The notes beneath the pieces are model-generated. The model did no database searches, was not told the origin of the DNA, and worked only from the letters and a program-made list of their open reading frames with translations. A stretch of DNA of 64,000 nucleotides from Massilia solisilvae (lineage in GTDB: Bacteria > Pseudomonadota > Gammaproteobacteria > Burkholderiales > Burkholderiaceae_D), in the NCBI RefSeq assembly GCF_024753215.1, contig NZ_JANUGV010000005.1, positions 62,001 through 126,000 on the forward strand, written 5' to 3'. This document shows positions 1 through 64,000 of this stretch, in pieces (position 1 is the stretch's first letter; the number at the start of each line of letters is the position of its first letter). A program made the translations under genes and the position numbers.

Positions 1-2
1 TG

Positions 3-311
3 AGCAGGCGCGAGCAGCGACAACTCGGCAGCAGGATGACAGTCCTCCTCGCGCATTTGCTGAAATGGAAGTACCAGCCCAAGCGCCGCTGTCACAGCTG
101 GGAAGCGACGATCCGCGAACAACGCACCGCGATCCACATCGCGCTGCAGAGGTCGCCGAGCCTCAAGCATGCTTTGGCGGACGATGCATGGCTCGGCCTA
201 TGCTGGAAGGACGGCGTGGCGCTGGCGCGGGCACAGACTAACCTGATGTTTCCAGGAACTTGGATTTGGTCGGTCAGCGAGACGCTTGACGAGGATTTCT
301 GGCCGAACTGA
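3..311 (+). CDS. DUF29 family protein, 5' end cut by window
   Basis: The open frame runs in from the window edge without a stop, so the N-terminus is missing. The visible 102 residues hold the DUF29 core: the HLLKWKYQP block, then the SWEATIREQR helix, a PSLK stretch and an aromatic C-terminus ending in FWPN. DUF29 proteins are about 140-150 residues, so some 40-50 residues lie outside. DUF29 has no established biochemical function. The in-frame ATG at position 36 is internal to the conserved domain and is therefore unlikely to be the start. Family assignment is firm from the motif; role is unknown. Confidence 0.8.
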   Translation, partial: SRREQRQLGSRMTVLLAHLLKWKYQPKRRCHSWEATIREQRTAIHIALQRSPSLKHALADDAWLGLCWKDGVALARAQTNLMFPGTWIWSVSETLDEDFWPN

Positions 312-329
312 TCATTCGCTGGGTTCAGC

Positions 330-1400
330 TCACCGCCGCGTTCGGAAAAAACGCAGCATCTCCCGGCTCGCATCCGGCCCGCGGCCGTCGGTGTAACTGC
401 CGTGCGCGCTGCCGCCAAACCACGCATGGCCGCCGCCATGCACCACCCACTGCTCGGCATGCACGTTGCCATCGTCGCGCTGGTGCAGCGTGCGCGTGTA
501 GGCATGCCCGTTCGGCACGCGGCCCGGCTCGACCACGATCCCTTTCGACACCGCCAGCGTGCCCTGCGCAATCAGTTCGTCGGCCGCGGCCGGGTGCACG
601 GTCTGGTCCTGGTCGCCGTGGAACACGATGATCGGCAGCGTCTGGCCCGGCGTGTGGCGGCGCTTGAAGTCGCCCTTCATTGCCGCCAGCGCCGAGGGCA
701 GGTCGTCAGCCGCCGCGAACGGCAGGCCCGAGTGCACGCCCACGGCCGCGTACAGGTCCGGATACACGGTGCCCATGATGGTCGCCATCGCGCCACCCGC
801 CGACAGGCCGGCCACGTACACCTGTGCCGGGTCCACCGCGTGCGTGGCCATGACATGCCGCGTGATGCCGGCGATGATCGACGGTTCGCCGCGGTCGCGC
901 TGCTGGTTCGTCTCGTCGAACCAGTTCCAGCAGCGCGACGGGTTGGCCTGCTGCGACTGCGCCGGATACACGACCAGGCAGGGCATGTCCTCGGCCAGCG
1001 CGTTCATCTGGGTGCCGCGCGCGAAGTCGTCCGGGTCTTGCGTGCAGCCGTGCAGCATCACCACCAGCGGCACCGGCTGTCCGTGGCAGGTGCTGGGCAC
1101 GTACAGCTTGTAATCGCGGCTGCCGGCGTCGTTGGTATAAACGCCGTCGCTGAACGTGCCTGGCAGCGTGGGCCCCGGCTGTGGCTTGAGGGCGCCGGCC
1201 GGCAGGTCGATCGCGGCCAGCAGGTCGGCCGGCATCGGCATCGCGGTCGGCTCCATCATTTTGCGCGCCGCCTGCTGCAGCGCCGACGCGTTGTGGAGCG
1301 CCTGCTGAACGGCGCTGGTCGTGACCGCGGCCGGACCTTTGCGCATCAGCGCCCGCGATGCGGCACGCATTTGCGTAAACAGTTTCTGGTTCAGTTTCAT
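330..1400 (-). CDS. PHB depolymerase family esterase
   Basis: 356-residue alpha/beta hydrolase of the polyhydroxybutyrate depolymerase family (LpqC-like), predicted to hydrolyse ester bonds in PHB or similar polyesters. Visible signatures are the oxyanion-side LHGCTQ (residues 116-121), the lipase box GLSAGG with nucleophile Ser200, HGDQDQTV with the candidate Asp near 263-265, and GGGHAWFGG with His325. The first 60 residues are helical and Ala-rich, typical of this subfamily, with no clear signal peptide. The ATG at 1400 has an AGGAG site just upstream; longer reading through to about 2000 would overlap the next gene. It lies 23 bases downstream of a CopG-like regulator on the same strand, so the two are probably co-transcribed. 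Confidence 0.88.
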   Translation of the reverse strand: MKLNQKLFTQMRAASRALMRKGPAAVTTSAVQQALHNASALQQAARKMMEPTAMPMPADLLAAIDLPAGALKPQPGPTLPGTFSDGVYTNDAGSRDYKLYVPSTCHGQPVPLVVMLHGCTQDPDDFARGTQMNALAEDMPCLVVYPAQSQQANPSRCWNWFDETNQQRDRGEPSIIAGITRHVMATHAVDPAQVYVAGLSAGGAMATIMGTVYPDLYAAVGVHSGLPFAAADDLPSALAAMKGDFKRRHTPGQTLPIIVFHGDQDQTVHPAAADELIAQGTLAVSKGIVVEPGRVPNGHAYTRTLHQRDDGNVHAEQWVVHGGGHAWFGGSAHGSYTDGRGPDASREMLRFFRTRR

Positions 1401-1423
1401 GGGCTCTCCTGAGGTTGGGAATA

Positions 1424-1849
1424 TCAGATGATGCGGTCGGCCAGCGCCGCCTTCAGTTCGCTGCGCACGTGCAGCGCGCCGAGCACGAAGATCGATTCGA
1501 TCGTGGCCAGCGCCAGCTCGGGCGAGACGTCGTCCGCGATGCTGGCCATGCCGAGCACCTGGATCTGCAGGCGCTGCCCGGCGGCGCGCGCGGCTTCGAG
1601 GTCGGCGCGCGAATAGTGATGCATGCCCAGCACAAGGCTCCGGCGCGCCACGGTCTGGCGCACCACGTCGGCATGCTGGCCGAGCTGGTTGCGGATCGCC
1701 GTGCGGATGAAATCGGTGCGGTTGGCGTAAAAGCCTTCGCTCACCAGGAGGTCGATCTGGCCAAGGTCGATTGGCCCGAGGTTGATCGTGATCTTTTCGG
1801 AATCCTGCGTTTTTTGCTTCAGTTCGCCCGCGCCCATCGCACCCGCCAT
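1424..1849 (-). CDS. CopG/ribbon-helix-helix family regulator
   Basis: 141-residue protein with a short beta strand (KITINLGPIDL, about residues 19-29) followed by two helices containing NRTDFIRTAIRNQL, the layout of a ribbon-helix-helix DNA-binding domain that recognises DNA as a dimer. The C-terminal 80 residues (SRADLEAARAAG to the end) look like a small sensing or oligomerisation domain. It sits directly upstream of the PHB depolymerase gene in the same orientation, so it may control polyester metabolism; that link is inferred from position only. No toxin partner is present, so a toxin-antitoxin role is unlikely. Confidence 0.72.
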   Translation of the reverse strand: MAGAMGAGELKQKTQDSEKITINLGPIDLGQIDLLVSEGFYANRTDFIRTAIRNQLGQHADVVRQTVARRSLVLGMHHYSRADLEAARAAGQRLQIQVLGMASIADDVSPELALATIESIFVLGALHVRSELKAALADRII

Positions 1850-1935
1850 CCATCCACCATCTGACTGGATGGTAGTCTACGCGCTTGAAACCGAGGGTCA
1901 AGCGCGATCCGATTGAATACGTTAATCTTCTGCCC

Positions 1936-2364
1936 ATGAGTCCAGACCTGAAACCCGGCGTGCGCTTCGAATGGCAGTACACCGTGCCGTCGCGCGCCAC
2001 CGTACCGCAGCTGTATCACGACACCGCGTTCTGCCTCGACATGCCCGACGTGCTGGCCACCGGCTACATGGTCGGCATGATGGAACTGGCATGCGTGCAC
2101 GGCATGATGCCCTACATGGACTGGCCGCGCGAGCAGAGCCTGGGCACGATGGTCAGCTTCGCTCACCTCGCGCCCACGCCGCCCGGCATGACGCTGCGCA
2201 TAACGGGCGAGGTCATCGAAGTGGATGGCCGGCGCGTGCGCTTCAAGGTCGAGGCATGGGACGACGTGGACCGCATCTGCGAGGGCATCCACGAGCGCTG
2301 CGTGATCGACCCCGAACGTTTTGCGGCCAGGCTCGCGCAAAAGGGCGCGAAGGCGGCGGCATGA
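1936..2364 (+). CDS. Thioesterase-like (hotdog fold) protein
   Basis: 142-residue protein resembling FlK-type/4-hydroxybenzoyl-CoA thioesterases: a TVPQLYHDT segment, a helix with MVGMMELACVHGM and the strand pattern TMVSFAHLAPTPPGM...VIEVDGRRVRFKVEAWDD, where the His in FAHLAPTP corresponds to the conserved family histidine. It is expected to hydrolyse an acyl-CoA thioester in the cytoplasm; the substrate is not readable. I use the ATG at 1936 because homologues start near SPDLKPG; an in-frame ATG at 1885 is also possible. Its stop overlaps the next start by four bases (ATGA), indicating translational coupling with the DUF1289 gene. Confidence 0.72.
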   Translation: MSPDLKPGVRFEWQYTVPSRATVPQLYHDTAFCLDMPDVLATGYMVGMMELACVHGMMPYMDWPREQSLGTMVSFAHLAPTPPGMTLRITGEVIEVDGRRVRFKVEAWDDVDRICEGIHERCVIDPERFAARLAQKGAKAAA

Positions 2365-2552
2365 ATCCCGAGCAGCAAACGCCGGTCCCGTCCCCATGCA
2401 TCAATGTGTGCGAAATCGCGCCCGACACGGGCCTGTGCCGCGGCTGCCTGCGCACCATCGACGAGATCGCGACGTGGGGCAGCGCGAGCGACGAGGCCAA
2501 GCGCGCCGTGTGGCGCGAAATCCGCCGGCGCGAAGAGCGCCTGTTTCGCTAG
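2361..2552 (+). CDS. DUF1289 domain protein
   Basis: 63-residue protein with the Cys-rich DUF1289 signature: SPCINVCEI, then GLCRGCLRTIDEI and the aromatic-charged tail WGSASDEAKRAVW. The four cysteines (CxxxC and CxxC) suggest metal or Fe-S binding, but the function of this family is not established. It overlaps the thioesterase stop by four bases and the next gene begins immediately after its stop, so all three belong to one transcript. Confidence 0.85.
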   Translation: MNPEQQTPVPSPCINVCEIAPDTGLCRGCLRTIDEIATWGSASDEAKRAVWREIRRREERLFR

Positions 2553-3458
2553 ATGGCGCTGCGCCTGCCCGCCACCATGCGCGTGTTCGAGCGCGGCTGG
2601 CTGTCGTCCAACAACGTGCTGTTCACCGGGCCGCAAAGCGCGCTGGTGGACAGCGGCTACGTCACCCACACCGCGCAGACGCTGGCGCTGGTGGACCATG
2701 CGCTTGAGGGCCGTCCGCTCGCGCACCTGCTCAACACGCACCTGCATTCGGACCACTGCGGCGGCAATGCGGCGCTGCAGGCGCGCTACCGCTGCCATAC
2801 CTTGATCCCCGCGGCCGAAGCGGACAAGGTGCGCGCGTGGGACGAGGACGCGCTGAGCTTTCGCGCCACCGGCCAGCAATGCCCGCGCTTCGCTTTCGAC
2901 GGCGCCGTGGCCGCGGGCGACACAATCGAGCTGGGTGGCTTGTCGTGGCAGGCGCTGGCCGCGCCCGGGCATGATCCGCATGCGCTGCTGTTCTATTGCG
3001 CCGCCGAGGGCATCCTCATCTCCGGCGACGCCTTGTGGGAAAACGGCTTTGGCGTGCTGTTCCCCGAGCTGGCGGGCGAACCGGGCCTGCAGGAGCAGGC
3101 GGCCACGCTCGACCTCATCGACAGCCTTCACGCGCGCATCGTCATCCCCGGCCATGGCGCAATCTTCGGCGACGCCGCGCAGGCACTGGCGCGCGCCCGT
3201 TCACGGCTGGACTACCTGGCGCAGGATCCGCGCCGCACTGCAGAGAACGCGGTCAAGGTCATGCTCCAGTTCCTGCTGCTGGAACGGCGCCAGGTGGCGC
3301 TGGCCGCCGTGCCGCAACTGCTGGCCTCGATCCCGCTGGTCGAGCGCGCACGCCTGCAATACCTGGGCATGGAGTACGCCGAACTGGCCGATTGGGCCGT
3401 GCGCGCGCTGGTGCGCGCGGGCGCTGCGCGGGTAGACGGTGGCGTGCTGCTCACATGA
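2553..3458 (+). CDS. MBL-fold metallo-hydrolase
   Basis: 301-residue metallo-beta-lactamase-fold hydrolase. The zinc motif THLHSDHCGG gives His63, His65, Asp67 and His68; PGHDPHAL and ISGDALW provide the next His and Asp ligands, and VIPGHG the last His. Domain order and length match glyoxalase-II-like/quinoprotein-relay-type MBL proteins with a C-terminal helical extension. The substrate cannot be read. The ATG abuts the stop of the DUF1289 gene, so translation is coupled. A compact terminator-like hairpin follows at 3482-3500. Confidence 0.85.
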   Translation: MALRLPATMRVFERGWLSSNNVLFTGPQSALVDSGYVTHTAQTLALVDHALEGRPLAHLLNTHLHSDHCGGNAALQARYRCHTLIPAAEADKVRAWDEDALSFRATGQQCPRFAFDGAVAAGDTIELGGLSWQALAAPGHDPHALLFYCAAEGILISGDALWENGFGVLFPELAGEPGLQEQAATLDLIDSLHARIVIPGHGAIFGDAAQALARARSRLDYLAQDPRRTAENAVKVMLQFLLLERRQVALAAVPQLLASIPLVERARLQYLGMEYAELADWAVRALVRAGAARVDGGVLLT

Positions 3459-3481
3459 ATGCCGTTTAGAGCGCCACGTCT

Positions 3482-3500
3482 AGCACGGTCGTGCTTTTTT
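3482..3500 (+). terminator. Small intrinsic terminator-like hairpin
   Basis: The arms AGCACG and CGTGCT (3482-3487 and 3490-3495) are perfect complements and run into a T tract. This is a short stem with a tight loop 24 bases after the MBL gene. A TATAAT box at 3506-3511, with no good -35, may be the promoter of the next gene. Confidence 0.55.
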
Positions 3501-3552
3501 GACCCTATAATCGTTGCACGCCTGTCCGTTCAACTTTTCGCGAAAGAGCCTG

Positions 3553-4506
3553 ATGACCCTGCCCGCCGTGCTGCAAGACCTGACCCTTCCCGTGATCGCG
3601 TCGCCGATGTTCATCGCCAGCGGTCCCAAGCTGGTGGCGGCACAGTGCAAGGCCGGCATCGTCGGCTCGTTCCCGGCGCTGAACGCGCGCCCGGCCGAAC
3701 TGCTCGACACCTGGCTCACCGAGCTGCAGGACGAGCTGGCCGCCTGGCGCGAGACCAATCCGGGAGCCAGGGTGGGGCCGATCGCCGTCAACCAGATCGT
3801 GCACCAGTCGAACGACCGGCTCGCGCACGACGTGGAGGTGTGCGTGCGGCACCGGGTGCCCATCATCATCTCGTCGCTGCGCGCGCCGCCCAAAGAAATG
3901 CTCGACGCGGTGCATGCCTACGGCGGCATCGTGCTGCATGACGTGATCTCGATCCGCCACGCGCACAAGGCGCTGGAGGCAGGTGTGGACGGGCTGATCC
4001 TGGTGGCGGCCGGCGCCGGCGGCCACGCGGGCGCGCTGTCGCCGTTTGCGCTGGTGGGCGAGGTGCGGCGCTTTTTCAATGGGCCGGTCGCGCTGTCCGG
4101 CTCGATCGCGACCGGCGGCGCGATCCTGGCGGCGCAGGCAATGGGCGCCGATTTCGCCTACATCGGCTCGCGCTGGCTGGCCACGCGCGAGTCGAACGTG
4201 AGCGACGCCTACCGCGACGCGATCATCGAATCGTCGGCTGCGGATATCGTTTATACCAATCTGTTCACCGGCGTGCACGGCAACTACCTGCGCAAGTCGA
4301 TCGTCGCCGCAGGGCTGGACCCGGACGCGCTGCCGGAGTCGGACAAGAGCAAGATGAGCTTCGGCTCGGGCAGCGCCAAGGCCTGGCGCGACATCTGGGG
4401 CGCGGGGCAGGGCGTGGGCCTGATGGACGACGTGCCCACCGTGGCCGAGATGGTCGGGCGGCTCAAGGCCGAATACGACGCGGCGCGCGCGCGCCTGTGC
4501 GGTTGA
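3553..4506 (+). CDS. Nitronate monooxygenase family flavoprotein
   Basis: 317-residue TIM-barrel FMN enzyme of the NPD/nitronate monooxygenase family, which oxidises alkyl nitronates to carbonyl compounds and nitrite. Seen are the N-terminal PVIASPMFIASGP, the phosphate-binding glycine loops GAGGHAGALSPF and SGSIATGGAILAA, and GSRW; the His in GGHAG is the usual catalytic-site residue. I start at the ATG at 3553 with AAAGAG upstream rather than at the TTG at 3514, because homologues begin a few residues before PVIASPM. It stands alone between a terminator and the convergent phosphoribosyltransferase gene. Confidence 0.85.
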   Translation: MTLPAVLQDLTLPVIASPMFIASGPKLVAAQCKAGIVGSFPALNARPAELLDTWLTELQDELAAWRETNPGARVGPIAVNQIVHQSNDRLAHDVEVCVRHRVPIIISSLRAPPKEMLDAVHAYGGIVLHDVISIRHAHKALEAGVDGLILVAAGAGGHAGALSPFALVGEVRRFFNGPVALSGSIATGGAILAAQAMGADFAYIGSRWLATRESNVSDAYRDAIIESSAADIVYTNLFTGVHGNYLRKSIVAAGLDPDALPESDKSKMSFGSGSAKAWRDIWGAGQGVGLMDDVPTVAEMVGRLKAEYDAARARLCG

Positions 4507-4545
4507 GCCGGGACGACGCTCATTTGGCGATGATGCGCCCGGGTT

Positions 4546-5133
4546 TTACGGCTGCGCCGCCTTCAGGTCCTCCGGGCTGATCGCCCACAGCGCCGGCAGG
4601 TTGCGCCAGTAGCCGTACACGTCCATCCCGAAGCCGACCACGAACCGGTTCGGGAGCGACAGGCCGACGATATCGGCCTGCACCGGCTTCTTGCGGCCGA
4701 GGTCCTTGTCCGCGAAGACCGCGATGATGACCTCCTTGGCCCCCATGTCCAGCAGGCGCTGCTTGACCTGCGCCAGCGTCTCGCCTTCGTCCAGGATGTC
4801 GTCCAGCACGATGATCGTCTTGCCGGCCACGCTCTGGCGCGGGATCACCTTCCACACCACCTGCCCGCCCTGGTCCTCGTCGCCGTAGCGGGTCACGTGG
4901 ATGTAGTCGAATTCGAGCGGGAAGTCCAGTTGCGGCAGCACGTTGCCGGTGAAAACGACCGCGCCGCCCATGACGCCCAGCACCAGCGGGAAGGCCTGCT
5001 CGTCAGGATTGCCGAAGCGTTGGTTGAGCTCGTCCGCAACGCGGCGCACCGCCTGCTGTACCTGTTCGGCGCTGGCGACCTGTTCGGCGTGTTCGAGGAG
5101 GGCGCGGGCCCGGTCGTGGTGAAATTCTTGCAT
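4546..5133 (-). CDS. hpt: Hypoxanthine-guanine phosphoribosyltransferase
   Basis: 195-residue purine salvage enzyme that joins hypoxanthine or guanine to PRPP. The PRPP-binding motif IIVLDDILDEGETL spans residues 107-120, the flexible-loop region follows FDYIHVTRYG, and VFADKDLGRKKPVQAD with VVGFGMDVYGYWRNLP forms the base-binding C-terminus. Length is in the family range. No clear Shine-Dalgarno site precedes the ATG. It is divergent from the aminopeptidase gene across 172 bases, which must hold both promoters. Confidence 0.88.
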   Translation of the reverse strand: MQEFHHDRARALLEHAEQVASAEQVQQAVRRVADELNQRFGNPDEQAFPLVLGVMGGAVVFTGNVLPQLDFPLEFDYIHVTRYGDEDQGGQVVWKVIPRQSVAGKTIIVLDDILDEGETLAQVKQRLLDMGAKEVIIAVFADKDLGRKKPVQADIVGLSLPNRFVVGFGMDVYGYWRNLPALWAISPEDLKAAQP

Positions 5134-5305
5134 GGCTATTCGACAAAAAAAGAAACCCGGTGATTATGCGGCATATCCGCAACTGCGGTGGTCCCGTTGT
5201 GCCGCATGTTGACGAATTGATGTCGCAGCGCAAGAAACGCTTGCCCCATTGGCCACGCAGCGGCGTATCATAGGCGGCTTGAATAACAGAGATACCTAGC
5301 AGCCC

Positions 5306-7123
5306 ATGTCAAACCAGGACTTCCAGCGCGCCCGCGGCGAGCGCCTTGGCGCCCTGCGCGCCGCGATGGCCCGCCACCAGGTCGACGCCTTCATCGTTCC
5401 ATCGAGCGACCCGCATCTGTCCGAGTACCTGCCTGGCCGCTGGAAGGGGCGCGAATGGGTGTCCGGTTTCACCGGTTCGGTCGGCACCTTCATCGCCACT
5501 GCCGCATTCGCCGGCGTCTGGACCGATGGCCGCTACTGGACCCAGGCCGAGCATGAGCTGGCTGGTTCCGGCATCGAGCTGATGAAGATCCCGGCGGCCG
5601 CGAGCCTGCAGCACATCGACTGGCTCGTCGCGACGCTGCAGCCGGGGCAGACGGTGGCGGTGGATGCGCGCGTGCTCGGCCTTGCGGTCGCGCGCCTGCT
5701 GTCCGATGCGCTGGCCGCGCGCGGCATCAAGCTGCGCACCGACCTGGACCTGCTCGACGAAGTGTGGGCCGATCGTCCGGCACTGCCGGCCGCCCCGGTG
5801 TTCGAACACGAGGCGCCCTACGCGGTGCTGCCGCGCGCCGACAAGCTGGCCGCCACGCGCGCCGCCATGCGCGAGCTGGGCGCCGACCGCCACTTCATCT
5901 CGACGCTGGACGACATCGCCTATCTGTTCAACCTGCGCGGGTCGGACGTGAACTTCAACCCGGTGTTCGTCGCGCACGCGCTGGTCGAGCCCGAGACGGC
6001 AACGCTGTTCGTCGGCGATGGCAAGGTGCCGCCCGCGCTGCGCGACAGGCTGCTGGAGGACAGCGTGCAGGTCGCGCCGTACGAAGAGGCCCGGACTGCG
6101 CTCGCGGCGCTGGAGTCCGGCGCCGCGCTGCTGGTTGACCCGCGCCGCATCACCGCCGGCATGCGCGCCGCGGTGCCGGCCGGCGTGCGCGTGGTCGAGT
6201 CGGTGAACCCGACCACGTTCGCCAAGTCGCGCAAGCTGGAAGGCGAGGCGGTCCATGTGCGCGCCACGATGGAGCAGGACGGCGCGGCCCTGTGCGAGTT
6301 CTACGCCTGGCTGGAAGCAACCCTGGCCGACCCGCACCGCGCGCCGCTCGATGAAGTGGCGATCGACGAGCACATCACCGCCGCACGCGCGCGCCGCCCC
6401 GGTTTCGTGAGCCCGAGCTTTGCCACCATCGCCGGCTTCAATCCGAACGGCGCGATCATGCACTACCGCGCCCAGCGGCCTGGCTGCGCCACCATCGAGG
6501 GCGACGGCCTGCTGCTGATCGACTCCGGCGGCCAGTACCTGGGCGGCACCACCGACATCACGCGCGTGGTCCCGGTCGGCACACCGTCGAGCGAGCAAAA
6601 GCGCGACTTCACGCTGGTGCTCAAGGGCCTGATCGCGCTGTCGTCGGCACGCTTCCCGCGCGGGACCAAATCCCCCATGCTCGACGCGATCGCGCGCGCG
6701 CCGATCTGGGCCGCCGGCATCGACTACGGCCACGGCACCGGCCACGGCGTGGGCTACTTCCTCAACGTGCACGAGGGCCCGCAGTCGATCTCGCCCACCA
6801 CGGCACCCGAGCCGCACACGGCAATGGAGCCGGGCATGATCACCTCGATCGAGCCGGGCATCTACCGTCCCGGCCACTGGGGCATCCGCCTCGAGAACCT
6901 GGTCCTGAACCGCACGCAAGCGACCACCGAGTTCGGCGAGTACCTCGGCTTCGAGACGCTGACGCTGTGCCCGATCGACACCCGCTGCCTGGACCTGTCG
7001 CTGTTGCGCGCCGATGAAATCGCGTGGCTCAACGACTACCACGCACAGGTCGCGGCACGCGTTTCGCCGCACGTCGATGGCGCGGCCAGGCGCTGGCTCG
7101 ACACCCGCACGAGGCCGATCTGA
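5306..7123 (+). CDS. Aminopeptidase P family Xaa-Pro peptidase (M24B)
   Basis: 605-residue three-domain cytoplasmic aminopeptidase P of the long (eukaryote-like) type: two creatinase-like N-terminal domains (about 1-310) and a pita-bread M24 catalytic domain. The dinuclear metal ligands are visible as Asp406, Asp417, His480, Glu516 and Glu530, within LLLIDSGG, GGTTDITR, GHGTGHGVG, SIEPGIY and IRLENLV. It removes N-terminal residues preceding proline. The stop overlaps the next start (TGATG), so the small downstream gene is translationally coupled. Confidence 0.92.
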   Translation: MSNQDFQRARGERLGALRAAMARHQVDAFIVPSSDPHLSEYLPGRWKGREWVSGFTGSVGTFIATAAFAGVWTDGRYWTQAEHELAGSGIELMKIPAAASLQHIDWLVATLQPGQTVAVDARVLGLAVARLLSDALAARGIKLRTDLDLLDEVWADRPALPAAPVFEHEAPYAVLPRADKLAATRAAMRELGADRHFISTLDDIAYLFNLRGSDVNFNPVFVAHALVEPETATLFVGDGKVPPALRDRLLEDSVQVAPYEEARTALAALESGAALLVDPRRITAGMRAAVPAGVRVVESVNPTTFAKSRKLEGEAVHVRATMEQDGAALCEFYAWLEATLADPHRAPLDEVAIDEHITAARARRPGFVSPSFATIAGFNPNGAIMHYRAQRPGCATIEGDGLLLIDSGGQYLGGTTDITRVVPVGTPSSEQKRDFTLVLKGLIALSSARFPRGTKSPMLDAIARAPIWAAGIDYGHGTGHGVGYFLNVHEGPQSISPTTAPEPHTAMEPGMITSIEPGIYRPGHWGIRLENLVLNRTQATTEFGEYLGFETLTLCPIDTRCLDLSLLRADEIAWLNDYHAQVAARVSPHVDGAARRWLDTRTRPI

Positions 7124-7386
7124 TGGCAGGCGTGCGTTCCACCCGCGCCAGCGCCGCCGTGGAGCGGCTGAAAAAGCGCACCGGCCACCCGGGCTATTCG
7201 ATGGCGCGCACTGGCGACGGCCTGTTCTTCCTGTCCGAACAGCCGGGCGCGCCGCCGTTGTGCGCGCCGCTCGAGCTGGACGAGTTCGTCGCCTTCGTCA
7301 ACGGCCTGGGCCCGCAGGAACAAAAGCGCGTGACCAAGCACGACCTGGCGTTCGAAAAGCAGCTGGTCAAGAAAAAGCCGACCTGA
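7123..7386 (+). CDS. Conserved small protein of unknown function
   Basis: 87 residues, very basic at the C-terminus (KQLVKKKPT) and without membrane segments. The middle has TGHPGYSMARTGDGLFFL, which resembles a short beta-rich module. The ATG shares one base with the aminopeptidase stop, so it is probably made from the same transcript. I do not recognise a family and infer no function. Confidence 0.65.
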   Translation: MAGVRSTRASAAVERLKKRTGHPGYSMARTGDGLFFLSEQPGAPPLCAPLELDEFVAFVNGLGPQEQKRVTKHDLAFEKQLVKKKPT

Positions 7387-7411
7387 CATCCGCGCCGTCG
7401 AAAGGGATGCC

Positions 7412-8155
7412 GTGCCTTCGCATGAACTGTTGACCGCATACTGGTCGCACAACGAACTGGCCACCAACGGCCTGATCCTGCTGAACCTGCTCGGCGCGCT
7501 GCTGCTTGGCCTGATGGTCGGCTACGAGCGTTCCTACCACGGGCGCGCGGCCGGCATGCGCACCTACGGCCTGGTGTGCATGGCTTCGTGCGCGCTGACC
7601 GTCATCGCCGGCTACCCGAACTTCTGGTTCGGCGGCCACTTCGATATGGGCGCGGCGATCGACCCGACCCGCATCATCCAGGGCGTGGTGACCGGCATCG
7701 GCTTCCTTGGCGCGGGCGTCATCATGCGCGAGGGCTTCAACATCAGCGGCCTGACCACCGCGGCCTCGATCTGGGCATCGTCGGTGATCGGCGTCCTGAT
7801 CGGCGTGGGCTTCTACCTGTCGGCGATGGGACTGGCGTTTTTCTCGGCCATCATCATGATCTACCTGAACCGGATCGAAGCCGTGCTGCCGTCGCGCCAT
7901 GCGGTGGCGGTGCGCATGCGCTTCAAGCCGGGGTACAAGCCGCGCGAGGAAGTGTTGCGGCGCATTGCGCTCGAACGCGGTTACGAAATCGCGGGCGGCT
8001 CGCTCACCATCAGCGGCGACGTTGGCGGGCAGGAGTGGCGTTTCGTCGCGCTCGCACTGTCGCGCAAGAGCGGGGCGCCGCTGTCCGAACTGGCCGACGA
8101 ACTGGCCGCGTTCGAAGGGATCGACGGCTTCCAGCTGTCGCACGCCCGCAACTAA
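7412..8155 (+). CDS. MgtC/SapB family membrane protein
   Basis: 247 residues with a four-helix MgtC transmembrane domain (about residues 17-155: LLNLLGALLLGLMVGYERSY, the conserved GAGVIMREG loop, LTTAASIWASSVIGVLIG) and a cytoplasmic C-terminal ACT-like domain from about 165. MgtC proteins modulate Mg2+-limited growth and ATP synthase in pathogens; their role in free-living bacteria is unclear. The GTG at 7412 follows GAAAGGGA and is the best start; no in-frame ATG precedes the hydrophobic domain. It is followed by the DUF924 gene after 28 bases. Confidence 0.86.
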   Translation: MPSHELLTAYWSHNELATNGLILLNLLGALLLGLMVGYERSYHGRAAGMRTYGLVCMASCALTVIAGYPNFWFGGHFDMGAAIDPTRIIQGVVTGIGFLGAGVIMREGFNISGLTTAASIWASSVIGVLIGVGFYLSAMGLAFFSAIIMIYLNRIEAVLPSRHAVAVRMRFKPGYKPREEVLRRIALERGYEIAGGSLTISGDVGGQEWRFVALALSRKSGAPLSELADELAAFEGIDGFQLSHARN

Positions 8156-8183
8156 AAACACAAGAACAAAAGGGACGACAAGC

Positions 8184-8762
8184 ATGAACGCACAGGACGT
8201 ACTCGATTTCTGGTTCGGCGCGCCCGGCAGCGCCGACTACGGCAAGCAGCGCGCCGCCTGGTTCCGCAAGGACGAGCGCTTCGACGGCGAGATCCGCGCG
8301 CGCTTTGGCGACACGATCGCGCAGGCGGTGTCCGGCGGCCTGCGCGACTGGGATACCGAAGGCCCGCAAGGGCTGCTGGCCCGGCTCATCGTGCTCGACC
8401 AGTTCACCCGCAACGCCCGGCGCGGCACCCCGGGCGCGTTCGAAGGCGACGCGCTGGCGCTGGCCGCCGCGCGCAAGCTGGTCGATTCAGGCGCACACCG
8501 CGAACTGCTGCCCGTGCAGCGCCAGTTTGCCTACCTGCCGTTCGAGCACGCCGAGGACGCGCGCGCCCAGGAGCAGGCGGTCGAGCTGTTCACGGCGCTG
8601 GCGAACGAGCACGAAGGGTTTGCCGATGCGCTCGATTACGCGCACCGTCACCGCGGGGTGATCGCGCGCTTCGGCCGCTTCCCGCACCGTAACCCGATCC
8701 TCGGCCGCGCCAACACGCCGGAAGAAGCCGAGTACCTGATGCAGCCCGGCGCCGGATTCTGA
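8184..8762 (+). CDS. DUF924 family protein
   Basis: 192-residue all-helical protein with the DUF924 hallmarks: VLDFWFG at the start, ARLIVLDQFTRNARRGTP in the middle and PFEHAEDARAQEQAVELF, ending with GRFPHRNPILGR. The fold is TPR-like; no reaction is known. A strong AGGGACG ribosome site precedes the ATG. It forms a probable operon with MgtC and the following Rossmann protein (two-base gap). Confidence 0.87.
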   Translation: MNAQDVLDFWFGAPGSADYGKQRAAWFRKDERFDGEIRARFGDTIAQAVSGGLRDWDTEGPQGLLARLIVLDQFTRNARRGTPGAFEGDALALAAARKLVDSGAHRELLPVQRQFAYLPFEHAEDARAQEQAVELFTALANEHEGFADALDYAHRHRGVIARFGRFPHRNPILGRANTPEEAEYLMQPGAGF

Positions 8763-8764
8763 GC

Positions 8765-9595
8765 GTGCGCCCGACCCTGAACATTGTCGGCGGCGGCCAC
8801 GTCGGCCGGGCGCTCGGGCGCCTGTTTGCCCGCAGCGGCCTGTTCGTGATCCAGGACGTGATGACGCGTTCGCTGCACAGCGCGCGCCACGCTGTCGATT
8901 TCATCGGCGCCGGCGACCCGGTGCACGAGATCGCAGCGCTGCGCCACGCCGACGTGTGGATGCTGGCCGTGGCCGACGACCAGATCGCGCAGGTGGCCTC
9001 GGCGCTGGCCAAGGCCGGGCTGGTCGACGGCGCGGTGGTGTTCCACTGCAGCGGCGCCAAGTCCTCCGCCGAGCTCGATGCCGCGGCCAGGGCCGGCGCG
9101 CTGGCCGCCAGCGTGCACCCGGTGCGCAGCTTTGCCGATCCGGCCGCGGTGGCCGCGGCCTTTGACGGCACGTATTGCGGCATCGAGGGCGAGCCGCACG
9201 CGCTGGCGCTGCTCGGCGCGGCGTTCGAAGCGATCGGCGCCCGGCTGGTGCCCATCGATGCGGCGGCAAAGACGGTCTATCACGCCGCGTCCGTATTCGC
9301 CTCCAACTACCTGGTCACGGTGCTCGACGCCGCATTGCGCGCCTACCAGGCGGCCGGCATCGAGCCCGAGGTCGCGCGCGAACTGGCGCGTCCGCTGGCC
9401 ACCGAAACCCTGTCCAACGTGTTCCGGCTCGGCCCGGAAAGCGCGCTGTCCGGGCCGATCGCGCGTGGCGACATGGCCACCGTCGCGCGCCAGCAGCAAG
9501 CGGTCACCACATGGGACGAGGCCACCGGCGCGCTGTACGCGGCGCTGGCCGAGGCGACGACGGACCTGGCGCGCCGCAAGCGCGGCGGCGCATGA
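8765..9595 (+). CDS. DUF2520/Rossmann-like NADP oxidoreductase-type protein
   Basis: 276 residues. The N-terminal nucleotide-binding loop NIVGGGHVGRALGRLF is a classic GxGxxG Rossmann motif; the central ASVHPVRSF block and the C-terminal helical domain (KTVYHAASVFASNYLVTVLDAA, then the GPIARGD stretch) are typical of DUF2520 proteins, which resemble pyrroline-5-carboxylate and ketopantoate reductases. A dehydrogenase activity is likely but unproven. The GTG start lies two bases after the DUF924 stop. Confidence 0.82.
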   Translation: MRPTLNIVGGGHVGRALGRLFARSGLFVIQDVMTRSLHSARHAVDFIGAGDPVHEIAALRHADVWMLAVADDQIAQVASALAKAGLVDGAVVFHCSGAKSSAELDAAARAGALAASVHPVRSFADPAAVAAAFDGTYCGIEGEPHALALLGAAFEAIGARLVPIDAAAKTVYHAASVFASNYLVTVLDAALRAYQAAGIEPEVARELARPLATETLSNVFRLGPESALSGPIARGDMATVARQQQAVTTWDEATGALYAALAEATTDLARRKRGGA

Positions 9596-9620
9596 GATTT
9601 TCAACGACAAAGGAGCATCG

Positions 9621-9998
9621 ATGCACCTGACTGCCTGGATCACCCTGGCCGCGCTCGCGGTCTATTTCTGGACCTTTGCCAACGCCGGCGCGGCGCGCGT
9701 CAAATACAAGGTGCCGGCGCCCAGCATGGACGGCCCGATCGAGTTCCAGAGCCGCCAGCGGGTGCAGATGAATACGCTCGAACAGCTGCCGATGATGCTG
9801 GTGCCGCTGTGGCTGTGCGCGGTGTTCCTGGGCGATGCCTGGGCCGCGGCCGGTGGCGCGCTGTGGTGCCTGGGCCGGGTGCTGTATGCGCTGGGCTACT
9901 ACCGCGATCCCAAGAAACGCGAGCTCGGCTTCGTGACCGGCATGGTGGCGAGCGCCCTCCTGATTGTTGGTGCTGTTGTTGGCTTAATAATGCACTAG
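9621..9998 (+). CDS. MAPEG family membrane protein
   Basis: 125 residues with four predicted helices: an N-terminal ITLAALAVYFWTF segment, the MAPEG signature RQRVQMNTLEQLPMMLVPLW, then LGRVLYALGYYRDPKKRELGF and a last C-terminal helix. Bacterial MAPEG proteins are glutathione-linked or of unknown activity. AAGGAGC sits six bases before the ATG. It is the last gene of the 7412-9998 run. Confidence 0.86.
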   Translation: MHLTAWITLAALAVYFWTFANAGAARVKYKVPAPSMDGPIEFQSRQRVQMNTLEQLPMMLVPLWLCAVFLGDAWAAAGGALWCLGRVLYALGYYRDPKKRELGFVTGMVASALLIVGAVVGLIMH

Positions 9999-10124
9999 AG
10001 CAAAAAAGTGTGCCCTAGCTATCGACAAAGTTCCTGAATAGCAATAACCTTGCTAGCCAACAGATCAATCGGAGAGCGCGCCGCATCGGCCGCCGAGCCG
10101 ATGCCAGGATGGAGGAAAACCAGC

Positions 10125-10487
10125 ATGTTGTTTTTGAAGAGCACCAGCGTGACCAAGGCTCCCGGCATCTATGAAGTCGATGTCGCCGCCAAGCCGCCCG
10201 GGAAGACTTTCGGGATTTTCATGGCCACCGATCCGGACAACCCGCCGTCCTCGGTCCTGGCGGAGCTGGAAAAGCTCGGCTTTTACCGCTCCTACCAGCA
10301 GGCCTACACGCACAAGGACAAGGGCAAGGTGCTCGACATTCACTTCCACAAGAACGGCACCGACCTGTTCAACGGCTGGAAGACCGAGGAGTGCGAAGCC
10401 AACCTCACCGCCATCGACAACCTGTTCAATGGGATCGGCATCAAGGTCGCGCCGCGGGTGATGAGCCTGGCCGAAGCCTACGCCTGA
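10125..10487 (+). CDS. Hypothetical protein
   Basis: 120 residues, soluble and of mixed composition, with a mid-region FGIFMATDPDNPPSSVL and a His-rich stretch DIHFHKNG. There is no signal peptide or membrane segment. An excellent GGAGGAAAA site lies about ten bases upstream of the ATG, which chooses this start over an in-frame ATG at 10050. I do not recognise a family. It ends three bases from the convergent molybdopterin-type gene. Confidence 0.6.
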   Translation: MLFLKSTSVTKAPGIYEVDVAAKPPGKTFGIFMATDPDNPPSSVLAELEKLGFYRSYQQAYTHKDKGKVLDIHFHKNGTDLFNGWKTEECEANLTAIDNLFNGIGIKVAPRVMSLAEAYA

Positions 10488-10490
10488 CCC

Positions 10491-11075
10491 TCAGCCCTGG
10501 CCCTGCACCTCGATGTGGTACAGGGCCCACGGGCAAGCGCCGAACCGCTGGGCCAGCGGTTTGGCCGCCATCTCCGGCACGCGATCGGCATCATAGACCG
10601 CCCACAGCGGGCCCAGCCCGCCCAGCGCCATCGGTTCCCCGTCCAGGTGCGTGGCGACGATGAAACCCTGCGCCCGCGCTTCCTTGACCGTCATTGCCAC
10701 CGCGTAGCCATCCACCGCACGCAACACCACCTTCGCCTGCTCGCCGCCCTGGGCGCCGGCCCGCGCCAGTACATCGGCCAGCAGCGGGCCGCGCAGCGTG
10801 TGCGGTTTGGCGTCGTATTCCAGGGTAGGGCGGATCGTGCGCGCCGGCAGGCGCAGCAGCTCTGCAAAATCGAAGGTGCAGGCGCGCTGGAACTTCACCT
10901 GCTGCTTGTGCATCATCTGGTCCAGCGCCGGGTCCACGGGACCGCGGTTGCTGCGCGCGATGTTGCCGCTGATGGTGAGCAGGACCGGTCCACGCGCCAC
11001 GGGCGCAGCGTTGGCGCCGCCGGGTGCGGCCACCGCCGCCAGCGCGGCGGCGCCGAGGAATTGGCGTTTGTTCAT
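10491..11075 (-). CDS. Exported molybdopterin-type oxidoreductase domain protein
   Basis: 194 residues. An N-terminal signal (MNKRQFLGAAALAAVAAPGGANA) is followed by a compact sulfite-oxidase/YedY-like core: LLTISGNI, FDFAELLRLPARTI, TLRGPLLADVLARAGA, LRAVDGYAVAM and LGPLWAVYDAD. These short proteins are annotated as molybdopterin-dependent oxidoreductases, but the full cofactor pocket is not present, so cofactor binding is doubtful. It is predicted to be periplasmic. No redox partner lies beside it. Confidence 0.68.
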   Translation of the reverse strand: MNKRQFLGAAALAAVAAPGGANAAPVARGPVLLTISGNIARSNRGPVDPALDQMMHKQQVKFQRACTFDFAELLRLPARTIRPTLEYDAKPHTLRGPLLADVLARAGAQGGEQAKVVLRAVDGYAVAMTVKEARAQGFIVATHLDGEPMALGGLGPLWAVYDADRVPEMAAKPLAQRFGACPWALYHIEVQGQG

Positions 11076-11127
11076 GCGAGAATGTCCCGTCGATGATGTC
11101 CTGCCATCATAGCCGCAAATTTTGCCC

Positions 11128-11724
11128 GTGGAACTTTTTGCTTCAAGTACAACGCTGACGCCGATCCCGGTTGCCGATGGCGAGCTGGCCTTCCTGCCAC
11201 AGCTGCCGCTGCCCTGGCCCAACGACCAGATCCTGCGCCGCCTGGTCGAGGAAACGGCGTGGCGCGCGGAGACTGTCGTGGTGTACGGCAAGCGTCACCT
11301 GCAGCCGCGCCTGACCGCCTGGCATGGCGATGCCGCTTACACCTATTCCGGCCTGCGGCTCGAGCCATTGCCCTTCACCCCGCTGCTGCAGGCGATACGC
11401 GGCGCCGTTGAAGAGGCCACCGGGCACCATTTCAACAGCGTGCTGCTCAACTATTACCGGAACGGGCGCGACAGCATGGGCATGCACAGCGACGACGAGC
11501 CCGAGCTGGGACCGCGCCCGGTGATCGCCTCGGTCAGTTTTGGCCAGGCGCGCACGTTTGTCCTGCGCCACAAACGCACGAAACAGACGGTCAAGCTCGA
11601 CCTGACCGACGGGAGCCTGTTGCTGATGGCCGGCGTGCTGCAGCACAACTGGTTGCATGGCATAAATAAGTCCGCTCGCCCACTTGGCGCCCGGGTGAAT
11701 CTAACTTTCCGCTACATCGGCTAA
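11128..11724 (+). CDS. AlkB-family 2-oxoglutarate/Fe(II) dioxygenase
   Basis: 198-residue AlkB homologue close to the ALKBH2/3 branch, predicted to reverse alkylation damage on bases. The iron ligands are in MHSDDE (His about 120, Asp about 122) and in HNWLHGI (His about 177); LLNYYRNGRDSMGMHSD and RVNLTFRYIG give the substrate- and 2-oxoglutarate-binding residues (Arg about 189 and 195). No ATG is available: GTG at 11128 or TTG at 11122 must be used, with no clear ribosome site, so the start is uncertain. It is divergent from the molybdopterin-type gene across 52 bases. Confidence 0.87.
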   Translation: MELFASSTTLTPIPVADGELAFLPQLPLPWPNDQILRRLVEETAWRAETVVVYGKRHLQPRLTAWHGDAAYTYSGLRLEPLPFTPLLQAIRGAVEEATGHHFNSVLLNYYRNGRDSMGMHSDDEPELGPRPVIASVSFGQARTFVLRHKRTKQTVKLDLTDGSLLLMAGVLQHNWLHGINKSARPLGARVNLTFRYIG

Positions 11725-11905
11725 CACATCCTTATTCCACATCATTTTTACGGTAATTTATCTGAACCGGAAGTCAGTTATCTTACATTTGATTACAGTT
11801 CTTACTGATTAGGCACGGTGTTGAAGATATGCCAGTGCTATCTTGGCCACGTCGCGATTCATTGTGAATTGCGAAAAGGCATCAAGAGGAAGAAAAGGAA
11901 CTGAT

Positions 11906-12484
11906 ATGAAGAAGCTCGTATTTGCACTGATCGCAAGCGCCGCCGTCGCGGGTGCTGCCCAAGCCCAGACCACCACGACCACCACCGACGCGCCGCGCGG
12001 CTACGTCGGCCTGGGTGTGGCCACCGCCGACCACGACTATTCGCTGAGCGGCGTCACCGACAAGGATGGCTACAAGGCCTCGGCCAAAGTGTTCGGCGGC
12101 TATGAGTTCAACAAAACCTTCGGCGTCGAGGCAGGCTACACCGACTTCGGCAAGTCCGACTTCAGCTTCAGCAATGCCAGCGGCACCGGCAACGGCCGTT
12201 CGGATGGCCACGCCGCCTACATCGCCGGCAAGGCCACCGCACCGTTGAACGACCAGTTCGCCGTGTACGGCAAGCTGGGCGTGGAAAACAGCCACCGCTT
12301 CTACAACACCACCACCGGCCTGTCGGGCAGCAGCAACGATACCGGCGTGTATGGCGCCGTGGGCCTGCAATACAACCTGACCAAGGAAGTGTCGCTGAAC
12401 GCCGAGTACGAGCGCTATGGCAAGTCGAAGGACTTCGGCGCCAAGGCGGACGTCTGGACCGTGGGCGCGCGCTACAACTTCTGA
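11906..12484 (+). CDS. Outer membrane beta-barrel protein (OmpA-like porin fold)
   Basis: 192 residues: signal peptide (residues 1-21, cleaved after AQA), a short Thr linker, then alternating strands (GYVGLGVATADHDYSL, FGGYEFNKTFGVEAGYTDFG, FAVYGKLGVENS, SLNAEYERYGKSKDFG) and the terminal WTVGARYNF ending in Phe, the outer-membrane assembly signal. This is an eight-stranded OmpA/OmpW-type barrel without a peptidoglycan-binding domain. AAAGGAAC precedes the ATG. The AT-rich 180 bases upstream probably carry its promoter. Confidence 0.87.
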   Translation: MKKLVFALIASAAVAGAAQAQTTTTTTDAPRGYVGLGVATADHDYSLSGVTDKDGYKASAKVFGGYEFNKTFGVEAGYTDFGKSDFSFSNASGTGNGRSDGHAAYIAGKATAPLNDQFAVYGKLGVENSHRFYNTTTGLSGSSNDTGVYGAVGLQYNLTKEVSLNAEYERYGKSKDFGAKADVWTVGARYNF

Positions 12485-12516
12485 GCGCCCCAACGTCGCA
12501 ACACTCCCAGGTAAAA

Positions 12517-12544
12517 ACAAAAGGGCCCCGCGGGGCCCTTTTGT
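12517..12544. terminator. Bidirectional intrinsic terminator
   Basis: A 28-bp perfect palindrome: ACAAAAGGGCCCCG (12517-12530) followed at once by its complement (12531-12544), with A and T tracts at either end. It sits between the convergent barrel gene (ends 12484) and serine hydrolase gene (ends 12559), so it can stop transcription from both sides. Confidence 0.85.
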
Positions 12545-12558
12545 TGTTGGCGCCGGCC

Positions 12559-14355
12559 TCAGGAAGCTGGACTGGCCTTGCCGGCCTTGGCCACCGCCGT
12601 GCTGTCCGGCTCCAGGAAGATGCCGGTGTCCGCCGCCGCGCGCGCGCCGGGCGCCACGATGGCCACCTTCGAGAATTGCAGGTTGCGCGCGCGCGGGAAG
12701 TTGAGCGTGAAGCCGGTGCAGCCGGCATCCGGGGAGCACTGGTACCTGATTTCGGTGCCGAAGAAATCGCTCACGAAGGCGTCCTTGCCCACGTAATCGA
12801 GCTTGATGGTGGTGCGCGGATGCGCGACCATCAGCTTGCCGTCCTGCTCGAAGACGGTATAGAGGACGTGCAACTCGTCGTTGTAATATTCGCCGGCATA
12901 CGCCTTCAGGCTGGCGGGAGGCGCGGTCGGCTTGGCGGTGCGCTTGCCCGGGATGTCCCGCCCGTTCTGGTGCAGCACGAAACCCTGCACGATGCCGTCC
13001 TTGTCCGGTTCCTCGAAGCTGAAACGGGCGTTCACCACTTTCGCGAAGAACTCGCGTTCGCCCGAGGCGAACAGTTGTCCTTTCGCTTGTCCGGTGCCCT
13101 GGCCTACCAGATGACCATCTTCCTTGGTGAACGTGACGCCGAAGGTCGGTGACAGCGCGTAATAGCCAAGGAACGCATCCAGGCGCGCGGGGTCGAGCGC
13201 GATTTCGGCCGGCATTGCACTGTCGGCAGGCGCGGCTTTCGGCGCCAGTTCCGCACCCAGGTAAATGTCGGCGATCCGGCGTGCCATGACGGTCGGGCTC
13301 ACGCCCGGGGTGTTGGCCAGCACGGCGACCGTGAAATGTTGCTCCGGAAAGCGCGACATCTGGGACGCATAGCCGCCAATACCGCCCGAGTGCTCGACCA
13401 GCCGTGCGCCGCGGTAGTTCTCGACCATGAGGCCGGATGCGTATTGGATCGGCTTGCCGTTGTTCAGCACGCCGGTCACCTGCATTTGCGCGAGCAGGTC
13501 CTTGCCGCCGACGCGGCCGTCGTAGAAATTGGCATCCCACAGCGCCAGGTCCTCGACCGTGGTCAGGAGCCCGCCGGGGCCGGCGGTGGACTCGCCCACC
13601 GCCAGGTATTTGAAGCTGCCGTCCGGCGCCGCCTGGTACGACAAGGCGCGGCGCGGGACCAGGGTGCCGTAGTCCTTCTGGAATGCGGTATGCGTCATGC
13701 CGAGCGGGTCGAAGATGCGTTCCTTCGCGAACACCGCCAGCGGCTTGCCGGAAACGCGTTGCACGATGGCCGCCAGCAGCGTGTAGCCGGTGTTGCTGTA
13801 CATGTACTCCTGCCCCGGCGCGAAGTTCAGGGCGCGCTGGCGGCGGATGATGCCCAGCATGTCATCCATCGTCATCACGTCGTCCAGGCGCCAGCCCGCC
13901 AGCACCATCAGGTTCATCGCGTCGCGCAGGCCGCTGGTGTGCTGCAGCAAGTGCCGCAGCGTGATGGTCTTGCCGAAGTCCGGCACCTCGGGCAGGTACT
14001 TGTGCACGTCGTCGTCGAGCGACAGCTTGCCGTCCTTTGCGAGCAGGTAGATCGAAAATGCCGTGAACTGCTTGGACATCGATCCCACGTTGAACACCGT
14101 GGCGGGTGACACCGGGACGGCGCGCTCGATGTCGGCCATGCCGTAGCCCTTGCGCAGCAACACCTTGCCGTCGCGGATCACGGTGACCGCACAGCCGGGT
14201 GTGTCGGGCTTGTTCCACTTTGCGAACAGCGCGTCCACCTGCTGCTCCGGCGCGAGCGCGCTCGCCTGTTGCGATGCGGCCGGGGCGGCAGCCCAGGCCG
14301 CGGCCGGGCCGGTCATCAGCACGGCGGCCAGTATCGCGTTGCAGACCTGTTTCAT
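12559..14355 (-). CDS. Serine hydrolase, class C beta-lactamase family
   Basis: 598 residues. A signal peptide (1-23) precedes a penicillin-binding-protein-type serine hydrolase domain (about 36-370) with SMSK (Ser92/Lys95), YSN (Tyr186/Asn188) and the C-terminal VEHSGGIGGY box that replaces KTG. The remaining 200 residues hold two beta-rich lipocalin-like repeats (FLGYYALSPTFGVTF and AYAGEYYNDELHVLY), as in DUF3471-type esterases or D-aminopeptidases. It is periplasmic, probably an esterase or peptidase rather than an antibiotic-resistance enzyme. Confidence 0.87.
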   Translation of the reverse strand: MKQVCNAILAAVLMTGPAAAWAAAPAASQQASALAPEQQVDALFAKWNKPDTPGCAVTVIRDGKVLLRKGYGMADIERAVPVSPATVFNVGSMSKQFTAFSIYLLAKDGKLSLDDDVHKYLPEVPDFGKTITLRHLLQHTSGLRDAMNLMVLAGWRLDDVMTMDDMLGIIRRQRALNFAPGQEYMYSNTGYTLLAAIVQRVSGKPLAVFAKERIFDPLGMTHTAFQKDYGTLVPRRALSYQAAPDGSFKYLAVGESTAGPGGLLTTVEDLALWDANFYDGRVGGKDLLAQMQVTGVLNNGKPIQYASGLMVENYRGARLVEHSGGIGGYASQMSRFPEQHFTVAVLANTPGVSPTVMARRIADIYLGAELAPKAAPADSAMPAEIALDPARLDAFLGYYALSPTFGVTFTKEDGHLVGQGTGQAKGQLFASGEREFFAKVVNARFSFEEPDKDGIVQGFVLHQNGRDIPGKRTAKPTAPPASLKAYAGEYYNDELHVLYTVFEQDGKLMVAHPRTTIKLDYVGKDAFVSDFFGTEIRYQCSPDAGCTGFTLNFPRARNLQFSKVAIVAPGARAAADTGIFLEPDSTAVAKAGKASPAS

Positions 14356-14469
14356 CTTCCAGTCTCCTTTGCACGGTTCGGACAGGACGGCTGTTCCAGG
14401 TCCGGGTAGCGGAGACTATACGTGATTGATGACGGTGAGAAATGCGTGGTTTGTCACACACTTGGGGCA

Positions 14470-14997
14470 TTACGGGGAAGAGGGCAGGCCGGTACGCCGG
14501 GCCCACGGCGGCAGCGCAGGGGCCAGCTCGGCGGCACACCAGCCGGCCGAGATGAAACGGTGCAGCGATGACCAGCGCCAGTCGCGCGCGCGCTGGCACA
14601 GGCCATGGCGCAGCGCATTGCCATGCACGTAATCGACCAGCGCGGCGTATTCCTCGTCGTTGCCGATGCGGTAGTCGCGGTAGTGCGGCTCCCACACCGC
14701 GCCGTCGAGCGCGCCCGGCACGAAGGCTTTGCGCAGCGCCTTGGAAAATGCAATCTTGACCGCGCGCCAGCGGCTGGCGCAGTCATGGTCGCCGGGCGGC
14801 AAGGTCCAGATCGCATGCGCGTGGTCGGGTAGCACCACCCAGGCGTCCACATGGAAGGGTTTGCGCACGCGCGCCTGGCGAATGGCTTCGCCAAAGGCGG
14901 AGAAGTGATCGGTCAGCAGGCTGCTGCCACGGTCGAGCAGCCGCACCGTGAAGAAGAACGTCCCGCCCGGGACCCGGTTGTCACGGTAGTCTGTCAT
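14470..14997 (-). CDS. REP-associated tyrosine transposase (RAYT, Y1-Tnp/HUH)
   Basis: 175 residues related to IS200/IS605 TnpA. The N-terminal VPGGTFFFTVRLLDR, the HUH metal motif in LPDHAHAIW (His59, His61), WRAVKIAFSKAL, and EYAALVDYVHGNALRHGL with the candidate nucleophile Tyr at 117 or 123 match the RAYT family. RAYTs cut REP hairpins next to a GTAG-type tetranucleotide and are usually single-copy, domesticated genes. The ATG at 14997 is chosen because the family starts just before the RxxRVPGGT motif; upstream in-frame codons cover the hairpins at 15006-15068. Confidence 0.86.
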   Translation of the reverse strand: MTDYRDNRVPGGTFFFTVRLLDRGSSLLTDHFSAFGEAIRQARVRKPFHVDAWVVLPDHAHAIWTLPPGDHDCASRWRAVKIAFSKALRKAFVPGALDGAVWEPHYRDYRIGNDEEYAALVDYVHGNALRHGLCQRARDWRWSSLHRFISAGWCAAELAPALPPWARRTGLPSSP

Positions 14998-15005
14998 GGC
15001 TGGAG

Positions 15006-15030
15006 CCAGCGCCGCAAGGGCGGGCGCTGG
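15006..15030. repeat. REP-like hairpin beside RAYT gene
   Basis: CCAGCGCC (15006-15013) pairs with GGCGCTGG (15023-15030) across a nine-base loop. It lies nine bases upstream of the transposase start codon and next to the second hairpin below. Confidence 0.5.
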
Positions 15031-15037
15031 TGAAGCG

Positions 15038-15068
15038 AGGCTCGGCGCCTCCACGAGCCTGATTCTAC
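15038..15068 (-). repeat. GTAG-tagged REP-like hairpin
   Basis: Read on the minus strand, GTAG (15068-15065) is followed after four bases by AGGCTCG, a nine-base loop and CGAGCCT (15060-15038). A GTAG-type tetranucleotide 5' of an imperfect GC-rich hairpin is the layout recognised by RAYT enzymes, and it lies directly upstream of such a gene. Confidence 0.5.
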
Positions 15069-15156
15069 ACAGGGGATGAGCGGCATGCGGTTCCGTTTCC
15101 GCACCCAAACGTCGTGCAGACACATGTTAAAGCCGGGACGGGGCTTGCCACGCTTC

Positions 15157-15186
15157 TTGACATTAAGATTTAAGTGGCGCATGTTT
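15157..15186 (+). promoter_or_regulatory. Possible sigma-70 promoter of the flavinylation cassette
   Basis: A consensus TTGACA at 15157-15162 is followed after 18 bases by ATGTTT, a weak -10. It lies in an AT-rich pocket 140 bases upstream of the PepSY gene. The rest of the 14998-15327 gap holds the REP-like hairpins and a GC-rich tandem repeat; no gene is seen. Confidence 0.3.
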
Positions 15187-15266
15187 AACGCGACGATTCG
15201 TAACAATCCTTTTTTAATCAGTCTTCTCTATCGGCTTATCATCCGCGCGTGAAGCAGCAATCATCC

Positions 15267-15296
15267 GGCCGCGCCGGGCCGCGCCGGGCCGCGCCG
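15267..15296. repeat. 10-bp GC-rich tandem repeat
   Basis: The unit GCGCCGGGCC occurs twice in perfect tandem and is flanked by partial copies (about 2.8 copies in all), 30 bases upstream of the PepSY protein start. Its meaning is unknown. Confidence 0.6.
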
Positions 15297-15327
15297 CCGC
15301 TCCCCGCACGATCTCGAGGATTTCATC

Positions 15328-15690
15328 ATGACACTTCTTCGTACCTGCGCTGTGCTGGCCGCCTTGGTCGCCAGCGGCGCGGCCTTCGCCGATACCGATT
15401 GCACGGACCCGATCGCGCAATGGAAACCACACGAAACCTTGCGGCAAGAGGTCGAGCAGCGCGGCTGGGCGGTGCAGCGCATCAAGGTGGACGATGGTTG
15501 CTACCAGGTCAGGGCGACCGACCGCAAGGGCAACAAAGTGAAGGCGAAGTTTTCCCCTGCATCCCTGAAGATTCGTAGCCTGCAAGTAGAGTTCGGGCCC
15601 GATGCCGATGCCTCGGATTACATCCCGCCCGTCCAGCAAGACACCCATATCCGGGGCGATGGACGAATGAGAAAAGGAAATACTCCATGA
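15328..15690 (+). CDS. Periplasmic PepSY-domain protein
   Basis: 120 residues: signal peptide (1-21, cleaved after AFA), a CxD/C pair (Cys near 25 and 58) and one PepSY-like module, LRQEVEQRGWAVQRIKVDDGCYQVRATDRKGNKVKAKFSP abbreviated here to its ends at about residues 38-77. PepSY modules are small periplasmic domains often associated with redox or heme systems. Its stop overlaps the next ATG by four bases, and it opens a four-gene operon with DUF2271, a PepSY-TM reductase and ApbE. Confidence 0.8.
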   Translation: MTLLRTCAVLAALVASGAAFADTDCTDPIAQWKPHETLRQEVEQRGWAVQRIKVDDGCYQVRATDRKGNKVKAKFSPASLKIRSLQVEFGPDADASDYIPPVQQDTHIRGDGRMRKGNTP

Positions 15691-16157
15691 AAAAACTGAC
15701 GACTTATATGTGCGTCGCGGGCGCCTTGACGCTGCCTGTGCTGGCGCAGGCGAGACCGGTCACGCTCAATACCCAGCTGCAAAATTACGGCGGCAATGGC
15801 GCTTACCTGGCAATTTACCTCACTGACGCTGCGGGCCAATACAAGAAGACTTTGTGGGTCGCCGGGAAGAAATCGAAGTACTACAAGCACCTGAGCGCCT
15901 GGTCGCGCGGCAGTGGGCTCAAGGCAAGCGAATTCGACGGCGTTACCGGGGCCAGCGTCGGCAGCGGCAAATCGCTCAAGGTCACGGTGGACCTGGCCGA
16001 CGTGCTGATCGACGCCGGCTACGAAATCCGGATCGACAGCGCGGTGGAAGACGGGCGCGACAATCCGGCCGAGGTGCGCGTGCCGCTGACGAAATCGGGC
16101 GCCGGCAAGCCGGTCAAGGGCAAGGGCTACGTCAGCACCTTCAAGTACGACCTGTGA
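15687..16157 (+). CDS. DUF2271 periplasmic protein, predicted FMN-carrying
   Basis: 156 residues with a signal peptide (1-22, cleaved after QAR or AQA) and a DUF2271 domain (NTQLQNYGGNGAYLAIYLTD through to VSTFKYDL). At residues 84-90 it has DGVTGAS, a full match to the ApbE flavinylation consensus Dxx(S/T)GA(S/T), with Thr87 as the predicted FMN attachment residue (codon 15945-15947). ApbE attaches FMN through a phosphoester to such a threonine in NqrC, RnfG and related carriers. With ApbE and a membrane flavoreductase in the same operon, the simplest reading is a periplasmic flavin electron carrier. Its electron acceptor is unknown. Confidence 0.85.
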   Translation: MKKLTTYMCVAGALTLPVLAQARPVTLNTQLQNYGGNGAYLAIYLTDAAGQYKKTLWVAGKKSKYYKHLSAWSRGSGLKASEFDGVTGASVGSGKSLKVTVDLADVLIDAGYEIRIDSAVEDGRDNPAEVRVPLTKSGAGKPVKGKGYVSTFKYDL

Positions 16158-16168
16158 CCCCCTGACGC

Positions 16169-18388
16169 ATGCTGCGCAAGATTCACTCGCTCCCGGGGCT
16201 CATCGCCGCACTGCTCGTCATGCTCCTCGGGATCACGGGAGCAGTGCTGTCGCTCGATCCCGCCATTGACCGGCTCGGTACCAGCATCCCGGCACACCTG
16301 AGCGTGGCCGAACTGGCCGGCCGCGTGGTGGCGCACTACCCCGGGGCCGAACAGATCCAGCGCACGCCCTCGGGCGGGATCATCGTCTACTACCGCAGCG
16401 ACAGCGGCGCCGGCGCGGACCGCGTCGATCCGCTTACCGGCAGCCGCATCGAACCCTATGTTCCTTCGGCATTCGCGCGCTGGACCAAGCAGCTGCACAG
16501 GTCCTTGCTGCTCGACACCACCGGGCGCGCCACCACCGGCATCACGGCCATCGTGATGCTGGTGCTGTGCGTGTCGGGCCTGCTGCTGCTGGTCAAGCGG
16601 GTTGGCGGATGGCGCCAGGTGGCAGGGCCATTGCGTGGCAATCGCAGCCAGCGCTGGCATGCCGAGGTGGGCCGCATCGCCATTGCCGGCTTGCTGTTGT
16701 CGGCGCTGACAGGCACCTACATGTCGGCCGCCACGTTCAGCCTGGTCTCCGATGGCACGCAGGACGAGCCCGACTTTCCTGCAACTACATCAGGCGGCCC
16801 GCCGGCCCCGGTGGCCCGCTTGCCGGCTTTGGCCGCGACGGACCTTGCGCAGCTGCGCGAACTGGTGTTGCCGGACCCCCGCGACAGCGCCGCTGTCTAT
16901 ACCCTTCGCACGAGCCAGGGGGACGGCTATGTGGACCAGTCGAGCGGCAAGTTGCTGGTCTTTCGCGCGCACAGCGGCGTGCGCGATACGTACGAACTGA
17001 TCTACAAGCTGCACACGGGCGAGGGCCTGTGGTGGCTGGGCCTGCTGCTGGGCCTGTGCGCGCTCGGCGCGGCCTGGCTGGCGGCAACCGGCGCAATCGT
17101 CTGGTGGCAACGGCAACGCGCCAAGCCGCGTATTGCCGGCAACAGCCCTGCACAGTCGGCCGAGACATTGATCCTGGTCGGCAGCGAAAACAACAGCACA
17201 TGGGGATTCGCGCGCGTGCTGCACGACGCGCTGCGCAAGGCCGGGCAGCGGGTGCATACGGCGCCGATGAACCAGGCGCCGTTCCAGCGCAGCCCCGCGC
17301 GCCTGGTGTTCATTCTCACCGCGACCTATGGCGATGGCGAGGCTCCTTCGTCCGCCAACCAGTTCCTGGCGCAGCTGGCGCGGCGAGCTCCCGACCCGGC
17401 GACGAAATTCGCCGTGCTTGCTTTCGGCGACCGCCAATTCCCCAGATTCTGCCAGTTCGGCAAAGACGTGGACGCGGCGCTCGGTGCGCTTGGTTGCCAG
17501 CGCTTGCTGGATCTGGCGACGATCAACCGCCAGTCGTCGCAGGAATTCGCGCGCTGGGGTCTGGCCGTCGGCCCGCTGCTTGGGCTGGCGCTGGACCTCG
17601 AACACACGCCGGCACATCCCAAAACCTTCCCGCTGTACCTGCGCGAACGGATCGACTATGGCATCGAGGAGTCCGAGCCCACCGTTGTGTTGCGCTTTGA
17701 CGCCGGGGCGTCGCCGGCCCCTGCCGGACCGCTGCAACGCCTGTTCAGGCGGCACCGGCTGCCGCACTTCGAGGCAGGCGACCTGGTGGGAATCATCCCG
17801 CCGGGCAGCCCGATGCCGCGCTTTTACTCGCTGGCCAGCGGCTCGCGCAACGGTGTGCTCGAAATCTGCGTGCGCAAGCAACCGCACGGCGTGTGTTCGA
17901 CCTACCTGCATGGACTGCAAACCGGTGAGCGCATCGACGCCTTCATCCAGCCCAATCCGCAGTTCCGCCCGGCCTCCGGAAAGGCGCCGGTGATCCTGAT
18001 CGGCGCCGGCACCGGCATCGGCCCGCTCGCCGGCTTCATCCGGAACAATACGGGCAAGTACCCGATGTACCTGTACTGGGGCGGCCGCAACCCCGAGTCC
18101 GACTTCCTCTACGAGCCCGAGCTCAAGAACTATCTGGCCGACCGCCGGCTCACCCAGCTGCACACGGCGTTCTCGCGCGTGCACAACGGCGTGCACGTGC
18201 AGACCAGGCTGACCGAGGATGCCGACAACATGCGCAAGCTGATCGAAAACGGCGGCCAGGTGCTGGTGTGCGGCAGCAGCGCGATGGCCGGCAGCGTGCG
18301 CATGGCGCTGGACGAGATTCTCGCTCCCATCCACTTGAGCGTGCTGACGCTCAAAACGAATGGACGCTACCGTGAAGACGTCTTCTGA
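16169..18388 (+). CDS. PepSY-TM / flavodoxin / NADPH-flavin reductase fusion
   Basis: 739 residues in three parts. A PepSY-TM membrane domain (about 1-320) has helices near 8-30, 113-137, 165-185 and 286-310. A flavodoxin domain starts near 332 (LILVGSENNSTWGFARVL, then TATYGDGEAPSS). An FAD/NADPH reductase domain of the sulfite-reductase/P450-reductase type starts near 480, with RFYSLASG for FAD and GAGTGIGPLAGFIR for NADPH. It should carry electrons from cytoplasmic NADPH through FAD, FMN and the membrane part to the periplasm. It lies 11 bases after DUF2271 and overlaps apbE by 29 bases. Confidence 0.88.
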   Translation: MLRKIHSLPGLIAALLVMLLGITGAVLSLDPAIDRLGTSIPAHLSVAELAGRVVAHYPGAEQIQRTPSGGIIVYYRSDSGAGADRVDPLTGSRIEPYVPSAFARWTKQLHRSLLLDTTGRATTGITAIVMLVLCVSGLLLLVKRVGGWRQVAGPLRGNRSQRWHAEVGRIAIAGLLLSALTGTYMSAATFSLVSDGTQDEPDFPATTSGGPPAPVARLPALAATDLAQLRELVLPDPRDSAAVYTLRTSQGDGYVDQSSGKLLVFRAHSGVRDTYELIYKLHTGEGLWWLGLLLGLCALGAAWLAATGAIVWWQRQRAKPRIAGNSPAQSAETLILVGSENNSTWGFARVLHDALRKAGQRVHTAPMNQAPFQRSPARLVFILTATYGDGEAPSSANQFLAQLARRAPDPATKFAVLAFGDRQFPRFCQFGKDVDAALGALGCQRLLDLATINRQSSQEFARWGLAVGPLLGLALDLEHTPAHPKTFPLYLRERIDYGIEESEPTVVLRFDAGASPAPAGPLQRLFRRHRLPHFEAGDLVGIIPPGSPMPRFYSLASGSRNGVLEICVRKQPHGVCSTYLHGLQTGERIDAFIQPNPQFRPASGKAPVILIGAGTGIGPLAGFIRNNTGKYPMYLYWGGRNPESDFLYEPELKNYLADRRLTQLHTAFSRVHNGVHVQTRLTEDADNMRKLIENGGQVLVCGSSAMAGSVRMALDEILAPIHLSVLTLKTNGRYREDVF

Positions 18389-19346
18389 ACAGCCTGCCTT
18401 GCAGCGCTACAGCCTCAATGGAAACACGATGGGGACGCGCTACACGGCCATCTTTTACGCGCCGGCGGGCCTTGATACCGCCGCCATCGGCGCCAGCCTG
18501 TTTGCCGCCGTGGACAAGGTGGACCGGCAAATGTCGAACTGGATACCCGAGTCCGACCTGTGCCGCCTGAACGCCGCGCCGGGCAACAGCTGGATCGAGG
18601 TGCCGCCGGAGCTGGCGCATGTGCTCGAGACGGGCCTGACGGTAGGCCGGGAATCGCATGGCGCCTTTGACATGAACGTGGGGGCGCTGGTCGATGCATG
18701 GGGTTTCGGCCCGGCCGGGCGGACCCTGCCGGCGCACGACGCAGTGCCGCAGGAACAGCCGGCCGCGCGCTCCGTCGACACGCTGGAGGTGAACCGCGCA
18801 CGCCACCAGGTGCGCAAGCGTGGTCCGGTGAAGCTGGACCTGTGCGGCATCGCCAAGGGCTATGGCGTGGACCAGCTCGCATACTGCCTGGACCGCTGGA
18901 ACATCTCCAGCTACCTGGTCGGCATTGACGGCGAAATGCGCGCGCGCGGCGACAAGCCTGGCGGCGAGGCCTGGGCCGTCGCGATCGAGCAGCCGACCTT
19001 TGGCAAGCGCGAAGTCGCCGGCGTGATGGAGTTGAACGACGCGGCCATTGCCACGTCCGGGGATTACCGCCACTGGGTCGAGATCGATGGCAAGCGCTAC
19101 GCCCACACGATGGACCCCAGGTCGGGACAGCCATTATCGAATGGCCTCGCGGCGGTCACGGTGCTCATGCCGACATGCATGCTGGCCGATGCCTGGGCAA
19201 CGGCGCTGATGGTGCTGGGCGAGCAGGATGGCGTCGCCCTGGCCAGGGAAAAGGGCATCGATGCGCTGTTCGTGCTGCGCGAAGGTGACCAGCTACGGGA
19301 AGTGGTGGTAGCCGGCCGCCTGCTGGGCGACGCAAGCAGCACCTGA
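18360..19346 (+). CDS. apbE: FAD:protein FMN transferase (ApbE family)
   Basis: 328 residues of the ApbE fold: NTMGTRYTAIFY at the N-terminus, the VDKVDRQMSNWIPESDLCRLN block, VKLDLCGIAKGYGVDQLA, and YAHTMDPRSGQPLSNGLAAVTVL with the metal/flavin-binding DPRSG. ApbE cleaves FAD and joins FMN to threonine or serine in carrier proteins. No signal peptide or lipobox is visible, so either it acts in the cytoplasm before export or the true start differs. It overlaps the reductase gene by 29 bases, so the two are coupled. The DUF2271 protein in the same operon is the obvious substrate. Confidence 0.9.
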   Translation: MDATVKTSSEQPALQRYSLNGNTMGTRYTAIFYAPAGLDTAAIGASLFAAVDKVDRQMSNWIPESDLCRLNAAPGNSWIEVPPELAHVLETGLTVGRESHGAFDMNVGALVDAWGFGPAGRTLPAHDAVPQEQPAARSVDTLEVNRARHQVRKRGPVKLDLCGIAKGYGVDQLAYCLDRWNISSYLVGIDGEMRARGDKPGGEAWAVAIEQPTFGKREVAGVMELNDAAIATSGDYRHWVEIDGKRYAHTMDPRSGQPLSNGLAAVTVLMPTCMLADAWATALMVLGEQDGVALAREKGIDALFVLREGDQLREVVVAGRLLGDASST

Positions 19347-19395
19347 CGCGGTCCCGATGCCCGGGAGCCAAGCGGCCTGCGCGCCCCACCCTGCG

Positions 19396-20040
19396 TCAGT
19401 CGGCGTCGGGCTGCGCTTCGGGCCGCGCTTTTTCGAACGCAGCCAGGGCCTCGCACCGCTCGCCGATGGCGACCAGGGTCGGATAGGGCGCCAGGTCGCA
19501 GCCAAAGCGCCGCGCATTGTAGAGCTGCGGCACCAGGCAGCAGTCGGCCATCGTGGGCGTATCGCCATGGCAGAACAGGCCGGCGCCGCCATCGTGCGCC
19601 AGCTGCCGTTCCAGCGCGCCAAAGCCCAGCGCCACCCAATGCCGGTACCAGGCATTCTTCTGCTCGTCCGTGACTCCCAGCTCGCCGCCCAGGTATTTCA
19701 GCACCCGTAGGTTGTTGATCGGGTGGATATCGCAGGCGATGGCTTGTGACAGCGCGCGCACCCGCGCGCGGCCGCGCGCATCGGCCGGCAGCAGGGCAAT
19801 GCCGGGGTGCGTCTCGTCGAGGTACTCGACGATGGCCAGCGATTGCGTCAGCACCAGGCCGTCGTCTTCGAGCACGGGCAGCAGGTGCTGCGGATTGAGC
19901 GCGTCGAAGGCCGGGCCGAACTGTTCGCCGCCGTTGCGCGACAGGTGCACATACGCCTCGGTGGCGTGAAGGCCTTTCAGGTTCATCGCAATGCGAACCC
20001 GGTAGGACGCGGAACTACGGTAGTACGTGTGCAGCTTCAT
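19396..20040 (-). CDS. Maleylpyruvate/maleylacetoacetate isomerase (zeta GST)
   Basis: 214-residue zeta-class glutathione transferase. The active-site motif SSASYRVRIA (residues 9-18) is diagnostic; LNPQHLLPVLED and LTQSLAIVEYLDE are the glutathione-binding blocks. It isomerises the cis ring-cleavage product to the trans form. With a gentisate dioxygenase and fumarylpyruvate hydrolase upstream in the same operon, maleylpyruvate is the likely substrate, not maleylacetoacetate. It is the last gene of the 23096-19396 minus-strand operon and convergent with apbE. Confidence 0.88.
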   Translation of the reverse strand: MKLHTYYRSSASYRVRIAMNLKGLHATEAYVHLSRNGGEQFGPAFDALNPQHLLPVLEDDGLVLTQSLAIVEYLDETHPGIALLPADARGRARVRALSQAIACDIHPINNLRVLKYLGGELGVTDEQKNAWYRHWVALGFGALERQLAHDGGAGLFCHGDTPTMADCCLVPQLYNARRFGCDLAPYPTLVAIGERCEALAAFEKARPEAQPDAD

Positions 20041-20070
20041 GATGAGAATGCCGGTGGAAGGTGGAAGGGC

Positions 20071-20781
20071 TCAGACGATGTCGACCGTGATCGGCGTCAG
20101 GCCGTCGATCGTGCCGACCATCCGCTGGCCGGGCAGCACCGCGCCCACGCCTTCGGGCGTGCCGGTCATGATCAGGTCGCCCGGCCGCAGTTCGAACAGG
20201 GTCGAGAGCTGGGCGATGGTTTCGCTCACGTTCCAGATCAGTTTGGCCAGGTCGCTGCTTTGCACGGTCTTGCCGTCGACGCTGAGGGCGATCGCGCCGG
20301 CCTGGAGCAGGCCGCTGTCGGCCTGCGGCGTGATCGGGCCGATCGGCGCCGAGTAGTCGAAGGCCTTGCCGATCTCCCACGGACGGCCCTGTTCGCGCAT
20401 GCGCATCTGCAGGTCGCGGCGCGTCATGTCCAGGCCCACCGCGTAGCCGAAGATATGGCTGGCGGCGTCGTCGACGGCGATATCGCGGCCGGCCTTGCCG
20501 ATCGCGACCACCAGCTCGATCTCGTAGTGGTAATTTTCGGTGCGCGGCGGGTAGGGCAGCGCGACGCTGGCGCCGGCCGGCACCGGCACGACCGACTCGG
20601 CGTCGTTCGGCTTGCAGAAGAAGAATGGCGGCTCGCGGTCGGGATCGAAGCCCATTTCGCGGGCGTGGGCCGCGTAGTTGCGGCCGACACAGTAGATGCG
20701 GCGCACCGGAAAGCGCGCTGCGCTGCCATTGACCGGCAGGCCGACGATGTTCTGGGCCGGGAAGATGAAGTTGTCGCTCAT
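20071..20781 (-). CDS. Fumarylpyruvate hydrolase (FAH family)
   Basis: 236 residues with the FAH-family fold: RIYCVGRNYAAHAREMG, FFFCKPNDA, the metal-binding YHYEIELVVAIG with its paired glutamates, GYAVGLDMTRRDLQ and PGDLIMTGTPEGVG. NagK-type members of this length split fumarylpyruvate to fumarate and pyruvate. Position between the gentisate dioxygenase and the isomerase supports that substrate. Confidence 0.88.
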   Translation of the reverse strand: MSDNFIFPAQNIVGLPVNGSAARFPVRRIYCVGRNYAAHAREMGFDPDREPPFFFCKPNDAESVVPVPAGASVALPYPPRTENYHYEIELVVAIGKAGRDIAVDDAASHIFGYAVGLDMTRRDLQMRMREQGRPWEIGKAFDYSAPIGPITPQADSGLLQAGAIALSVDGKTVQSSDLAKLIWNVSETIAQLSTLFELRPGDLIMTGTPEGVGAVLPGQRMVGTIDGLTPITVDIV

Positions 20782-20805
20782 GGTTGTTCGCTCACAGTCG
20801 TTTGA

Positions 20806-21855
20806 TTATTGGGGCAGGAGTTCTTCGCGGAGCAGGCCGATCGCCTGCATCACGGGTCGGTCGGAAAAGCTGAACAGCACCACGTCCTCGGCGGCGTCCA
20901 GGGCCAGGGTGGACCAGGACGGGACCACGAAGGTGTCGCGCGGCGCAAAGTCGAAGCGCCGCCCGCCGATGGTGGCCACGCCGTGGCCTTCGACCACGCT
21001 GTACACGGTGCCGTCGGTGCTGCGGTGGGGCAGGCCGCGGAAACCGGCCGGCAGCAACTGCATGCAGGCGCCGATGGTGGGCATCGGCGCGCCGCCGTTG
21101 AGGGGGTTCACGTAGCGCAGCTTGACCCCGACCCAGGCGTCGATCTCCTGCTGGCGGCGCAGCGTTTCGAGCGCCTCGCGCGAGCGCTCGTAGGGGTAGT
21201 TGAAGATCGGCGAGCTGCTGCGCTGGTGCAGCTGGCGCACCGGCGCCATGTTGTAGCCGTAGGCCGCCAGGCTGCGCCCTTCCGGGCGCGCGATCGGCTG
21301 GACCGCGCTGTCGCCGTTCTCGGCAAAGCCGCCGTTGAAAAAGCGGGTCAGCGGGATGTCCAGCCCGTCGAGCCAGACCACCGGTTCGCTCACGCCGTCG
21401 ATGCCCGGGTTGCCGTGGTCGTGCCAGGTCCAGGACGGTGTGAGGATGAAGTCGCCCGGGTGCATCATGGTGCGCTCGCCATCGACCGCCGTGTAGGCAC
21501 CCTTGCCCTGGACGATGAAGCGCAGCGCCGACTGGGTATGGCGGTGGGCGGGCGCGATTTCGCCGGGCAGGATCAGCTGCAGGCCCGCGTACAGCGACGT
21601 GGTGATCGAGGCGCTGCCGGGCATGCGCGGATTTTCTAGCACCAGCACGCGGCGCACGGCTTCCTCGGCCGAGATCACCTCGCCGGAGCGCTTCAGGTGC
21701 GGCAGGATATCCTCGTAGCGCCACAGCGCGGCCTCGTAATCGGGCGCGGGCTGGCGCGGCACCAGCGTGTGCAGCGATTCCCACAACGGCGACAGGTGCA
21801 GCGCGCGCATGTCCTCGTACAGCGCACGGCGCGCGTCTTGCAGGTCGTTGGTCAT
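20806..21855 (-). CDS. Gentisate 1,2-dioxygenase
   Basis: 349-residue bicupin. The iron ligands His104, His106 ([12 protein letters not shown]) and His145 ([10 protein letters not shown]) fit the gentisate dioxygenase positions exactly. It opens the ring of 2,5-dihydroxybenzoate to maleylpyruvate using Fe(II) and O2. The start at 21855 has AAGGAGA upstream; the longer in-frame reading to 21966 would run into the neighbouring gene. It lies 20 bases after the hydroxylase gene that makes gentisate. Confidence 0.9.
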
Positions 21856-21875
21856 GTTCGGTTCTCCTTGGATTT

Positions 21876-23096
21876 TCAAGCGTCCTTGGCCAGGCAGTTG
21901 GCCACGTTCCAGTCGTACAGCCAGGCCAGCGCCTCGTAGAAGCCGGCGGCGCTGCGGCCTTTCCACAGTTCGTTGCGCACCAGGCGCTCGACGCCGGCGG
22001 CGTGGTACAGGCGACCCATTTCGCGCACCGACAGCACCACGCGCGCGGTGCGTGCGATGCGCGAGCGCTGGTACAGCGCGAACGCCGCCTGCATGTCGTA
22101 TTCGCAGTGGCGCACGGCCTCGCCAAGGGTGACTGCGTCTTCGAGCGCCATGCAGGCGCCCTGCGCGAGGTATTGCATCATCGGGTGGGCGGCGTCGCCG
22201 AGCAGCGTGATGCGCCCGCGCGTCCAGCTGTCCACCGGCTCGCGGTCGGCGGTGCTCCAGCGGCGCCAGCTCGACGGCAGGGACAACAGCTTGCGCGGCA
22301 GCTCGGCAATCCCGGTGAAGTAGGACAGCACTTCTTCCTGGCTGCCCTCGGTCACGCCCCAGGTCTCCTGTTCGCGGCTGTGGAAGGTGACCACCAGGTT
22401 GTACAGCTCGCCGCCGCGCAGCGGGTAGTGCACCAGGTGGCAGTTCGGGCCGGCCCAGACCACCGGGGCGTTCATGCGCAGCTCCTCGGGCATGGCGGCA
22501 ACCGGCACCACGGCGCGATAGACCACGTGTCCGGACACGCGCACGCCGTCGCCGACCACGGTCTCGCGCGCGATCGAGCGCACGCCGTCGCAGCCGATCA
22601 GGTAGCCGGAGCGGAAGGCGCGGCCGGTGCTGTCGGTGACGGTCACGCCCTGCTCGTCCTGGCCGATCGATTCGATCCGGCAGGAGGTCACCAGTTCGAT
22701 GAGCGGATTGCCGCGCACCTGCTCCAGGATGGCGGTATGGATGTCGGCGCGGTGGATCACCGCGTACGGATTGTTAAAGCGCGCGCGGAAGGCGTCGCCC
22801 ACGTCGAAGCTGGCCACGACGCCGCAGTCGACCGCGTCCATCATGACCAGGCGCTCGGTGAACACCGCGAGCTCGCGCACGCGCTCGCCGGCGCCCAGCG
22901 CATCGAGCGCGGCAAAGGCGTTCGGGCCCAGCTGCAGGCCGGCGCCGATTTCGCCCAGCTCGGCCGCCTGTTCCAGCACGGTCACGTGCAGGCCTTGTTT
23001 TGCCAGCGCCAGCGCGGCGGCGATGCCGCCGATGCCGGCGCCGGCGACGATCACCGAGGGCAGCGCGCGCGCGCTCTCGCGGTCGGATGAATGCAT
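21876..23096 (-). CDS. 3-hydroxybenzoate 6-monooxygenase
   Basis: 406-residue single-component FAD hydroxylase (group A). The FAD dinucleotide motif GAGIGG is at residues 19-24, GCDGVRS is the DG motif, and [22 protein letters not shown] is the GD ribityl motif. It para-hydroxylates 3-hydroxybenzoate with NADH and O2 to give gentisate, consistent with the three following genes; salicylate hydroxylase is the main alternative in this family. AAGAGGAG precedes the ATG. It is divergent from the LysR gene at 23206. Confidence 0.85.
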
Positions 23097-23167
23097 GGTG
23101 GTCTCCTCTTGTTGGATGAATGGCGCCAGTGTGCCCGTTCATCTCTATTTGAGAAACCGATCAAAGC

Positions 23168-23182
23168 TGATTAGAATAATCA
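23168..23182. promoter_or_regulatory. Palindromic operator for the gentisate LysR regulator
   Basis: TGATTA-GAA-TAATCA is a perfect dyad in the 109-base gap between the hydroxylase gene and the divergent lysR gene, 24 bases before the lysR start. AT-rich dyads in such gaps are typical LysR-type regulator sites. Confidence 0.6.
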
Positions 23183-23205
23183 GAAAACCAAATAATCTGG
23201 ACGCG

Positions 23206-24096
23206 ATGGGCTTCGACCTCGACCTGCTGCTGATCTTTGACGAGATCTACAAGACCGGTAACGTGACGCGCGCTGCCGCCAACCTGGGTTTGCCGCAGTC
23301 GACGGTCAGCCTGGGGCTGGGCCGGCTGCGCAGCCATTTCAACGACCGGCTGTTCAGCCGCACGGCCAAGGGCATGGTGCCGACCCCGCGCGCGCAGAAC
23401 GCGATCGCCGAGGTGCGCCGCGCGGTGCAGGCGCTGCAGCACGCGCTGGCCGACCAGCCCGTGTTCGACCCGGCCGCCAGCACGAGGGAATTCCGCATCT
23501 GCATGACCGACATCAGCGAGGTCGTGCTGCTGCCGCATCTGCTCAACCACTTGCGCCAGACCGGTCCCGGCATTCGGGTGGAGATTTCGAAGATTTCGCA
23601 AGACACGCCGGCCGGACTGGCCGACGGCGGCGTCGACCTGGCCGTCGGTTTCATGCCGCACCTGGAAGCCGGGTTCTACCAGCAGGTGCTGTTCGACCAG
23701 CATTTCGTGTGCCTTGCCGCAGCCAGCCATCCGCGCGTCGGCGCCGCGCTCAGCCGCGAGGCGCTGCTGCGCGAATCGCACATCCGCGTCCTGACCTCGG
23801 GCACGGGACACGCGATCGTCGACAAGATCCTGGCCGCCGAAGGGATCGAGCGCAAGATCGCGCTGAAACTGCCCAGCTTCCTCAGCGTTGCGCGCATCGT
23901 GGCGCAGACCGAATTGCTGGCGATCGTGCCGTTTCGCTATGCCAGCGAGGTGGCGTCCAGCGAGGCGGTTCGCCTGCTGCCGCTTCCGGTCGAGCTGCCC
24001 CGCTTCCAGGTCAAGCAGCACTGGCACGAGCGCTATCATGCCGACGTGTCGAACCGCTGGCTGCGCCAGAGCGTGGCCAACCTGTTTGCGGACTGA
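23206..24096 (+). CDS. LysR-type regulator of the gentisate operon
   Basis: 296 residues: an N-terminal winged helix-turn-helix (about 5-64, with GNVTRAAANLGLPQSTVSLGLGRLR) and a periplasmic-binding-like sensor domain from about 90. The recognition region lacks unusual changes. Divergence from the 3-hydroxybenzoate hydroxylase operon and the palindrome in between make it the likely activator, with 3-hydroxybenzoate or gentisate as inducer (inference). A much longer in-frame reading that crosses the neighbouring operon is discarded. Confidence 0.88.
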   Translation: MGFDLDLLLIFDEIYKTGNVTRAAANLGLPQSTVSLGLGRLRSHFNDRLFSRTAKGMVPTPRAQNAIAEVRRAVQALQHALADQPVFDPAASTREFRICMTDISEVVLLPHLLNHLRQTGPGIRVEISKISQDTPAGLADGGVDLAVGFMPHLEAGFYQQVLFDQHFVCLAAASHPRVGAALSREALLRESHIRVLTSGTGHAIVDKILAAEGIERKIALKLPSFLSVARIVAQTELLAIVPFRYASEVASSEAVRLLPLPVELPRFQVKQHWHERYHADVSNRWLRQSVANLFAD

Positions 24097-24123
24097 ACCG
24101 GGCCGCGGCGGCGCCCGCCAGGT

Positions 24124-25017
24124 TTATGCGGCCAGAAGCTGCGCCAGGCTGGCGCGCACCACCTCGGCGGCGGCGGCCACCAGCGGATTGCTCGGCTGCT
24201 GCGCCGGCTGCACCATGCACAGCGTCGCTTCCAGGGCCGGGTTCTCGATCTTCTGCCAGGACAGTGCGGGCAGTCCGGCGCCGCGTCCGACCAGGCGCGG
24301 CATGATCGAATAGCCGATTCCCTGCGCCACCAGTTGCATGGTCGAGTAGGACGAATCGACCTGCAGCTTGACGTTCACCCCCAGTCCAAGGCGCGCGGCA
24401 GCCGATTCGACCGCAACCCGGACCGAGTGATTCCCGTGCGGCAGGATCAACGGCAGCTCGGCCACGGCGGCCAGGGTGACCTGGTCACGGTCCTCACCCA
24501 CCGGCGCGGCGCCGATCAGGTACAGCGGCTCGGCCACGATCGGCGTGATCTTGATGTTCGGCGAAGCGGCCGGGTTGTAGAGCAAGGCGAAATCGAGCTG
24601 GCCCAGCAGCACCGCGTCGTACAGTGCGCCGGACAGGCCTTCGACGACGCTGATCGCCGCGCGCGGGTAGCGCTCCACCAGTTCCGGCAGCAGCAGCGGG
24701 ATGCAGGCGCGCCCGATGCTGGGCGCCATGCCGATCGCGAGCTGGCCCGAGAACGCCGACTCCGAATCGCGCACCGCGATGGTGGCCGAATCCATCAGGT
24801 GCAGCACCGCGCGCGCATATTCGAGGAACTTCTTGCCGGCCTCTGTCAGCAGCACGCCGCGCCCGTGGCGGTAGAACAGGCTGGCGCGCAGCTCGACCTC
24901 GAGCGCGCGCACCTGGCGGCTCAGGGTCGACTGGCCGATGTCGAGCAGGTCGGCGGCCTTGATGTAGCTGCCGGTCTCGGCGATGCGCACGAAGTGGCGG
25001 ATCTGGGTAATCTCCAT
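24124..25017 (-). CDS. LysR-type regulator
   Basis: 297 residues: HTH at 1-60 (MEITQIRHFVRIAETGSYIKAA, then IGQSTLSRQVRALE) and sensor domain with the nitrogen-assimilation/CynR-like look (FSGQLAIGMAPSIGRA, VVEGLSGALYDAVLLGQLDFALLY). It is 95 bases downstream of the reductase fusion gene and in the same orientation, so it may be co-transcribed with it. A target among the adjacent catabolic promoters is plausible but not shown. Confidence 0.86.
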   Translation of the reverse strand: MEITQIRHFVRIAETGSYIKAADLLDIGQSTLSRQVRALEVELRASLFYRHGRGVLLTEAGKKFLEYARAVLHLMDSATIAVRDSESAFSGQLAIGMAPSIGRACIPLLLPELVERYPRAAISVVEGLSGALYDAVLLGQLDFALLYNPAASPNIKITPIVAEPLYLIGAAPVGEDRDQVTLAAVAELPLILPHGNHSVRVAVESAAARLGLGVNVKLQVDSSYSTMQLVAQGIGYSIMPRLVGRGAGLPALSWQKIENPALEATLCMVQPAQQPSNPLVAAAAEVVRASLAQLLAA

Positions 25018-25112
25018 GTTTGCTCGGCTATCCTGGTGAAGTGGCACGACGGCGCGCTAGGGCATGGCCCATCGGGGCGCGCGCCGGTTCTGGGGCGGCG
25101 GTGTGCCGGGCG

Positions 25113-26303
25113 TCAGTTGGGGCGGCGCGCCGCGATCGCGCGTGCCACGCTGTCGGCCGCCAGCTGCAGGCGCGCCAGCCATTGCCGGATCTGGCCCAGG
25201 GACGCCGCCGGCGGCAGCGCGCTCAGCCGCAGCACCAGCACGACCTGCCGCGCGGCGTCGCGCACCGGGACCGACAGGTGCCGCACGTCGTAGGTCGCAT
25301 CGTCTTGCAGTTCGGCCGGCTCGTGCAGGCCGGCGCGCGCCTTGGCCGCCGCCAGCAGGCGCCGCTCCTGGCCGGGCGTGCGGTGCGGGTTGGAGTACAG
25401 CGCGACCATCTCTTCCAGGTTCTCGTCGTCGTCCTGGCCCTGCAGCGCGATCGACCAGCCGCGGCTGCGCACCCGTTCGAGCTGCGCGCGCGCGCTGTCT
25501 TGCGTCTCCTGGTCCGCGCGGCCCAGCCGCTCGAGCCACTCGGCGTCGTCCGGCGCCCCCGGGTGGCCCACGAACAGGGGGCCGAGCGGCGGCGCGCATG
25601 GCACCCGGAAGCCGAGCCGGCTGCGCAGGCGCCAGTGCGGCGACTGGTTTTCCACCGCCACGTAGACCACGTCGCCGCCGACCGCCGCGATCAGGCTGCA
25701 TTCGGCGTTCAGTTCCGCGGCCACGGCCTGCATCTGGTCGCGCCCGATCTCGGCCAGCTGCACTGCCTCGATGGTCCCGCGCTCGGCTGCCGCCACCAGC
25801 GGTCCGGGCGAAAAGCGCCCGTAGCCGCGCTGGAAGAACAGCAGCGGCGCGGTGTCGCGTTCCAGCTGCATGCCGAGCACGCCGCCCAGCACGATGTAGT
25901 GGTCGCCCACCTCATTCACGCTGGTGTAGTCGCAGTCGATCCAGGCCACCACGCCGTCCAGCACCGGGTTGCCGGCCGGGCTGGGATGCCATGCCAGCGC
26001 GGAGAACTTGTCCTCGGCCGGCGAGGCGAAATGCTGACAGACCGCCTGCTGGTCGGCCGCCAGGATGTTCACGCAGAAGGTGGGCGAGCCACGCATGCGC
26101 GCGAAGGTGCGCGAGGTCTTCATCGGCAGGAAGCCGATCAGCGGCGGATCGAGGGAGACCGAGGTGAAGGTGCCGATCACCATGCCGGCCGGCGTGCCGT
26201 GGTCGTCGGTGCAGGTGACGATGGCGACACCGGTCGGATAGCTGCCAAGCACCTCGCGGAAGCGGGCGCCGTCGAACTGCATGGCTGGGGTAGGGGCTTG
26301 CAT
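25113..26303 (-). CDS. Flavin reductase fused to IclR-type effector domain
   Basis: 396 residues. Residues 8-165 are an HpaC/HsaB-like flavin reductase (YPTGVAIVTCTD, SVSLDPPLIGFLP, FCVNILAADQQ, HYIVLGGVLGMQL, LLFFQRGYGRF) that supplies reduced flavin to a monooxygenase. Residues 190-396 resemble the ligand-binding domain of IclR regulators (LNAECSLIAAVGGDVVYVAVE, LRSRLGFRVPCAPPLGPLF, RSRGWSIAL, HLSVPVRDAARQVV) but there is no helix-turn-helix. An effector-gated reductase is the natural reading, comparable in idea to the p-hydroxyphenylacetate hydroxylase reductase with its regulatory C-terminal domain. The partner oxygenase is probably the HsaA-like protein at 48804. Confidence 0.85.
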   Translation of the reverse strand: MQAPTPAMQFDGARFREVLGSYPTGVAIVTCTDDHGTPAGMVIGTFTSVSLDPPLIGFLPMKTSRTFARMRGSPTFCVNILAADQQAVCQHFASPAEDKFSALAWHPSPAGNPVLDGVVAWIDCDYTSVNEVGDHYIVLGGVLGMQLERDTAPLLFFQRGYGRFSPGPLVAAAERGTIEAVQLAEIGRDQMQAVAAELNAECSLIAAVGGDVVYVAVENQSPHWRLRSRLGFRVPCAPPLGPLFVGHPGAPDDAEWLERLGRADQETQDSARAQLERVRSRGWSIALQGQDDDENLEEMVALYSNPHRTPGQERRLLAAAKARAGLHEPAELQDDATYDVRHLSVPVRDAARQVVLVLRLSALPPAASLGQIRQWLARLQLAADSVARAIAARRPN

Positions 26304-26375
26304 GAGTGTCTCGCTGTCTTGTTATGGAAGATTCTTGTCGCGCCGCGCGCGTCGGGACGGGCGGCCGTTTGGCCT

Positions 26376-26403
26376 ATTATATTGTTCTAGAATAAGAATT
26401 CAA
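26376..26403 (-). promoter_or_regulatory. Sigma-70 promoter of the reductase gene with embedded operator
   Basis: On the minus strand TTGAAT (26403-26398), a 16-base spacer and a perfect TATAAT (26381-26376) point at the reductase gene. The palindrome TTCTAGAA (26385-26392) lies inside the spacer, where a bound repressor would block polymerase. The same palindrome recurs near 33977 and 46718. Confidence 0.7.
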
Positions 26404-26462
26404 GAAATTTCATCGGCGCCGATTCATGCAGTTTGCGCATAGTAGCCTTGAAGGTATTCGGC

Positions 26463-26491
26463 TTGTATCGCCGCAGCGCAACGCTAACAAT
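26463..26491 (+). promoter_or_regulatory. Possible promoter of the SDR-Rieske operon
   Basis: TTGTAT (26463-26468), 17 bases, AACAAT (26486-26491), 57 bases before the SDR start. The leader from here on resembles the leader of the hydrolase operon at 46736-46783 (GCTAA, CTGG, CAGGCA and GTAGAGC in the same order). Confidence 0.4.
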
Positions 26492-26547
26492 GCTCTACGC
26501 TGACCGCCCGGAAATGCTGGTCAGGCAACCTTGAGACAAGTAGAGCC

Positions 26548-27474
26548 ATGGACAGATTGAACAACAAAGTCGCCATCGTGTTTGGCGCGGGACCGAATAT
26601 CGGCGGCACCATCGCCCACTTCCTGGCGCGCGAAGGCGCCAAAGTGTGCGTCACGGACGTGAACGAAAGCGCCGCGGCCGCGGCGGCCGATTTCATCCGT
26701 GCGCGCGGCTGGGAAGCGATGAGCCTGGTGGGCGACGCGCGCAACGACGCCGACGTCCAGCGCATCGTCGCCACCACCGTCGAACGCTACGGCCGCCTCG
26801 ACGTCGCGGTCAATATGGCGGGGCGGGTGCACTGGGACGACGTGCTGAGCATGAAGCTGGACGACTGGCACGATTCGGTCGCCAGCTTCGCCACCGCCGG
26901 CCTCTTGACCACCCAGCACGCCGCGCGCGCCATGCTCGCCTGCGGGGCGCAAGGCAGCATCATTCACCTGCTGTCGACCGCGGCCCACTTCGGCGAGGCC
27001 GACGGCGCGGCCTACTGCGCGGCCAAGGCCGCGCTGCTGAACTTTGCCCGTTCCGCGGCGATGGACCTGGCCCACCACGGAATCCGCGTCAATACCGTCA
27101 CGCCGTGCTCGATGGAGCACCAGCTCTGGACCACGATGCGCGACGAGATGTTCGATCCGAACTGGCAGCCGCCGGCGCGGCGCGGCTTCTATTCGCGCCA
27201 GGAATACCTCGACCAGCTGCCGCTGCGGCGCTTCCCGCGCGCGTCCGACCTGGCCTGGGCCACGGTGTTCCTGGCCTCGGACGAATCGTCGTGCATGACC
27301 GGAGCCGACCTGCCGGTCGACGCCGGCCTGCGCTTCAAGTACCCGACCTGGACCCCGGGCCGGCACGATCCGCGCGACATCAACGACTACGCGCGCGCCA
27401 CCAAAGTGACGCGCTACGGCGAGGCGCAGGAAAACCTCACCGACCTTCTCGGCGACCCGATCGACCGCTCGTAA
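26548..27474 (+). CDS. SDR family oxidoreductase
   Basis: 308 residues of the classical short-chain dehydrogenase type: cofactor loop VFGAGPNIGGTIAHFL, NMAG in place of NNAG, catalytic Ser in HLLSTAAHF and YCAAK with Tyr and Lys, then the C-terminal FLASDESSCMTGADLPVDAG. The 50-residue tail after that block is longer than usual. It may dehydrogenate an alcohol or a cis-diol of the pathway. It is first in a run of seven same-strand catabolic genes, 18 bases before the Rieske oxygenase. Confidence 0.85.
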   Translation: MDRLNNKVAIVFGAGPNIGGTIAHFLAREGAKVCVTDVNESAAAAAADFIRARGWEAMSLVGDARNDADVQRIVATTVERYGRLDVAVNMAGRVHWDDVLSMKLDDWHDSVASFATAGLLTTQHAARAMLACGAQGSIIHLLSTAAHFGEADGAAYCAAKAALLNFARSAAMDLAHHGIRVNTVTPCSMEHQLWTTMRDEMFDPNWQPPARRGFYSRQEYLDQLPLRRFPRASDLAWATVFLASDESSCMTGADLPVDAGLRFKYPTWTPGRHDPRDINDYARATKVTRYGEAQENLTDLLGDPIDRS

Positions 27475-27492
27475 ACACCACACGGAGACACG

Positions 27493-28686
27493 ATGGATAA
27501 CATTCTGGACCAGCGGCGCGAAGAGCGCGCCCAACACTTCAAGCAACTGACCGAATGCGGCCGCTGCAAGCCGATGGGGCGCCTGCTGCGCAAGTTCTGG
27601 CAGCCGGTCGCGCTGGCCGAGGACGTCGCGGCGGGCGGCGCCATTCCGCTCGTGATCATGGGCGAGGAACTGACCCTGTACCGCGGCGAGAGCGGGGCCC
27701 TGCACCTGGTGGGCGGACGCTGCGCGCACCGCCGCACCCAGCTGCACACCGGCTGGGTGGTGGGCGAGGAAATCCGCTGCATCTACCACGGCTGGCAATT
27801 CGACGGCAAGGGCGCCTGCACCAGCCGTCCTGCCGAAGCCAATACCGGCATGCCGCGCACGGCCATCCCGGCCTATCCGGTGCGCGAGTACATGGGACTG
27901 GTGTTCGCCTACCTGGGCGAGGGCGCGGCGCCGGAATTCGACCTGCCGCGCAAGCTGCAGCTCGAGCGCGAGGGCACGGTCATCGCCAACGGCCGCGAAC
28001 GCTGGGACAACAACTGGTTCCAGCAAGTGGAAAACTCGCTCGACGCGGTCCACGTGAGCTTCGTGCACATGGCGCTGAAGGTCGGCCCGTTCGGCCAGGC
28101 CGTGACCGACGCGATTCCCGAGCTGTCGTACGAGGAAACCAGCGCCGGCATCCGTCAGACCGCCAGGCGTTCGGAGAAGAACGTGCGCGTCAGCGACTGG
28201 ACCTTCCCGAACAACAACCACGTGACCGTGCCCGGCCTGACCCCGGACGATCCCTGGATCGACGTGTTCGTCTGGATGGTCCCGAACGACGAGCTGAACA
28301 CGACCCGCTTCATGATCTACGGCCAGCAGCCCGGCGCCAGCGAAGAAGCGCGCGCGCGCTTTCGCGACTACTTCGCCAAGTACGGCAAGTACGACCCGGC
28401 CGAGCACCACGACGAGCTGTTCGCCTCGCGCGAGTGGAAGAATCCGGAGGACAGCTTCGTCGGCCTGACCGCGGCCCAGGACTATCTGTCGATCCGCGGC
28501 CAGGCGCGCATCACCGCGCGCGAGGACGAGATCCTCGGCCGCTCCGACCTGGGCATCGTCACGCTGCGCAAGCTGTTCTTCCGCGAGCTGGAGCTGCAGG
28601 AAGCGGGCCAGCCGACCAAGGCCTGGCGCTCGCTGCACGACGGCTCGCCCTTGCCCAAGCAGCCCGGCCAGGAAGCCGCGTCCTGA
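27493..28686 (+). CDS. Rieske aromatic oxygenase, phthalate 4,5-dioxygenase-like
   Basis: 397 residues. The Rieske cluster ligands are Cys77, His79, Cys96 and His99; the mononuclear iron motif gives bridging Asp184 and ligands His187 and His192 in NSLDAVHVSFVH. This single-subunit alpha-type oxygenase resembles Pht3/OphA2 and vanillate O-demethylase, which hydroxylate or demethylate aromatic acids. It needs a separate reductase; none is adjacent, and the PDR-type reductase at 41710 is the best candidate. Substrate is not determinable here. A GC-rich hairpin follows at 28694-28722. Confidence 0.87.
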   Translation: MDNILDQRREERAQHFKQLTECGRCKPMGRLLRKFWQPVALAEDVAAGGAIPLVIMGEELTLYRGESGALHLVGGRCAHRRTQLHTGWVVGEEIRCIYHGWQFDGKGACTSRPAEANTGMPRTAIPAYPVREYMGLVFAYLGEGAAPEFDLPRKLQLEREGTVIANGRERWDNNWFQQVENSLDAVHVSFVHMALKVGPFGQAVTDAIPELSYEETSAGIRQTARRSEKNVRVSDWTFPNNNHVTVPGLTPDDPWIDVFVWMVPNDELNTTRFMIYGQQPGASEEARARFRDYFAKYGKYDPAEHHDELFASREWKNPEDSFVGLTAAQDYLSIRGQARITAREDEILGRSDLGIVTLRKLFFRELELQEAGQPTKAWRSLHDGSPLPKQPGQEAAS

Positions 28687-28693
28687 ACCACCC

Positions 28694-28722
28694 GGGCGGC
28701 GCCGGCACCGGCCGCGCCGCCC
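28694..28722 (+). promoter_or_regulatory. Intercistronic GC-rich hairpin
   Basis: GGGCGGCGC (28694-28702) pairs perfectly with GCGCCGCCC (28714-28722), eight bases after the Rieske stop and upstream of the acyl-CoA dehydrogenase. A short T-rich stretch follows. It may be a partial terminator or an mRNA-processing stop. Confidence 0.5.
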
Positions 28723-28746
28723 CGTCTTTGATTTCACCTGTCACTT

Positions 28747-29919
28747 ATGCTTGATCTGATCCCCCATGACTCGCTTCCCGAGGAGCTGCTGCAGTTTCGC
28801 GACTCGATCCGCCGCTTCGTCGACCGCGAACTCATCCCGCTCGAACACGCCCTCGGCGCCAACGGCATGCTGCCGCCCGAGCAGGCCGAGGCCCTGCGCG
28901 AACGCGCCAGGCAGGCCGGCTTCTGGCTGATGGACGTGCCCGAGGAATTCGGCGGCCAGGGCCTGCCGCTGCTGGCGCTGGCCGTGTTCTGGGAAGAGGT
29001 CGGGCGCAGCACGGTCGCCTCCTGGGTGCGCGACCACGGCCTGTTCGGCCCGATGGTCGGCCCGATCCTGCTCGGCCTGAACGAGGCGCAGCGCGCGCGC
29101 TATCTGCAGCCCGTGCTTGACGGCAGCAAGCGCTCCTGCTTTGCCCAGACCGAACCGGACGCCGGCTCCGACCCGTCGATGATGCGCACGCGCGCCGTGC
29201 GCACCGCAACCGGCTACCGGATCAACGGCGTCAAGCGCTACATCACGCGCGCGAAGGTGGCCGACTTCGCCATCGTCATGGCGGTCACCGATCCCGAGAA
29301 GGGCGCGCGCGGCGGCATCTCCTGCTTCATCGTCGACCTGGACGCGCCCGGCGTGACGCTGGCGAGCTCGGAAAAGACGCTGATGGGCGACGCTCCGTGC
29401 GAAATCAGTTTCGAGGATGTCGAGGTCCCGTTCGAGAACCTGGTGGGCGAGGAAGGGCGCGGCTTCGCGCTGGCGCAGGGCTACATCAACTATGGCCGGG
29501 TGCGCCAGGGCGCGCATGCCTGCGGCGCGGCGGCGCGCTGCCTGGAACTGACCGCCGCCTACGCGCACCAGCGCAAGACCTTCGGCCAGGTGCTGGCCGA
29601 GCGCCAGGGCGTGCAGTGGATGATCGCGGACGCCTTCACCGAACTGTATTGCACGCGCCTCTTGGTGTACGACGCGGCGCGCAAGACCGACGCCGGCATG
29701 GAAGCGCGTACCGAGACCTTCATGATCAAGACCTTCGGCGTGGAGGCGCTGTGGCGCGTGGTCGACACCTGCATGCAGCTGCATGGCGGCATGGGGCTGA
29801 CCGAGGACACGCCGATCGAGCGTTTCTGGCGCGACCTGCGCAGCTACCGCATCACCGAGGGCCCGACCGAGGTGCTGCGCACCACGCTCGCGCGCCAGAT
29901 CCTCAAACATTACAGCTGA
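28747..29919 (+). CDS. Acyl-CoA dehydrogenase
   Basis: 390 residues with the full FAD acyl-CoA dehydrogenase layout: helical N-domain, CFAQTEPDAGSDPSMM in the flavin region, the beta domain with GYRINGVKRYITRAKVADF, and the C-terminal LHGGMGLTEDTPIERFWRD. The catalytic base is Glu371 in ITEGPTEVLR. It should form a 2,3-double bond in a CoA-activated side-chain or ring-cleavage acid. No good ribosome site is visible. The class III CoA-transferase 15 bases downstream could make its substrate. Confidence 0.9.
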   Translation: MLDLIPHDSLPEELLQFRDSIRRFVDRELIPLEHALGANGMLPPEQAEALRERARQAGFWLMDVPEEFGGQGLPLLALAVFWEEVGRSTVASWVRDHGLFGPMVGPILLGLNEAQRARYLQPVLDGSKRSCFAQTEPDAGSDPSMMRTRAVRTATGYRINGVKRYITRAKVADFAIVMAVTDPEKGARGGISCFIVDLDAPGVTLASSEKTLMGDAPCEISFEDVEVPFENLVGEEGRGFALAQGYINYGRVRQGAHACGAAARCLELTAAYAHQRKTFGQVLAERQGVQWMIADAFTELYCTRLLVYDAARKTDAGMEARTETFMIKTFGVEALWRVVDTCMQLHGGMGLTEDTPIERFWRDLRSYRITEGPTEVLRTTLARQILKHYS

Positions 29920-29934
29920 TCCGGGGAGCCACGC

Positions 29935-31071
29935 ATGAATAACGCACTCGAAGGCATCCTGGTCATCGAACTGGGCACGGTCCTGACCGCGCCGCTGGCC
30001 GGCATGATGCTGGCCGACCTGGGCGCGCGCGTCATCAAGGTCGAGCATCCCAACGGCGGCGACCCGTTCCGCCGCCACGCGGGCAAGCTGTACAGCCCGC
30101 ACTTCGCTTCCTACAACCGCAACAAGGAAAGCATCCAGCTCGACCTGCAGAGCGAGTCCGGCAAGGCCGACCTCCTGACCTTGCTGGCGCGCGCCGACGT
30201 CCTGCTGGAAAACTACCGCCCGGGCGTGATGGCGCGCCTGGGCCTGACCGAGGCCGCGCTCGCCCAGGTCAATCCGCGCCTGGTGTGGTGCTCGATCACC
30301 GGCTTCGGGGCCGAGGGCCCGTACCGCGACCGCCCGTGCTACGACGCGGTGGCGCTGGGACTGTCCGGGCTGGCCAGCCAGATGCTCGATCCGGCGCGCC
30401 CGGCGATGACCGGCCCCACCATTTCCGACAACGTCACCGGCATGTACGCCAGCTACGGCATCCTGGGCGCGCTGATGCGGCGCCACCGCACCGGCAATGG
30501 CGCGCGGGTCGAGGTCAACATGCTCGAGGCCTCGATCGCGTTTTCGCCCGAGGGCTTCGCGCAATACAGCCTGCTCGGCGCCGTGGCCACGCCGCAGAGC
30601 CGGGTGGCGATCTCGCAGTCGCATGCCTTCCCCTGCGCCGACGGGGCGCTGGTGGCGGTGCACCTGTCGTCGGTGGAGAAGTTCTGGCAGGCCTTCGTCG
30701 CCGTGATCGAGCGGCCCGACCTGCTGGAGGACGCCCGCTTCCTGGGCCCGGAGCTGCGCACCCGCCATTACGCGGCGCTGAACGAGGAAGTGGCGCGCAC
30801 CTTCCGCACCCGCACCCGCGAACAGTGGTGCGCCCGGCTGGCCGCAAGCGACGTGCCGTTCGCGCCGGTGAACACCATCCCCGAAGTCATGCAGGACCCG
30901 CAGGTGCGGCAGGCGGGCACCTTCTACCAGGCCGCGCATCCGGAACGCGGGACCATGGTGGCGGTCCACCGCCCGGTGACCATCGACGGCGAGCGCGGGC
31001 CCACCGCACGGCCGGCGCCGCTCCTCGGCGAACACGACGCGGCGCTGCGCGCCGAATTCAAGCTCGGCTGA
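29935..31071 (+). CDS. Class III CoA-transferase (CaiB/BaiF family)
   Basis: 378 residues with the Frc/CaiB signatures [28 protein letters not shown] abbreviated to its two ends at residues 9-37, [31 protein letters not shown] and the catalytic Asp165 in [10 protein letters not shown]. It transfers CoA between carboxylic acids, commonly from succinyl-CoA. GGGGAG precedes the ATG. Its place after the acyl-CoA dehydrogenase suggests the pair oxidises an acid released from the aromatic substrate. Confidence 0.9.
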
Positions 31072-31099
31072 TGCCCGGCGCATTTCAGGAAGAGACAGC

Positions 31100-31903
31100 A
31101 TGAACCAAGAAGAGATCAGCCAGATCGCCGGCCTGCTCTGGACGGCGGAACAACAACGTATCCCGTGCGCGCCGCTGCGCGAGCGCATCCTGGCCGCGGC
31201 CGGCGGCGAGGACCCGCTCGCCTGCGCCTACGCGGTGCAGCAACACAACGCGCGGCGCCGCATCGAGGCCGGCGCGCGCGTGGTCGGGCGCAAGATCGGC
31301 CTGACCTCGGCCGCCGTGCAGAAGCAGCTGGGCGTGGATTCGCCCGACTTCGGCATGCTGTTCGCCGACATGGCCTACGGCGATGGCGAGGCGATCCCGT
31401 TGGCGCGCACCCCGCTGCAGCCGAAGGTCGAGGCCGAGATCGCGCTGGTGCTCGGGCGCGACCTCACGCACGAGCGCCATACCTTCGCCGACATCATCTC
31501 GGCCACCGCCTATGCGCTGCCCGCCATCGAGGTGGTGGGCAGCCGCATCGAGAACTGGAACATCAAGCTGCTGGACACGGTGGCCGACAACGCCTCCTCC
31601 GGCGCCTTCGTGCTCGGTTCCCGGCCGGTGCCGCTGGCGCGCCTGGACCTGGTCAACTGCGCGATGACGATGGAGCGCGGCGGCGAGACGGTATCGGCCG
31701 GCAGCGGCGCGGCCTGCCTGGCCAATCCGCTGAATGCGGCGGTCTGGCTGGCGGACATGATGGCGCGCGTCGGCACGCCGCTGCGCGCGGGCGACGTGCT
31801 GCTGACCGGGGCGCTGGGCCCGATGGCGGCGGTGGCGCCGGGGGACCAGTTCGTGGCGCGCATCGACGGCTTGGGCGAACTGCGCGCGGTGTTTGGCAAC
31901 TGA
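31100..31903 (+). CDS. 2-oxopent-4-enoate (2-hydroxypentadienoate) hydratase
   Basis: 267-residue MhpD/HsaE-type member of the FAH superfamily: [39 protein letters not shown], and [18 protein letters not shown] with the metal-binding glutamates. It adds water to 2-hydroxypenta-2,4-dienoate (or a longer homologue) made by meta-cleavage hydrolases, giving 4-hydroxy-2-oxo acids. The next two genes complete the route to pyruvate and acyl-CoA, an order typical of lower meta-cleavage operons. Confidence 0.9.
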
Positions 31904-31917
31904 CAAAGGATTTCAGC

Positions 31918-32862
31918 ATGACTCAACAGACAAGGAAACGGGTGGCCATCATCGGCTCGGGCAATATCGGCACCGACCTGATGATCAAGATTCTGCGCCA
32001 TGGCAAGCATATCGAGATGGGCGCGATGGTCGGCATCGACCCCGCCTCCGACGGCCTGGCGCGCGCGGCGCGCATGGGCGTGGCCGTGACCCACGAAGGC
32101 GTCGAGGGCCTGGCGCGGCTGCCGGTGTTCGACGAGATCGAGATCGTGTTCGACGCCACCTCGGCCGGGGCGCACGTCAGCAACGACGCCTTCCTGCGCG
32201 GCCTGCGCCCGTCGCTGCGCATGATCGACCTGACCCCGGCCGCGATCGGCCCGTACTGCATCCCGGTGGTCAACGGCGAGCGGCACGTCGGCGCGCCGAA
32301 CGTGAACATGGTCACCTGCGGCGGCCAGGCCACGATTCCGATGGTCGCCGCGGTGGCCCGGGTCGCGCCGGTCCACTACGCCGAGATCGTCGCATCGATC
32401 GCCAGCAAGTCGGCCGGGCCGGGCACGCGCGCCAACATCGACGAGTTCACCGAAACCACGTCGCGCGCGATCGTCGAAGTCGGCGGCGCGCGGCAGGGCA
32501 AGGCGATCATCATCATGAATCCGGCCGAGCCGCCGCTGATCATGCGCGACACGGTGTACTGCCTGGCCGCGCTGGACGCCGACCAGGACGCGATCCGCGC
32601 CTCGGTGCGCGAGATGGCCGCCGCCGTGGCCTCGTACGTGCCCGGCTATCGCCTCAAGCAGGAGGTGCAGTTCGAGGCGCTGGGGCCGGACAACGCGCCC
32701 AACGTGCCGGGCATCGGCCGCCAGGCCGGCCTGAAGGTGTCGATCTTCCTCGAGGTCGAAGGCGCTGCGCACTACCTGCCCGCGTATGCCGGCAACCTGG
32801 ACATCATGACCAGCGCCGCGATGGCGACGGCCGAACGCATCGCGGCCGGCATGGCGCAATAA
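31918..32862 (+). CDS. Acetaldehyde dehydrogenase (acylating)
   Basis: 314 residues of the MhpF/BphJ/HsaG family. NAD-binding GSGNIG is at residues 13-18, the thiol Cys134 lies in [12 protein letters not shown], and [18 protein letters not shown] and [12 protein letters not shown] are family blocks. It oxidises acetaldehyde or propionaldehyde to the acyl-CoA while channelled from the aldolase encoded next. AAAGGA precedes the ATG at 31918. Confidence 0.94.
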
Positions 32863-32881
32863 GGATTGGACGGAGAAAACC

Positions 32882-33928
32882 ATGTTTGACAACGACAAGA
32901 AGATCTATGTCTCGGACGTCACCCTGCGCGACGGCATGCACGCGGTGCGGCACCAGTACTCGCTGGAGCAGGCGGTGCGCATCGCGCGCGCGCTCGATGC
33001 GGCCAAGGTCGATTCGATCGAGGTGGCGCACGGCGACGGCCTGCGCGGATCGAGCTTCAACTACGGGTTCGGCGCGCACAGCGACCTCGAATGGATCGAG
33101 GCGGTGGCGGCCAGCATCACGCACGCCAAGGTGGCCACCTTGCTGTTGCCCGGCATCGGCACCATCCACGACCTGAAGAACGCGTACGACGCCGGCGCGC
33201 GCGTGGTGCGCGTGGCCACCCACTGCACCGAGGCCGACGTCTCGCGCCAGCACATCGAGTACGCGCGCGAGCTGGGCATGGACACGGTGGGTTTCCTGAT
33301 GATGAGCCACATGAACACCCCGGCCGGGCTGGCGCAGCAGGCCAAGCTGATGGAAAGCTACGGCGCCCAATGCGTGTACGTGGTGGACTCGGGCGGGGCG
33401 ATGAACATGTACGACATCGCCGCGCGCTTCAAAGCCCTCAAGGACGTGCTGCTGCCGCAGACCCAGACCGGCATGCACGCGCACCACAACCTGAGCCTGG
33501 GCGTGGCCAATTCGCTGGTGGCGCTGGAACACGGCTGCGACCGCATCGACGCCAGCCTGGCCGGCATGGGCGCGGGCGCCGGCAACGCCCCGCTGGAAGT
33601 GTTCATCGCCGCGGCCGACCGCATGGGCCTTGCGCACGGCTGCGACGTCAAGCTGCTGATCGATGCGGCCGAGGACATCGTGCGGCCGCTGCAGGAGCGT
33701 CCGGTGCGGGTCGACCGCGAGACCCTGGCGCTGGGCTTTGCCGGCGTGTATTCGAGCTTCCTGCGCCACGCCGAGGCGGCCGCGGCCAAGTACGGCATCC
33801 CCGCCTTCGACATCCTGGTCGAGCTGGGCAAGCGGCGCATGGTGGGCGGCCAGGAAGACATGATCGTCGATGTCGCCCTCGACATGCTCAAGCAGCGCGC
33901 CGCCGCGTCCGATGCAAAAGGCGTATAG
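32882..33928 (+). CDS. 4-hydroxy-2-oxovalerate aldolase
   Basis: 348 residues of the MhpE/BphI/HsaF family. The DRE-TIM metal motif starts with [13 protein letters not shown] (Arg16, Asp17, His20) and is completed by His199 and His201 in [11 protein letters not shown], matching BphI. It splits 4-hydroxy-2-oxo acids into pyruvate and an aldehyde, working as a complex with the preceding dehydrogenase. It is the last catabolic gene of this run; 256 bases then separate it from the porin. Confidence 0.94.
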
Positions 33929-33976
33929 CAGCGATGCATAAATTCGGGTTGCACCCGGGAATGCATATGTGGAGAA

Positions 33977-33993
33977 TTCTAGAATAGAACTTC
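33977..33993. promoter_or_regulatory. TTCTAGAA-type operator upstream of the porin
   Basis: ATTCTAGAAT (33976-33985) is a perfect 10-bp palindrome followed, six bases after TTCTAGAA, by TTC. The same 17-bp arrangement occurs at 26385-26401 and 46718-46734. A weak promoter (TTGCAC, 17 bases, GAGAAT) overlaps it. Confidence 0.6.
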
Positions 33994-34098
33994 CAGAGGA
34001 ATCGCTCTGGTAACTCACCGGGCATCCCTGCTTTCTTTCGTATTACCGGATCGCCGCGCAACCAACCCACACAGATGGGGCGCGGCGGTCCCGCAGTA

Positions 34099-34140
34099 CC
34101 GGCCCGTGCAGGGGGCGCTTGCGGCGCCTGCACGGGCCGG
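34099..34140 (+). promoter_or_regulatory. Strong 14-bp stem hairpin in porin leader
   Basis: CCGGCCCGTGCAGG (34099-34112) pairs perfectly with CCTGCACGGGCCGG (34127-34140) around a 14-base loop, 45 bases before the porin ATG. There is no T tract, so it is either the 3' end of the aldolase transcript or a structured 5' leader of the porin mRNA. Confidence 0.6.
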
Positions 34141-34184
34141 CGAGAGGGCCGTCGTCAGGCCTTGCATATAACAATGGAGACAAC

Positions 34185-35324
34185 ATGAAGAAGTTCGTAG
34201 TCGGCATGGCCGCATTCTGCGCGTCGGCCGTGTCGTTCGCCCAGGAAGCGTCAAACCCGGCCCCGGCGCAGGCCGGCAACCTGAAAGTCTATGGCGTGGC
34301 CGATCTCGCGCTGGCCAACTACCGCACCTCGGGTCAGTCCAAGACCGCCATGCACGCCGGTGGTTCCGGCTCGCGCATTGGTTTTCTGGCAAGTGAAGGC
34401 CTGGGGCAGGGCTGGACGGTCAGCGCCAGGCTCGAAGCCGGCGTGAACATGGATTCGGGCACCTCGAGTTCCACCAACGGCGTGGCCAACCGCGTGTTCG
34501 GGCGCCAGGCTTATGTCGAGATCGCGAGCAAGCAGTTCGGCGCCGTGCGGCTGGGCCGCCAGCAGGGCCCGACCTACGACTTCTTCCCCGGCTACGATCC
34601 GATGCTGTTGCCGGCGATGGATGCCTGGGGCGTGGTCACCACCCTCGGCTTTCCGGCGCCCGGCACGCCGAGCGGAACGGGCTCGCCCGGTGGCTTCCTG
34701 ATCAACCCGACCGCGCGCACCGAGAACACGGTCGGCTATATCTCGCCGCGCCTGGCCGGCGTGCAGGGCCGGCTGTCGTACAGCGTGAACGAAGGCGCGG
34801 CCACCCAGCCGGCCTTGCTGGAGGCGGGCATGGATTACGTGCGCGGTCCGCTGCAGCTGGGCGTGCTGTTCGTGCGCGCCGGCGCCACCCCGGGCGCCGG
34901 CACGGTGCTGGCCACCGACTCCAATTCCGAGATCGCCTTCGGGGCCAAGTACGAGGCCGGTCCGGTCCAGCCGTACTTCACCTACATCCGGCGCGCCTCG
35001 ACCGACCCGACGCGCGCGCGCGCCGGCGGCATCCTCAACGACCACAGCGAGAACGTCAAGCTGGTCGGCCTGGTGATCCCGGTGTCCGCGCGCGGCGCCG
35101 TGCGCATGACCTATGGCCGCTACGCCAGCGGCGCGGCCAACAGCGATGCGGCCAATATCGGCGTGGCCTACACCTACGCGGTCAGCCGCAGCCTGCAGCT
35201 GATGGCCGCCGTGACCCACCTGTCCCAGGACAGCGCGGCACGCTACATGGTGTTCCAGAGCCCGCGCCCCAAGGCAGGCGAGTCGGTGGACGCCTTCACG
35301 ACCGGCCTGACCTGGCGCTTCTGA
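34185..35324 (+). CDS. Gram-negative porin
   Basis: 379 residues: signal peptide (1-19, cleaved after SFA), then a 16-strand general porin of the betaproteobacterial type (LKVYGVADLALANY, SRIGFLASEGLGQGWTVSARLEAG, VFGRQAYVEIASKQFGAVRLGRQ) and a terminal TTGLTWRF ending in Phe. It forms an outer-membrane channel, here probably for the aromatic acids degraded by the surrounding genes. The start is set by the signal peptide; ATGGAGA precedes it. Confidence 0.9.
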   Translation: MKKFVVGMAAFCASAVSFAQEASNPAPAQAGNLKVYGVADLALANYRTSGQSKTAMHAGGSGSRIGFLASEGLGQGWTVSARLEAGVNMDSGTSSSTNGVANRVFGRQAYVEIASKQFGAVRLGRQQGPTYDFFPGYDPMLLPAMDAWGVVTTLGFPAPGTPSGTGSPGGFLINPTARTENTVGYISPRLAGVQGRLSYSVNEGAATQPALLEAGMDYVRGPLQLGVLFVRAGATPGAGTVLATDSNSEIAFGAKYEAGPVQPYFTYIRRASTDPTRARAGGILNDHSENVKLVGLVIPVSARGAVRMTYGRYASGAANSDAANIGVAYTYAVSRSLQLMAAVTHLSQDSAARYMVFQSPRPKAGESVDAFTTGLTWRF

Positions 35325-35348
35325 GCCGGCCCCGCCGCACACCGCAGC

Positions 35349-35372
35349 CCCGGGTGTCGCGCACGCCCCGGG
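35349..35372 (+). promoter_or_regulatory. Hairpin after porin gene
   Basis: CCCGGG at 35349-35354 pairs with CCCGGG at 35367-35372, with further GTG/CAC pairing inside the loop. It lies in the 77-base gap between the porin and the DoxX-like gene. Confidence 0.45.
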
Positions 35373-35401
35373 AAGCTGAAATCTCCTACTGAGGAACGCA
35401 C

Positions 35402-35887
35402 ATGACCAACAAATCACCCTGGTATTACATCGTCCACTGGCTGCGCCTGTACTTTGGCGCCCACCTGCTGTTTTCCGGTATCCGCTACGCGGCGACCGGC
35501 TATGTTCCGGAAATTCCGGGCGTGGGCGGCGAGTGGGTCCAGGCCAACGCCAACATCTACCTGTACCAGATGATCAAGTACCTCGAGATCGTCACCGGCG
35601 CGATGATTTTCTTCAACCGCTTCACCCTGCTGGGCCTGATCCTGGAATTCCCCGCGACCGTGAACATCTTCTGGCTCAACACCTTCATCGTGGCCACGCC
35701 GCGCCAGCTGTTCACCGGGCCGCAGGAGCTCTTCATGAACGGCGTCCTGCTGCTCGCCTACAGCGGATGGATGTTCGCGGCCGTGCGCCCGAAACTGGAG
35801 CCGCTGTGGCTGTGGACCGGTGCGGCCGCCTACCGGCCCGCGATCGGCAGCCGCATCTTTGACAAGACGAACGCAAACAACAATTGA
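35402..35887 (+). CDS. DoxX-like membrane protein
   Basis: 161 residues with four predicted helices (IVHWLRLYFGAHLLFSGIRY, YLEIVTGAMIFFN, LLGLILEFPATVNIFWLNTF, GVLLLAYSGWMFAAV), a DoxX-like topology. It looks distantly related to the protein at 39460: both have a first helix ending in FSG or VSG, a Tyr/Pro-rich loop, then an E(I/L)V(T/V)G helix. No activity is known. It shares its block with a porin, an exported PrpD homologue and a DctP protein, so an envelope role in substrate uptake or redox is possible. Confidence 0.65.
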   Translation: MTNKSPWYYIVHWLRLYFGAHLLFSGIRYAATGYVPEIPGVGGEWVQANANIYLYQMIKYLEIVTGAMIFFNRFTLLGLILEFPATVNIFWLNTFIVATPRQLFTGPQELFMNGVLLLAYSGWMFAAVRPKLEPLWLWTGAAAYRPAIGSRIFDKTNANNN

Positions 35888-35902
35888 CAGCGAGGTGCAT
35901 CG

Positions 35903-36088
35903 ATGGACAAGAGCAAATGGATTACCGTGGCTGCATGCCTGGCGCTGACGGCCGCCGCCTACATCGGCTCGACCGGCCTGTTCTACACGCAGTTCCGGCC
36001 GATTCGCAACTATGACCTGGTCGCCTTTGCAGGTTCCTGGCTTGGCCTGATCGCCATGCTGATCCGCGACAAGAAGCACGCGGGCTGA
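35903..36088 (+). CDS. Small two-helix membrane protein
   Basis: 61 residues with two hydrophobic segments (WITVAACLALTAAAYIGSTG and LVAFAGSWLGLIAMLI) joined by a short polar loop and ending in a basic KKHAG tail. GAGGTG precedes the ATG by eight bases. I do not recognise it. It lies 15 bases after the DoxX-like gene and before the PrpD gene, so it is probably co-expressed. Confidence 0.6.
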   Translation: MDKSKWITVAACLALTAAAYIGSTGLFYTQFRPIRNYDLVAFAGSWLGLIAMLIRDKKHAG

Positions 36089-36131
36089 GAACGCTGCCCA
36101 GCTTGCGACCACGATAACAAGGAGACGCTTC

Positions 36132-37637
36132 ATGGAAACGAACCGCAGGAAGTTCGTCAAGCTGTCGGCCCTGATGGCCGCGGGCTGGGCCGCCAACCCG
36201 GCCTGGTCCTTCCCTGGCCAGGCCGGCGCACCGGGCGCCGGCCCGCTGCCGGATGCGATCTACGCGCTGGTGGATCACTGCCGCAACACGCGCTACGAGG
36301 CGCTGCCGGCCGAGGTCGTGACAGCGACCAGGACCCAGATCCTGGACACGGTGGCGGTCACGCTGCCGGCGCTCGGCGCCGACGGCATTCGCCAGCTCTA
36401 CGAGGTCAGCCGCGAGAGCGGCGGCCGGGGCGAAAGCCGCGTGCTCGGCACGGATGTGCGCCTGCCGCTCGAAACGGCGGCGCGCCTGAATGCGGCGATG
36501 GCGGCGGCCCTGGAGTTCGACGACACCTACGAGCCGGCGCTGATGCACGCTTCCTGCGTCACCATCCCGGTGGCGTTGGCGGTGGCCGACTTCACCGGTC
36601 GCGTCAGCGGCAAGGAGCTGATCGCCGCGGTCGCCGCCGGCACCGACGCCGCCTGCCGCCTGTCGCGTGCCGGCTCGCCCGGCGTGTCGCCCTTCGTGGT
36701 CGGCTGGGACCCGACGCCGATGTACGGCATCCTGGCCGCCGCGCTGGTGGCCGGGCGCCTGATGGGATTGACGCGCGAGCAGATGGTCGCGGCCGTCGGC
36801 CTGGCCTACCACCAGCTGTCGGGCAACGCCCAGGCCGCGGTGGACGGCACCGATGCCAAGCGCCTCGGGGCCGGCTTCGCCGCCTACGGCGGGGTGTTGT
36901 CGGCGCGCCTGGCCAAGCGCGGCGTGATTGGCACCGATCATGTCCTGCAGGGCGTGAAGGGATTGTTCAAGCAATACCACGGCGGAAAATACTCCGAAGA
37001 AGCCTTGCTCGGCGGGCTGGGCAGCCGCTTTGCCGGGCTGGACATCGCACCGAAGCCCTACCCTTGCTGCCGGGGCGGGCATGTGGCCATCGATGGCATC
37101 CTGGAGCTGGTCAAGGCCAACGACCTGAAGGCGGGCGACATCGAGTCGGTGACGATCTACAGTCCGCCGGCCGAGATGATGCTGCTGGGCGCGCCGCTGG
37201 AAAAGAAGCGCAACCCGCAGACCATCGTCGAAGCCCAGTTCAGCAACCCGTGGATGGCCGCCGCGGCCATCCAGGACCGCGCGGTCGGGCTGCGCCACTT
37301 CTCCGCAGCGGCGCTGCGGCGCGCCGACCTGCGCGCGCTGGCCGGGCGCGTGTTCACGGTGGAGGACAAGAGCCTGGTGCGTCCCGACGGCGGGCCCGGC
37401 TTTGCGCGCGTGGAACTCGTGACGCGCGCCGGCAAGAAGCTCGACAAGCTGGTCAAGTTTGCCAAGGGCGATCCGCGCAACCCGATGACGCCGGACGAAT
37501 ACCGGGACAAGGTATTCGAATGCGCCGACGCGGCCGGGATGAAGCGTGCCCAGGCCGAACGGCTGGTGGCGCGGTTCCGGCAGCTGGAAGCGGAGCCCGA
37601 CGTCGCCGCCCTGAACGCCGCGCTGGCGATCGGGTAG
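36132..37637 (+). CDS. MmgE/PrpD family protein with Tat-type signal
   Basis: 501 residues. From about residue 35 it is a full MmgE/PrpD domain: EVVTATRTQILDTVAVTLPA, ALEFDDTYEPALMHASC, GTDAACRLSRA and TDAKRLGAGFAAYGGVLSARLAKRG. Family members are cytoplasmic 2-methylcitrate dehydratases or itaconate/aconitate decarboxylases. This copy starts NRRKFVKLSALMAAGWAA followed by NPAWS, a twin-arginine signal shape, so export to the periplasm is predicted, which is odd for the family. The substrate is unknown. It precedes an exported DctP protein by 64 bases. Confidence 0.82.
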   Translation: METNRRKFVKLSALMAAGWAANPAWSFPGQAGAPGAGPLPDAIYALVDHCRNTRYEALPAEVVTATRTQILDTVAVTLPALGADGIRQLYEVSRESGGRGESRVLGTDVRLPLETAARLNAAMAAALEFDDTYEPALMHASCVTIPVALAVADFTGRVSGKELIAAVAAGTDAACRLSRAGSPGVSPFVVGWDPTPMYGILAAALVAGRLMGLTREQMVAAVGLAYHQLSGNAQAAVDGTDAKRLGAGFAAYGGVLSARLAKRGVIGTDHVLQGVKGLFKQYHGGKYSEEALLGGLGSRFAGLDIAPKPYPCCRGGHVAIDGILELVKANDLKAGDIESVTIYSPPAEMMLLGAPLEKKRNPQTIVEAQFSNPWMAAAAIQDRAVGLRHFSAAALRRADLRALAGRVFTVEDKSLVRPDGGPGFARVELVTRAGKKLDKLVKFAKGDPRNPMTPDEYRDKVFECADAAGMKRAQAERLVARFRQLEAEPDVAALNAALAIG

Positions 37638-37701
37638 CAGGCAATTGAATGCACAGTGGGTAGATATGATAATGTTCGGGAGCAATGTTACGAACGGATC
37701 C

Positions 37702-38775
37702 ATGCTGGCGACACTTTTCAATCGCGTGGCCAGGCCGTGTCGCCCGGCGTCGCGCCCATCGGCTTTCCTGACCCGCCTTATTGTCCCGCTGTTTGCCTCG
37801 TGCATGCTGGCATGCGCGGCGGCGGCGCAGCCGGCAGTGCACGAGCTCGACATCGCCGACTACCGTGCCTATCTGCCGGAAGACCATCCGGCACGCCAGG
37901 GGATGCGCCGGTTCGCGCAACTGGTCGAGGCCACGTCCGGCGGCACGCTGCGGGTGCGCGTGCGCGCCGATGCCTTGCCCGGTTCGCCGGCCAAACAGCT
38001 GGCGGCGCTGCGGGCGGGCGCCGCGGGCGCACCGGCCCTGATGCTGGTGGCCGGCACCGGCCTGGCGGGGCTCGCCAGGCAATTCGAGCTGCTCGACCTG
38101 CCGTTCCTGGTGCGTGACGAGCAGCAGGCGGACGCCTTGCTCGATGGCCCCTTCGGCGCCGCCCTGCTGGCGCGCCTGGCCCCGGCCGGCCTGGTTGGCC
38201 TGGGATGGTGGGAAAACGGCTTTCGCCAGATCACCAGCTCGGGCGCGCCGATCCGGCGTGCCGAAGACCTGCGCGGCCTGAAGCTGCGCGTGATCGGCGA
38301 ACCGGTCTTCCTCGACGCCGCGCGCGCGATGGGCGCCGATCCGGTCCCCTTGCCGTTCGGGGAACTGTACGAGGCCCTGAAGACGCGGCGCGTCGATGCG
38401 CAGGACAACTTCACCTCGCAGATCCTGGTCGGCCGCCTGCATGAAGTGCAGTCCGCGCTGACCCTGACCAATCATTCCTACAGCGCGCTGGTGCTGGTGG
38501 CCAACGCCGCGGCCTGGAACAGCCTGAGCCCGCAGCAGCAGCGCAGCGTGCAGGCGGCGGCGCTCGAGGCCGGACAATTCCAGCGCCGCGTGGCCCGCGA
38601 AGACGCGCGCCGCGCGCGCGAAAAACTGGAACAACTTGGCATGACCGTCAACACGCTGGCGCCGTCCGCAGTGGAACAATTGCGCGCGCTGACCGCGCCC
38701 ATGCGCCAGCGTTACTTCAGCCAGCACCAGGTCGCGCTGTGGCAGCTCTACCAGCAGCAGGCCGGCGCGCAATGA
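37702..38775 (+). CDS. TRAP-type solute-binding protein (DctP family), orphan
   Basis: 357 residues: a long basic start, a signal helix (LIVPLFASCMLACAAAAQ), then the DctP fold with HPARQGMRRFAQLVEATSGGTLRVRV, FRQITSSGAPIRRAEDLRGLKLRV and QDNFTSQILVGRLHEVQSALTLTNHSYSALVLV abbreviated to its ends near residues 233-265. The conserved Arg of LKLRV binds the carboxylate of the ligand. No DctQ or DctM membrane subunits are in the window, so it may be a scavenging or sensing protein. The start could also be the ATG at 37645 or 37666. Confidence 0.83.
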   Translation: MLATLFNRVARPCRPASRPSAFLTRLIVPLFASCMLACAAAAQPAVHELDIADYRAYLPEDHPARQGMRRFAQLVEATSGGTLRVRVRADALPGSPAKQLAALRAGAAGAPALMLVAGTGLAGLARQFELLDLPFLVRDEQQADALLDGPFGAALLARLAPAGLVGLGWWENGFRQITSSGAPIRRAEDLRGLKLRVIGEPVFLDAARAMGADPVPLPFGELYEALKTRRVDAQDNFTSQILVGRLHEVQSALTLTNHSYSALVLVANAAAWNSLSPQQQRSVQAAALEAGQFQRRVAREDARRAREKLEQLGMTVNTLAPSAVEQLRALTAPMRQRYFSQHQVALWQLYQQQAGAQ

Positions 38776-38838
38776 CCAGGCAATAACGTCCCATATCCCG
38801 CAACCACATCAAGAGCTTTTACAAACAGGAGACATCGC

Positions 38839-38907
38839 GTGACCCAGGACCAGAAACCCAACCAGGCAGGCCCGCAACCAGGAGGCACCCCCAATGATCA
38901 GCGATAA
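38839..38907 (+). CDS. Possible 22-residue leader peptide
   Basis: A GTG preceded by ACAGGAGACATCGC opens a 22-codon frame rich in Gln, Pro and Gly (start VTQDQKPNQAGP) whose stop lies 13 bases inside the next gene. The strong ribosome site is the main evidence. It may couple translation to the following gene or be spurious. Confidence 0.3.
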   Translation: MTQDQKPNQAGPQPGGTPNDQR

Positions 38908-39388
38908 GAAACTGAACGCCATCTCGGTGGCCGCCGGCTTGCTGCTGACCGCCTACGTGGCGCAAGACCTGCACTTCAATCCGCGCTGGTATGGCGACAA
39001 GGGGCCGGGCGTCGGCCTGATGCCGCGCGCGGTCGTCGCCGGCTACATGGACGTCGCCTATGGCAAAGGGCAGGTCGCCGAGGCGGCCAAGCTGTACTAC
39101 ACCAAAAAGACGGTCGACGTGACGCCGGACGCTCCCTACCGCAGCGACTCGGCGCCGTTGCACTCGACCGTGCGCCAGGTCATCGCCGAAGGCCTGAACG
39201 TCGTGGTCCACCATTGCGTGGAAGCCAGCGCCGGCCTGGGCGCGCAGGAAGTGGTCGACATGTTCCGCACCAACAACGGACGCATCGTCTGGCGCAAGAC
39301 CATTGCGCAGCCCGTGAACGGAGCGACCTGCGCCGCCAGCGGCCTGGCCAAACGGGTCGATCTCGGGCTCAAGCCCGTGGCGGGCTGA
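38894..39388 (+). CDS. Membrane-anchored NTF2/SnoaL-like protein
   Basis: 164 residues: an uncleaved signal anchor (LNAISVAAGLLLTAYVAQ, residues 7-24) followed by a small alpha-beta domain with AAKLYYTKKTVDV, HSTVRQVIAEGLNVVVHH and VVDMFRTNNGRIVWRKT, a pattern like the NTF2/SnoaL cone fold seen in polyketide cyclases and dehydratase-like proteins. It should face the periplasm. AGGAGG precedes the ATG. The reaction, if any, is unknown. Confidence 0.7.
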   Translation: MISDKKLNAISVAAGLLLTAYVAQDLHFNPRWYGDKGPGVGLMPRAVVAGYMDVAYGKGQVAEAAKLYYTKKTVDVTPDAPYRSDSAPLHSTVRQVIAEGLNVVVHHCVEASAGLGAQEVVDMFRTNNGRIVWRKTIAQPVNGATCAASGLAKRVDLGLKPVAG

Positions 39389-39459
39389 GTGCGGCGGGGC
39401 CCGCGTCTTGCCGGCAGGCAGGGCGCTCGACTACAACAATCGTATTGGAGACAAGCATC

Positions 39460-40017
39460 ATGGCAGTGACCAACCGTGCCGCCATCGGCACCACCACCAA
39501 CAAGCTCGACCTTTGGTTTGTCGGCAAGCTCGTACTGATCTTCTTTCGCATCATGCTTGGCGCCTGGATGATCGTCAGCGGCTCCAGCCACCTGCTGTCG
39601 GTGTTCGGCTATCCGCCGATCTTCCCGCAGCCGCTGGGCAACATGCACCCGTCGAACGTGATGCTGGTGGCGCTCATCGAAGTCGGCCTGTTCGATATCG
39701 TCAAGACCATCGAGCTGGTCGTCGGGCTGTGCCTCGTATTCAACGTCTTCGTGCCGCTCGCGCTGGCCGTCGCCTTGCCGGTCTCGTACATGGTGTTCCA
39801 TAACTCGATCGCCCTGAACTTCCGTTACGACCGCATTTTCAGCACCTACATGGCGGTCTGGTGCCTGTACATGAACGTGATCCTGTTGCTGGCGCATCTC
39901 CGCTATTACCTGCCGATGCTCAAGATGCGCGCACCCATGGGCAAGCTGGAGGATTTCAAGATGCTCCCTTCCATTTTCAGCGACCCGGAACAGGAAGCGG
40001 GCAAAGGTACGCGCTGA
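39460..40017 (+). CDS. DoxX-like membrane protein (second copy)
   Basis: 185 residues with four to five helices: KLVLIFFRIMLGAWMIVSG, VMLVALIEVGLFDIVKTIEL, VFNVFVPLALAVALPVSYMV and TYMAVWCLYMNVILLLAHL, with a C-terminal cytoplasmic tail. It has the same order of features as the 161-residue protein at 35402 and is probably a distant paralogue. ATTGGAGACAAGC precedes the ATG. Function unknown; its neighbours are envelope proteins of the aromatic island. Confidence 0.65.
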   Translation: MAVTNRAAIGTTTNKLDLWFVGKLVLIFFRIMLGAWMIVSGSSHLLSVFGYPPIFPQPLGNMHPSNVMLVALIEVGLFDIVKTIELVVGLCLVFNVFVPLALAVALPVSYMVFHNSIALNFRYDRIFSTYMAVWCLYMNVILLLAHLRYYLPMLKMRAPMGKLEDFKMLPSIFSDPEQEAGKGTR

Positions 40018-40033
40018 AGGCGCGCTGCGGACC

Positions 40034-40059
40034 AGCCCGCGGCGGCGACGCCGCGGGCT
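40034..40059 (+). promoter_or_regulatory. 10-bp stem hairpin before MHS transporter gene
   Basis: AGCCCGCGGC (40034-40043) pairs perfectly with GCCGCGGGCT (40050-40059) over a six-base loop, 17 bases after the DoxX-like stop. No T tract follows, so rho-independent termination would be weak. Confidence 0.5.
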
Positions 40060-40102
40060 GACGCGTGTGTAGATTTTCAATTCACTTACTTGCGGAACTA
40101 AC

Positions 40103-41491
40103 ATGGTTGACCATTCCAACCCGGCTCAGATGGCCAAGAGCAGGCGGCGCGCCGTCCTTGCGAGCTACCTCGGCACCACGCTCGAGTATTATGATTTCCT
40201 GCTGTACGGGGTTGCTGCAGCGCTGGTGTTCCCGCACATTTTCTTCGTCAGCCTGAACCCGATGCTCGGCACCATGTCGGCCTTCGCGACGCTGGCGGTG
40301 GGCTACTTTGCGCGCCCGCTCGGCGCGATCGTGTTCGGCCATTACGGCGACCGGCTGGGGCGCAAGAAGATCCTCATGATCACCTTGCTGATGATGGGCA
40401 GCGCCAGCGTGCTGATCGGGCTGCTGCCGGGGTTCCAGCAGATCGGCGTCATGGCGCCGGTCCTGCTGGTGGTACTGCGCCTGGTCCAGGGTTTCGCCAT
40501 CGGCGGCGAATGGGGCGGCGCCACCCTGATGTCGATGGAGCACGCCAAGCCCAAGGGACGCGGACTGGCGGTGTCGATCGTCGCCTCGGGCGGCCCCAGC
40601 GGCGCTTTGCTGGGGACGATGGTGATGGGGGCGTTCTCCAAGTTGCCCAACGAAGAATTCCTGGCCTGGGGCTGGCGTGTGCCCTTCCTGCTCAGCGCGC
40701 TGCTGCTGGTGCTCGGCATCGCGATCCGGATGAAGCTGGACGAAACGCCGGAATTCGAGGAAGGACGCAAGAAGCGTCTGGCTGCCGGCACCAAGGTCAG
40801 CGTGCTGCCGATCGTGACCGTGTTCCGCCACAATCGCGCGCAGGTGCTGTCCGGCGTGATCGGCGGCCTGGCGCCGCTGGCTTTCGCCACCTTTGGCGCG
40901 GCCTTCCTGCTCAATTATGCGGTCGTCACCGGGCATAGCCGCACCAATGCCTTGCTTGCCATGACGGTGGCCAATTTCCTGCACATCTTCACGATGCCCT
41001 GTTTCGGCGCACTGTCCGACCGTCTCGGCCGGCGCCCGCTCCTGATCACTGGCGCGGTCCTGGGCGCGGTGCTGACCTGGCCGATCTTCCTGCTGGTGAA
41101 CCAGGGCAGCCTGGGCGCCCTGGTGCTGGCGCTGGTGCTGGCGCTGCCCCTGATCCAGGCGATGCTGGGTGGTCCCGTGAATACCTGGATGGGCGAGAAG
41201 TTCGCGGCCGACGTGCGCTACAGCGGCATCGCGGTGACCTTCCAGATGGCCTCGACCCTTGGCTCCGGCCTGGCGCCGATGATCGCATCGGGCCTGCTGG
41301 CCATGCGCGGCGGAACCGACCCGGTGCTCGTGGCCGTCTTCTTCGGCGGTCTGTGCGTGATCAGCGCCATTGCCTACTTCTTCAGCGCGGAGCGCTTCGA
41401 CCAGGAGCTGCCGGTGTACACCGCCGGCACGGAAGAAGCGCAGGAAGCTGCCCGCAAACTGGGCGCCGCGGAGACCAACGGGGCCAGGTAA
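40103..41491 (+). CDS. MFS transporter, metabolite:H+ symporter (MHS) type
   Basis: 462 residues with 12 helices. Typical MHS marks are GTTLEYYDFLLYGVAAALVF in helix 1, GHYGDRLGRKK (loop 2-3) and its repeat LSDRLGRRP, and GGEWGGATLMSMEHA in helix 5. Members import aromatic acids, shikimate, citrate or osmolytes with protons. Its place at the end of the porin-led block suggests uptake of the aromatic growth substrate. A strong terminator follows. Confidence 0.9.
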   Translation: MVDHSNPAQMAKSRRRAVLASYLGTTLEYYDFLLYGVAAALVFPHIFFVSLNPMLGTMSAFATLAVGYFARPLGAIVFGHYGDRLGRKKILMITLLMMGSASVLIGLLPGFQQIGVMAPVLLVVLRLVQGFAIGGEWGGATLMSMEHAKPKGRGLAVSIVASGGPSGALLGTMVMGAFSKLPNEEFLAWGWRVPFLLSALLLVLGIAIRMKLDETPEFEEGRKKRLAAGTKVSVLPIVTVFRHNRAQVLSGVIGGLAPLAFATFGAAFLLNYAVVTGHSRTNALLAMTVANFLHIFTMPCFGALSDRLGRRPLLITGAVLGAVLTWPIFLLVNQGSLGALVLALVLALPLIQAMLGGPVNTWMGEKFAADVRYSGIAVTFQMASTLGSGLAPMIASGLLAMRGGTDPVLVAVFFGGLCVISAIAYFFSAERFDQELPVYTAGTEEAQEAARKLGAAETNGAR

Positions 41492-41530
41492 TCCAGCGCG
41501 CCTGCGCCATGTTCCAATGGTGACAATCGG

Positions 41531-41568
41531 GGGGCCCGCTGCGGTTGCGCAGCGGGCCCCTTGCTTTT
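41531..41568 (+). terminator. Intrinsic terminator after MHS transporter
   Basis: GGGGCCCGCTGCG (41531-41543), loop GTTG, perfect complement at 41548-41560, then TTGCTTTT. Confidence 0.8.
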
Positions 41569-41636
41569 GCGGCCCCGCCTGCTTTGCCCCGGCGCCCGGC
41601 AGGAAGACCTTGCCCACCCGGCTCAGATGAAGGGCA

Positions 41637-41666
41637 CAAAAAAATCGCCGGGCACAGGGCCCGGCG
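41637..41666 (-). terminator. Intrinsic terminator of the reductase operon
   Basis: CGCCGGGC and GCCCGGCG (41646-41653 and 41659-41666) form a perfect 8-bp stem; on the minus strand it is followed by A and seven T residues. It lies 44 bases past the reductase stop. Confidence 0.8.
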
Positions 41667-41709
41667 TCAAGGAGGAAACAGGAATGGCCGCGGCGCGGCC
41701 TTGTGGGAA

Positions 41710-42684
41710 CTACAGGTCCAGCACCAGGCGCTCGCCCTTGGCGCGCGAGCAGCACGCCATCATCGACTTGTTGCCGGCGCGCTGGGCCGGCGTGAGCACC
41801 TCGTCGCGGTGGTCCACCTCGCCTTCCAGCACGCCCACTTCGCAGCAGCCGCAGATGCCCGCTTCGCAGGAGGAGTCGACGGCGATGCCATTGCTGGTCA
41901 GTACTTGCAGCAGGGTCGAGCCGGTCGGCACGCGCAGCTCGATCCCGCTGCGCGCCAGCGACACGACGTAGCCGTCGCCGCCGGTGGCGATCGGCTGGGC
42001 CGCGCCGAAGCGCTCCAGGTGGACCGTCTCCGGCGGCCGGCCCGATGCGGCCGCTTCATAGGCGGCCAGCATCGGGGCCGGACCGCAGCAATAGAAGTGC
42101 GCCTGTGCCGGCGCAGCGGCGACGATCGCGGCCATGTCCAGCACGGTGTTGGCCTCGTCGTCCACGTGCAGGTGCAGGCGCGCGCCGAAACGCGCCAGTT
42201 CGGGCAGGAAGGCCAGGTCGGCGCGCGAACGGCTGGCGTACCACAGCTCGAACGAGGCGCCGATCTGCTCGAGGCGTTCGGCCATGCACAGGATCGGCGT
42301 GATGCCGATGCCGCCGGCGATCAGGACCGTGTGTGCGGCCTGCTCGTCCAGCGGGAACAGGTTGCGCGGCGCCGACAGCTCGACCAGCGCGCCGACCCGC
42401 AGTTGCTCGTGCATGTAGCGCGAACCGCCGCGGCTGTTGGGGTCGCGCTTGACGCCGATGACATAGCGCGTGGGCGCCGCGCCGGCGTGCAGCAGCGAAT
42501 ACGAGCGGGTGATGCCGTTGGCCAGGTGGACGTCGACGTGGGCGCCGGCGCTGGCCGCGGGCAGCGGTGCGCCGTCCGGGCGCGCGAATTCGTAGACCAG
42601 GATGTCGCCGGTCGCGTAGGCGATCGACTGCAGGCGCAGCTGGAGCCGGGCGTGGCCGGCGGCGGGAGTGGGCGCGGCGGACAT
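41710..42684 (-). CDS. PDR/VanB-type Rieske oxygenase reductase
   Basis: 324 residues in the phthalate dioxygenase reductase order: FMN domain with ITRSYSLLHAG (Arg60-Ser63), NAD domain with IAGGIGITPILCMAERL, and a C-terminal plant-type 2Fe-2S domain with Cys273, Cys278, Cys281 and Cys311. It passes electrons from NADH to a Rieske oxygenase. No oxygenase lies in this operon; the one at 27493 on the other strand is the only candidate in the window. It starts one base after the FAH-type gene ends. Confidence 0.92.
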   Translation of the reverse strand: MSAAPTPAAGHARLQLRLQSIAYATGDILVYEFARPDGAPLPAASAGAHVDVHLANGITRSYSLLHAGAAPTRYVIGVKRDPNSRGGSRYMHEQLRVGALVELSAPRNLFPLDEQAAHTVLIAGGIGITPILCMAERLEQIGASFELWYASRSRADLAFLPELARFGARLHLHVDDEANTVLDMAAIVAAAPAQAHFYCCGPAPMLAAYEAAASGRPPETVHLERFGAAQPIATGGDGYVVSLARSGIELRVPTGSTLLQVLTSNGIAVDSSCEAGICGCCEVGVLEGEVDHRDEVLTPAQRAGNKSMMACCSRAKGERLVLDL

Positions 42685-42685
42685 G

Positions 42686-43549
42686 TCAGTTCCCGCTCGC
42701 GCGCACGGCCACCGCCATGGCGCCGACGCCTTCGATGGCGCACTCGATGAGGTCGCCCGGCAGGACCTGGCCGACCCCGGCGCAGGTGCCGCTCATGATG
42801 ATGTCGCCCGGGTACAGGGTGTAGTAGCTCGAGGCCCAGGCAATCTGCTCGGCGATCCCGATGATCATCTCGGCGGTGTTGGCCTGCTGGCGCGGCGTGC
42901 CGTTGACGGTGAGCCGCATGCCGAGCCGTTGCGCATCGGCGATCTCGTCGGCGGTGACCAGCCAGGGACCGAGCACCGAATAGCTGTCGACCGACTTGCG
43001 CAGCGACCGGTCTTCCGGCCCGCGCACCGTCATGTCCAGTGCGATCGCGTAGCCGGCAACGTAGGACAGGGCCTGGTCCAGCGGCACATTGGCCGCCGTC
43101 TTGCCGATCACCACCCCGAGCTCGAGCTCGTGGTGGGTGAGGCGCTGCGGGAAGCGCAGCGCCACGCCTTCGGCCGGCCCGACCAGGCTGCTGGCCGCCT
43201 TCAGGAACAGGCCCTGTTCGCGGATCGGGCCTTTGTAGCGGTCGGTGAAGGTGGCCTGGTCGGCATTCGCCTCGGCCACGTGGTCGGCGTAGTTGACCGG
43301 GACGCCGATGATCTTGCCCGGGTTGGCCACCGGGCTCAGGAAGCGCGCTTGCGCCACCGGGATCGACGCGGCGCCCGGCAGCAGGCGCTCGATCGCGGCG
43401 CGCAGCGTGTCCAGGTTGGCGCACAGCAGGTCGCCCGGCGCGGCCGGGTAGCGCGCTGCAGGCAGCGCCTCCAGCGCCGCGCTGACATCATGGACCTTGC
43501 CGTCGACGATGGCGCCCAGCTGTTGTTGGTTGTACCAGCAGATTTTCAT
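42686..43549 (-). CDS. FAH-family hydrolase of the second gentisate-like module
   Basis: 287 residues: short N-terminal domain (MKICWYNQQQLGAIVDGK) and the FAH core with KIIGVPVNYADHVAEA, LTHHELELGVVIGKTA (metal-binding glutamates), GYAIALDMTVRG and PGDIIMSGTCAGVG. It is longer than the hydrolase at 20071 and closer to acylpyruvase or ureidoglycolate-lyase-like members. Following a gentisate-type dioxygenase, it probably cleaves a substituted fumaryl- or maleylpyruvate. No isomerase accompanies it. Confidence 0.86.
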   Translation of the reverse strand: MKICWYNQQQLGAIVDGKVHDVSAALEALPAARYPAAPGDLLCANLDTLRAAIERLLPGAASIPVAQARFLSPVANPGKIIGVPVNYADHVAEANADQATFTDRYKGPIREQGLFLKAASSLVGPAEGVALRFPQRLTHHELELGVVIGKTAANVPLDQALSYVAGYAIALDMTVRGPEDRSLRKSVDSYSVLGPWLVTADEIADAQRLGMRLTVNGTPRQQANTAEMIIGIAEQIAWASSYYTLYPGDIIMSGTCAGVGQVLPGDLIECAIEGVGAMAVAVRASGN

Positions 43550-43575
43550 GGTGTTTCTCTTTCAGGTGAAGCGTG

Positions 43576-44589
43576 TCAGGGAGCGGGCACTGCCTGGACC
43601 TCTTCCGACAGCAGGCCGAGGCGGCGCAGCACGTCGGCGTCGGACACGATGAACAGCTGCGCTTCGCCCTCGCTGTGGTGCGAGACCCAGTGATGCTGCG
43701 GCAGCGTGAAGGTGTCGCGCGGGCCCCAGGCGATGGTCTGGTCGCCGACACGGGTTTCTCCATGGCCTTTGACCACCGTGCATACCTGGTTGGCGTTGGT
43801 GCGCGCCGGCAGCGTGCGCACGCCGGCGTCGAGCTGCAGCATCGCGGTGTCGAGCAGGGGAATCGCGCCGCGGCCGTTCAGCGGATTGGCGTAGCGCACG
43901 CGGCGCGCGCCGTCGGGCGAGCACGGCGCGTGCTGCAAGGCGCGCACCGCGTCCGCATACGGGTAGCGAAACACCGGCGAGTGGTCGCGGCCGCCGCAGA
44001 TGGCTTGCGGCACGATGTTGGGCGAGCCGAAGGCCGCGTCCGGCATGGTCACCGGCGGCGGGTCGATCGGCCCGGGCTGGAACACGACCGTGCCCGCGTG
44101 CATGTGCAGCGGCACGTCCAGCACGTCGAGCCAGACCACCGGTTCGCCGCCGTCGTGCCGGTGCTCGTGCCAGCACATGCCGGGGGTGAGCACCAGGTCG
44201 CCGAATTCCATCGGGCATTCCTTGCCGTCGACCAGGGTGACTGCGCCCTTGCCCTCGAGCAGGAAGCGCAGCGCGTTCATGGTGTGGCGGTGCGGACGCG
44301 CCGTCTCGCCGGGCAGCAGGCATTGCAGGGCGGCGAGCACGCTGCCGCAGGTGAATTCATCGGCCAGCGACCTGGCATGCGGGCTGAGCATCTGCAGCAC
44401 GCGCCGCTGGACCACGGCCGGCGAGGTCTCCTGGAAGGCCAGGTCGACCAGCGGGCGGGTTTCCGCCCAGCGCCAGATGTGGGCGGCGAGCGGAGCGGGC
44501 GGCGGCTTGTGGGCGTTGGGGCTGTCCCACAGCGGCGCCAGATGGGCGGCATGCCACTGGGCGTAGGAGTCGGGTTTGGGCTGGCTCAT
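43576..44589 (-). CDS. Gentisate 1,2-dioxygenase-like bicupin
   Basis: 337 residues, a paralogue of the dioxygenase at 20806. The iron ligands are His100, His102 (RPHRHTMNALRF) and His141 (TPGMCWHEHRH), at the expected spacing. The rest differs enough to suggest another substrate, such as a substituted gentisate, salicylate or 1-hydroxy-2-naphthoate. It is preceded nine bases upstream by the decarboxylase-like gene and followed by the FAH hydrolase, forming one operon. Confidence 0.87.
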   Translation of the reverse strand: MSQPKPDSYAQWHAAHLAPLWDSPNAHKPPPAPLAAHIWRWAETRPLVDLAFQETSPAVVQRRVLQMLSPHARSLADEFTCGSVLAALQCLLPGETARPHRHTMNALRFLLEGKGAVTLVDGKECPMEFGDLVLTPGMCWHEHRHDGGEPVVWLDVLDVPLHMHAGTVVFQPGPIDPPPVTMPDAAFGSPNIVPQAICGGRDHSPVFRYPYADAVRALQHAPCSPDGARRVRYANPLNGRGAIPLLDTAMLQLDAGVRTLPARTNANQVCTVVKGHGETRVGDQTIAWGPRDTFTLPQHHWVSHHSEGEAQLFIVSDADVLRRLGLLSEEVQAVPAP

Positions 44590-44598
44590 GGCGGCGCC

Positions 44599-45585
44599 TT
44601 ACAGTTTGAAGGATTCGAAGGTGCCCGGATGGAACAGGTCCTCGGGCGTCACGCGGCGCGACGACAGTCCCTGCCGGTGGTGGTGGTCGAAAAAGTGCTC
44701 CAGCACGTGGCGGTTGCCCTCGATGCCGTAGGACCAGAAGTCCTCGCCCATCAGCTCGCGCGCCTCCTTCAGGCGCTCTTCGGCAAACGGCAGGGTGATC
44801 TTGGTGGCCGAGGTGTCGCCCAGGTGTTCCAGCGCCAGGTGCTTGGACTGGTTGAAGGCTTTGAACACCGCGCCCGGCAGCCAGGGATGCTTGTCCGCCA
44901 GCGTGCGGCGCACGCCGAGGATGTGCATGATCGGGAAGATGCGGGTGCGGCGGTAGTAGTCCTTGGCGGCGGCCACCGGGTCGGGGTACAGCCAGCCGAT
45001 GTGCGGGGTGCCCGGTGCCACGTCCGGCGGGCGCGGCGCCACATAGGCGTCGATCTCGCCCTTGGCCAGCAGGCTGGAAATCGTCTCGCCGTCGGGCGCG
45101 TCTTCCAGCCTGACGTCGTCCGGCAACGCCAGCTTGATCTTCTCCGGCCGCCCCGCGTGCGAGATGCCGCCGCGCACCCAGGTCACATCCGAGGGCGCCA
45201 CGCCGTGGTCGTCCTGCAGGAACGAGCGTACCCAGACATTGGCCGTCAACTGGTATTCGGGCAGGCCGATGCGGCAGCCGCGCAGGTCTTCCGGGCGCTT
45301 GATGCGATCGGTGCGCACGTAGATGGCCGTGTGGCGGAAGGCGCGCGACAGGAACACCGGCACGCCGACATAGGGCAGGGTGCCGGCGGCGGCCTTGACG
45401 GTCGAACTGGAGAGCGACAGCTCGCAAATGTCGAATTCCTCGGCGCGGAACGCGCGGAAGAAGATCTCTTCCGGTGCCAGCGTCATGAAGACGGGATCGA
45501 CGCCATCGATCTGGACGGCGCCATCGATCAGGGGACGGCAACGGTCGTAGTTGCCGATGGCCACAGAGAGCTGCAGTTTGTTCAT
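44599..45585 (-). CDS. 4,5-dihydroxyphthalate decarboxylase-like protein
   Basis: 328 residues of the Pht5 family, which has a periplasmic-binding-protein-like fold but works in the cytoplasm: LQLSVAIGNYDRCRPLIDG, EEIFFRAFRAEEFDICELSLSS, RIGLPEYQLTANVWVRSFLQ, FPIMHILGVRRTL. Authentic members convert 4,5-dihydroxyphthalate to protocatechuate; many relatives are uncharacterised. No signal peptide is present, which argues against a transport-binding role. The ATG at 45585 has AAGGAA upstream. First gene of the 45585-41710 operon. Confidence 0.82.
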   Translation of the reverse strand: MNKLQLSVAIGNYDRCRPLIDGAVQIDGVDPVFMTLAPEEIFFRAFRAEEFDICELSLSSSTVKAAAGTLPYVGVPVFLSRAFRHTAIYVRTDRIKRPEDLRGCRIGLPEYQLTANVWVRSFLQDDHGVAPSDVTWVRGGISHAGRPEKIKLALPDDVRLEDAPDGETISSLLAKGEIDAYVAPRPPDVAPGTPHIGWLYPDPVAAAKDYYRRTRIFPIMHILGVRRTLADKHPWLPGAVFKAFNQSKHLALEHLGDTSATKITLPFAEERLKEARELMGEDFWSYGIEGNRHVLEHFFDHHHRQGLSSRRVTPEDLFHPGTFESFKL

Positions 45586-45892
45586 GTGTTTCCTTGACGT
45601 TGAGGCAGGGCCGCGCGAGCTGGCATCGCGCGCCGCTGTGGCGGCCGCTTGTCCCGGCACGCAGAGCCGGTGGGTGACGCTATTTTTTGTGATCGTGGCA
45701 AGCGGAGCAACGCGAAAACCGCCATTTCAGCTATGCTGCCGCGGCATCAATGTGCGCCGCCGCAGCAGGGGCGGGCCGCGGCGCCGCCAGCGCGCCGGCG
45801 CCGCTGGCCGGCAGCCTTGCCCTGCAGTGAGTTTTCTTGCAATATCCCGTCTTATCATTTCTATTCGCTGTCAGCCGAGCGCCCACCCGACC
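45586..45892. other. Divergent promoter region (decarboxylase operon / TetR gene)
   Basis: This 307-base gap has no gene. It contains a GC-rich hairpin, GCCAGCG (45786-45792) with CGCTGGC (45802-45808), and a candidate minus-strand promoter (TTGCTC, 17 bases, AAAAAT, near 45675-45705) directed at the decarboxylase operon. No TTCTAGAA motif is present. Confidence 0.5.
45837..45865 (+). promoter_or_regulatory. Possible promoter of the TetR gene
   Basis: TTGCAA (45837-45842), 17 bases, TCTATT (45860-45865), 27 bases before the start codon. Confidence 0.35.
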
Positions 45893-46597
45893 ATGTCCAT
45901 CACGAACCGTCCCCGCCGTTCCGGAGAACATCGCACCAGCGCCGCCTCGCGCGAGCGCATCCTCGACGCTGCCTTCGAGGTCATCTGCGACGAGGGGTAT
46001 AGCGGCGCGACCATGGCCAAGGTCGCCAAGAAGGCCGAGCTGCCGGTGGGGAGCGTGTACTGGCATTTCGAGAACAAGGACTTGCTGCTGGCCGCGCTGA
46101 TCGAGACCAGCTTCGAGCGCTGGCATGCCCAGGTCGCGTCATCCCACCGTCCCGTGCCGGGCGAGACCTTCGAACAGCATATCGGGCGCGTGTTCGGCAC
46201 CACCGGCGCCGGCCGCCAGTACGACGCGGCCGACTTCTGGCGCCTTGGCGTCATCCTGGCGGTGGAAAAATCGGTGCGCGAGCAGGTCGCGCGCGAGCGC
46301 TTCCTCAAGATCCGCCAGTTGCAGCGTGCCGAGATCGCGTCCTGGTGGCGCAACATCCTCCCTCCGGCGCTGCTCGAGCACGATCCCGACCTGCCGGAAC
46401 GCCTGAGCGGTTTTACGCTGGCCCTGCAGGACGGCAACGCGATCGCTGGCGCCTCGGGCGAATCGATCCAGGCGTTCCGTCCGATGCTTGCCTCGAGCCT
46501 GGTGCACCTGGTCGGGCAGGCCCAGGCGGAGCTAGCCACCGCGGCCGCTTCCGGCCCGGCGCGCAAGCGCCGCAAGGCCGCGCTGGCCAAGGCCTGA
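45893..46597 (+). CDS. TetR family transcriptional regulator
   Basis: 234 residues. The N-terminal HTH spans about 16-66 (ASRERILDAAFEVICDEGYSGATMAKVAKKAELPVGSVYWHF shortened here to its ends), followed by a helical ligand domain with FWRLGVILAVEKSVREQVARERFL and a basic KRRKAALAKA tail. It lies between the decarboxylase operon and the HsaA/C/D-like operon. A TTCTAGAA operator 121 bases after its stop, repeated at two other island promoters, makes it the best candidate for the regulon's repressor; this is inference. Confidence 0.87.
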   Translation: MSITNRPRRSGEHRTSAASRERILDAAFEVICDEGYSGATMAKVAKKAELPVGSVYWHFENKDLLLAALIETSFERWHAQVASSHRPVPGETFEQHIGRVFGTTGAGRQYDAADFWRLGVILAVEKSVREQVARERFLKIRQLQRAEIASWWRNILPPALLEHDPDLPERLSGFTLALQDGNAIAGASGESIQAFRPMLASSLVHLVGQAQAELATAAASGPARKRRKAALAKA

Positions 46598-46713
46598 CGT
46601 CCCGGCGCCGGTCGCGGCGCCGCCTTCCTTCCCCCCGCCCGCGGCAGCTTGCCGCAGCTGGTAACGCGCGTCCGCAGCCGCACGACAGCTGTTGCTTCGT
46701 CAAAAATAAAATA

Positions 46714-46743
46714 TTGATTCTAGAACGGGCATTCAGCTAATAT
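46714..46743 (+). promoter_or_regulatory. Promoter and TTCTAGAA operator of the ring-cleavage operon
   Basis: TTGATT (46714-46719), 18 bases, TAATAT (46738-46743). The palindrome TTCTAGAA (46718-46725) and the downstream TTC (46732-46734) lie across the -35 and spacer. Third copy of the TTCTAGAA-N6-TTC arrangement. Confidence 0.55.
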
Positions 46744-46864
46744 GTGTTACCACGCTGGCGCAGGCATTGCCATGATGTAGAGCAAGGACAGGGGTGAAAA
46801 CATTGAAAACACCTCTCGATGCGCCGAGCGGGCTATCGATATTGATGCTGAAATGGAGGAAGAC

Positions 46865-47719
46865 GTGGCGATCGTGACCGAAGAAAACACAAGCAAGCGA
46901 ATCAGGACCAAGAGCTGGGACATCCACTATCACGAGGCGGGCCAGGGCCATCCGCTGGTCCTCGTGCACGGTGGCGGGCCGGGCGCATCGGCCTGGAGCA
47001 ATTACAACCCCAATATCGCCACGCTGGCCAGGAAGTACCGCGTGCTGGCGATCGACCTGCCCGGCTGGGGCAAGTCGCAGGCGGTCACCTACGACAAGCG
47101 CGACAACAGCGGCGCGCTGGCGGAGTTCCTCGAGGCCCTCGGCATCGGCCAGGCGGCTTTCGTCGGCAACTCGATGGGCGGTTCGTCCTGCATCCGCCTG
47201 GCCTACGAGCGGCCGGAACTGGTATCGCACCTGATCACGATGGGTTCCTCGGCAGGCGTGCCGGGCATCTTCGATCCGGCCGGCCTGAGCGAAGGCGTCA
47301 AGGCGCTCGAAGCGGCCTACTTCAACCCGTCGATCGAGACCATGCGCAAGTTCGTCGAAGGCATGGCGTTCGACACCCGCCATGTCACCGACGAACTGCT
47401 GGCCGAACGGGTGCAGGCCGCGCTGGCGCGTCCCGACCACATCGAAGGCTGGAAGAGCGGCCACGGCAAGCCGATGGTCAGGCTCGACCCGCAGCGCGTG
47501 GCCACGATCACGGCGCCGACCCTGCTGATGCACGGCCGTGACGACCGTACGGTTCATTTCAATTCGGCCCTGGTGCTGGCCCGCACCATCGCCAACTCGC
47601 GCGCCTACATCGTCAACCGTTGCGGCCACTGGGTGCAGCTGGAACACACCGACGAGTTTAACCGCGTGATCGATTCCTTCATCGAGGGCAACCCGGTCGC
47701 CGCCAAAGCGGCCGCCTGA
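46865..47719 (+). CDS. Meta-cleavage C-C bond hydrolase (HsaD/BphD/MhpC-like)
   Basis: 284-residue alpha/beta hydrolase. VHGGGPGASAWSNY (residues 34-47) is the family oxyanion motif; the triad is Ser103 (VGNSMGG), Asp227 (HGRDDRTV) and His255 (CGHWVQLEH). It hydrolyses the vinylogous 1,5-diketone from extradiol cleavage, releasing an acid and 2-hydroxydienoate. I choose the GTG at 46865 because GGAGGA ends four bases before it; the ATG at 46853 would place that site inside the gene. First of three ring-cleavage genes. Confidence 0.9.
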   Translation: MAIVTEENTSKRIRTKSWDIHYHEAGQGHPLVLVHGGGPGASAWSNYNPNIATLARKYRVLAIDLPGWGKSQAVTYDKRDNSGALAEFLEALGIGQAAFVGNSMGGSSCIRLAYERPELVSHLITMGSSAGVPGIFDPAGLSEGVKALEAAYFNPSIETMRKFVEGMAFDTRHVTDELLAERVQAALARPDHIEGWKSGHGKPMVRLDPQRVATITAPTLLMHGRDDRTVHFNSALVLARTIANSRAYIVNRCGHWVQLEHTDEFNRVIDSFIEGNPVAAKAAA

Positions 47720-47728
47720 GCGACAGGC

Positions 47729-47752
47729 CGGCGCCCCGGCAGGCTGGCGCCG
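47729..47752 (+). promoter_or_regulatory. Intercistronic hairpin
   Basis: CGGCGCC (47729-47735) pairs with GGCGCCG (47746-47752), ten bases after the hydrolase stop. Confidence 0.45.
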
Positions 47753-47803
47753 TCGTTGAATCAATATTCCAGAGCCTAGGCTCAATAAAAATGGGAGACA
47801 CTG

Positions 47804-48706
47804 GTGATCAAGTCACTTGCTTATCTTGGAGTAAATTCCCCCCACTATGAGGAGTGGGAAAGTTTCGGCCCCGAGGTGCTGGGCGTGCAACTTGCCGGAC
47901 GCGGACCGGACGGCGCCGTACACCTGAGGCTGGACGAGGCGGCACACCGCATCACGATCCACCCGGGCCCGCACAACGCGATCGCCTACATCGGCTGGAG
48001 CGTGCAGGACGAGGCCGCCGCGAAGGCCATCGCCGGCCGGGTCGTGGCCCATGGCATCGAAGCGACCCGCGCCAACGCCGCGGAATGCGCGCAGCGCAAG
48101 GTCGAGGGCTTTTACTGGTTCAAGGATCCGTCCGGCTTTCGCCACGAGCTGAGCTGGGGCCAATACCACACGGTTGCGGCGTTCCAACCGGGGCGGCCGA
48201 TCTCGGGCTTTCGCACGGGCGAGCAGGGCCTGGGCCACGTGGTGCTCGCAGTCACCGACCTGGACGAGGGCGACCGCTTTTACCGCGAGGTGATGGGTTT
48301 TCACCCCTCGGACACGGTGCGCGATGGCCCGCTCGAAGCGCATTTCTATCACATCAACGGGCGCCATCATTCGCTGGCGATCAGCGCCTTGCCGAACCGC
48401 GAAGTGGCGTTCCTGCACCTGATGGTCGAGGTGAACTCGCTCGACGACGTCGGCCATGCGCACGACCTGTGCGAGCAGCGTGCGATTCCCATCACGACCA
48501 CCTTGGGCCGGCACAGCAACGACCACATGATTTCGTTCTACATGTACACGCCGTCCGGCTTCCGCCTCGAATATGGCTGGGGCGGCCTGGAGGTCGATCA
48601 CGATCTCTGGGTGCCGCGCACCTACGACAAGCCCAGCAGCTGGGGCCATCGGCGCCAGCACAAGGAGCTGACCGCCCTGAAGCTGAACGAGCCGGCAGCG
48701 CGCTGA
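47804..48706 (+). CDS. Extradiol catechol dioxygenase (HsaC/BphC type)
   Basis: 300-residue two-domain type I extradiol dioxygenase. The C-terminal domain carries the Fe(II) ligands His145 (GLGHVVLAVTD), His205 (AFLHLMVEV) and Glu256 (FRLEYGWGG), and second-sphere His241 and Tyr247 (NDHMISFYMYTPSG). RHHSLAI and the SLAYLGVNS start match HsaC and BphC. It cleaves a 3-substituted catechol next to the hydroxyls. The GTG start follows ATGGGAGACACTG. Confidence 0.92.
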   Translation: MIKSLAYLGVNSPHYEEWESFGPEVLGVQLAGRGPDGAVHLRLDEAAHRITIHPGPHNAIAYIGWSVQDEAAAKAIAGRVVAHGIEATRANAAECAQRKVEGFYWFKDPSGFRHELSWGQYHTVAAFQPGRPISGFRTGEQGLGHVVLAVTDLDEGDRFYREVMGFHPSDTVRDGPLEAHFYHINGRHHSLAISALPNREVAFLHLMVEVNSLDDVGHAHDLCEQRAIPITTTLGRHSNDHMISFYMYTPSGFRLEYGWGGLEVDHDLWVPRTYDKPSSWGHRRQHKELTALKLNEPAAR

Positions 48707-48734
48707 GCGCACCTGCGCAGCAAGCAAGAATTTT

Positions 48735-48758
48735 CCCCGGCCGCGCCTGCAGCCGGGG
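48735..48758 (+). promoter_or_regulatory. Intercistronic hairpin
   Basis: CCCCGGC (48735-48741) pairs with GCCGGGG (48752-48758), in the gap between the dioxygenase and monooxygenase genes. Confidence 0.45.
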
Positions 48759-48803
48759 GTGACTCACAACATCAACGAATCCATCGTGAAAGAGGAGTGC
48801 ACC

Positions 48804-49976
48804 ATGCATCCGGTACGAGAAAACATCATTGGCAACATCGATCGCTTCATCAACGAAGAAGTCCCGAGCAACGAACTGGGCCGCGTGACGGACGAAGGCG
48901 CAAGACTGATCCGCGACAGCGGCATGGTACGCATGCTGCAGCCCAAGCAATACGGCGGCTTCGAGGCCGATCCGCGCGAGTTCTACCAGGCCGTGATTGA
49001 ACTGGCGTCGAAGGCGTCGTCGCTGGGCTGGGTCGGCTCGGTGGTGGGCGTGCACCCGTTCCAGTTCGGCCAGGGCGACCCGCGCATGCAGGAAGAAGTG
49101 TGGGGCCAGGACCACGACACCTGGACCGCTTCGCCGTACGCCCCGATCGGCCGGGCGCGCCGCGTCGATGGCGGCTACATCCTGAGCGGACAATGGCCGT
49201 TCTCGTCGGGCACCGACCACTGCAAGTGGGCAGTGCTGGGCGGACTGGCCGAGAGCGAGCACGGCCCGGCCGGCGAATTCACCGTGCTGACCCACTTCGT
49301 GCTGCCGCGCGCCGACTACGAGATCCTGCAGGACTCGTGGAACGTGATGGGCCTGTCCGGCACCGGCAGCAAGGACGTGCTGGTGAAGGAAGTTTTCGTC
49401 CCCGCGTATCGTACCTACAACGTGCAGGACCTGAACGATTGCGTGTACGCCGCGCGCAACCGCCCGGACAGCCCGTTGTACCAGATCCCGTTCGATTTGT
49501 TCTTCCCCGGCGCGATCACGGCCGCCACGCTGGGCATCGCCGCCGGCGTGGTCAACCACTTCGCGGAATACACCGGCGGGCGCGTCACCCGGATGGGCGT
49601 GAAGCAGACCCAGAACCCGTACCACATGGCCTCGCTCGGCGCCGCGCTGGCCGACATCGACGCCTCGCGCAACCATGTACTGGGCGAGATCGGCGAGATT
49701 TACCAGCTGGTCCGGGCCGGCGGCAAGGTGACCAAGGAAATGAAATACAAGGCCCGGGTGAACCAGGTGCGCGCCGTGCGCCGCGCCGCCGAGGCGGCCG
49801 CCGAGGTGTTCAAGCACGCCGGCGGCAACGCCAGCCGCGTCACCAACCCGATCCAGCGCTGCTGGCGCGACTTGTCGGTGGCCATGGGGCACGCCTGCAA
49901 CGTCGACGATCCGGTCTATGCGGCCTTCGCCGGTTCGCTCTACGGCATTCCGGTTCCGCGCGGCGTGGTCATCTGA
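48804..49976 (+). CDS. HsaA-like flavin-dependent monooxygenase (acyl-CoA dehydrogenase fold)
   Basis: 390 residues with the acyl-CoA dehydrogenase fold but the sequence of class D two-component monooxygenases: MLQPKQYGGFEADPREF, GWVGSVVGVHPFQFG, DTWTASPYAPIGRA and FSSGTDHCKWAVLGG are close to HsaA, and the CoA-dehydrogenase catalytic Glu region is absent. It should ortho-hydroxylate a phenol to the catechol used by the dioxygenase just upstream, taking reduced flavin from a separate reductase. No reductase is adjacent; the fusion at 25113 is the probable partner. Confidence 0.88.
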   Translation: MHPVRENIIGNIDRFINEEVPSNELGRVTDEGARLIRDSGMVRMLQPKQYGGFEADPREFYQAVIELASKASSLGWVGSVVGVHPFQFGQGDPRMQEEVWGQDHDTWTASPYAPIGRARRVDGGYILSGQWPFSSGTDHCKWAVLGGLAESEHGPAGEFTVLTHFVLPRADYEILQDSWNVMGLSGTGSKDVLVKEVFVPAYRTYNVQDLNDCVYAARNRPDSPLYQIPFDLFFPGAITAATLGIAAGVVNHFAEYTGGRVTRMGVKQTQNPYHMASLGAALADIDASRNHVLGEIGEIYQLVRAGGKVTKEMKYKARVNQVRAVRRAAEAAAEVFKHAGGNASRVTNPIQRCWRDLSVAMGHACNVDDPVYAAFAGSLYGIPVPRGVVI

Positions 49977-49989
49977 CCGGCAGGCCGGT

Positions 49990-50014
49990 CCGGGGGCGCC
50001 GCCGGCGCCCCCGG
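49990..50014 (+). promoter_or_regulatory. 11-bp stem hairpin after monooxygenase gene
   Basis: CCGGGGGCGCC (49990-50000), loop GCC, perfect complement GGCGCCCCCGG (50004-50014). No T tract. It probably ends or stabilises the ring-cleavage transcript before nadC. Confidence 0.55.
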
Positions 50015-50025
50015 CAACCATTCCA

Positions 50026-50916
50026 ATGCTTACCTCAATGGATCAACAATTCGTTCAACAGGTCCAGGCCGATGTCCGGCGCGCTCTCGAGGAAGACGTC
50101 GGCAGCGGCGACCTGACCGCGGCCCTGGTGCCGGCCCGGCAAACCGCGTGCGCCACGATCGTCTGCCGCGAGGACGCCGTGCTCTGCGGCCAACCCTGGG
50201 TCATGGAAACGCTCAGGCAGGTCGCGCCCTCGGCCCTGGCGCAGTGGCGCGTCGCCGAGGGCGGGCGCTGCACGCCCAACCAGGTCGTTGTCGAGATCAG
50301 TGGCAACGCGCGCGACTTGCTGACGGCCGAGCGCACCTGCCTGAATTTCCTGCAGACGCTGAGCGCGGTGGCGACCAATACGGCGCGCCATGTGCAGGCC
50401 GTGGCCGGAACGGGAGCGGCGATACTCGACACGCGCAAGACCATTCCCGGCCTGCGCGTGGCGCAAAAGTATGCGGTGCGCTGCGGCGGCGGCAGGAACC
50501 ACCGCATGGGCCTGCATGACGCCATCCTGATCAAGGAAAACCACATCGCCGCCGCCGGCAGCCTGACCGCGGCCTATGCGGCAGCCTTGCACTGCGGCCA
50601 GCAGGCCAGCTTCATCCAGGTGGAAGTCGAAACCCTGGGCCAGCTCGAGGAAGCCCTGAGTGCCGGGGTCAAGATGGTGCTGCTCGACAACATGCCACTG
50701 GAACGGATTCGCCAGGCCGTGCGCCTGGCGGCCGGGCGCTGCAGCCTGGAGATCTCCGGTGGCGTGACCCTGGCGCGCTTGCCCGAGCTGGCCGCAACCG
50801 GGGTCGATCGCATTTCGGTGGGCGCCCTGATCAAGGACATCCGCGCGATTGATTTTTCGATGCGTTTCGCGGCGGCGCCGGTGCAGGGGGCGCATTCGCC
50901 CGCCTTGCCTGCCTGA
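50026..50916 (+). CDS. nadC: Quinolinate phosphoribosyltransferase (nicotinate-nucleotide pyrophosphorylase)
   Basis: 296 residues with the NadC layout: ALEEDVGSGDLTAALVP, ERTCLNFLQTLSAVATNTA, the PRPP-site TRKTIPGLRVAQKYAVRCGGGRNHR (abbreviated to its ends, residues 140-166), HDAILIKENHI, VEVETLGQLEEAL and ISGGVTLARLPELAATGVDRISVG. It makes nicotinate mononucleotide in de novo NAD synthesis. No nadA or nadB is nearby, an unusual setting at the end of a catabolic cluster. Start could be the ATG at 50026 or 50038; neither has a clear ribosome site. Confidence 0.88.
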   Translation: MLTSMDQQFVQQVQADVRRALEEDVGSGDLTAALVPARQTACATIVCREDAVLCGQPWVMETLRQVAPSALAQWRVAEGGRCTPNQVVVEISGNARDLLTAERTCLNFLQTLSAVATNTARHVQAVAGTGAAILDTRKTIPGLRVAQKYAVRCGGGRNHRMGLHDAILIKENHIAAAGSLTAAYAAALHCGQQASFIQVEVETLGQLEEALSAGVKMVLLDNMPLERIRQAVRLAAGRCSLEISGGVTLARLPELAATGVDRISVGALIKDIRAIDFSMRFAAAPVQGAHSPALPA

Positions 50917-50939
50917 GCCGCCGCGCTCGCCCGCCGCGC

Positions 50940-52607
<1,668 letters not shown>

Positions 52608-52676
52608 TCTTTAACTTGTAGGTGAAATGAGGACGACAGGATACGACAGAATAGGCGGCACCAGCCGTTTTTCTGC

Positions 52677-53564
52677 TCAAGCCTTGTTGGCGGCGGCCGG
52701 CTGGGTGCGCCGGAGCAGCCCCTCGGCCGCGAACAGCGCCAGCGCGCTCCAGATCAGCGCGAAGCCGACCAGCTTGCCCGAGTCGAAGTGCTCATGGAAC
52801 ATCAGTACGCCCAGCAGGAACTGCAGGGTCGGCGACAGGTATTGCAGCAGCCCCAGCACCGACAGCGGGATCTGGCGCGCGCCGGACGCGAACAGCAGCA
52901 GCGGGATCGCGGTGGTCGGCCCGGCGGCGACCAGCAGCACGCGCGTCAGGTCCGAACTGGTGTTGAGGAACACGTTCTGGCCGTGCAGCGTCAGCCATAC
53001 CAGGTACGCCAGCGCGAGCGGGAACAGTACCATGGTCTCGAACGACAGCCCTTCCAGCGCGCCCAGTGCGGCGGTCTTGCGCAGCAGGCCGTAGATGCCG
53101 AAGGTGGAAGCCAGCAGCAGGGCAATCCACGGCAGCGTGCCGGCCTGCCAGGTCAGCCAGGCCACCCCCAGCGCCGCGATCGCGATCGCGCCCCATTGCT
53201 GCGGGCGCAGGCGTTCCTTCAGCAGCAGCGAGCCGAACATGATGTTGACCAGCGGGTTGATGAAGTAGCCGAGCGAGGATTCGATCACATGGCCGCTGGT
53301 GACGGCCCAGATGTAAATACCCCAGTTCGCGGACAGGAAGAAGGCAGAGGCGATGAAGCTCACCAGCACCTTGGGCTTCCTGACCAGGCTCAGCCAGCCC
53401 CACTGGCGCCGCACGGCCAGCACGATCAGCAGGAACAGCAGCGACCACACCATGCGGTGCGCCAGGATTTGTACCGGCGGCACTTCGCCAAGCGCGCGGA
53501 AATACAGGGGGAACAGGCCCCAGCAGAGAAACGCCAGGGCTGCGGAAAGGATGCCTGTTTGCAT
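52677..53564 (-). CDS. rarD: EamA/RarD family transporter
   Basis: 295 residues, ten helices in two EamA repeats. The start GILSAALAFLCWGLFPLYFRAL, EILAHRMVWS-type block (QILAHRMVWSLLF) and LGYFINPLVNIMFGSLLLKERLRPQQW (abbreviated to its ends) are the RarD hallmarks, as is the C-terminal LQYLSPTLQFLLGVLMFHE. RarD proteins are presumed drug/metabolite exporters; substrates are unknown. It ends 69 bases upstream of ettA on the same strand. Confidence 0.92.
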   Translation of the reverse strand: MQTGILSAALAFLCWGLFPLYFRALGEVPPVQILAHRMVWSLLFLLIVLAVRRQWGWLSLVRKPKVLVSFIASAFFLSANWGIYIWAVTSGHVIESSLGYFINPLVNIMFGSLLLKERLRPQQWGAIAIAALGVAWLTWQAGTLPWIALLLASTFGIYGLLRKTAALGALEGLSFETMVLFPLALAYLVWLTLHGQNVFLNTSSDLTRVLLVAAGPTTAIPLLLFASGARQIPLSVLGLLQYLSPTLQFLLGVLMFHEHFDSGKLVGFALIWSALALFAAEGLLRRTQPAAANKA

Positions 53565-53621
53565 GGGAAACGTCGGTGGGTTGCTGGGAGGACATTATCC
53601 CAAAATACGGCGGGGCTTGCC

Positions 53622-53638
53622 GGGACCGGCCCGGTCCC
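53622..53638. terminator. Palindromic hairpin after lipoprotein gene
   Basis: GGGACCGG-C-CCGGTCCC is a perfect 8-bp dyad 21 bases past the stop of the minus-strand propeller lipoprotein gene. No T tract, so termination would be weak or rho-assisted. Confidence 0.45.
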
Positions 53639-53659
53639 AACAATCCATCGGCAGACCGG

Positions 53660-55243
53660 CTATTTGCCGACCGCGAACAGCATCGCATTGTTGATCGCAT
53701 ACACCGTCCCGTCCGCGCCGATGGCGGTCGGCGTGTACGACTCGCCCAGCCCGCTGGTCAGGCGCACCTTTTGCGACAGCGTGTTGGTCGTCAGGTCCCA
53801 GCGGTACAGCCAGCCGTCTTCGCTGTTGACCAGAATCGACTTGGTGAACGGGTCCACCGCCGCCGTGTTGATGCACCACTCGACCACGCCGCCCGGGTAG
53901 TTCGGATCGGGCGTCACGCCGAGGATGGTCAGCACTTCCTTCATTACCTGCACGCCGGGTGCGATGAAGTCGGCCTGCGCCGCGTTCGGGTCGAGCAGCG
54001 CGACCTTGTTCTTTGAGTCGCCGCTGCCGGCGCGGCCGTAATTGTTGTACTTGGTGGTGATCAGGTACTGCGAGCTTCCCTTGTAGCCGGGCACCATCGA
54101 GGCCGGCACGATCGATGCCGTGTCGTCCCAGCCGAAGGAGCCCGGCGTCTTCGTCTGTGTCAGGCCGGCGTTGAAATGCAGCAGCCAGCCGCGCGCGTTG
54201 TGCTGGGCGTAGGTGGTCTCGAGCACGCCGAAGAACACGTCGCCATCCGGGCCGACGGTGGGCGATGCGGTGCTGTCGTCCGACACCCGTGCCGATTGCG
54301 CGGTCTGCGGGTCGATCAGCAGGGCCTTGCTCTTCAAGGTCAGCGTGGCCGCGTCCAGGGCCAGCAGGTAGCCTTTTTCCCTGGGGCCGTTGACGGCCAC
54401 ATACAGCGTCTTCTGGTCCTGCGACAGTGCCGGCGCGCTGTTCGTCGCGGCCTTGTCGATCTCGGCGTCGCCGGTGAGCACGGTGGCCGCGACCCAGCTG
54501 CCCTTGCCGTCCGCGCCGATGCGCGCCACGCCGCCCCTGAGCCCCGCGGGCGCACCCGGCAGCGCGGTGAAGCCGAAATAGATGTTGCCCTGGCTGTCCG
54601 CCGTGATCGGCGTATTGACGAAGACGTTGGCGTCGAACGCCGCCTTGTTGGCGTCATACGCGGCGTTGCCATAGAACGCGGCGCTTTGCGCGCTCACGCC
54701 GCCACTGTCCGGGTTGTCGCGGTACAGCACGCGGCCGCCCAGCGCCGGCACGATCATCCGGTTGGCGCTGGTGAGCGTGACGTTGAAGCTCGGCGTCCAG
54801 CGGTGCGGCGGCATCACGTAGTCGGTCTGCATCTCCCACAGCAGCTCGCCCGTGTAGCCGATCACCGCCCGCACCATATAGCCGTCCTGGCTCAGGCGCT
54901 TGACGGGAACGAGCACGGTGTTCTTGCTGGTGATCGCCGGCGAGCCGTAATGGACCAGCAAATAGCCTTGCGGGCTGTACTGCGGGGCCATGTCCACCGC
55001 CGTGCGCCAGCGGATGCGCGCCAGGTCCTGCGTCGCAATCTGGGCCACGGCCGTGTGCTGTGCGTCGGCGCCGAATCCCAGCCACGCCGGGCCGTTGACG
55101 GGCGGCAGCACGACCGGTGGCGGTTCCGTCACCACCGTCGTGCCGCTGCCGCCGCCACCGCCGCCGCAAGCGACCAGCAGCGCGCCAGCCAGCGCCGCCG
55201 CCGCCAGTACGAACCTGCCGTTTGTTTTCTGGGCCAGATGCAT
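53660..55243 (-). CDS. PQQ-type beta-propeller lipoprotein
   Basis: 527 residues: signal with lipobox LLVACGG (Cys26), a Gly/Thr/Pro linker, then a repeat-rich beta propeller of the quinoprotein alcohol dehydrogenase-like type (PAWLGFGADAQHTAVA, IGYTGELLWEMQTDY, NIYFGFTALPG, VYAINNAMLFAVGK). The repeats are degenerate and no PQQ-ligand set can be recognised, so cofactor binding is uncertain. It is divergent from the monohaem HzsA-like gene across 75 bases; the two may be a functional pair. Confidence 0.8.
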   Translation of the reverse strand: MHLAQKTNGRFVLAAAALAGALLVACGGGGGGSGTTVVTEPPPVVLPPVNGPAWLGFGADAQHTAVAQIATQDLARIRWRTAVDMAPQYSPQGYLLVHYGSPAITSKNTVLVPVKRLSQDGYMVRAVIGYTGELLWEMQTDYVMPPHRWTPSFNVTLTSANRMIVPALGGRVLYRDNPDSGGVSAQSAAFYGNAAYDANKAAFDANVFVNTPITADSQGNIYFGFTALPGAPAGLRGGVARIGADGKGSWVAATVLTGDAEIDKAATNSAPALSQDQKTLYVAVNGPREKGYLLALDAATLTLKSKALLIDPQTAQSARVSDDSTASPTVGPDGDVFFGVLETTYAQHNARGWLLHFNAGLTQTKTPGSFGWDDTASIVPASMVPGYKGSSQYLITTKYNNYGRAGSGDSKNKVALLDPNAAQADFIAPGVQVMKEVLTILGVTPDPNYPGGVVEWCINTAAVDPFTKSILVNSEDGWLYRWDLTTNTLSQKVRLTSGLGESYTPTAIGADGTVYAINNAMLFAVGK

Positions 55244-55318
55244 GAGCTTCTCCTGCTGTGCCGGAAAGTTTCAAGTATGTACTATTGCTGGGCTAAACTT
55301 GTATGAAATTGCAAACCC

Positions 55319-57514
55319 ATGGCTATCGTCCCTATTCGCATTGCATTGCTGGCGCTGCTCGTCGCCGTCGCCGGCTGCGACAAGGACAGCCATGGCGCGG
55401 CGAGCGCGCGCGCGCCGCTTGCGCACGTCGCGGCGGCGCCTGTGGCCACCGTCAACGGCGACCGCGCACCCGCCAGCTATCCGATTCTGTTCGTGACCCA
55501 GGCGCCGGTCGCTACCGACGACGCGGCGCGGCTGTCGGTCTTTGCCAACCACCTGCCGGCGCTGGACGCGGCGCCGCGCGGCGGCGACCTGATGCTGCGC
55601 TACCCGGACGGCAGCCTGCGCAATCTCACCCAGGAAGCGGGCTTCGGCACGGACGGCGCGCAAGGCGCAAACGCGATCGCGGTGCGCGAGCCGTCGGTGG
55701 ACTGGGACGGCAAGCGCGCGTTGTTTTCGATGGTGGCGGGGGACGGGCACGCGTTCTGGCAGCTGTACGAGGTAACCGGCCTGGCCAAGGGCGAGCGCGC
55801 GCACATCGCGCGCTTGCCCGGCCAGCCGGCCAACGCCAACAACGTCTCGCCGCTGTACGCCACCGATGGCCGCGTCCTGTTCACCTCGGACCGCCCGCGC
55901 GCCGGCCTTGCGCACCTGTACCCCCAGCTGGACGAGTACGAAGCCACGCCCACCACTACCGGCATCTGGAGCCTTGACCGCGCAAGCGGCGTGCTGCGCA
56001 TCCTGAACCATGCGCCCAGCGGCGCCTTCAGCCCCATCGTGGACAGCTACGGGCGGGTGGTGTTCACGCGCTGGGACCACCTGCAGCAGGACCAGCTGGC
56101 GCAGCGCGACCGCGACGCCGCGAAGAATGGGGTGGCACTGCCCTTCAGGTCATTCAACTATGCCGGCGAGGCGGCTGGCGCGATACCGCTGCCGGCGCGC
56201 ACCGAGGTGTTTCCCGAATCGCGCTCCGGCAGCGAGGGCAAATATGGCTGGGTGAATGCGTTCACCAACAACTTCTTCACGGTGTGGCAGATGAACGAGG
56301 ATGGCAGCGGCGAGGAGACCCTGAACCACGTGGGCCAGCACGAACTGGCCTTCGGCTACCTGACCCCGAGCTTTCGCGACGACCCGGCGCTGTCCAACCG
56401 CACCGTGGACACGCTGCACGCCAACCGCACCAGCATTCGCCGCGAGGGCGGCCTGCTGCAGCTGCGCGAGGACCCGCGCCACCCCGGCGCCTACTTCGCC
56501 GTCGCCGCGCGCGACCGTGGCACCTTCGGCACCGGGCAGCTGGTGCGCCTTGGCGCCGATCCTGGCCTGAACGGCGAGCAGATGCAGGTCGATCCGGTCA
56601 CGCCGGGCGACCCGGGCGACGCGCTGCCCGGCGGGCGCTTTCGCAACCCCTTGCCGCTGTCGGATGGCTCGCTGGTGGCCAGCCACACTGGCGACGAGCG
56701 GCTCGCAGCCGGTGCGCCTGGCCTGTCCGGCTTGCGGCTGGTGTGGCTCGAACCCGGCGCCACTGGCCTGTACCGGGCCGGCAGGCCGCTCACTGCCGGC
56801 ATCAGGAAGACCTTGCGATGGACGTCGGCGGCGGGCCCGCGCAGCTGGTCGGGCGAGCTGTGGGAGCTGGAGGCGGTCGAGGTGCGGCCCCGGCCGCGGC
56901 CCATGCGCGCGCAGGCTGGACTGGAAGCGCCGGAGCGCGCCGTGCTGGCCGAACAACACGTCAGCGAAGAAGCGCTGCGCAGCTGGCTGGTGCGTCACGA
57001 CCTTGCCCTGATCGTAACGCGCGACCAGACCAGCCGTGATCGGGCAGACTTGCAACAGCCGTTCAATTTGCGCGTGCCCGGCGGCGTGCGCACGCTCTCG
57101 AACAGCGCGCCAGGCGGCAGGGTGTACGACATCGCGCATTTCCAGTTGTTCGAGGGCGAGCAGCTGCGCGCCTATCCGGGCCGCCCCGGCCGCCGCGTGA
57201 TCGCGCAGCCCATGCACACCGGACGGCTGCCGGCCAACCCCGGCGGACCGGACGGCAGCGTGCAGATTGCGCCCGACGGCTCCACCGCTGCGTTCGTGCC
57301 CGCGCGGCGCGCACTGAGCTGGCAGACCACCGATCCGTCCGGCGAGCCGGTGGTGCGCGAGCGCAACTGGATCACCTTCCAGGCCGGTGAAATGCGCGTG
57401 TGCGCATCGTGCCACGGCGTCAATGTGCGCGACCAGGCCGGACGGCCGCCGCCGGTGACCAAACCCGAGGCGCTGCGGCGCTTGCTTTCATGGTGGAAAC
57501 AACAGTCACAGTAG
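55319..57514 (+). CDS. HzsA-like monohaem cytochrome lipoprotein
   Basis: 731 residues. Lipobox VAVAGCDK (Cys20), a long beta-propeller-like region with DRPRAGLAHLYP and WQMNEDGSGEETLNHVGQHELAFGYL (ends only), then a C-terminal haem c site CASCH at residues 695-699 in VRERNWITFQAGEMRVCASCHG (ends only). The layout matches the family related to hydrazine synthase alpha subunit, found widely outside anammox bacteria and of unknown function there. It is expected to be outer- or inner-membrane anchored in the periplasm, handling one electron. Confidence 0.8.
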   Translation: MAIVPIRIALLALLVAVAGCDKDSHGAASARAPLAHVAAAPVATVNGDRAPASYPILFVTQAPVATDDAARLSVFANHLPALDAAPRGGDLMLRYPDGSLRNLTQEAGFGTDGAQGANAIAVREPSVDWDGKRALFSMVAGDGHAFWQLYEVTGLAKGERAHIARLPGQPANANNVSPLYATDGRVLFTSDRPRAGLAHLYPQLDEYEATPTTTGIWSLDRASGVLRILNHAPSGAFSPIVDSYGRVVFTRWDHLQQDQLAQRDRDAAKNGVALPFRSFNYAGEAAGAIPLPARTEVFPESRSGSEGKYGWVNAFTNNFFTVWQMNEDGSGEETLNHVGQHELAFGYLTPSFRDDPALSNRTVDTLHANRTSIRREGGLLQLREDPRHPGAYFAVAARDRGTFGTGQLVRLGADPGLNGEQMQVDPVTPGDPGDALPGGRFRNPLPLSDGSLVASHTGDERLAAGAPGLSGLRLVWLEPGATGLYRAGRPLTAGIRKTLRWTSAAGPRSWSGELWELEAVEVRPRPRPMRAQAGLEAPERAVLAEQHVSEEALRSWLVRHDLALIVTRDQTSRDRADLQQPFNLRVPGGVRTLSNSAPGGRVYDIAHFQLFEGEQLRAYPGRPGRRVIAQPMHTGRLPANPGGPDGSVQIAPDGSTAAFVPARRALSWQTTDPSGEPVVRERNWITFQAGEMRVCASCHGVNVRDQAGRPPPVTKPEALRRLLSWWKQQSQ

Positions 57515-57540
57515 GGGTATTTGCGTATTTGAAACACCAC

Positions 57541-57569
57541 TTGCAAAGTTCCATAATGTGGCATATTGT
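57541..57569 (+). promoter_or_regulatory. Possible kup promoter
   Basis: TTGCAA (57541-57546), 17 bases, TATTGT (57564-57569). Transcription would start near 57576, after the TTG at 57566, supporting the later TTG start of kup. Confidence 0.4.
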
Positions 57570-57601
57570 GCAACGCACCAAAACGACAAGACGGTGAAAT
57601 T

Positions 57602-59476
57602 TTGGCTTCGCAACACAAGAAAAGCAGCGTCGCCGCGCTGACCCTGGCGGCAGTCGGCATCGTGTACGGCGACATCGGCACCAGCCCGCTGTACACACTC
57701 AAGACCATCTTCGATCCGGTGCATGGACTGGCACTGAACGAATTCAACCTGGTGGGCGTGATCTCCCTGATTTTCTGGGGGCTGACCATGATCGTCGCGC
57801 TCAAGTACGTTTCGCTGGTGCTGCGCGCCGATAACCGTGGCGAGGGCGGCATCATGGCGCTGATGGCGCTGGCCTTGAGCTCGGTGCGCAAGTCGAGCTG
57901 GCAGTTCCCGCTGATGCTGATCGGCGTGCTGGGCGCCACCATGTTCTACGGCGACAGCGTGATTACGCCGGCGATCTCGGTGCTGGGCGCGATCGAGGGC
58001 CTGGAAGTGGCCACGCCGGCGCTGTCGCGCTACGTGGTGCCGCTCACCATCGTCGTGCTGGTGATCCTGTATTCGCTGCAGCGGCACGGCACGGCGGGCA
58101 TCGGCCGCTGGTTCGGCCCGATCATGATGATCTGGTTCGCCGCGCTGGCGATCATGGGCGTCATCAATATCGTGGCCGCGCCGCAGGTGCTCGCTGCCCT
58201 CAATCCGCTGCATGCGTTCGCGTTCCTGCTCGAGAATCGCTTCGTGGGCTTCGTCGCGCTGGGCGCGGTGGTGCTGGCGTTCACCGGCGCCGAGGCGCTG
58301 TACGCCGACATGGGCCACTTCGGCAAAAAGCCGATCCGGGTCGCCTGGTTCATGGTGGTGTTCCCGGCGCTTGCGCTGAACTACATGGGCCAGGGCGCGC
58401 TCTTGATGGCGCAGCCCGAAGCGATCGAGAACCCGTTCTTCCACCAGCTCGGCGCGTGGAGCGTGTATCCGCTGGTGGTGCTGTCCACGGTGGCGGCGGT
58501 GATCGCGTCCCAGGCCACGATCTCGGGCAGCTATTCGATGACGCGCCAGGCCATCGCGCTCGGGCTGCTGCCGCGCATGCGCGTGCTGCACACATCGGTG
58601 AGCGAGATCGGCCAGATCTACATGCCGGCGGTGAACTGGCTGCAGTGCGGCGTGGTGTTGCTGGCGGTGATCGGCTTCGGCTCGTCGGAAAAGCTGGCCG
58701 GCGCCTACGGCATTGCCGTGACCTGCACGATGCTGGCCACCACCTTCCTGACCTTCTTCGTGATCCGTTACCGCTGGAGCCTGCCGCTGGTGCTGTCGCT
58801 GGGCGCAACCGCCTTCTTCATCACCATGGACCTGGCGCTGGTCTCGGCCAGCAGTTTGAAGTTCTTCCACGGCGGCTGGTTCCCGCTGCTGCTCGGCACT
58901 GTGATGTTCACCATCATGATGACCTGGAAGCGCGGCCGCGAGCTGGTGTTCGAGAACTTGCAGCAGCACGCGATCCCGCTGGACGATTTCTTGCAGTCGC
59001 TGTTCGTGGCCCCGCCGGTGCGCGTGCCCGGCACCGCCATCTTCCTGCGCGGCGAAAGCGACGGCGTGCCGCACGCGCTCTTGCACAACCTGTCGCACAA
59101 CAAGGTGCTGCACGAGCGCGTTGCCTTCCTGACCGTGCACATCCGCGAAGAGCCGTTCGTGCCGCCCAGCGAGCAGGTGACCATCATTCCGCTGGGGCAC
59201 AACTGCTACCAGCTCAACGTCTGCTACGGCTTCAAGGACGAGCCGAACATCCCGACGGTGCTGGGCCTGTGCGAGCAGCAGGGCCTGAAGTTCGAGCCGA
59301 TGGAGACGTCGTTCTTCATCGCGCGCCAGACCGTAATCTCGGTGCCGGGCCGCGGCATGGCGCCGTGGCGCGAACACCTGTACATCGCCATGTCGCGCAA
59401 CGCGCGCGCCGCCGCCGACTACTACCAGATCCCCGCCAACCGTGTCATCGAGCTCGGCACGCAAGTCGAGATCTGA
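57602..59476 (+). CDS. kup: Low-affinity potassium transport system protein Kup
   Basis: 624 residues, 12 helices, with the KUP motif ALTLAAVGIVYGDIGTSPLY at residues 11-30, followed by ALKYVSLVLRADNRGEGGI and a 170-residue cytoplasmic C-terminal domain. It imports K+ with protons. There is no ATG; the TTG at 57602 (MASQHKKSS) matches the usual Kup start and has GGTGA seven bases upstream, whereas the TTG at 57566 would add 12 atypical residues. Confidence 0.93.
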   Translation: MASQHKKSSVAALTLAAVGIVYGDIGTSPLYTLKTIFDPVHGLALNEFNLVGVISLIFWGLTMIVALKYVSLVLRADNRGEGGIMALMALALSSVRKSSWQFPLMLIGVLGATMFYGDSVITPAISVLGAIEGLEVATPALSRYVVPLTIVVLVILYSLQRHGTAGIGRWFGPIMMIWFAALAIMGVINIVAAPQVLAALNPLHAFAFLLENRFVGFVALGAVVLAFTGAEALYADMGHFGKKPIRVAWFMVVFPALALNYMGQGALLMAQPEAIENPFFHQLGAWSVYPLVVLSTVAAVIASQATISGSYSMTRQAIALGLLPRMRVLHTSVSEIGQIYMPAVNWLQCGVVLLAVIGFGSSEKLAGAYGIAVTCTMLATTFLTFFVIRYRWSLPLVLSLGATAFFITMDLALVSASSLKFFHGGWFPLLLGTVMFTIMMTWKRGRELVFENLQQHAIPLDDFLQSLFVAPPVRVPGTAIFLRGESDGVPHALLHNLSHNKVLHERVAFLTVHIREEPFVPPSEQVTIIPLGHNCYQLNVCYGFKDEPNIPTVLGLCEQQGLKFEPMETSFFIARQTVISVPGRGMAPWREHLYIAMSRNARAAADYYQIPANRVIELGTQVEI

Positions 59477-59579
59477 TACAAAGGCTTACAAAATCCGGAC
59501 ACCTCCTGCCGCCGGGCTCGGGTAGTGTGCGGATTTTGTTCCGCATTCTTTCTTACCTTTTCAACGCCAAGGATCGTCC

Positions 59580-60026
59580 ATGAAACTGAAGTATCCCCTG
59601 ATCGCCGCCTTCGTCGCCGTGCTGGGCCTGACCGCGTGCGGCGGTGGCGGCAGCTCGTCGGGCACCAGCCCGAGCGGCAGCACCGCCGTCGCCAGCCCGG
59701 CGCAACTGAGCTACACCGATTCCGTGGTGGGCACCGGCGCCACCGCCGCCACCGGGATGACGGTCACGGTGAAGTACACCGGCTGGCTGTACAGCACCAG
59801 CGCGACCAACAACAAGGGGACGCAGTTCGACACCGGCACCTTCTCGTTCAAGCTGGGCACCAACTCGGTCATCCCTGGCTTCGAGCAGGCCGTGCTGGGC
59901 ATGAAGGTGGGCGGCAAGCGCACCGTGCTGATCCCGTCCAGCCTGGGCTATGGCGCCTCGGGCACGTCGGGCATCCCGGGCGGTTCGGGGCTGGTGTTCG
60001 ACATCGAACTGGTCAGCGCGCAGTAA
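59580..60026 (+). CDS. FKBP-type peptidyl-prolyl isomerase lipoprotein
   Basis: 148 residues: lipobox GLTACGG (Cys20), a Ser/Gly linker, then a single FKBP domain (about 42-147) with [39 protein letters not shown] (ends only), [16 protein letters not shown] and [11 protein letters not shown]. Active-site Tyr, Phe, Asp and Ile positions are kept. It is a membrane-anchored folding helper in the periplasm. A bidirectional terminator follows. Confidence 0.92.
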
Positions 60027-60039
60027 GCGCGCGGCGCAT

Positions 60040-60072
60040 AAAAAAACCGGGGACGCAACCCCGGTTTTTTTT
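60040..60072. terminator. Bidirectional intrinsic terminator
   Basis: AAAAAAACCGGGG (60040-60052), loop ACGCAA, perfect complement (60059-60071), T tract on both strands. It separates the convergent FKBP and cytochrome b561 genes. Confidence 0.88.
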
Positions 60073-60085
60073 CGCCTGCGCCCCC

Positions 60086-60631
60086 TTATGCGCGGCCGGA
60101 CATGCGTTTGAGGATGCCGTCGCGGTCGATGAACTGGTGCTTGATCACGCCCAGCAGGTGAAAGCCGATCAGGAACAGCATCGCATCGGCGGTGAAGCCG
60201 TGGACCTCTTCGAGCGGCTCATGCAGGGCGCGGAACTCCGGGAACGGGCTCGGGATGCTGAGCAGGTCGAAAACCGGAATTGCGCGGCCCGTGCTCCAGA
60301 TGATCAGCGGCCCGGTAATTGCCAGCACCGCGATCCCCACCAGCAGCAGCACGTGCACGACCCGCGCGAACTTCTGCAGCGCCGGCTGCTGCGGCAGCTC
60401 TTGCGGCGACGTCGAGCTCACGCGCCAGTACACGCGCCACAGCAGGAACAGCGAGGCGAACGCGCCGATGGCGATGTGCAGGCCGCGCCAGAACTTGCGC
60501 GCGTCGCCCTTGGGCATGTCCTCGAAGTACAGGCCGATCGCAAGCAGTGCCAGCACCAGCAGTGCGCCCAGCCAGTGGTTGAAGCGCGAGACCGAGCCGT
60601 AGCTGGTAGGTGAGTCTTGGGTCGCCGACAT
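60086..60631 (-). CDS. Cytochrome b561 family protein
   Basis: 181 residues, four helices with the four haem histidines in RFNHWLGALL, FWRGLHIAIGAF, HEPLEEVHGFTADAM and IGFHLLGVIKHQF. Such CybB-like proteins oxidise quinol or shuttle electrons across the inner membrane. The ATG at 60631 is chosen because the family begins shortly before the RFNHW motif. It stands next to, but does not overlap, the DUF262 nuclease gene. Confidence 0.9.
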   Translation of the reverse strand: MSATQDSPTSYGSVSRFNHWLGALLVLALLAIGLYFEDMPKGDARKFWRGLHIAIGAFASLFLLWRVYWRVSSTSPQELPQQPALQKFARVVHVLLLVGIAVLAITGPLIIWSTGRAIPVFDLLSIPSPFPEFRALHEPLEEVHGFTADAMLFLIGFHLLGVIKHQFIDRDGILKRMSGRA

Positions 60632-60753
60632 GTTGTTTTTCTCCAAACGAAACAAAAATTCCATTATGGATGATCCCGGCTGGCAGTTCAAACGCCGTGG
60701 CAGGGCCCGCCGCAGGGCGGGCCTGGTCGCCACGTTCGGGCGCCCGGTCGCGC

Positions 60754-62742
60754 TCAGTCCTGCGCGGCCGCTGGTTTTTGCGCTTCAGCCGCTTGGGGGG
60801 CGGGCCATAAGGTCGTCGCCGCGGCGTACAACGCCTCGGCGCGCTGCCTGATCGTTCCTTCGTCCCAGGCACTGGCCGTCAACATTGCCCTGTTCAGGTG
60901 GAGGTTGGTATTGGTCAGGAATAGCTTGTGCTTGACGTCGAATTTGTAATTCTTCGCGGCGCGGTTTGTCCCGTAATGCAGCAGCGTCAGGTTGCCGATC
61001 GTCGGGATCGCTGCCTCGCGGTTTTGCAGCGCGATTTGCCTCGGGGTGCGGGCTTCCGGATGGAGGTAGCCTGATCTTATGTCCGCCAATTCGTCGTCGC
61101 TTGCAAAACTTCCGTCGGCGAGCGGCCAATGTTCGGACCAGCTCTGCGGCAGCATGTGGTCGATGTCCAGGCTGCCTGCCGACACAAAGACCGGTTCTTC
61201 GGAGCGTTCGGTGCGCAGGGCATTTTCGAGTTCGACCAGAATCGACCGGGTTTTTGGCGCGTCGAGGCAGCCCGGGTAGAGCGCGTTATTCAGGAAGCCG
61301 TGCCTGAATTCCTCGTCCCGCGGCCAACGGGTTGCCGTGCCACCGAACTCCTCCAGCGTCGTCCGCAGGCTTTCCGGAGTCAATGGCGCGCCCTTCAGGT
61401 TTTTCAGCACCTGGAGGAATATCTTGTTGTAGTTCTTGTTCGTCAGCCCGCACACCGCGCGCCGTACGAGATAGGATCCAAGAATGGAAAACATGGCGTC
61501 CTGACTCGCCTCGTCATAACCGGAGCGGGCGATTGCGATCGCAAGCACGTAGGTGGTGCTTGCGTCCCACTCCTTGAAACGCTTGCCATAACGGCCGATC
61601 GGCGTCCTGGCGTCGCCATCGAGCAGCGCCTGATAATGGTCGGCATAAGCCGACAGCGTCTTTAACTGATCCGCCGCTGTCAGCTTGCTGGCGACGGCGA
61701 ACCGCTGGTATTCCGCGTAAATGCGGCCCTGGTCTACCTCATCCCTGAGCTCGGCCTGCAACACGGTTTGCACGAACCATTCCACTCGCGGGCGATTGAG
61801 ACGGCCCCGGCGTTCGGTCGCCTTCCATGAGTCATCCTCATACCGGTTCCACAGCGTTTCGTAGAGCTGGTCCGCGGCGGCGCCCTCGGCTTCGGCTCGC
61901 AGGAACACGTAGTTACGGATCAGGTCCGTGGCGGTCAGTTCGACGCCATGGCCGTTCAGGGTCTCGAAAATCACCTGGGCGTCGTCTTGCTCGTCCAGCG
62001 TGATCGAAATGACGACCAGGTCTTCCAGCAAGGCCTCGACCAGGGCCTCGGCTGCCGAGATGTCACTAGCGCCATTTGCCTTCAGCCAGGCCGTCATCTC
62101 GGTCGCGAAAAACCAGATCGCCGCCAGTGCCGGCGGGTGGTTGATCCCGATTTTCTTGAGCTGCCCCTGCTGGGTAAAGTGATTGGGAAAGTCTCGCCTC
62201 AGGTCGCCCAGCGAGCTTGCCACGATGGCGCGGCGGTAGGCGGCGCGATCATAAAATGTCGGCCATACCTTGAATGGCTCGATCTCCTTGTCGCGCATGT
62301 TGCGCAGGTCGGAATTCCTCAGGCAAGCCTCGACCGGAGGAAGCAGGTTCGTATGGTCGAGGTTTCTCAGCACAATGGCCAGTGCGGCCAGCGTGAACTG
62401 CAAGGTCGTAATCCGCTGTTGGCCATCGATGATGTGCGCTTTTTCCACGCCGATCAGCTTTTTGCGCTCCTGGGGCTCCAGCACCACCGCGCCCATGAAG
62501 TGTGGCGTGGGTTCGAGCTGCTCCAGTCTTGCTTCGGCTTTTTGCTGGATGTCCCACCATAGCCGCGCCCATTGGTCCTTCAGGCTCCACACATAGGCTC
62601 GCTGGTAGAAAGGGACACAATATTGCCGTTCAGGCCTGAACAGCTGATGGACTGAGGTGCGCTCCGAATCCACGGTTTCTCCTTCAGGATATTCTTTTTT
62701 TATTTGGACCAGATCGCGGTGCCAATCCCCAGATTTTATCAT
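60754..62742 (-). CDS. GmrSD-type DUF262/DUF1524 nuclease (defence)
   Basis: 662 residues. The N-terminal DUF262 domain (ParB-like NTPase) shows YCVPFYQRAYVW (residues 41-52) and IIDGQQRITTLQ (DGQQR 106-110); the C-terminal DUF1524 HNH-type nuclease shows DIDHMLPQSW near 524 and IGNLTLLHYGTNRAAKNYKF near 580. Fused proteins of this type act as type IV restriction systems against modified phage DNA. The gene is a single cistron with no other defence gene beside it. No good ribosome site precedes the ATG at 62742, and there is no obvious downstream alternative. Confidence 0.85.
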   Translation of the reverse strand: MIKSGDWHRDLVQIKKEYPEGETVDSERTSVHQLFRPERQYCVPFYQRAYVWSLKDQWARLWWDIQQKAEARLEQLEPTPHFMGAVVLEPQERKKLIGVEKAHIIDGQQRITTLQFTLAALAIVLRNLDHTNLLPPVEACLRNSDLRNMRDKEIEPFKVWPTFYDRAAYRRAIVASSLGDLRRDFPNHFTQQGQLKKIGINHPPALAAIWFFATEMTAWLKANGASDISAAEALVEALLEDLVVISITLDEQDDAQVIFETLNGHGVELTATDLIRNYVFLRAEAEGAAADQLYETLWNRYEDDSWKATERRGRLNRPRVEWFVQTVLQAELRDEVDQGRIYAEYQRFAVASKLTAADQLKTLSAYADHYQALLDGDARTPIGRYGKRFKEWDASTTYVLAIAIARSGYDEASQDAMFSILGSYLVRRAVCGLTNKNYNKIFLQVLKNLKGAPLTPESLRTTLEEFGGTATRWPRDEEFRHGFLNNALYPGCLDAPKTRSILVELENALRTERSEEPVFVSAGSLDIDHMLPQSWSEHWPLADGSFASDDELADIRSGYLHPEARTPRQIALQNREAAIPTIGNLTLLHYGTNRAAKNYKFDVKHKLFLTNTNLHLNRAMLTASAWDEGTIRQRAEALYAAATTLWPAPQAAEAQKPAAAQD

Positions 62743-62794
62743 CGGGGAAACTTCGAATTTGACGGCTACGCCCGCCTTTATCGGGTGAGCAGCA

Positions 62795-63601
62795 TTACGG
62801 CAGCAGGATCGACAGCTCCTGCGCGCCCTTCTGCAGCACCGGCAGGAACTGATCGAGCATCTTGCGGTTCGACACCCGCGCCGCGTGCGCGCCGACGTTG
62901 AGCGCCGCCAGCACATTGCCGCTGGCGCCGCGCACCGGCACGGCGATCGAACGCAGGCCGACTTCGAGCTCTTCCTCGACCATTGCGTAGCCCTGTTCGC
63001 GCACCCCGGCCAGGATCTCGCGCAGGCGCGCCTGCGACACCACCGTGCGGTCGGTCATCGCCTTGAGCGGCACGCGCTCGAAGTAGGCGTCCAGCTGCTC
63101 GGGCGGCAGGTGTGCCAGCAGCACGCGGCCCAGCGAGGTGCAGTAGGCCGGCAGCCGGCTGCCGGTGGTGAGCGAAACCGACATGATGCGCGAGGCCGCC
63201 GAACGCCCCACATACAGCACCTCGTCGTCCTGCAGCACGGCGAGCGAACACGATTCGCTGAGCGTGCGGCTGACCTGGTTCAGGTAGGGGTGGGCCGAGA
63301 CCGTGAGCGGCGTCGAGGACAGGTAGGAGTAGCCGAGCGTGAGCACCTTGGGCTTGAGCGCGTAGTGATTGCCGTCCACCTCGGCGTAGCCAAGTTCCAT
63401 CAAGGTATGCAGGCAGCGCCGCACCGAAGCGCGCGGAATGCCCGTGCGGTGGCTGATTTGCGCCATCGTCAGGCTGCGGCGCTGGTCGCTGAAGGCCTGC
63501 AGCACCGCCAGCCCGCGCGCCAGCGAGGTCATGAAGTTGGGGTCGTTGTGCGGCTGCTCGTCCTCGGCCTTGCCGTCGGTACTGGGATCTGCGCTGTTCA
63601 T
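62795..63601 (-). CDS. IclR family regulator, PcaR/PobR-like
   Basis: 268 residues: winged HTH at about 24-85 (SLARGLAVLQAFSDQRRSLTMAQ to GIPRASVRRCLHTLMELGY, ends given) and IclR effector domain with SCSLAVLQDDEVLYVGR, SLTTGSRLPAYCTSLGRVLLAHL and LRSIAVPVRGASGNVLAALNV. The sequence style is that of beta-ketoadipate regulators that bind protocatechuate or beta-ketoadipate. The ATG at 63601 follows GAGGAGAAT. It is divergent from a CoA-transferase gene with two operators between them. Confidence 0.87.
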   Translation of the reverse strand: MNSADPSTDGKAEDEQPHNDPNFMTSLARGLAVLQAFSDQRRSLTMAQISHRTGIPRASVRRCLHTLMELGYAEVDGNHYALKPKVLTLGYSYLSSTPLTVSAHPYLNQVSRTLSESCSLAVLQDDEVLYVGRSAASRIMSVSLTTGSRLPAYCTSLGRVLLAHLPPEQLDAYFERVPLKAMTDRTVVSQARLREILAGVREQGYAMVEEELEVGLRSIAVPVRGASGNVLAALNVGAHAARVSNRKMLDQFLPVLQKGAQELSILLP

Positions 63602-63632
63602 ATTCTCCTCAGGAATCAAACTGTCAAATTGC

Positions 63633-63647
63633 GTTCGACAATCGAAC
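63633..63647. promoter_or_regulatory. IclR-type operator 1
   Basis: GTTCG-ACAAT-CGAAC, a perfect 5-5-5 palindrome extending outward as TTG and CAA, 32 bases upstream of the iclR start. It resembles known PcaR/PobR-type sites. Confidence 0.65.
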
Positions 63648-63708
63648 ACAATTTGTTGCGTCCGTCTTGACGCTTCAATCGTGCGGCTTCTAAACTTTGG
63701 CACAAATG

Positions 63709-63723
63709 GTTCTGCGATCGAAC
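63709..63723. promoter_or_regulatory. IclR-type operator 2
   Basis: GTTCT-GCGAT-CGAAC has the same 5-5-5 spacing with one mismatch, 76 bases from operator 1 and 80 bases before the CoA-transferase start. Confidence 0.6.
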
Positions 63724-63802
63724 AATAGTGCGATCACCGAACAGTGTCAACAGACGTCCCGCCCCACAGCATGACTGCGCGCCGCGGGGCCGGAGGTCCC
63801 CA

Positions 63803-64000
63803 GTGATTAACAAGCTTTCCCCGTCGCTCGAAGCGGCGGTCGCCGGCGTGCATGACGGCGCCACCGTGCTGATCGGCGGTTTCGGCACCGCCGGCCAGCC
63901 GGCCGAGCTCATCGACGCCCTGATCGCCCAGGGCGCGCGCGATCTCACCATCGTCAACAACAACGCCGGCAACGGCGAGACGGGCCTGGCCGCGCTGCTC
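63803..64000 (+). CDS. 3-oxoacid CoA-transferase subunit A, 3' end beyond window
   Basis: The first 66 residues of a class I CoA-transferase alpha subunit: VHDGATVLIGGFGTAGQPAELIDALI contains the conserved GGFGxxGxP motif, followed by DLTIVNNNAGNGETGLAALL. Such subunits (PcaI, ScoA) pair with a beta subunit to move CoA from succinyl-CoA to 3-oxoadipate or acetoacetate. GTG start with GGAGG seven bases upstream. The divergent PcaR-like regulator favours 3-oxoadipate (PcaI). The rest of the gene lies outside. Confidence 0.87.
   Translation, partial: MINKLSPSLEAAVAGVHDGATVLIGGFGTAGQPAELIDALIAQGARDLTIVNNNAGNGETGLAALL

Follow-up and report, generated by a model that had tools for sequence, protein, structure and literature searches.

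A signal-less ApbE encoded with a secreted DUF2271 protein in a PepSY-like flavinylation operon of Massilia solisilvae: a candidate for cytosolic FMN loading before export

Published flavinylation clusters and the Massilia operon

The closest described relatives of the locus presented here are the PepSY-like flavinylation clusters of Meheust et al. 2021, which number 3220, contain DUF2271 in 2833 cases, and include 1077 PepSY genes with an NAD-binding domain (PMC8238504; this and the other papers cited by accession are drawn on in excerpt). In that work, the DUF2271 protein of A. ursilacus was flavinylated by its own ApbE upon co-expression in E. coli, and a Thr-to-Ala mutant was negative. ApbE attaches FMN to the C-terminal Ser/Thr of the motif Dxx[ST]GA[ST], which works as a seven-residue tag that is modified best at protein termini and less efficiently in internal or surface loops; the enzyme prefers Thr, and flavinylation falls by 10-55% when Thr is changed to Ser (PMC12052999). 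ApbEs that serve exported targets are periplasmic and mostly lipid-anchored, the periplasmic location being essential for the Salmonella enzyme, and cytosolic ApbEs go with cytosolic targets (PMC12052999). A third Paracoccus ApbE is, in a passing remark, 'predicted to be cytoplasmic' (PMC7660919). Parts of the machinery recur in the Caulobacter locus CCNA_03155-03159, which shares a PepSY-family membrane protein, DUF2271 and a flavin-dependent reductase and is linked to iron (PMC12004947), and in the PepSY_TM reductases FoxB and HiuB, where two His pairs have been shown or predicted to bind two hemes (PMC11334425, PMC13001220).

We analyzed a 64-kb stretch of the Massilia solisilvae genome (64,000 nucleotides; hereafter, the window), in which an original prediction made from the letters alone had described four genes as an electron-export cassette. 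The list of open reading frames and the Pfam domains bear out all four (Table 1). From their coordinates, the first two genes overlap by 4 nt, an 11-nt gap follows, and the last junction is an overlap of 29 nt, or of 17 nt if ApbE starts at GTG 18372 (18372..19346). This GTG matches the usual start of ApbE relatives in a comparison of N-termini; ATG 18360 is also possible, and an in-frame stop lies at 18345.

Table 1. Genes of the operon and the flavinylation motif, in window coordinates
Feature	Position	Strand	Basis
PepSY_2 protein, 120 aa	15328..15690	+	Pfam PF13670 93.8 bits (E 6e-27); Sec-type signal peptide by eye
DUF2271 protein, 156 aa	15687..16157	+	Pfam PF10029 127.3 bits (4e-37); Sec-type signal peptide by eye
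Flavinylation motif DGVTGAS, residues 84-90	15936..15956	+	Predicted FMN acceptor Ser90, codon 15954-15956
PepSY_TM - flavodoxin - NADP(H)-reductase fusion, 739 aa	16169..18388	+	Pfam, AlphaFold helices, invariant His
ApbE (FAD:protein FMN transferase), 328 aa from ATG 18360	18360..19346	+	Pfam PF02424 274.8 bits (1e-81)

The fusion protein carries the Pfam domains PepSY_TM (1e-39), Flavodoxin_1 (3e-16) and NAD_binding_1 (2e-11), with FAD_binding_6 marginal at 19.4 bits against a cut-off of 21.1; these domains, like the flavinylation motif, are established from the sequence. The eLife 2021 definition of a PepSY-like cluster calls for a PF03929 or PF16357 protein clustered with ApbE, FMN-bind, DUF2271 or DUF3570, and for a signal peptide or lipidation site on at least one of these. 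The operon falls within it, the signal peptide of DUF2271 being judged, as were all signal peptides in this work, by hydrophobicity and by eye. We describe the operon as a new member, belonging to a distinct subtype, of the published PepSY-like flavinylation class (PMC8238504). That it is a flavinylation-linked transmembrane electron-export cassette is very probable. The class itself, with DUF2271 as an ApbE substrate in E. coli co-expression, was already in print, as were the links between DUF2271, PepSY-TM and ApbE that the original prediction credited to genome surveys, there under the name of PepSY-like clusters (PMC8238504).

The published clusters likewise combine PepSY_TM, DUF2271 with [ST]GA[ST] and ApbE, and PepSY proteins with an NAD-binding domain occur among them as well (PMC8238504). 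The window departs from them in four respects: PepSY_TM is fused to a diflavin reductase; a PepSY_2 gene, possibly encoding a docking partner or regulator, replaces the secreted DUF4198 protein present in 1500 published clusters; the acceptor is Ser instead of Thr; and ApbE is signal-less. DUF4198 is also present in the Caulobacter locus, a Fur target (PMC12004947), and is missing from the window's operon. As described in the excerpts, FoxB and HiuB are mentioned with neither a fused reductase nor a flavinylated carrier, unlike the window (PMC11334425, PMC13001220). The cytosolic Klebsiella ApbE is also signal-less, but its target is cytosolic, whereas the window's partner is secreted (PMC12052999).

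Comparative material came from 97 family and phylum stretches, 31 drawn from 56 positive genomes (145 searched) and 66 from 63 of the 65 genomes over the cut-off (398 searched), to which 80 named loci were added. Two layouts stand out. Type I has a short PepSY protein, DUF2271, a gap that would fit the published DUF4198 gene, ApbE, and a separate reductase; type II, that of the window, has PepSY_2, DUF2271, the PepSY_TM-reductase fusion and ApbE, with a 17-nt overlap usual at the start of apbE. ApbE lies in the stretch at 87 of the 100 fusion-bearing loci, and 73 of those 87 have a PepSY_2 open reading frame, some named and unnamed loci being the same genome. Of the 13 fusion loci without ApbE, three run into a contig end; Marinobacter, Vibrio, Rheinheimera and Vreelandella clusters are among the remainder. 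Across the 97 family and phylum stretches, ApbE is standalone in 70, fused in 4 and absent from 23. Seven genomes of the same genus have a high-scoring DUF2271; the six that were read are all type I, and the window's genome is type II only.

The FMN acceptor and the predicted electron path

The DUF2271 protein scores 127.3 bits with PF10029 against a cut-off of 27.3, keeps the acceptor motif at the aligned position, and is the single DUF2271 match in the 5.2-Mb genome. Its nearest named relatives in the genome collection, from which very near genomes may be absent, are Massilia proteins of 81 and 85% identity. The original prediction had read DGVTGAS at residues 84-90 as a full match to Dxx[ST]GA[ST]; located by script, it is exactly that, and it is the sole such match across the six frames of the 64-kb window.

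The same prediction placed the covalent FMN on Thr87. Residue 87 is indeed a threonine, but the acceptor is the last residue of the motif, Ser90, according to both the published specificity (PMC12052999) and conservation. Among 99 aligned DUF2271 domains, the Ser90 column holds Thr in 74 and Ser in 25 and nothing else, while the Thr87 column has Ser in 58, Thr in 39 and Ala in 2. We consider it highly likely that Ser90 is the FMN acceptor of the window's protein. The correction decides which mutant is informative, as T87A would probe the wrong residue.

The last motif position was also read in a larger set of 166 distinct domains, in which 'type I' means loci without a fusion, apart from seven truncated or gene-poor ones assigned by hand to type II, and takes in a few other layouts. 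Type II domains have Ser there in 90 of 92 by script, and the two misses come from stretches that the script picked in error, the real domains carrying DGVSGAS; Ser with GA preserved is found in all type II domains examined. Type I and other domains have Thr in 69 of 70 and Ser in 1, and the fused ApbE-DUF2271 domains have Thr in 4 of 4. A. ursilacus DUF2271 has a Thr acceptor, mutated from Thr to Ala in the published work, in contrast to the Ser of the window's subtype (PMC8238504). The Ser could mean a lower FMN occupancy, or an ApbE adapted to Ser.

The original prediction had further asked whether the motif tracks with apbE; the outcome that would have refuted it, absence of the motif from most apbE-linked homologues, was not seen. 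Across 76 DUF2271 domains at 75 loci where ApbE is linked or fused, the acceptor column is Ser/Thr in all 76, [ST]GA[ST] is present in 56 and the strict Dxx[ST]GA[ST] in 50. The strict motif falls below 76 because, among type I and fused domains, GA has drifted to GP, SA, SP, QP, RP or RE.

A hydrophobic N-terminal segment (8-residue mean of at least 2.0) is found on 145 of 162 DUF2271 proteins, two of the low ones being wrong script picks. No twin-arginine motif occurs in the window's protein. Export of the folded, loaded protein by Tat was considered and is not general, with a twin-Arg-like match in 1 of 162 non-fused domains; a looser RR pattern matched 7 of 99 rows. These counts of hydrophobic N-termini and twin-arginine-like matches make Sec the likely route. 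The single twin-Arg-like match (L195) lies ahead of the usual start. The structure model of the DUF2271 protein is fair (mean pLDDT 71), with 55 for the block of residues 81-90 that holds the motif; the model has no PDB fold match at E <= 0.001, and a sequence search of the PDB returned nothing (best E 0.41).

In the membrane protein, His6, His110, His164 and His282 are invariant across 25 aligned fusion proteins (the window's and 24 others), and this conservation predicts them to be the ligands of two b-hemes. Four transmembrane helices, at 8-36, 119-145, 159-189 and 288-318, are present in the AlphaFold model (mean pLDDT 82, pTM 0.58) and would place His6/His164 on one membrane face and His110/His282 on the other, the arrangement to be expected in a di-heme PepSY_TM protein. 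Positively charged residues follow helices 2 and 4, so that, as we read the sequence, the reductase half lies in the cytosol. This C-terminal half resembles cytochrome P450 reductase, CysJ and nitric-oxide synthase reductase domains in both sequence and fold, and has the flavodoxin, FAD-binding (marginal in Pfam) and NADPH-binding domains of a diflavin reductase. It is not CysJ itself (163.8 against 668 bits). From the kinship with P450 reductase and CysJ and from an SR...YVQ-like segment, we infer that the donor is NADPH and not NADH; we take that segment to be an NADPH signature, in which the window has H for Y. FoxB is absent from the 50 fold matches listed and from the best 60 of 147 sequence matches, among which the reductase half dominates.

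Electrons would enter from NADPH and pass through FAD to FMN within the cytosolic flavodoxin/reductase half of the fusion. From this FMN they would move to a cytoplasmic-side heme b held by His6/His164, then to a periplasmic-side heme b held by His110/His282, and from there to the FMN whose phosphate links it to Ser90 of the periplasmic DUF2271 protein, which may in turn reduce an oxidized substrate, most likely chelated ferric iron. Both the occupancy of these cofactor sites and the direction of flow are predicted. The original prediction had drawn the chain as NADPH, FAD, FMN, membrane and periplasmic FMN carrier; the export cassette stands, and what its chain lacked is the pair of predicted b-hemes.

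A signal-less ApbE and the order of FMN loading

The window's ApbE is a family member by PF02424 (274.8 bits) and has the conserved active-site segments: aligned to 5mgy and 6nxi, it keeps TSGDYR, H-x2-DP and AD-x2-(A/S)T, which we assume to be those of the ApbE active site. It scores under the NCBIfam ApbE equivalog cut-off (209.7 against 498 bits). Looked at as an extracytosolic ApbE, it does not qualify, as neither a signal peptide nor a lipobox is present at its N-terminus, which is polar and follows an in-frame stop five codons ahead of the first start. The original prediction was sound in making DUF2271 the ApbE substrate and overlooked this mismatch of compartments, between a signal-less ApbE and a DUF2271 protein with a signal peptide.

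To gauge how general this is, we scored each ApbE N-terminus by the best 10-residue Kyte-Doolittle mean in the up to 60 residues before the MGT motif, with a threshold of 2.2. Of 132 distinct standalone DUF2271-linked ApbEs, 130 fall below the threshold (82 of 82 type II, 48 of 50 type I). The two above it are L095, which has a lipobox, and L080 (2.27), whose segment looks by eye like that of its relatives; five further type I linked ApbEs score 1.98-2.14. Below 2.2 are 2 of 28 control ApbEs, in which DUF2271 linkage was not seen, and 2 of 15 ApbEs whose genomes carry DUF2271 unlinked. The controls were the best matches of 29 top-scoring other genomes (75 searched), with 1.5-kb flanks, beyond which a type II DUF2271 would have escaped notice. 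The difference in scores has a Mann-Whitney P of 5e-15, which is optimistic given the relatedness of the sequences. A missed upstream start that would supply a signal peptide was considered and rejected, in the window by the stop at 18345 and in the relatives by the up to 60 residues upstream of MGT that were scored. The absence of a signal peptide, and its generality among linked ApbEs, is thus well established as a property of the sequences. By eye, a signal-like segment opens each of the four ApbE-DUF2271 fusion proteins (three over 2.2, the fourth at 1.76).

In a tree of 120 of the available ApbE rows (the first 32 standing for type I, a third of the named type II rows kept, L095 absent), linked ApbEs form two well-supported groups, type II at 100/100 and type I at 99/96. 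The two are joined weakly (88/32), which would fit either one or two origins of signal loss.

Genome-wide copy numbers bear on where loading takes place. We searched 80 DUF2271-positive genomes for ApbE (one further genome was left out), nine without ApbE in the DUF2271 stretch, two with fused copies only, and 69 with a standalone linked ApbE. In 40 of the 69, by hand count from coordinates, the linked ApbE is the sole one, four of these 40 having borderline scores of 2.04-2.27. One-ApbE genomes make up 38 of 49 type I and 2 of 20 type II genomes, and further ApbE genes, counted whatever their N-terminus, occur in 18 of the 20 type II genomes and in the window's genome. Lack of a periplasmic ApbE is therefore a strong argument in type I but a thin one in the window's type II, where such an enzyme is probably available as a rule. 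Our overall confidence is lowered because the one-ApbE genomes are nearly all type I.

One alternative, which we hold to be unlikely, is that DUF2271 is flavinylated in the periplasm: either the linked ApbE is exported by an unrecognized route, or a lipoprotein ApbE does the work and the linked copy is redundant or has another role. The second ApbE of the window's genome, with a lipobox N-terminus (L002), and the multiple ApbEs of 18 of 20 type II genomes fit this alternative, as do the required periplasmic location of Salmonella ApbE (PMC12052999) and the description of the A. ursilacus ApbE construct as 'signal peptide-truncated' (PMC8238504); either A. ursilacus differs or that wording is loose. 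Of the 23 fetched loci whose stretch has DUF2271 but lacks ApbE, nine genomes were searched, and 9 of 9 have an ApbE with a lipobox or hydrophobic N-terminus elsewhere, so that genomes with an unlinked DUF2271 probably do load it in the periplasm. Against it stand the 40 of 69 genomes in which the signal-less linked ApbE is the sole one, and the conserved groups of the tree (100/100 and 99/96), which make neither annotation error nor decay a suitable explanation for the missing signal. A different role for the linked ApbE is further opposed by the 64-kb window, which has no second Dxx[ST]GA[ST].

About 5 kb separate the lipoprotein ApbE of the window's genome from an FMN_bind domain, which belongs to a frame of 734 codons that we presume from its size to be NosR-like. 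A third ApbE in this genome, also signal-less, directly follows a secreted FMN_bind protein.

A second alternative assigns the linked ApbE a cytosolic target, as in Klebsiella, and leaves DUF2271 unflavinylated with a vestigial Ser motif. It has a precedent in the pairing of a cytosolic ApbE with a cytosolic fumarate reductase and draws on the preference of ApbE for Thr (PMC12052999). We nonetheless deem it improbable: the acceptor Ser and GA are kept in every type II domain examined, apbE shares the operon, usually with the 17-nt overlap, and the window offers no alternative motif.

The reading with the fewest parts is cytosolic loading followed by Sec export. The dedicated ApbE would remain in the cytosol and put FMN from cytosolic FAD onto the DUF2271 preprotein, whose short linear motif it would recognize either ahead of Sec export or in its course; FAD export would then be unnecessary. 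Since the tag recognized is only seven residues long, ApbE could plausibly act on an unfolded preprotein. The cytosol is also where FAD is made. We give FMN loading of the preprotein in the cytosol a slightly better than even chance, and we lean with similarly modest conviction toward the best explanation as a whole, an NADPH-driven exporter with a cytosolically loaded FMN carrier. The broader proposal, on which we stand evenly divided, is that the order of events is reversed in a whole branch of bacterial flavinylation: a cytosolic ApbE would load an unfolded Sec preprotein, the FMN-bearing chain would cross SecYEG, and unlinked or fused DUF2271 proteins would use the periplasmic route. SecYEG reportedly passes sizeable conjugates (Bonardi et al. 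2011).

The electron-export class was already known, and the new point is the loading order suggested by a signal-less ApbE with a secreted substrate. In the open-access PMC literature, partly seen in excerpt, we found no discussion of such a pairing, no statement of cytosolic FMN loading before Sec export, and no experiment on Sec moving an FMN-bearing chain. Completion in the periplasm, as described for ApbE-made exported flavoproteins, raises the question of how FAD gets there. If cytosolic loading is true, Sec carries covalently bound flavin and extracytosolic flavoproteins can be made without FAD export. A conserved signal-less ApbE with a secreted substrate, as the sole ApbE in 40 of 69 genomes, makes this different order of events directly testable.

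Final acceptor and control of type II clusters

Clues to the final acceptor come from relatives. We chose 77 of 148 neighbor proteins, and these 77, from 29 type II loci, include 14 response regulators, 13 histidine kinases, 7 VIT1 and 4 Ferric_reduct proteins. VIT1 and TonB receptors also occur at published PepSY-like clusters (PMC8238504), and in Caulobacter the type I locus is among the targets of Fur and is required under EDTA (PMC12004947). Because of the VIT1 and ferric-reductase neighbors in relatives and the Caulobacter Fur/EDTA data, ferric iron is our best guess, and from this context we rate it at even chances. Neither a VIT1 nor a ferric reductase gene adjoins the window's operon, judging by its open reading frames and Pfam matches. 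VIT1 is present elsewhere in the window's genome.

It is possible, if somewhat doubtful, that the cassette is right and the acceptor is not iron but copper, an oxidized periplasmic protein, or an oxygen-limited respiratory need. Of 40 type II clusters tested, 7, every one in the window's family, are preceded by an Fnr-type box with at most one mismatch, two-component genes stand beside other clusters, and a Bordetella PepSY_TM protein has been linked to heme-copper oxidase function (PMC13038864), in a text whose excerpts gave no match for ApbE, flavodoxin and similar terms. A non-iron acceptor sits less well with the VIT1 and ferric-reductase neighbors of relatives, with the iron phenotypes of the related type I locus, and with the absence of an Fnr-type box from the window.

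As a common regulator, the Fnr-type box was rejected, the window's best having 3 mismatches and being no better than shuffles. Where the box does occur, a -10-like element lies 21-23 nt downstream of it in five of the 7 clusters, and also in L198, where the box has two mismatches; this distance is presumably that of a class II activator site. An iterated FldFNR profile also matched ferric-reductase-like proteins upstream of some clusters, recognized as such with Pfam.

A second signal-less ApbE in the same genome

A locus elsewhere in the genome that harbors the window (L003) encodes a secreted FMN_bind protein followed at once by an ApbE without a signal peptide, distinct from the DUF2271-linked ApbE of the window. 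This gene pair poses the same compartment puzzle as the DUF2271 operon, an FMN transferase lacking an export signal paired with an exported candidate substrate, but with a non-DUF2271 partner.

Positions of features at L003 (G000:C29) and 5' of the operon
Feature	Location	Strand	Remarks
FMN_bind protein	L003, 929-1480		secreted; SGAT motif
ApbE	L003, about 1471-2292		no signal peptide; directly 3' of FMN_bind gene
Small membrane-like protein	L003, 2296-2763		judged by eye
ORF	window, 14470-15123	-	resembles a REP-associated transposase, by eye

ApbE N-termini and fusions

Many signal-less ApbEs of type I clusters (those with a separate reductase) carry a short N-terminal motif, approximately RVLIP (L080, L106, L112, L114, and numerous others), which type II ApbEs, from clusters with the window's layout, lack. 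Single-protein ApbE-DUF2271 fusions, each with a signal-like start, occur at L126, L127, L129, and L130, where the acceptor motif is altered to ARET, TRPT, SRPT, and SGPT.

Cluster surroundings

The ORF preceding the window's operon had no Pfam match at 1e-5. Fnr-type boxes lie 5' of the cluster at L046, L048, L049, L050, L174, L175, and L191, five of the seven with a well-spaced -10-like element; the window has no such box. Type II clusters at L192, L241-L243, L246, L247, and L249-L252 are preceded by a ferric-reductase-like protein, and some are followed by a VIT1 gene; scanning the ferric-reductase-like proteins of L192, L241, and L246 showed PF01794 together with an FAD domain in all three. 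A divergent response-regulator/histidine-kinase pair adjoins PepSY_2 at L196 and, judging from gene size and family tally, at L200, L205, L212, L220, L224, L229, L231, and L236; these clusters belong to Pseudomonas and Lysobacter.
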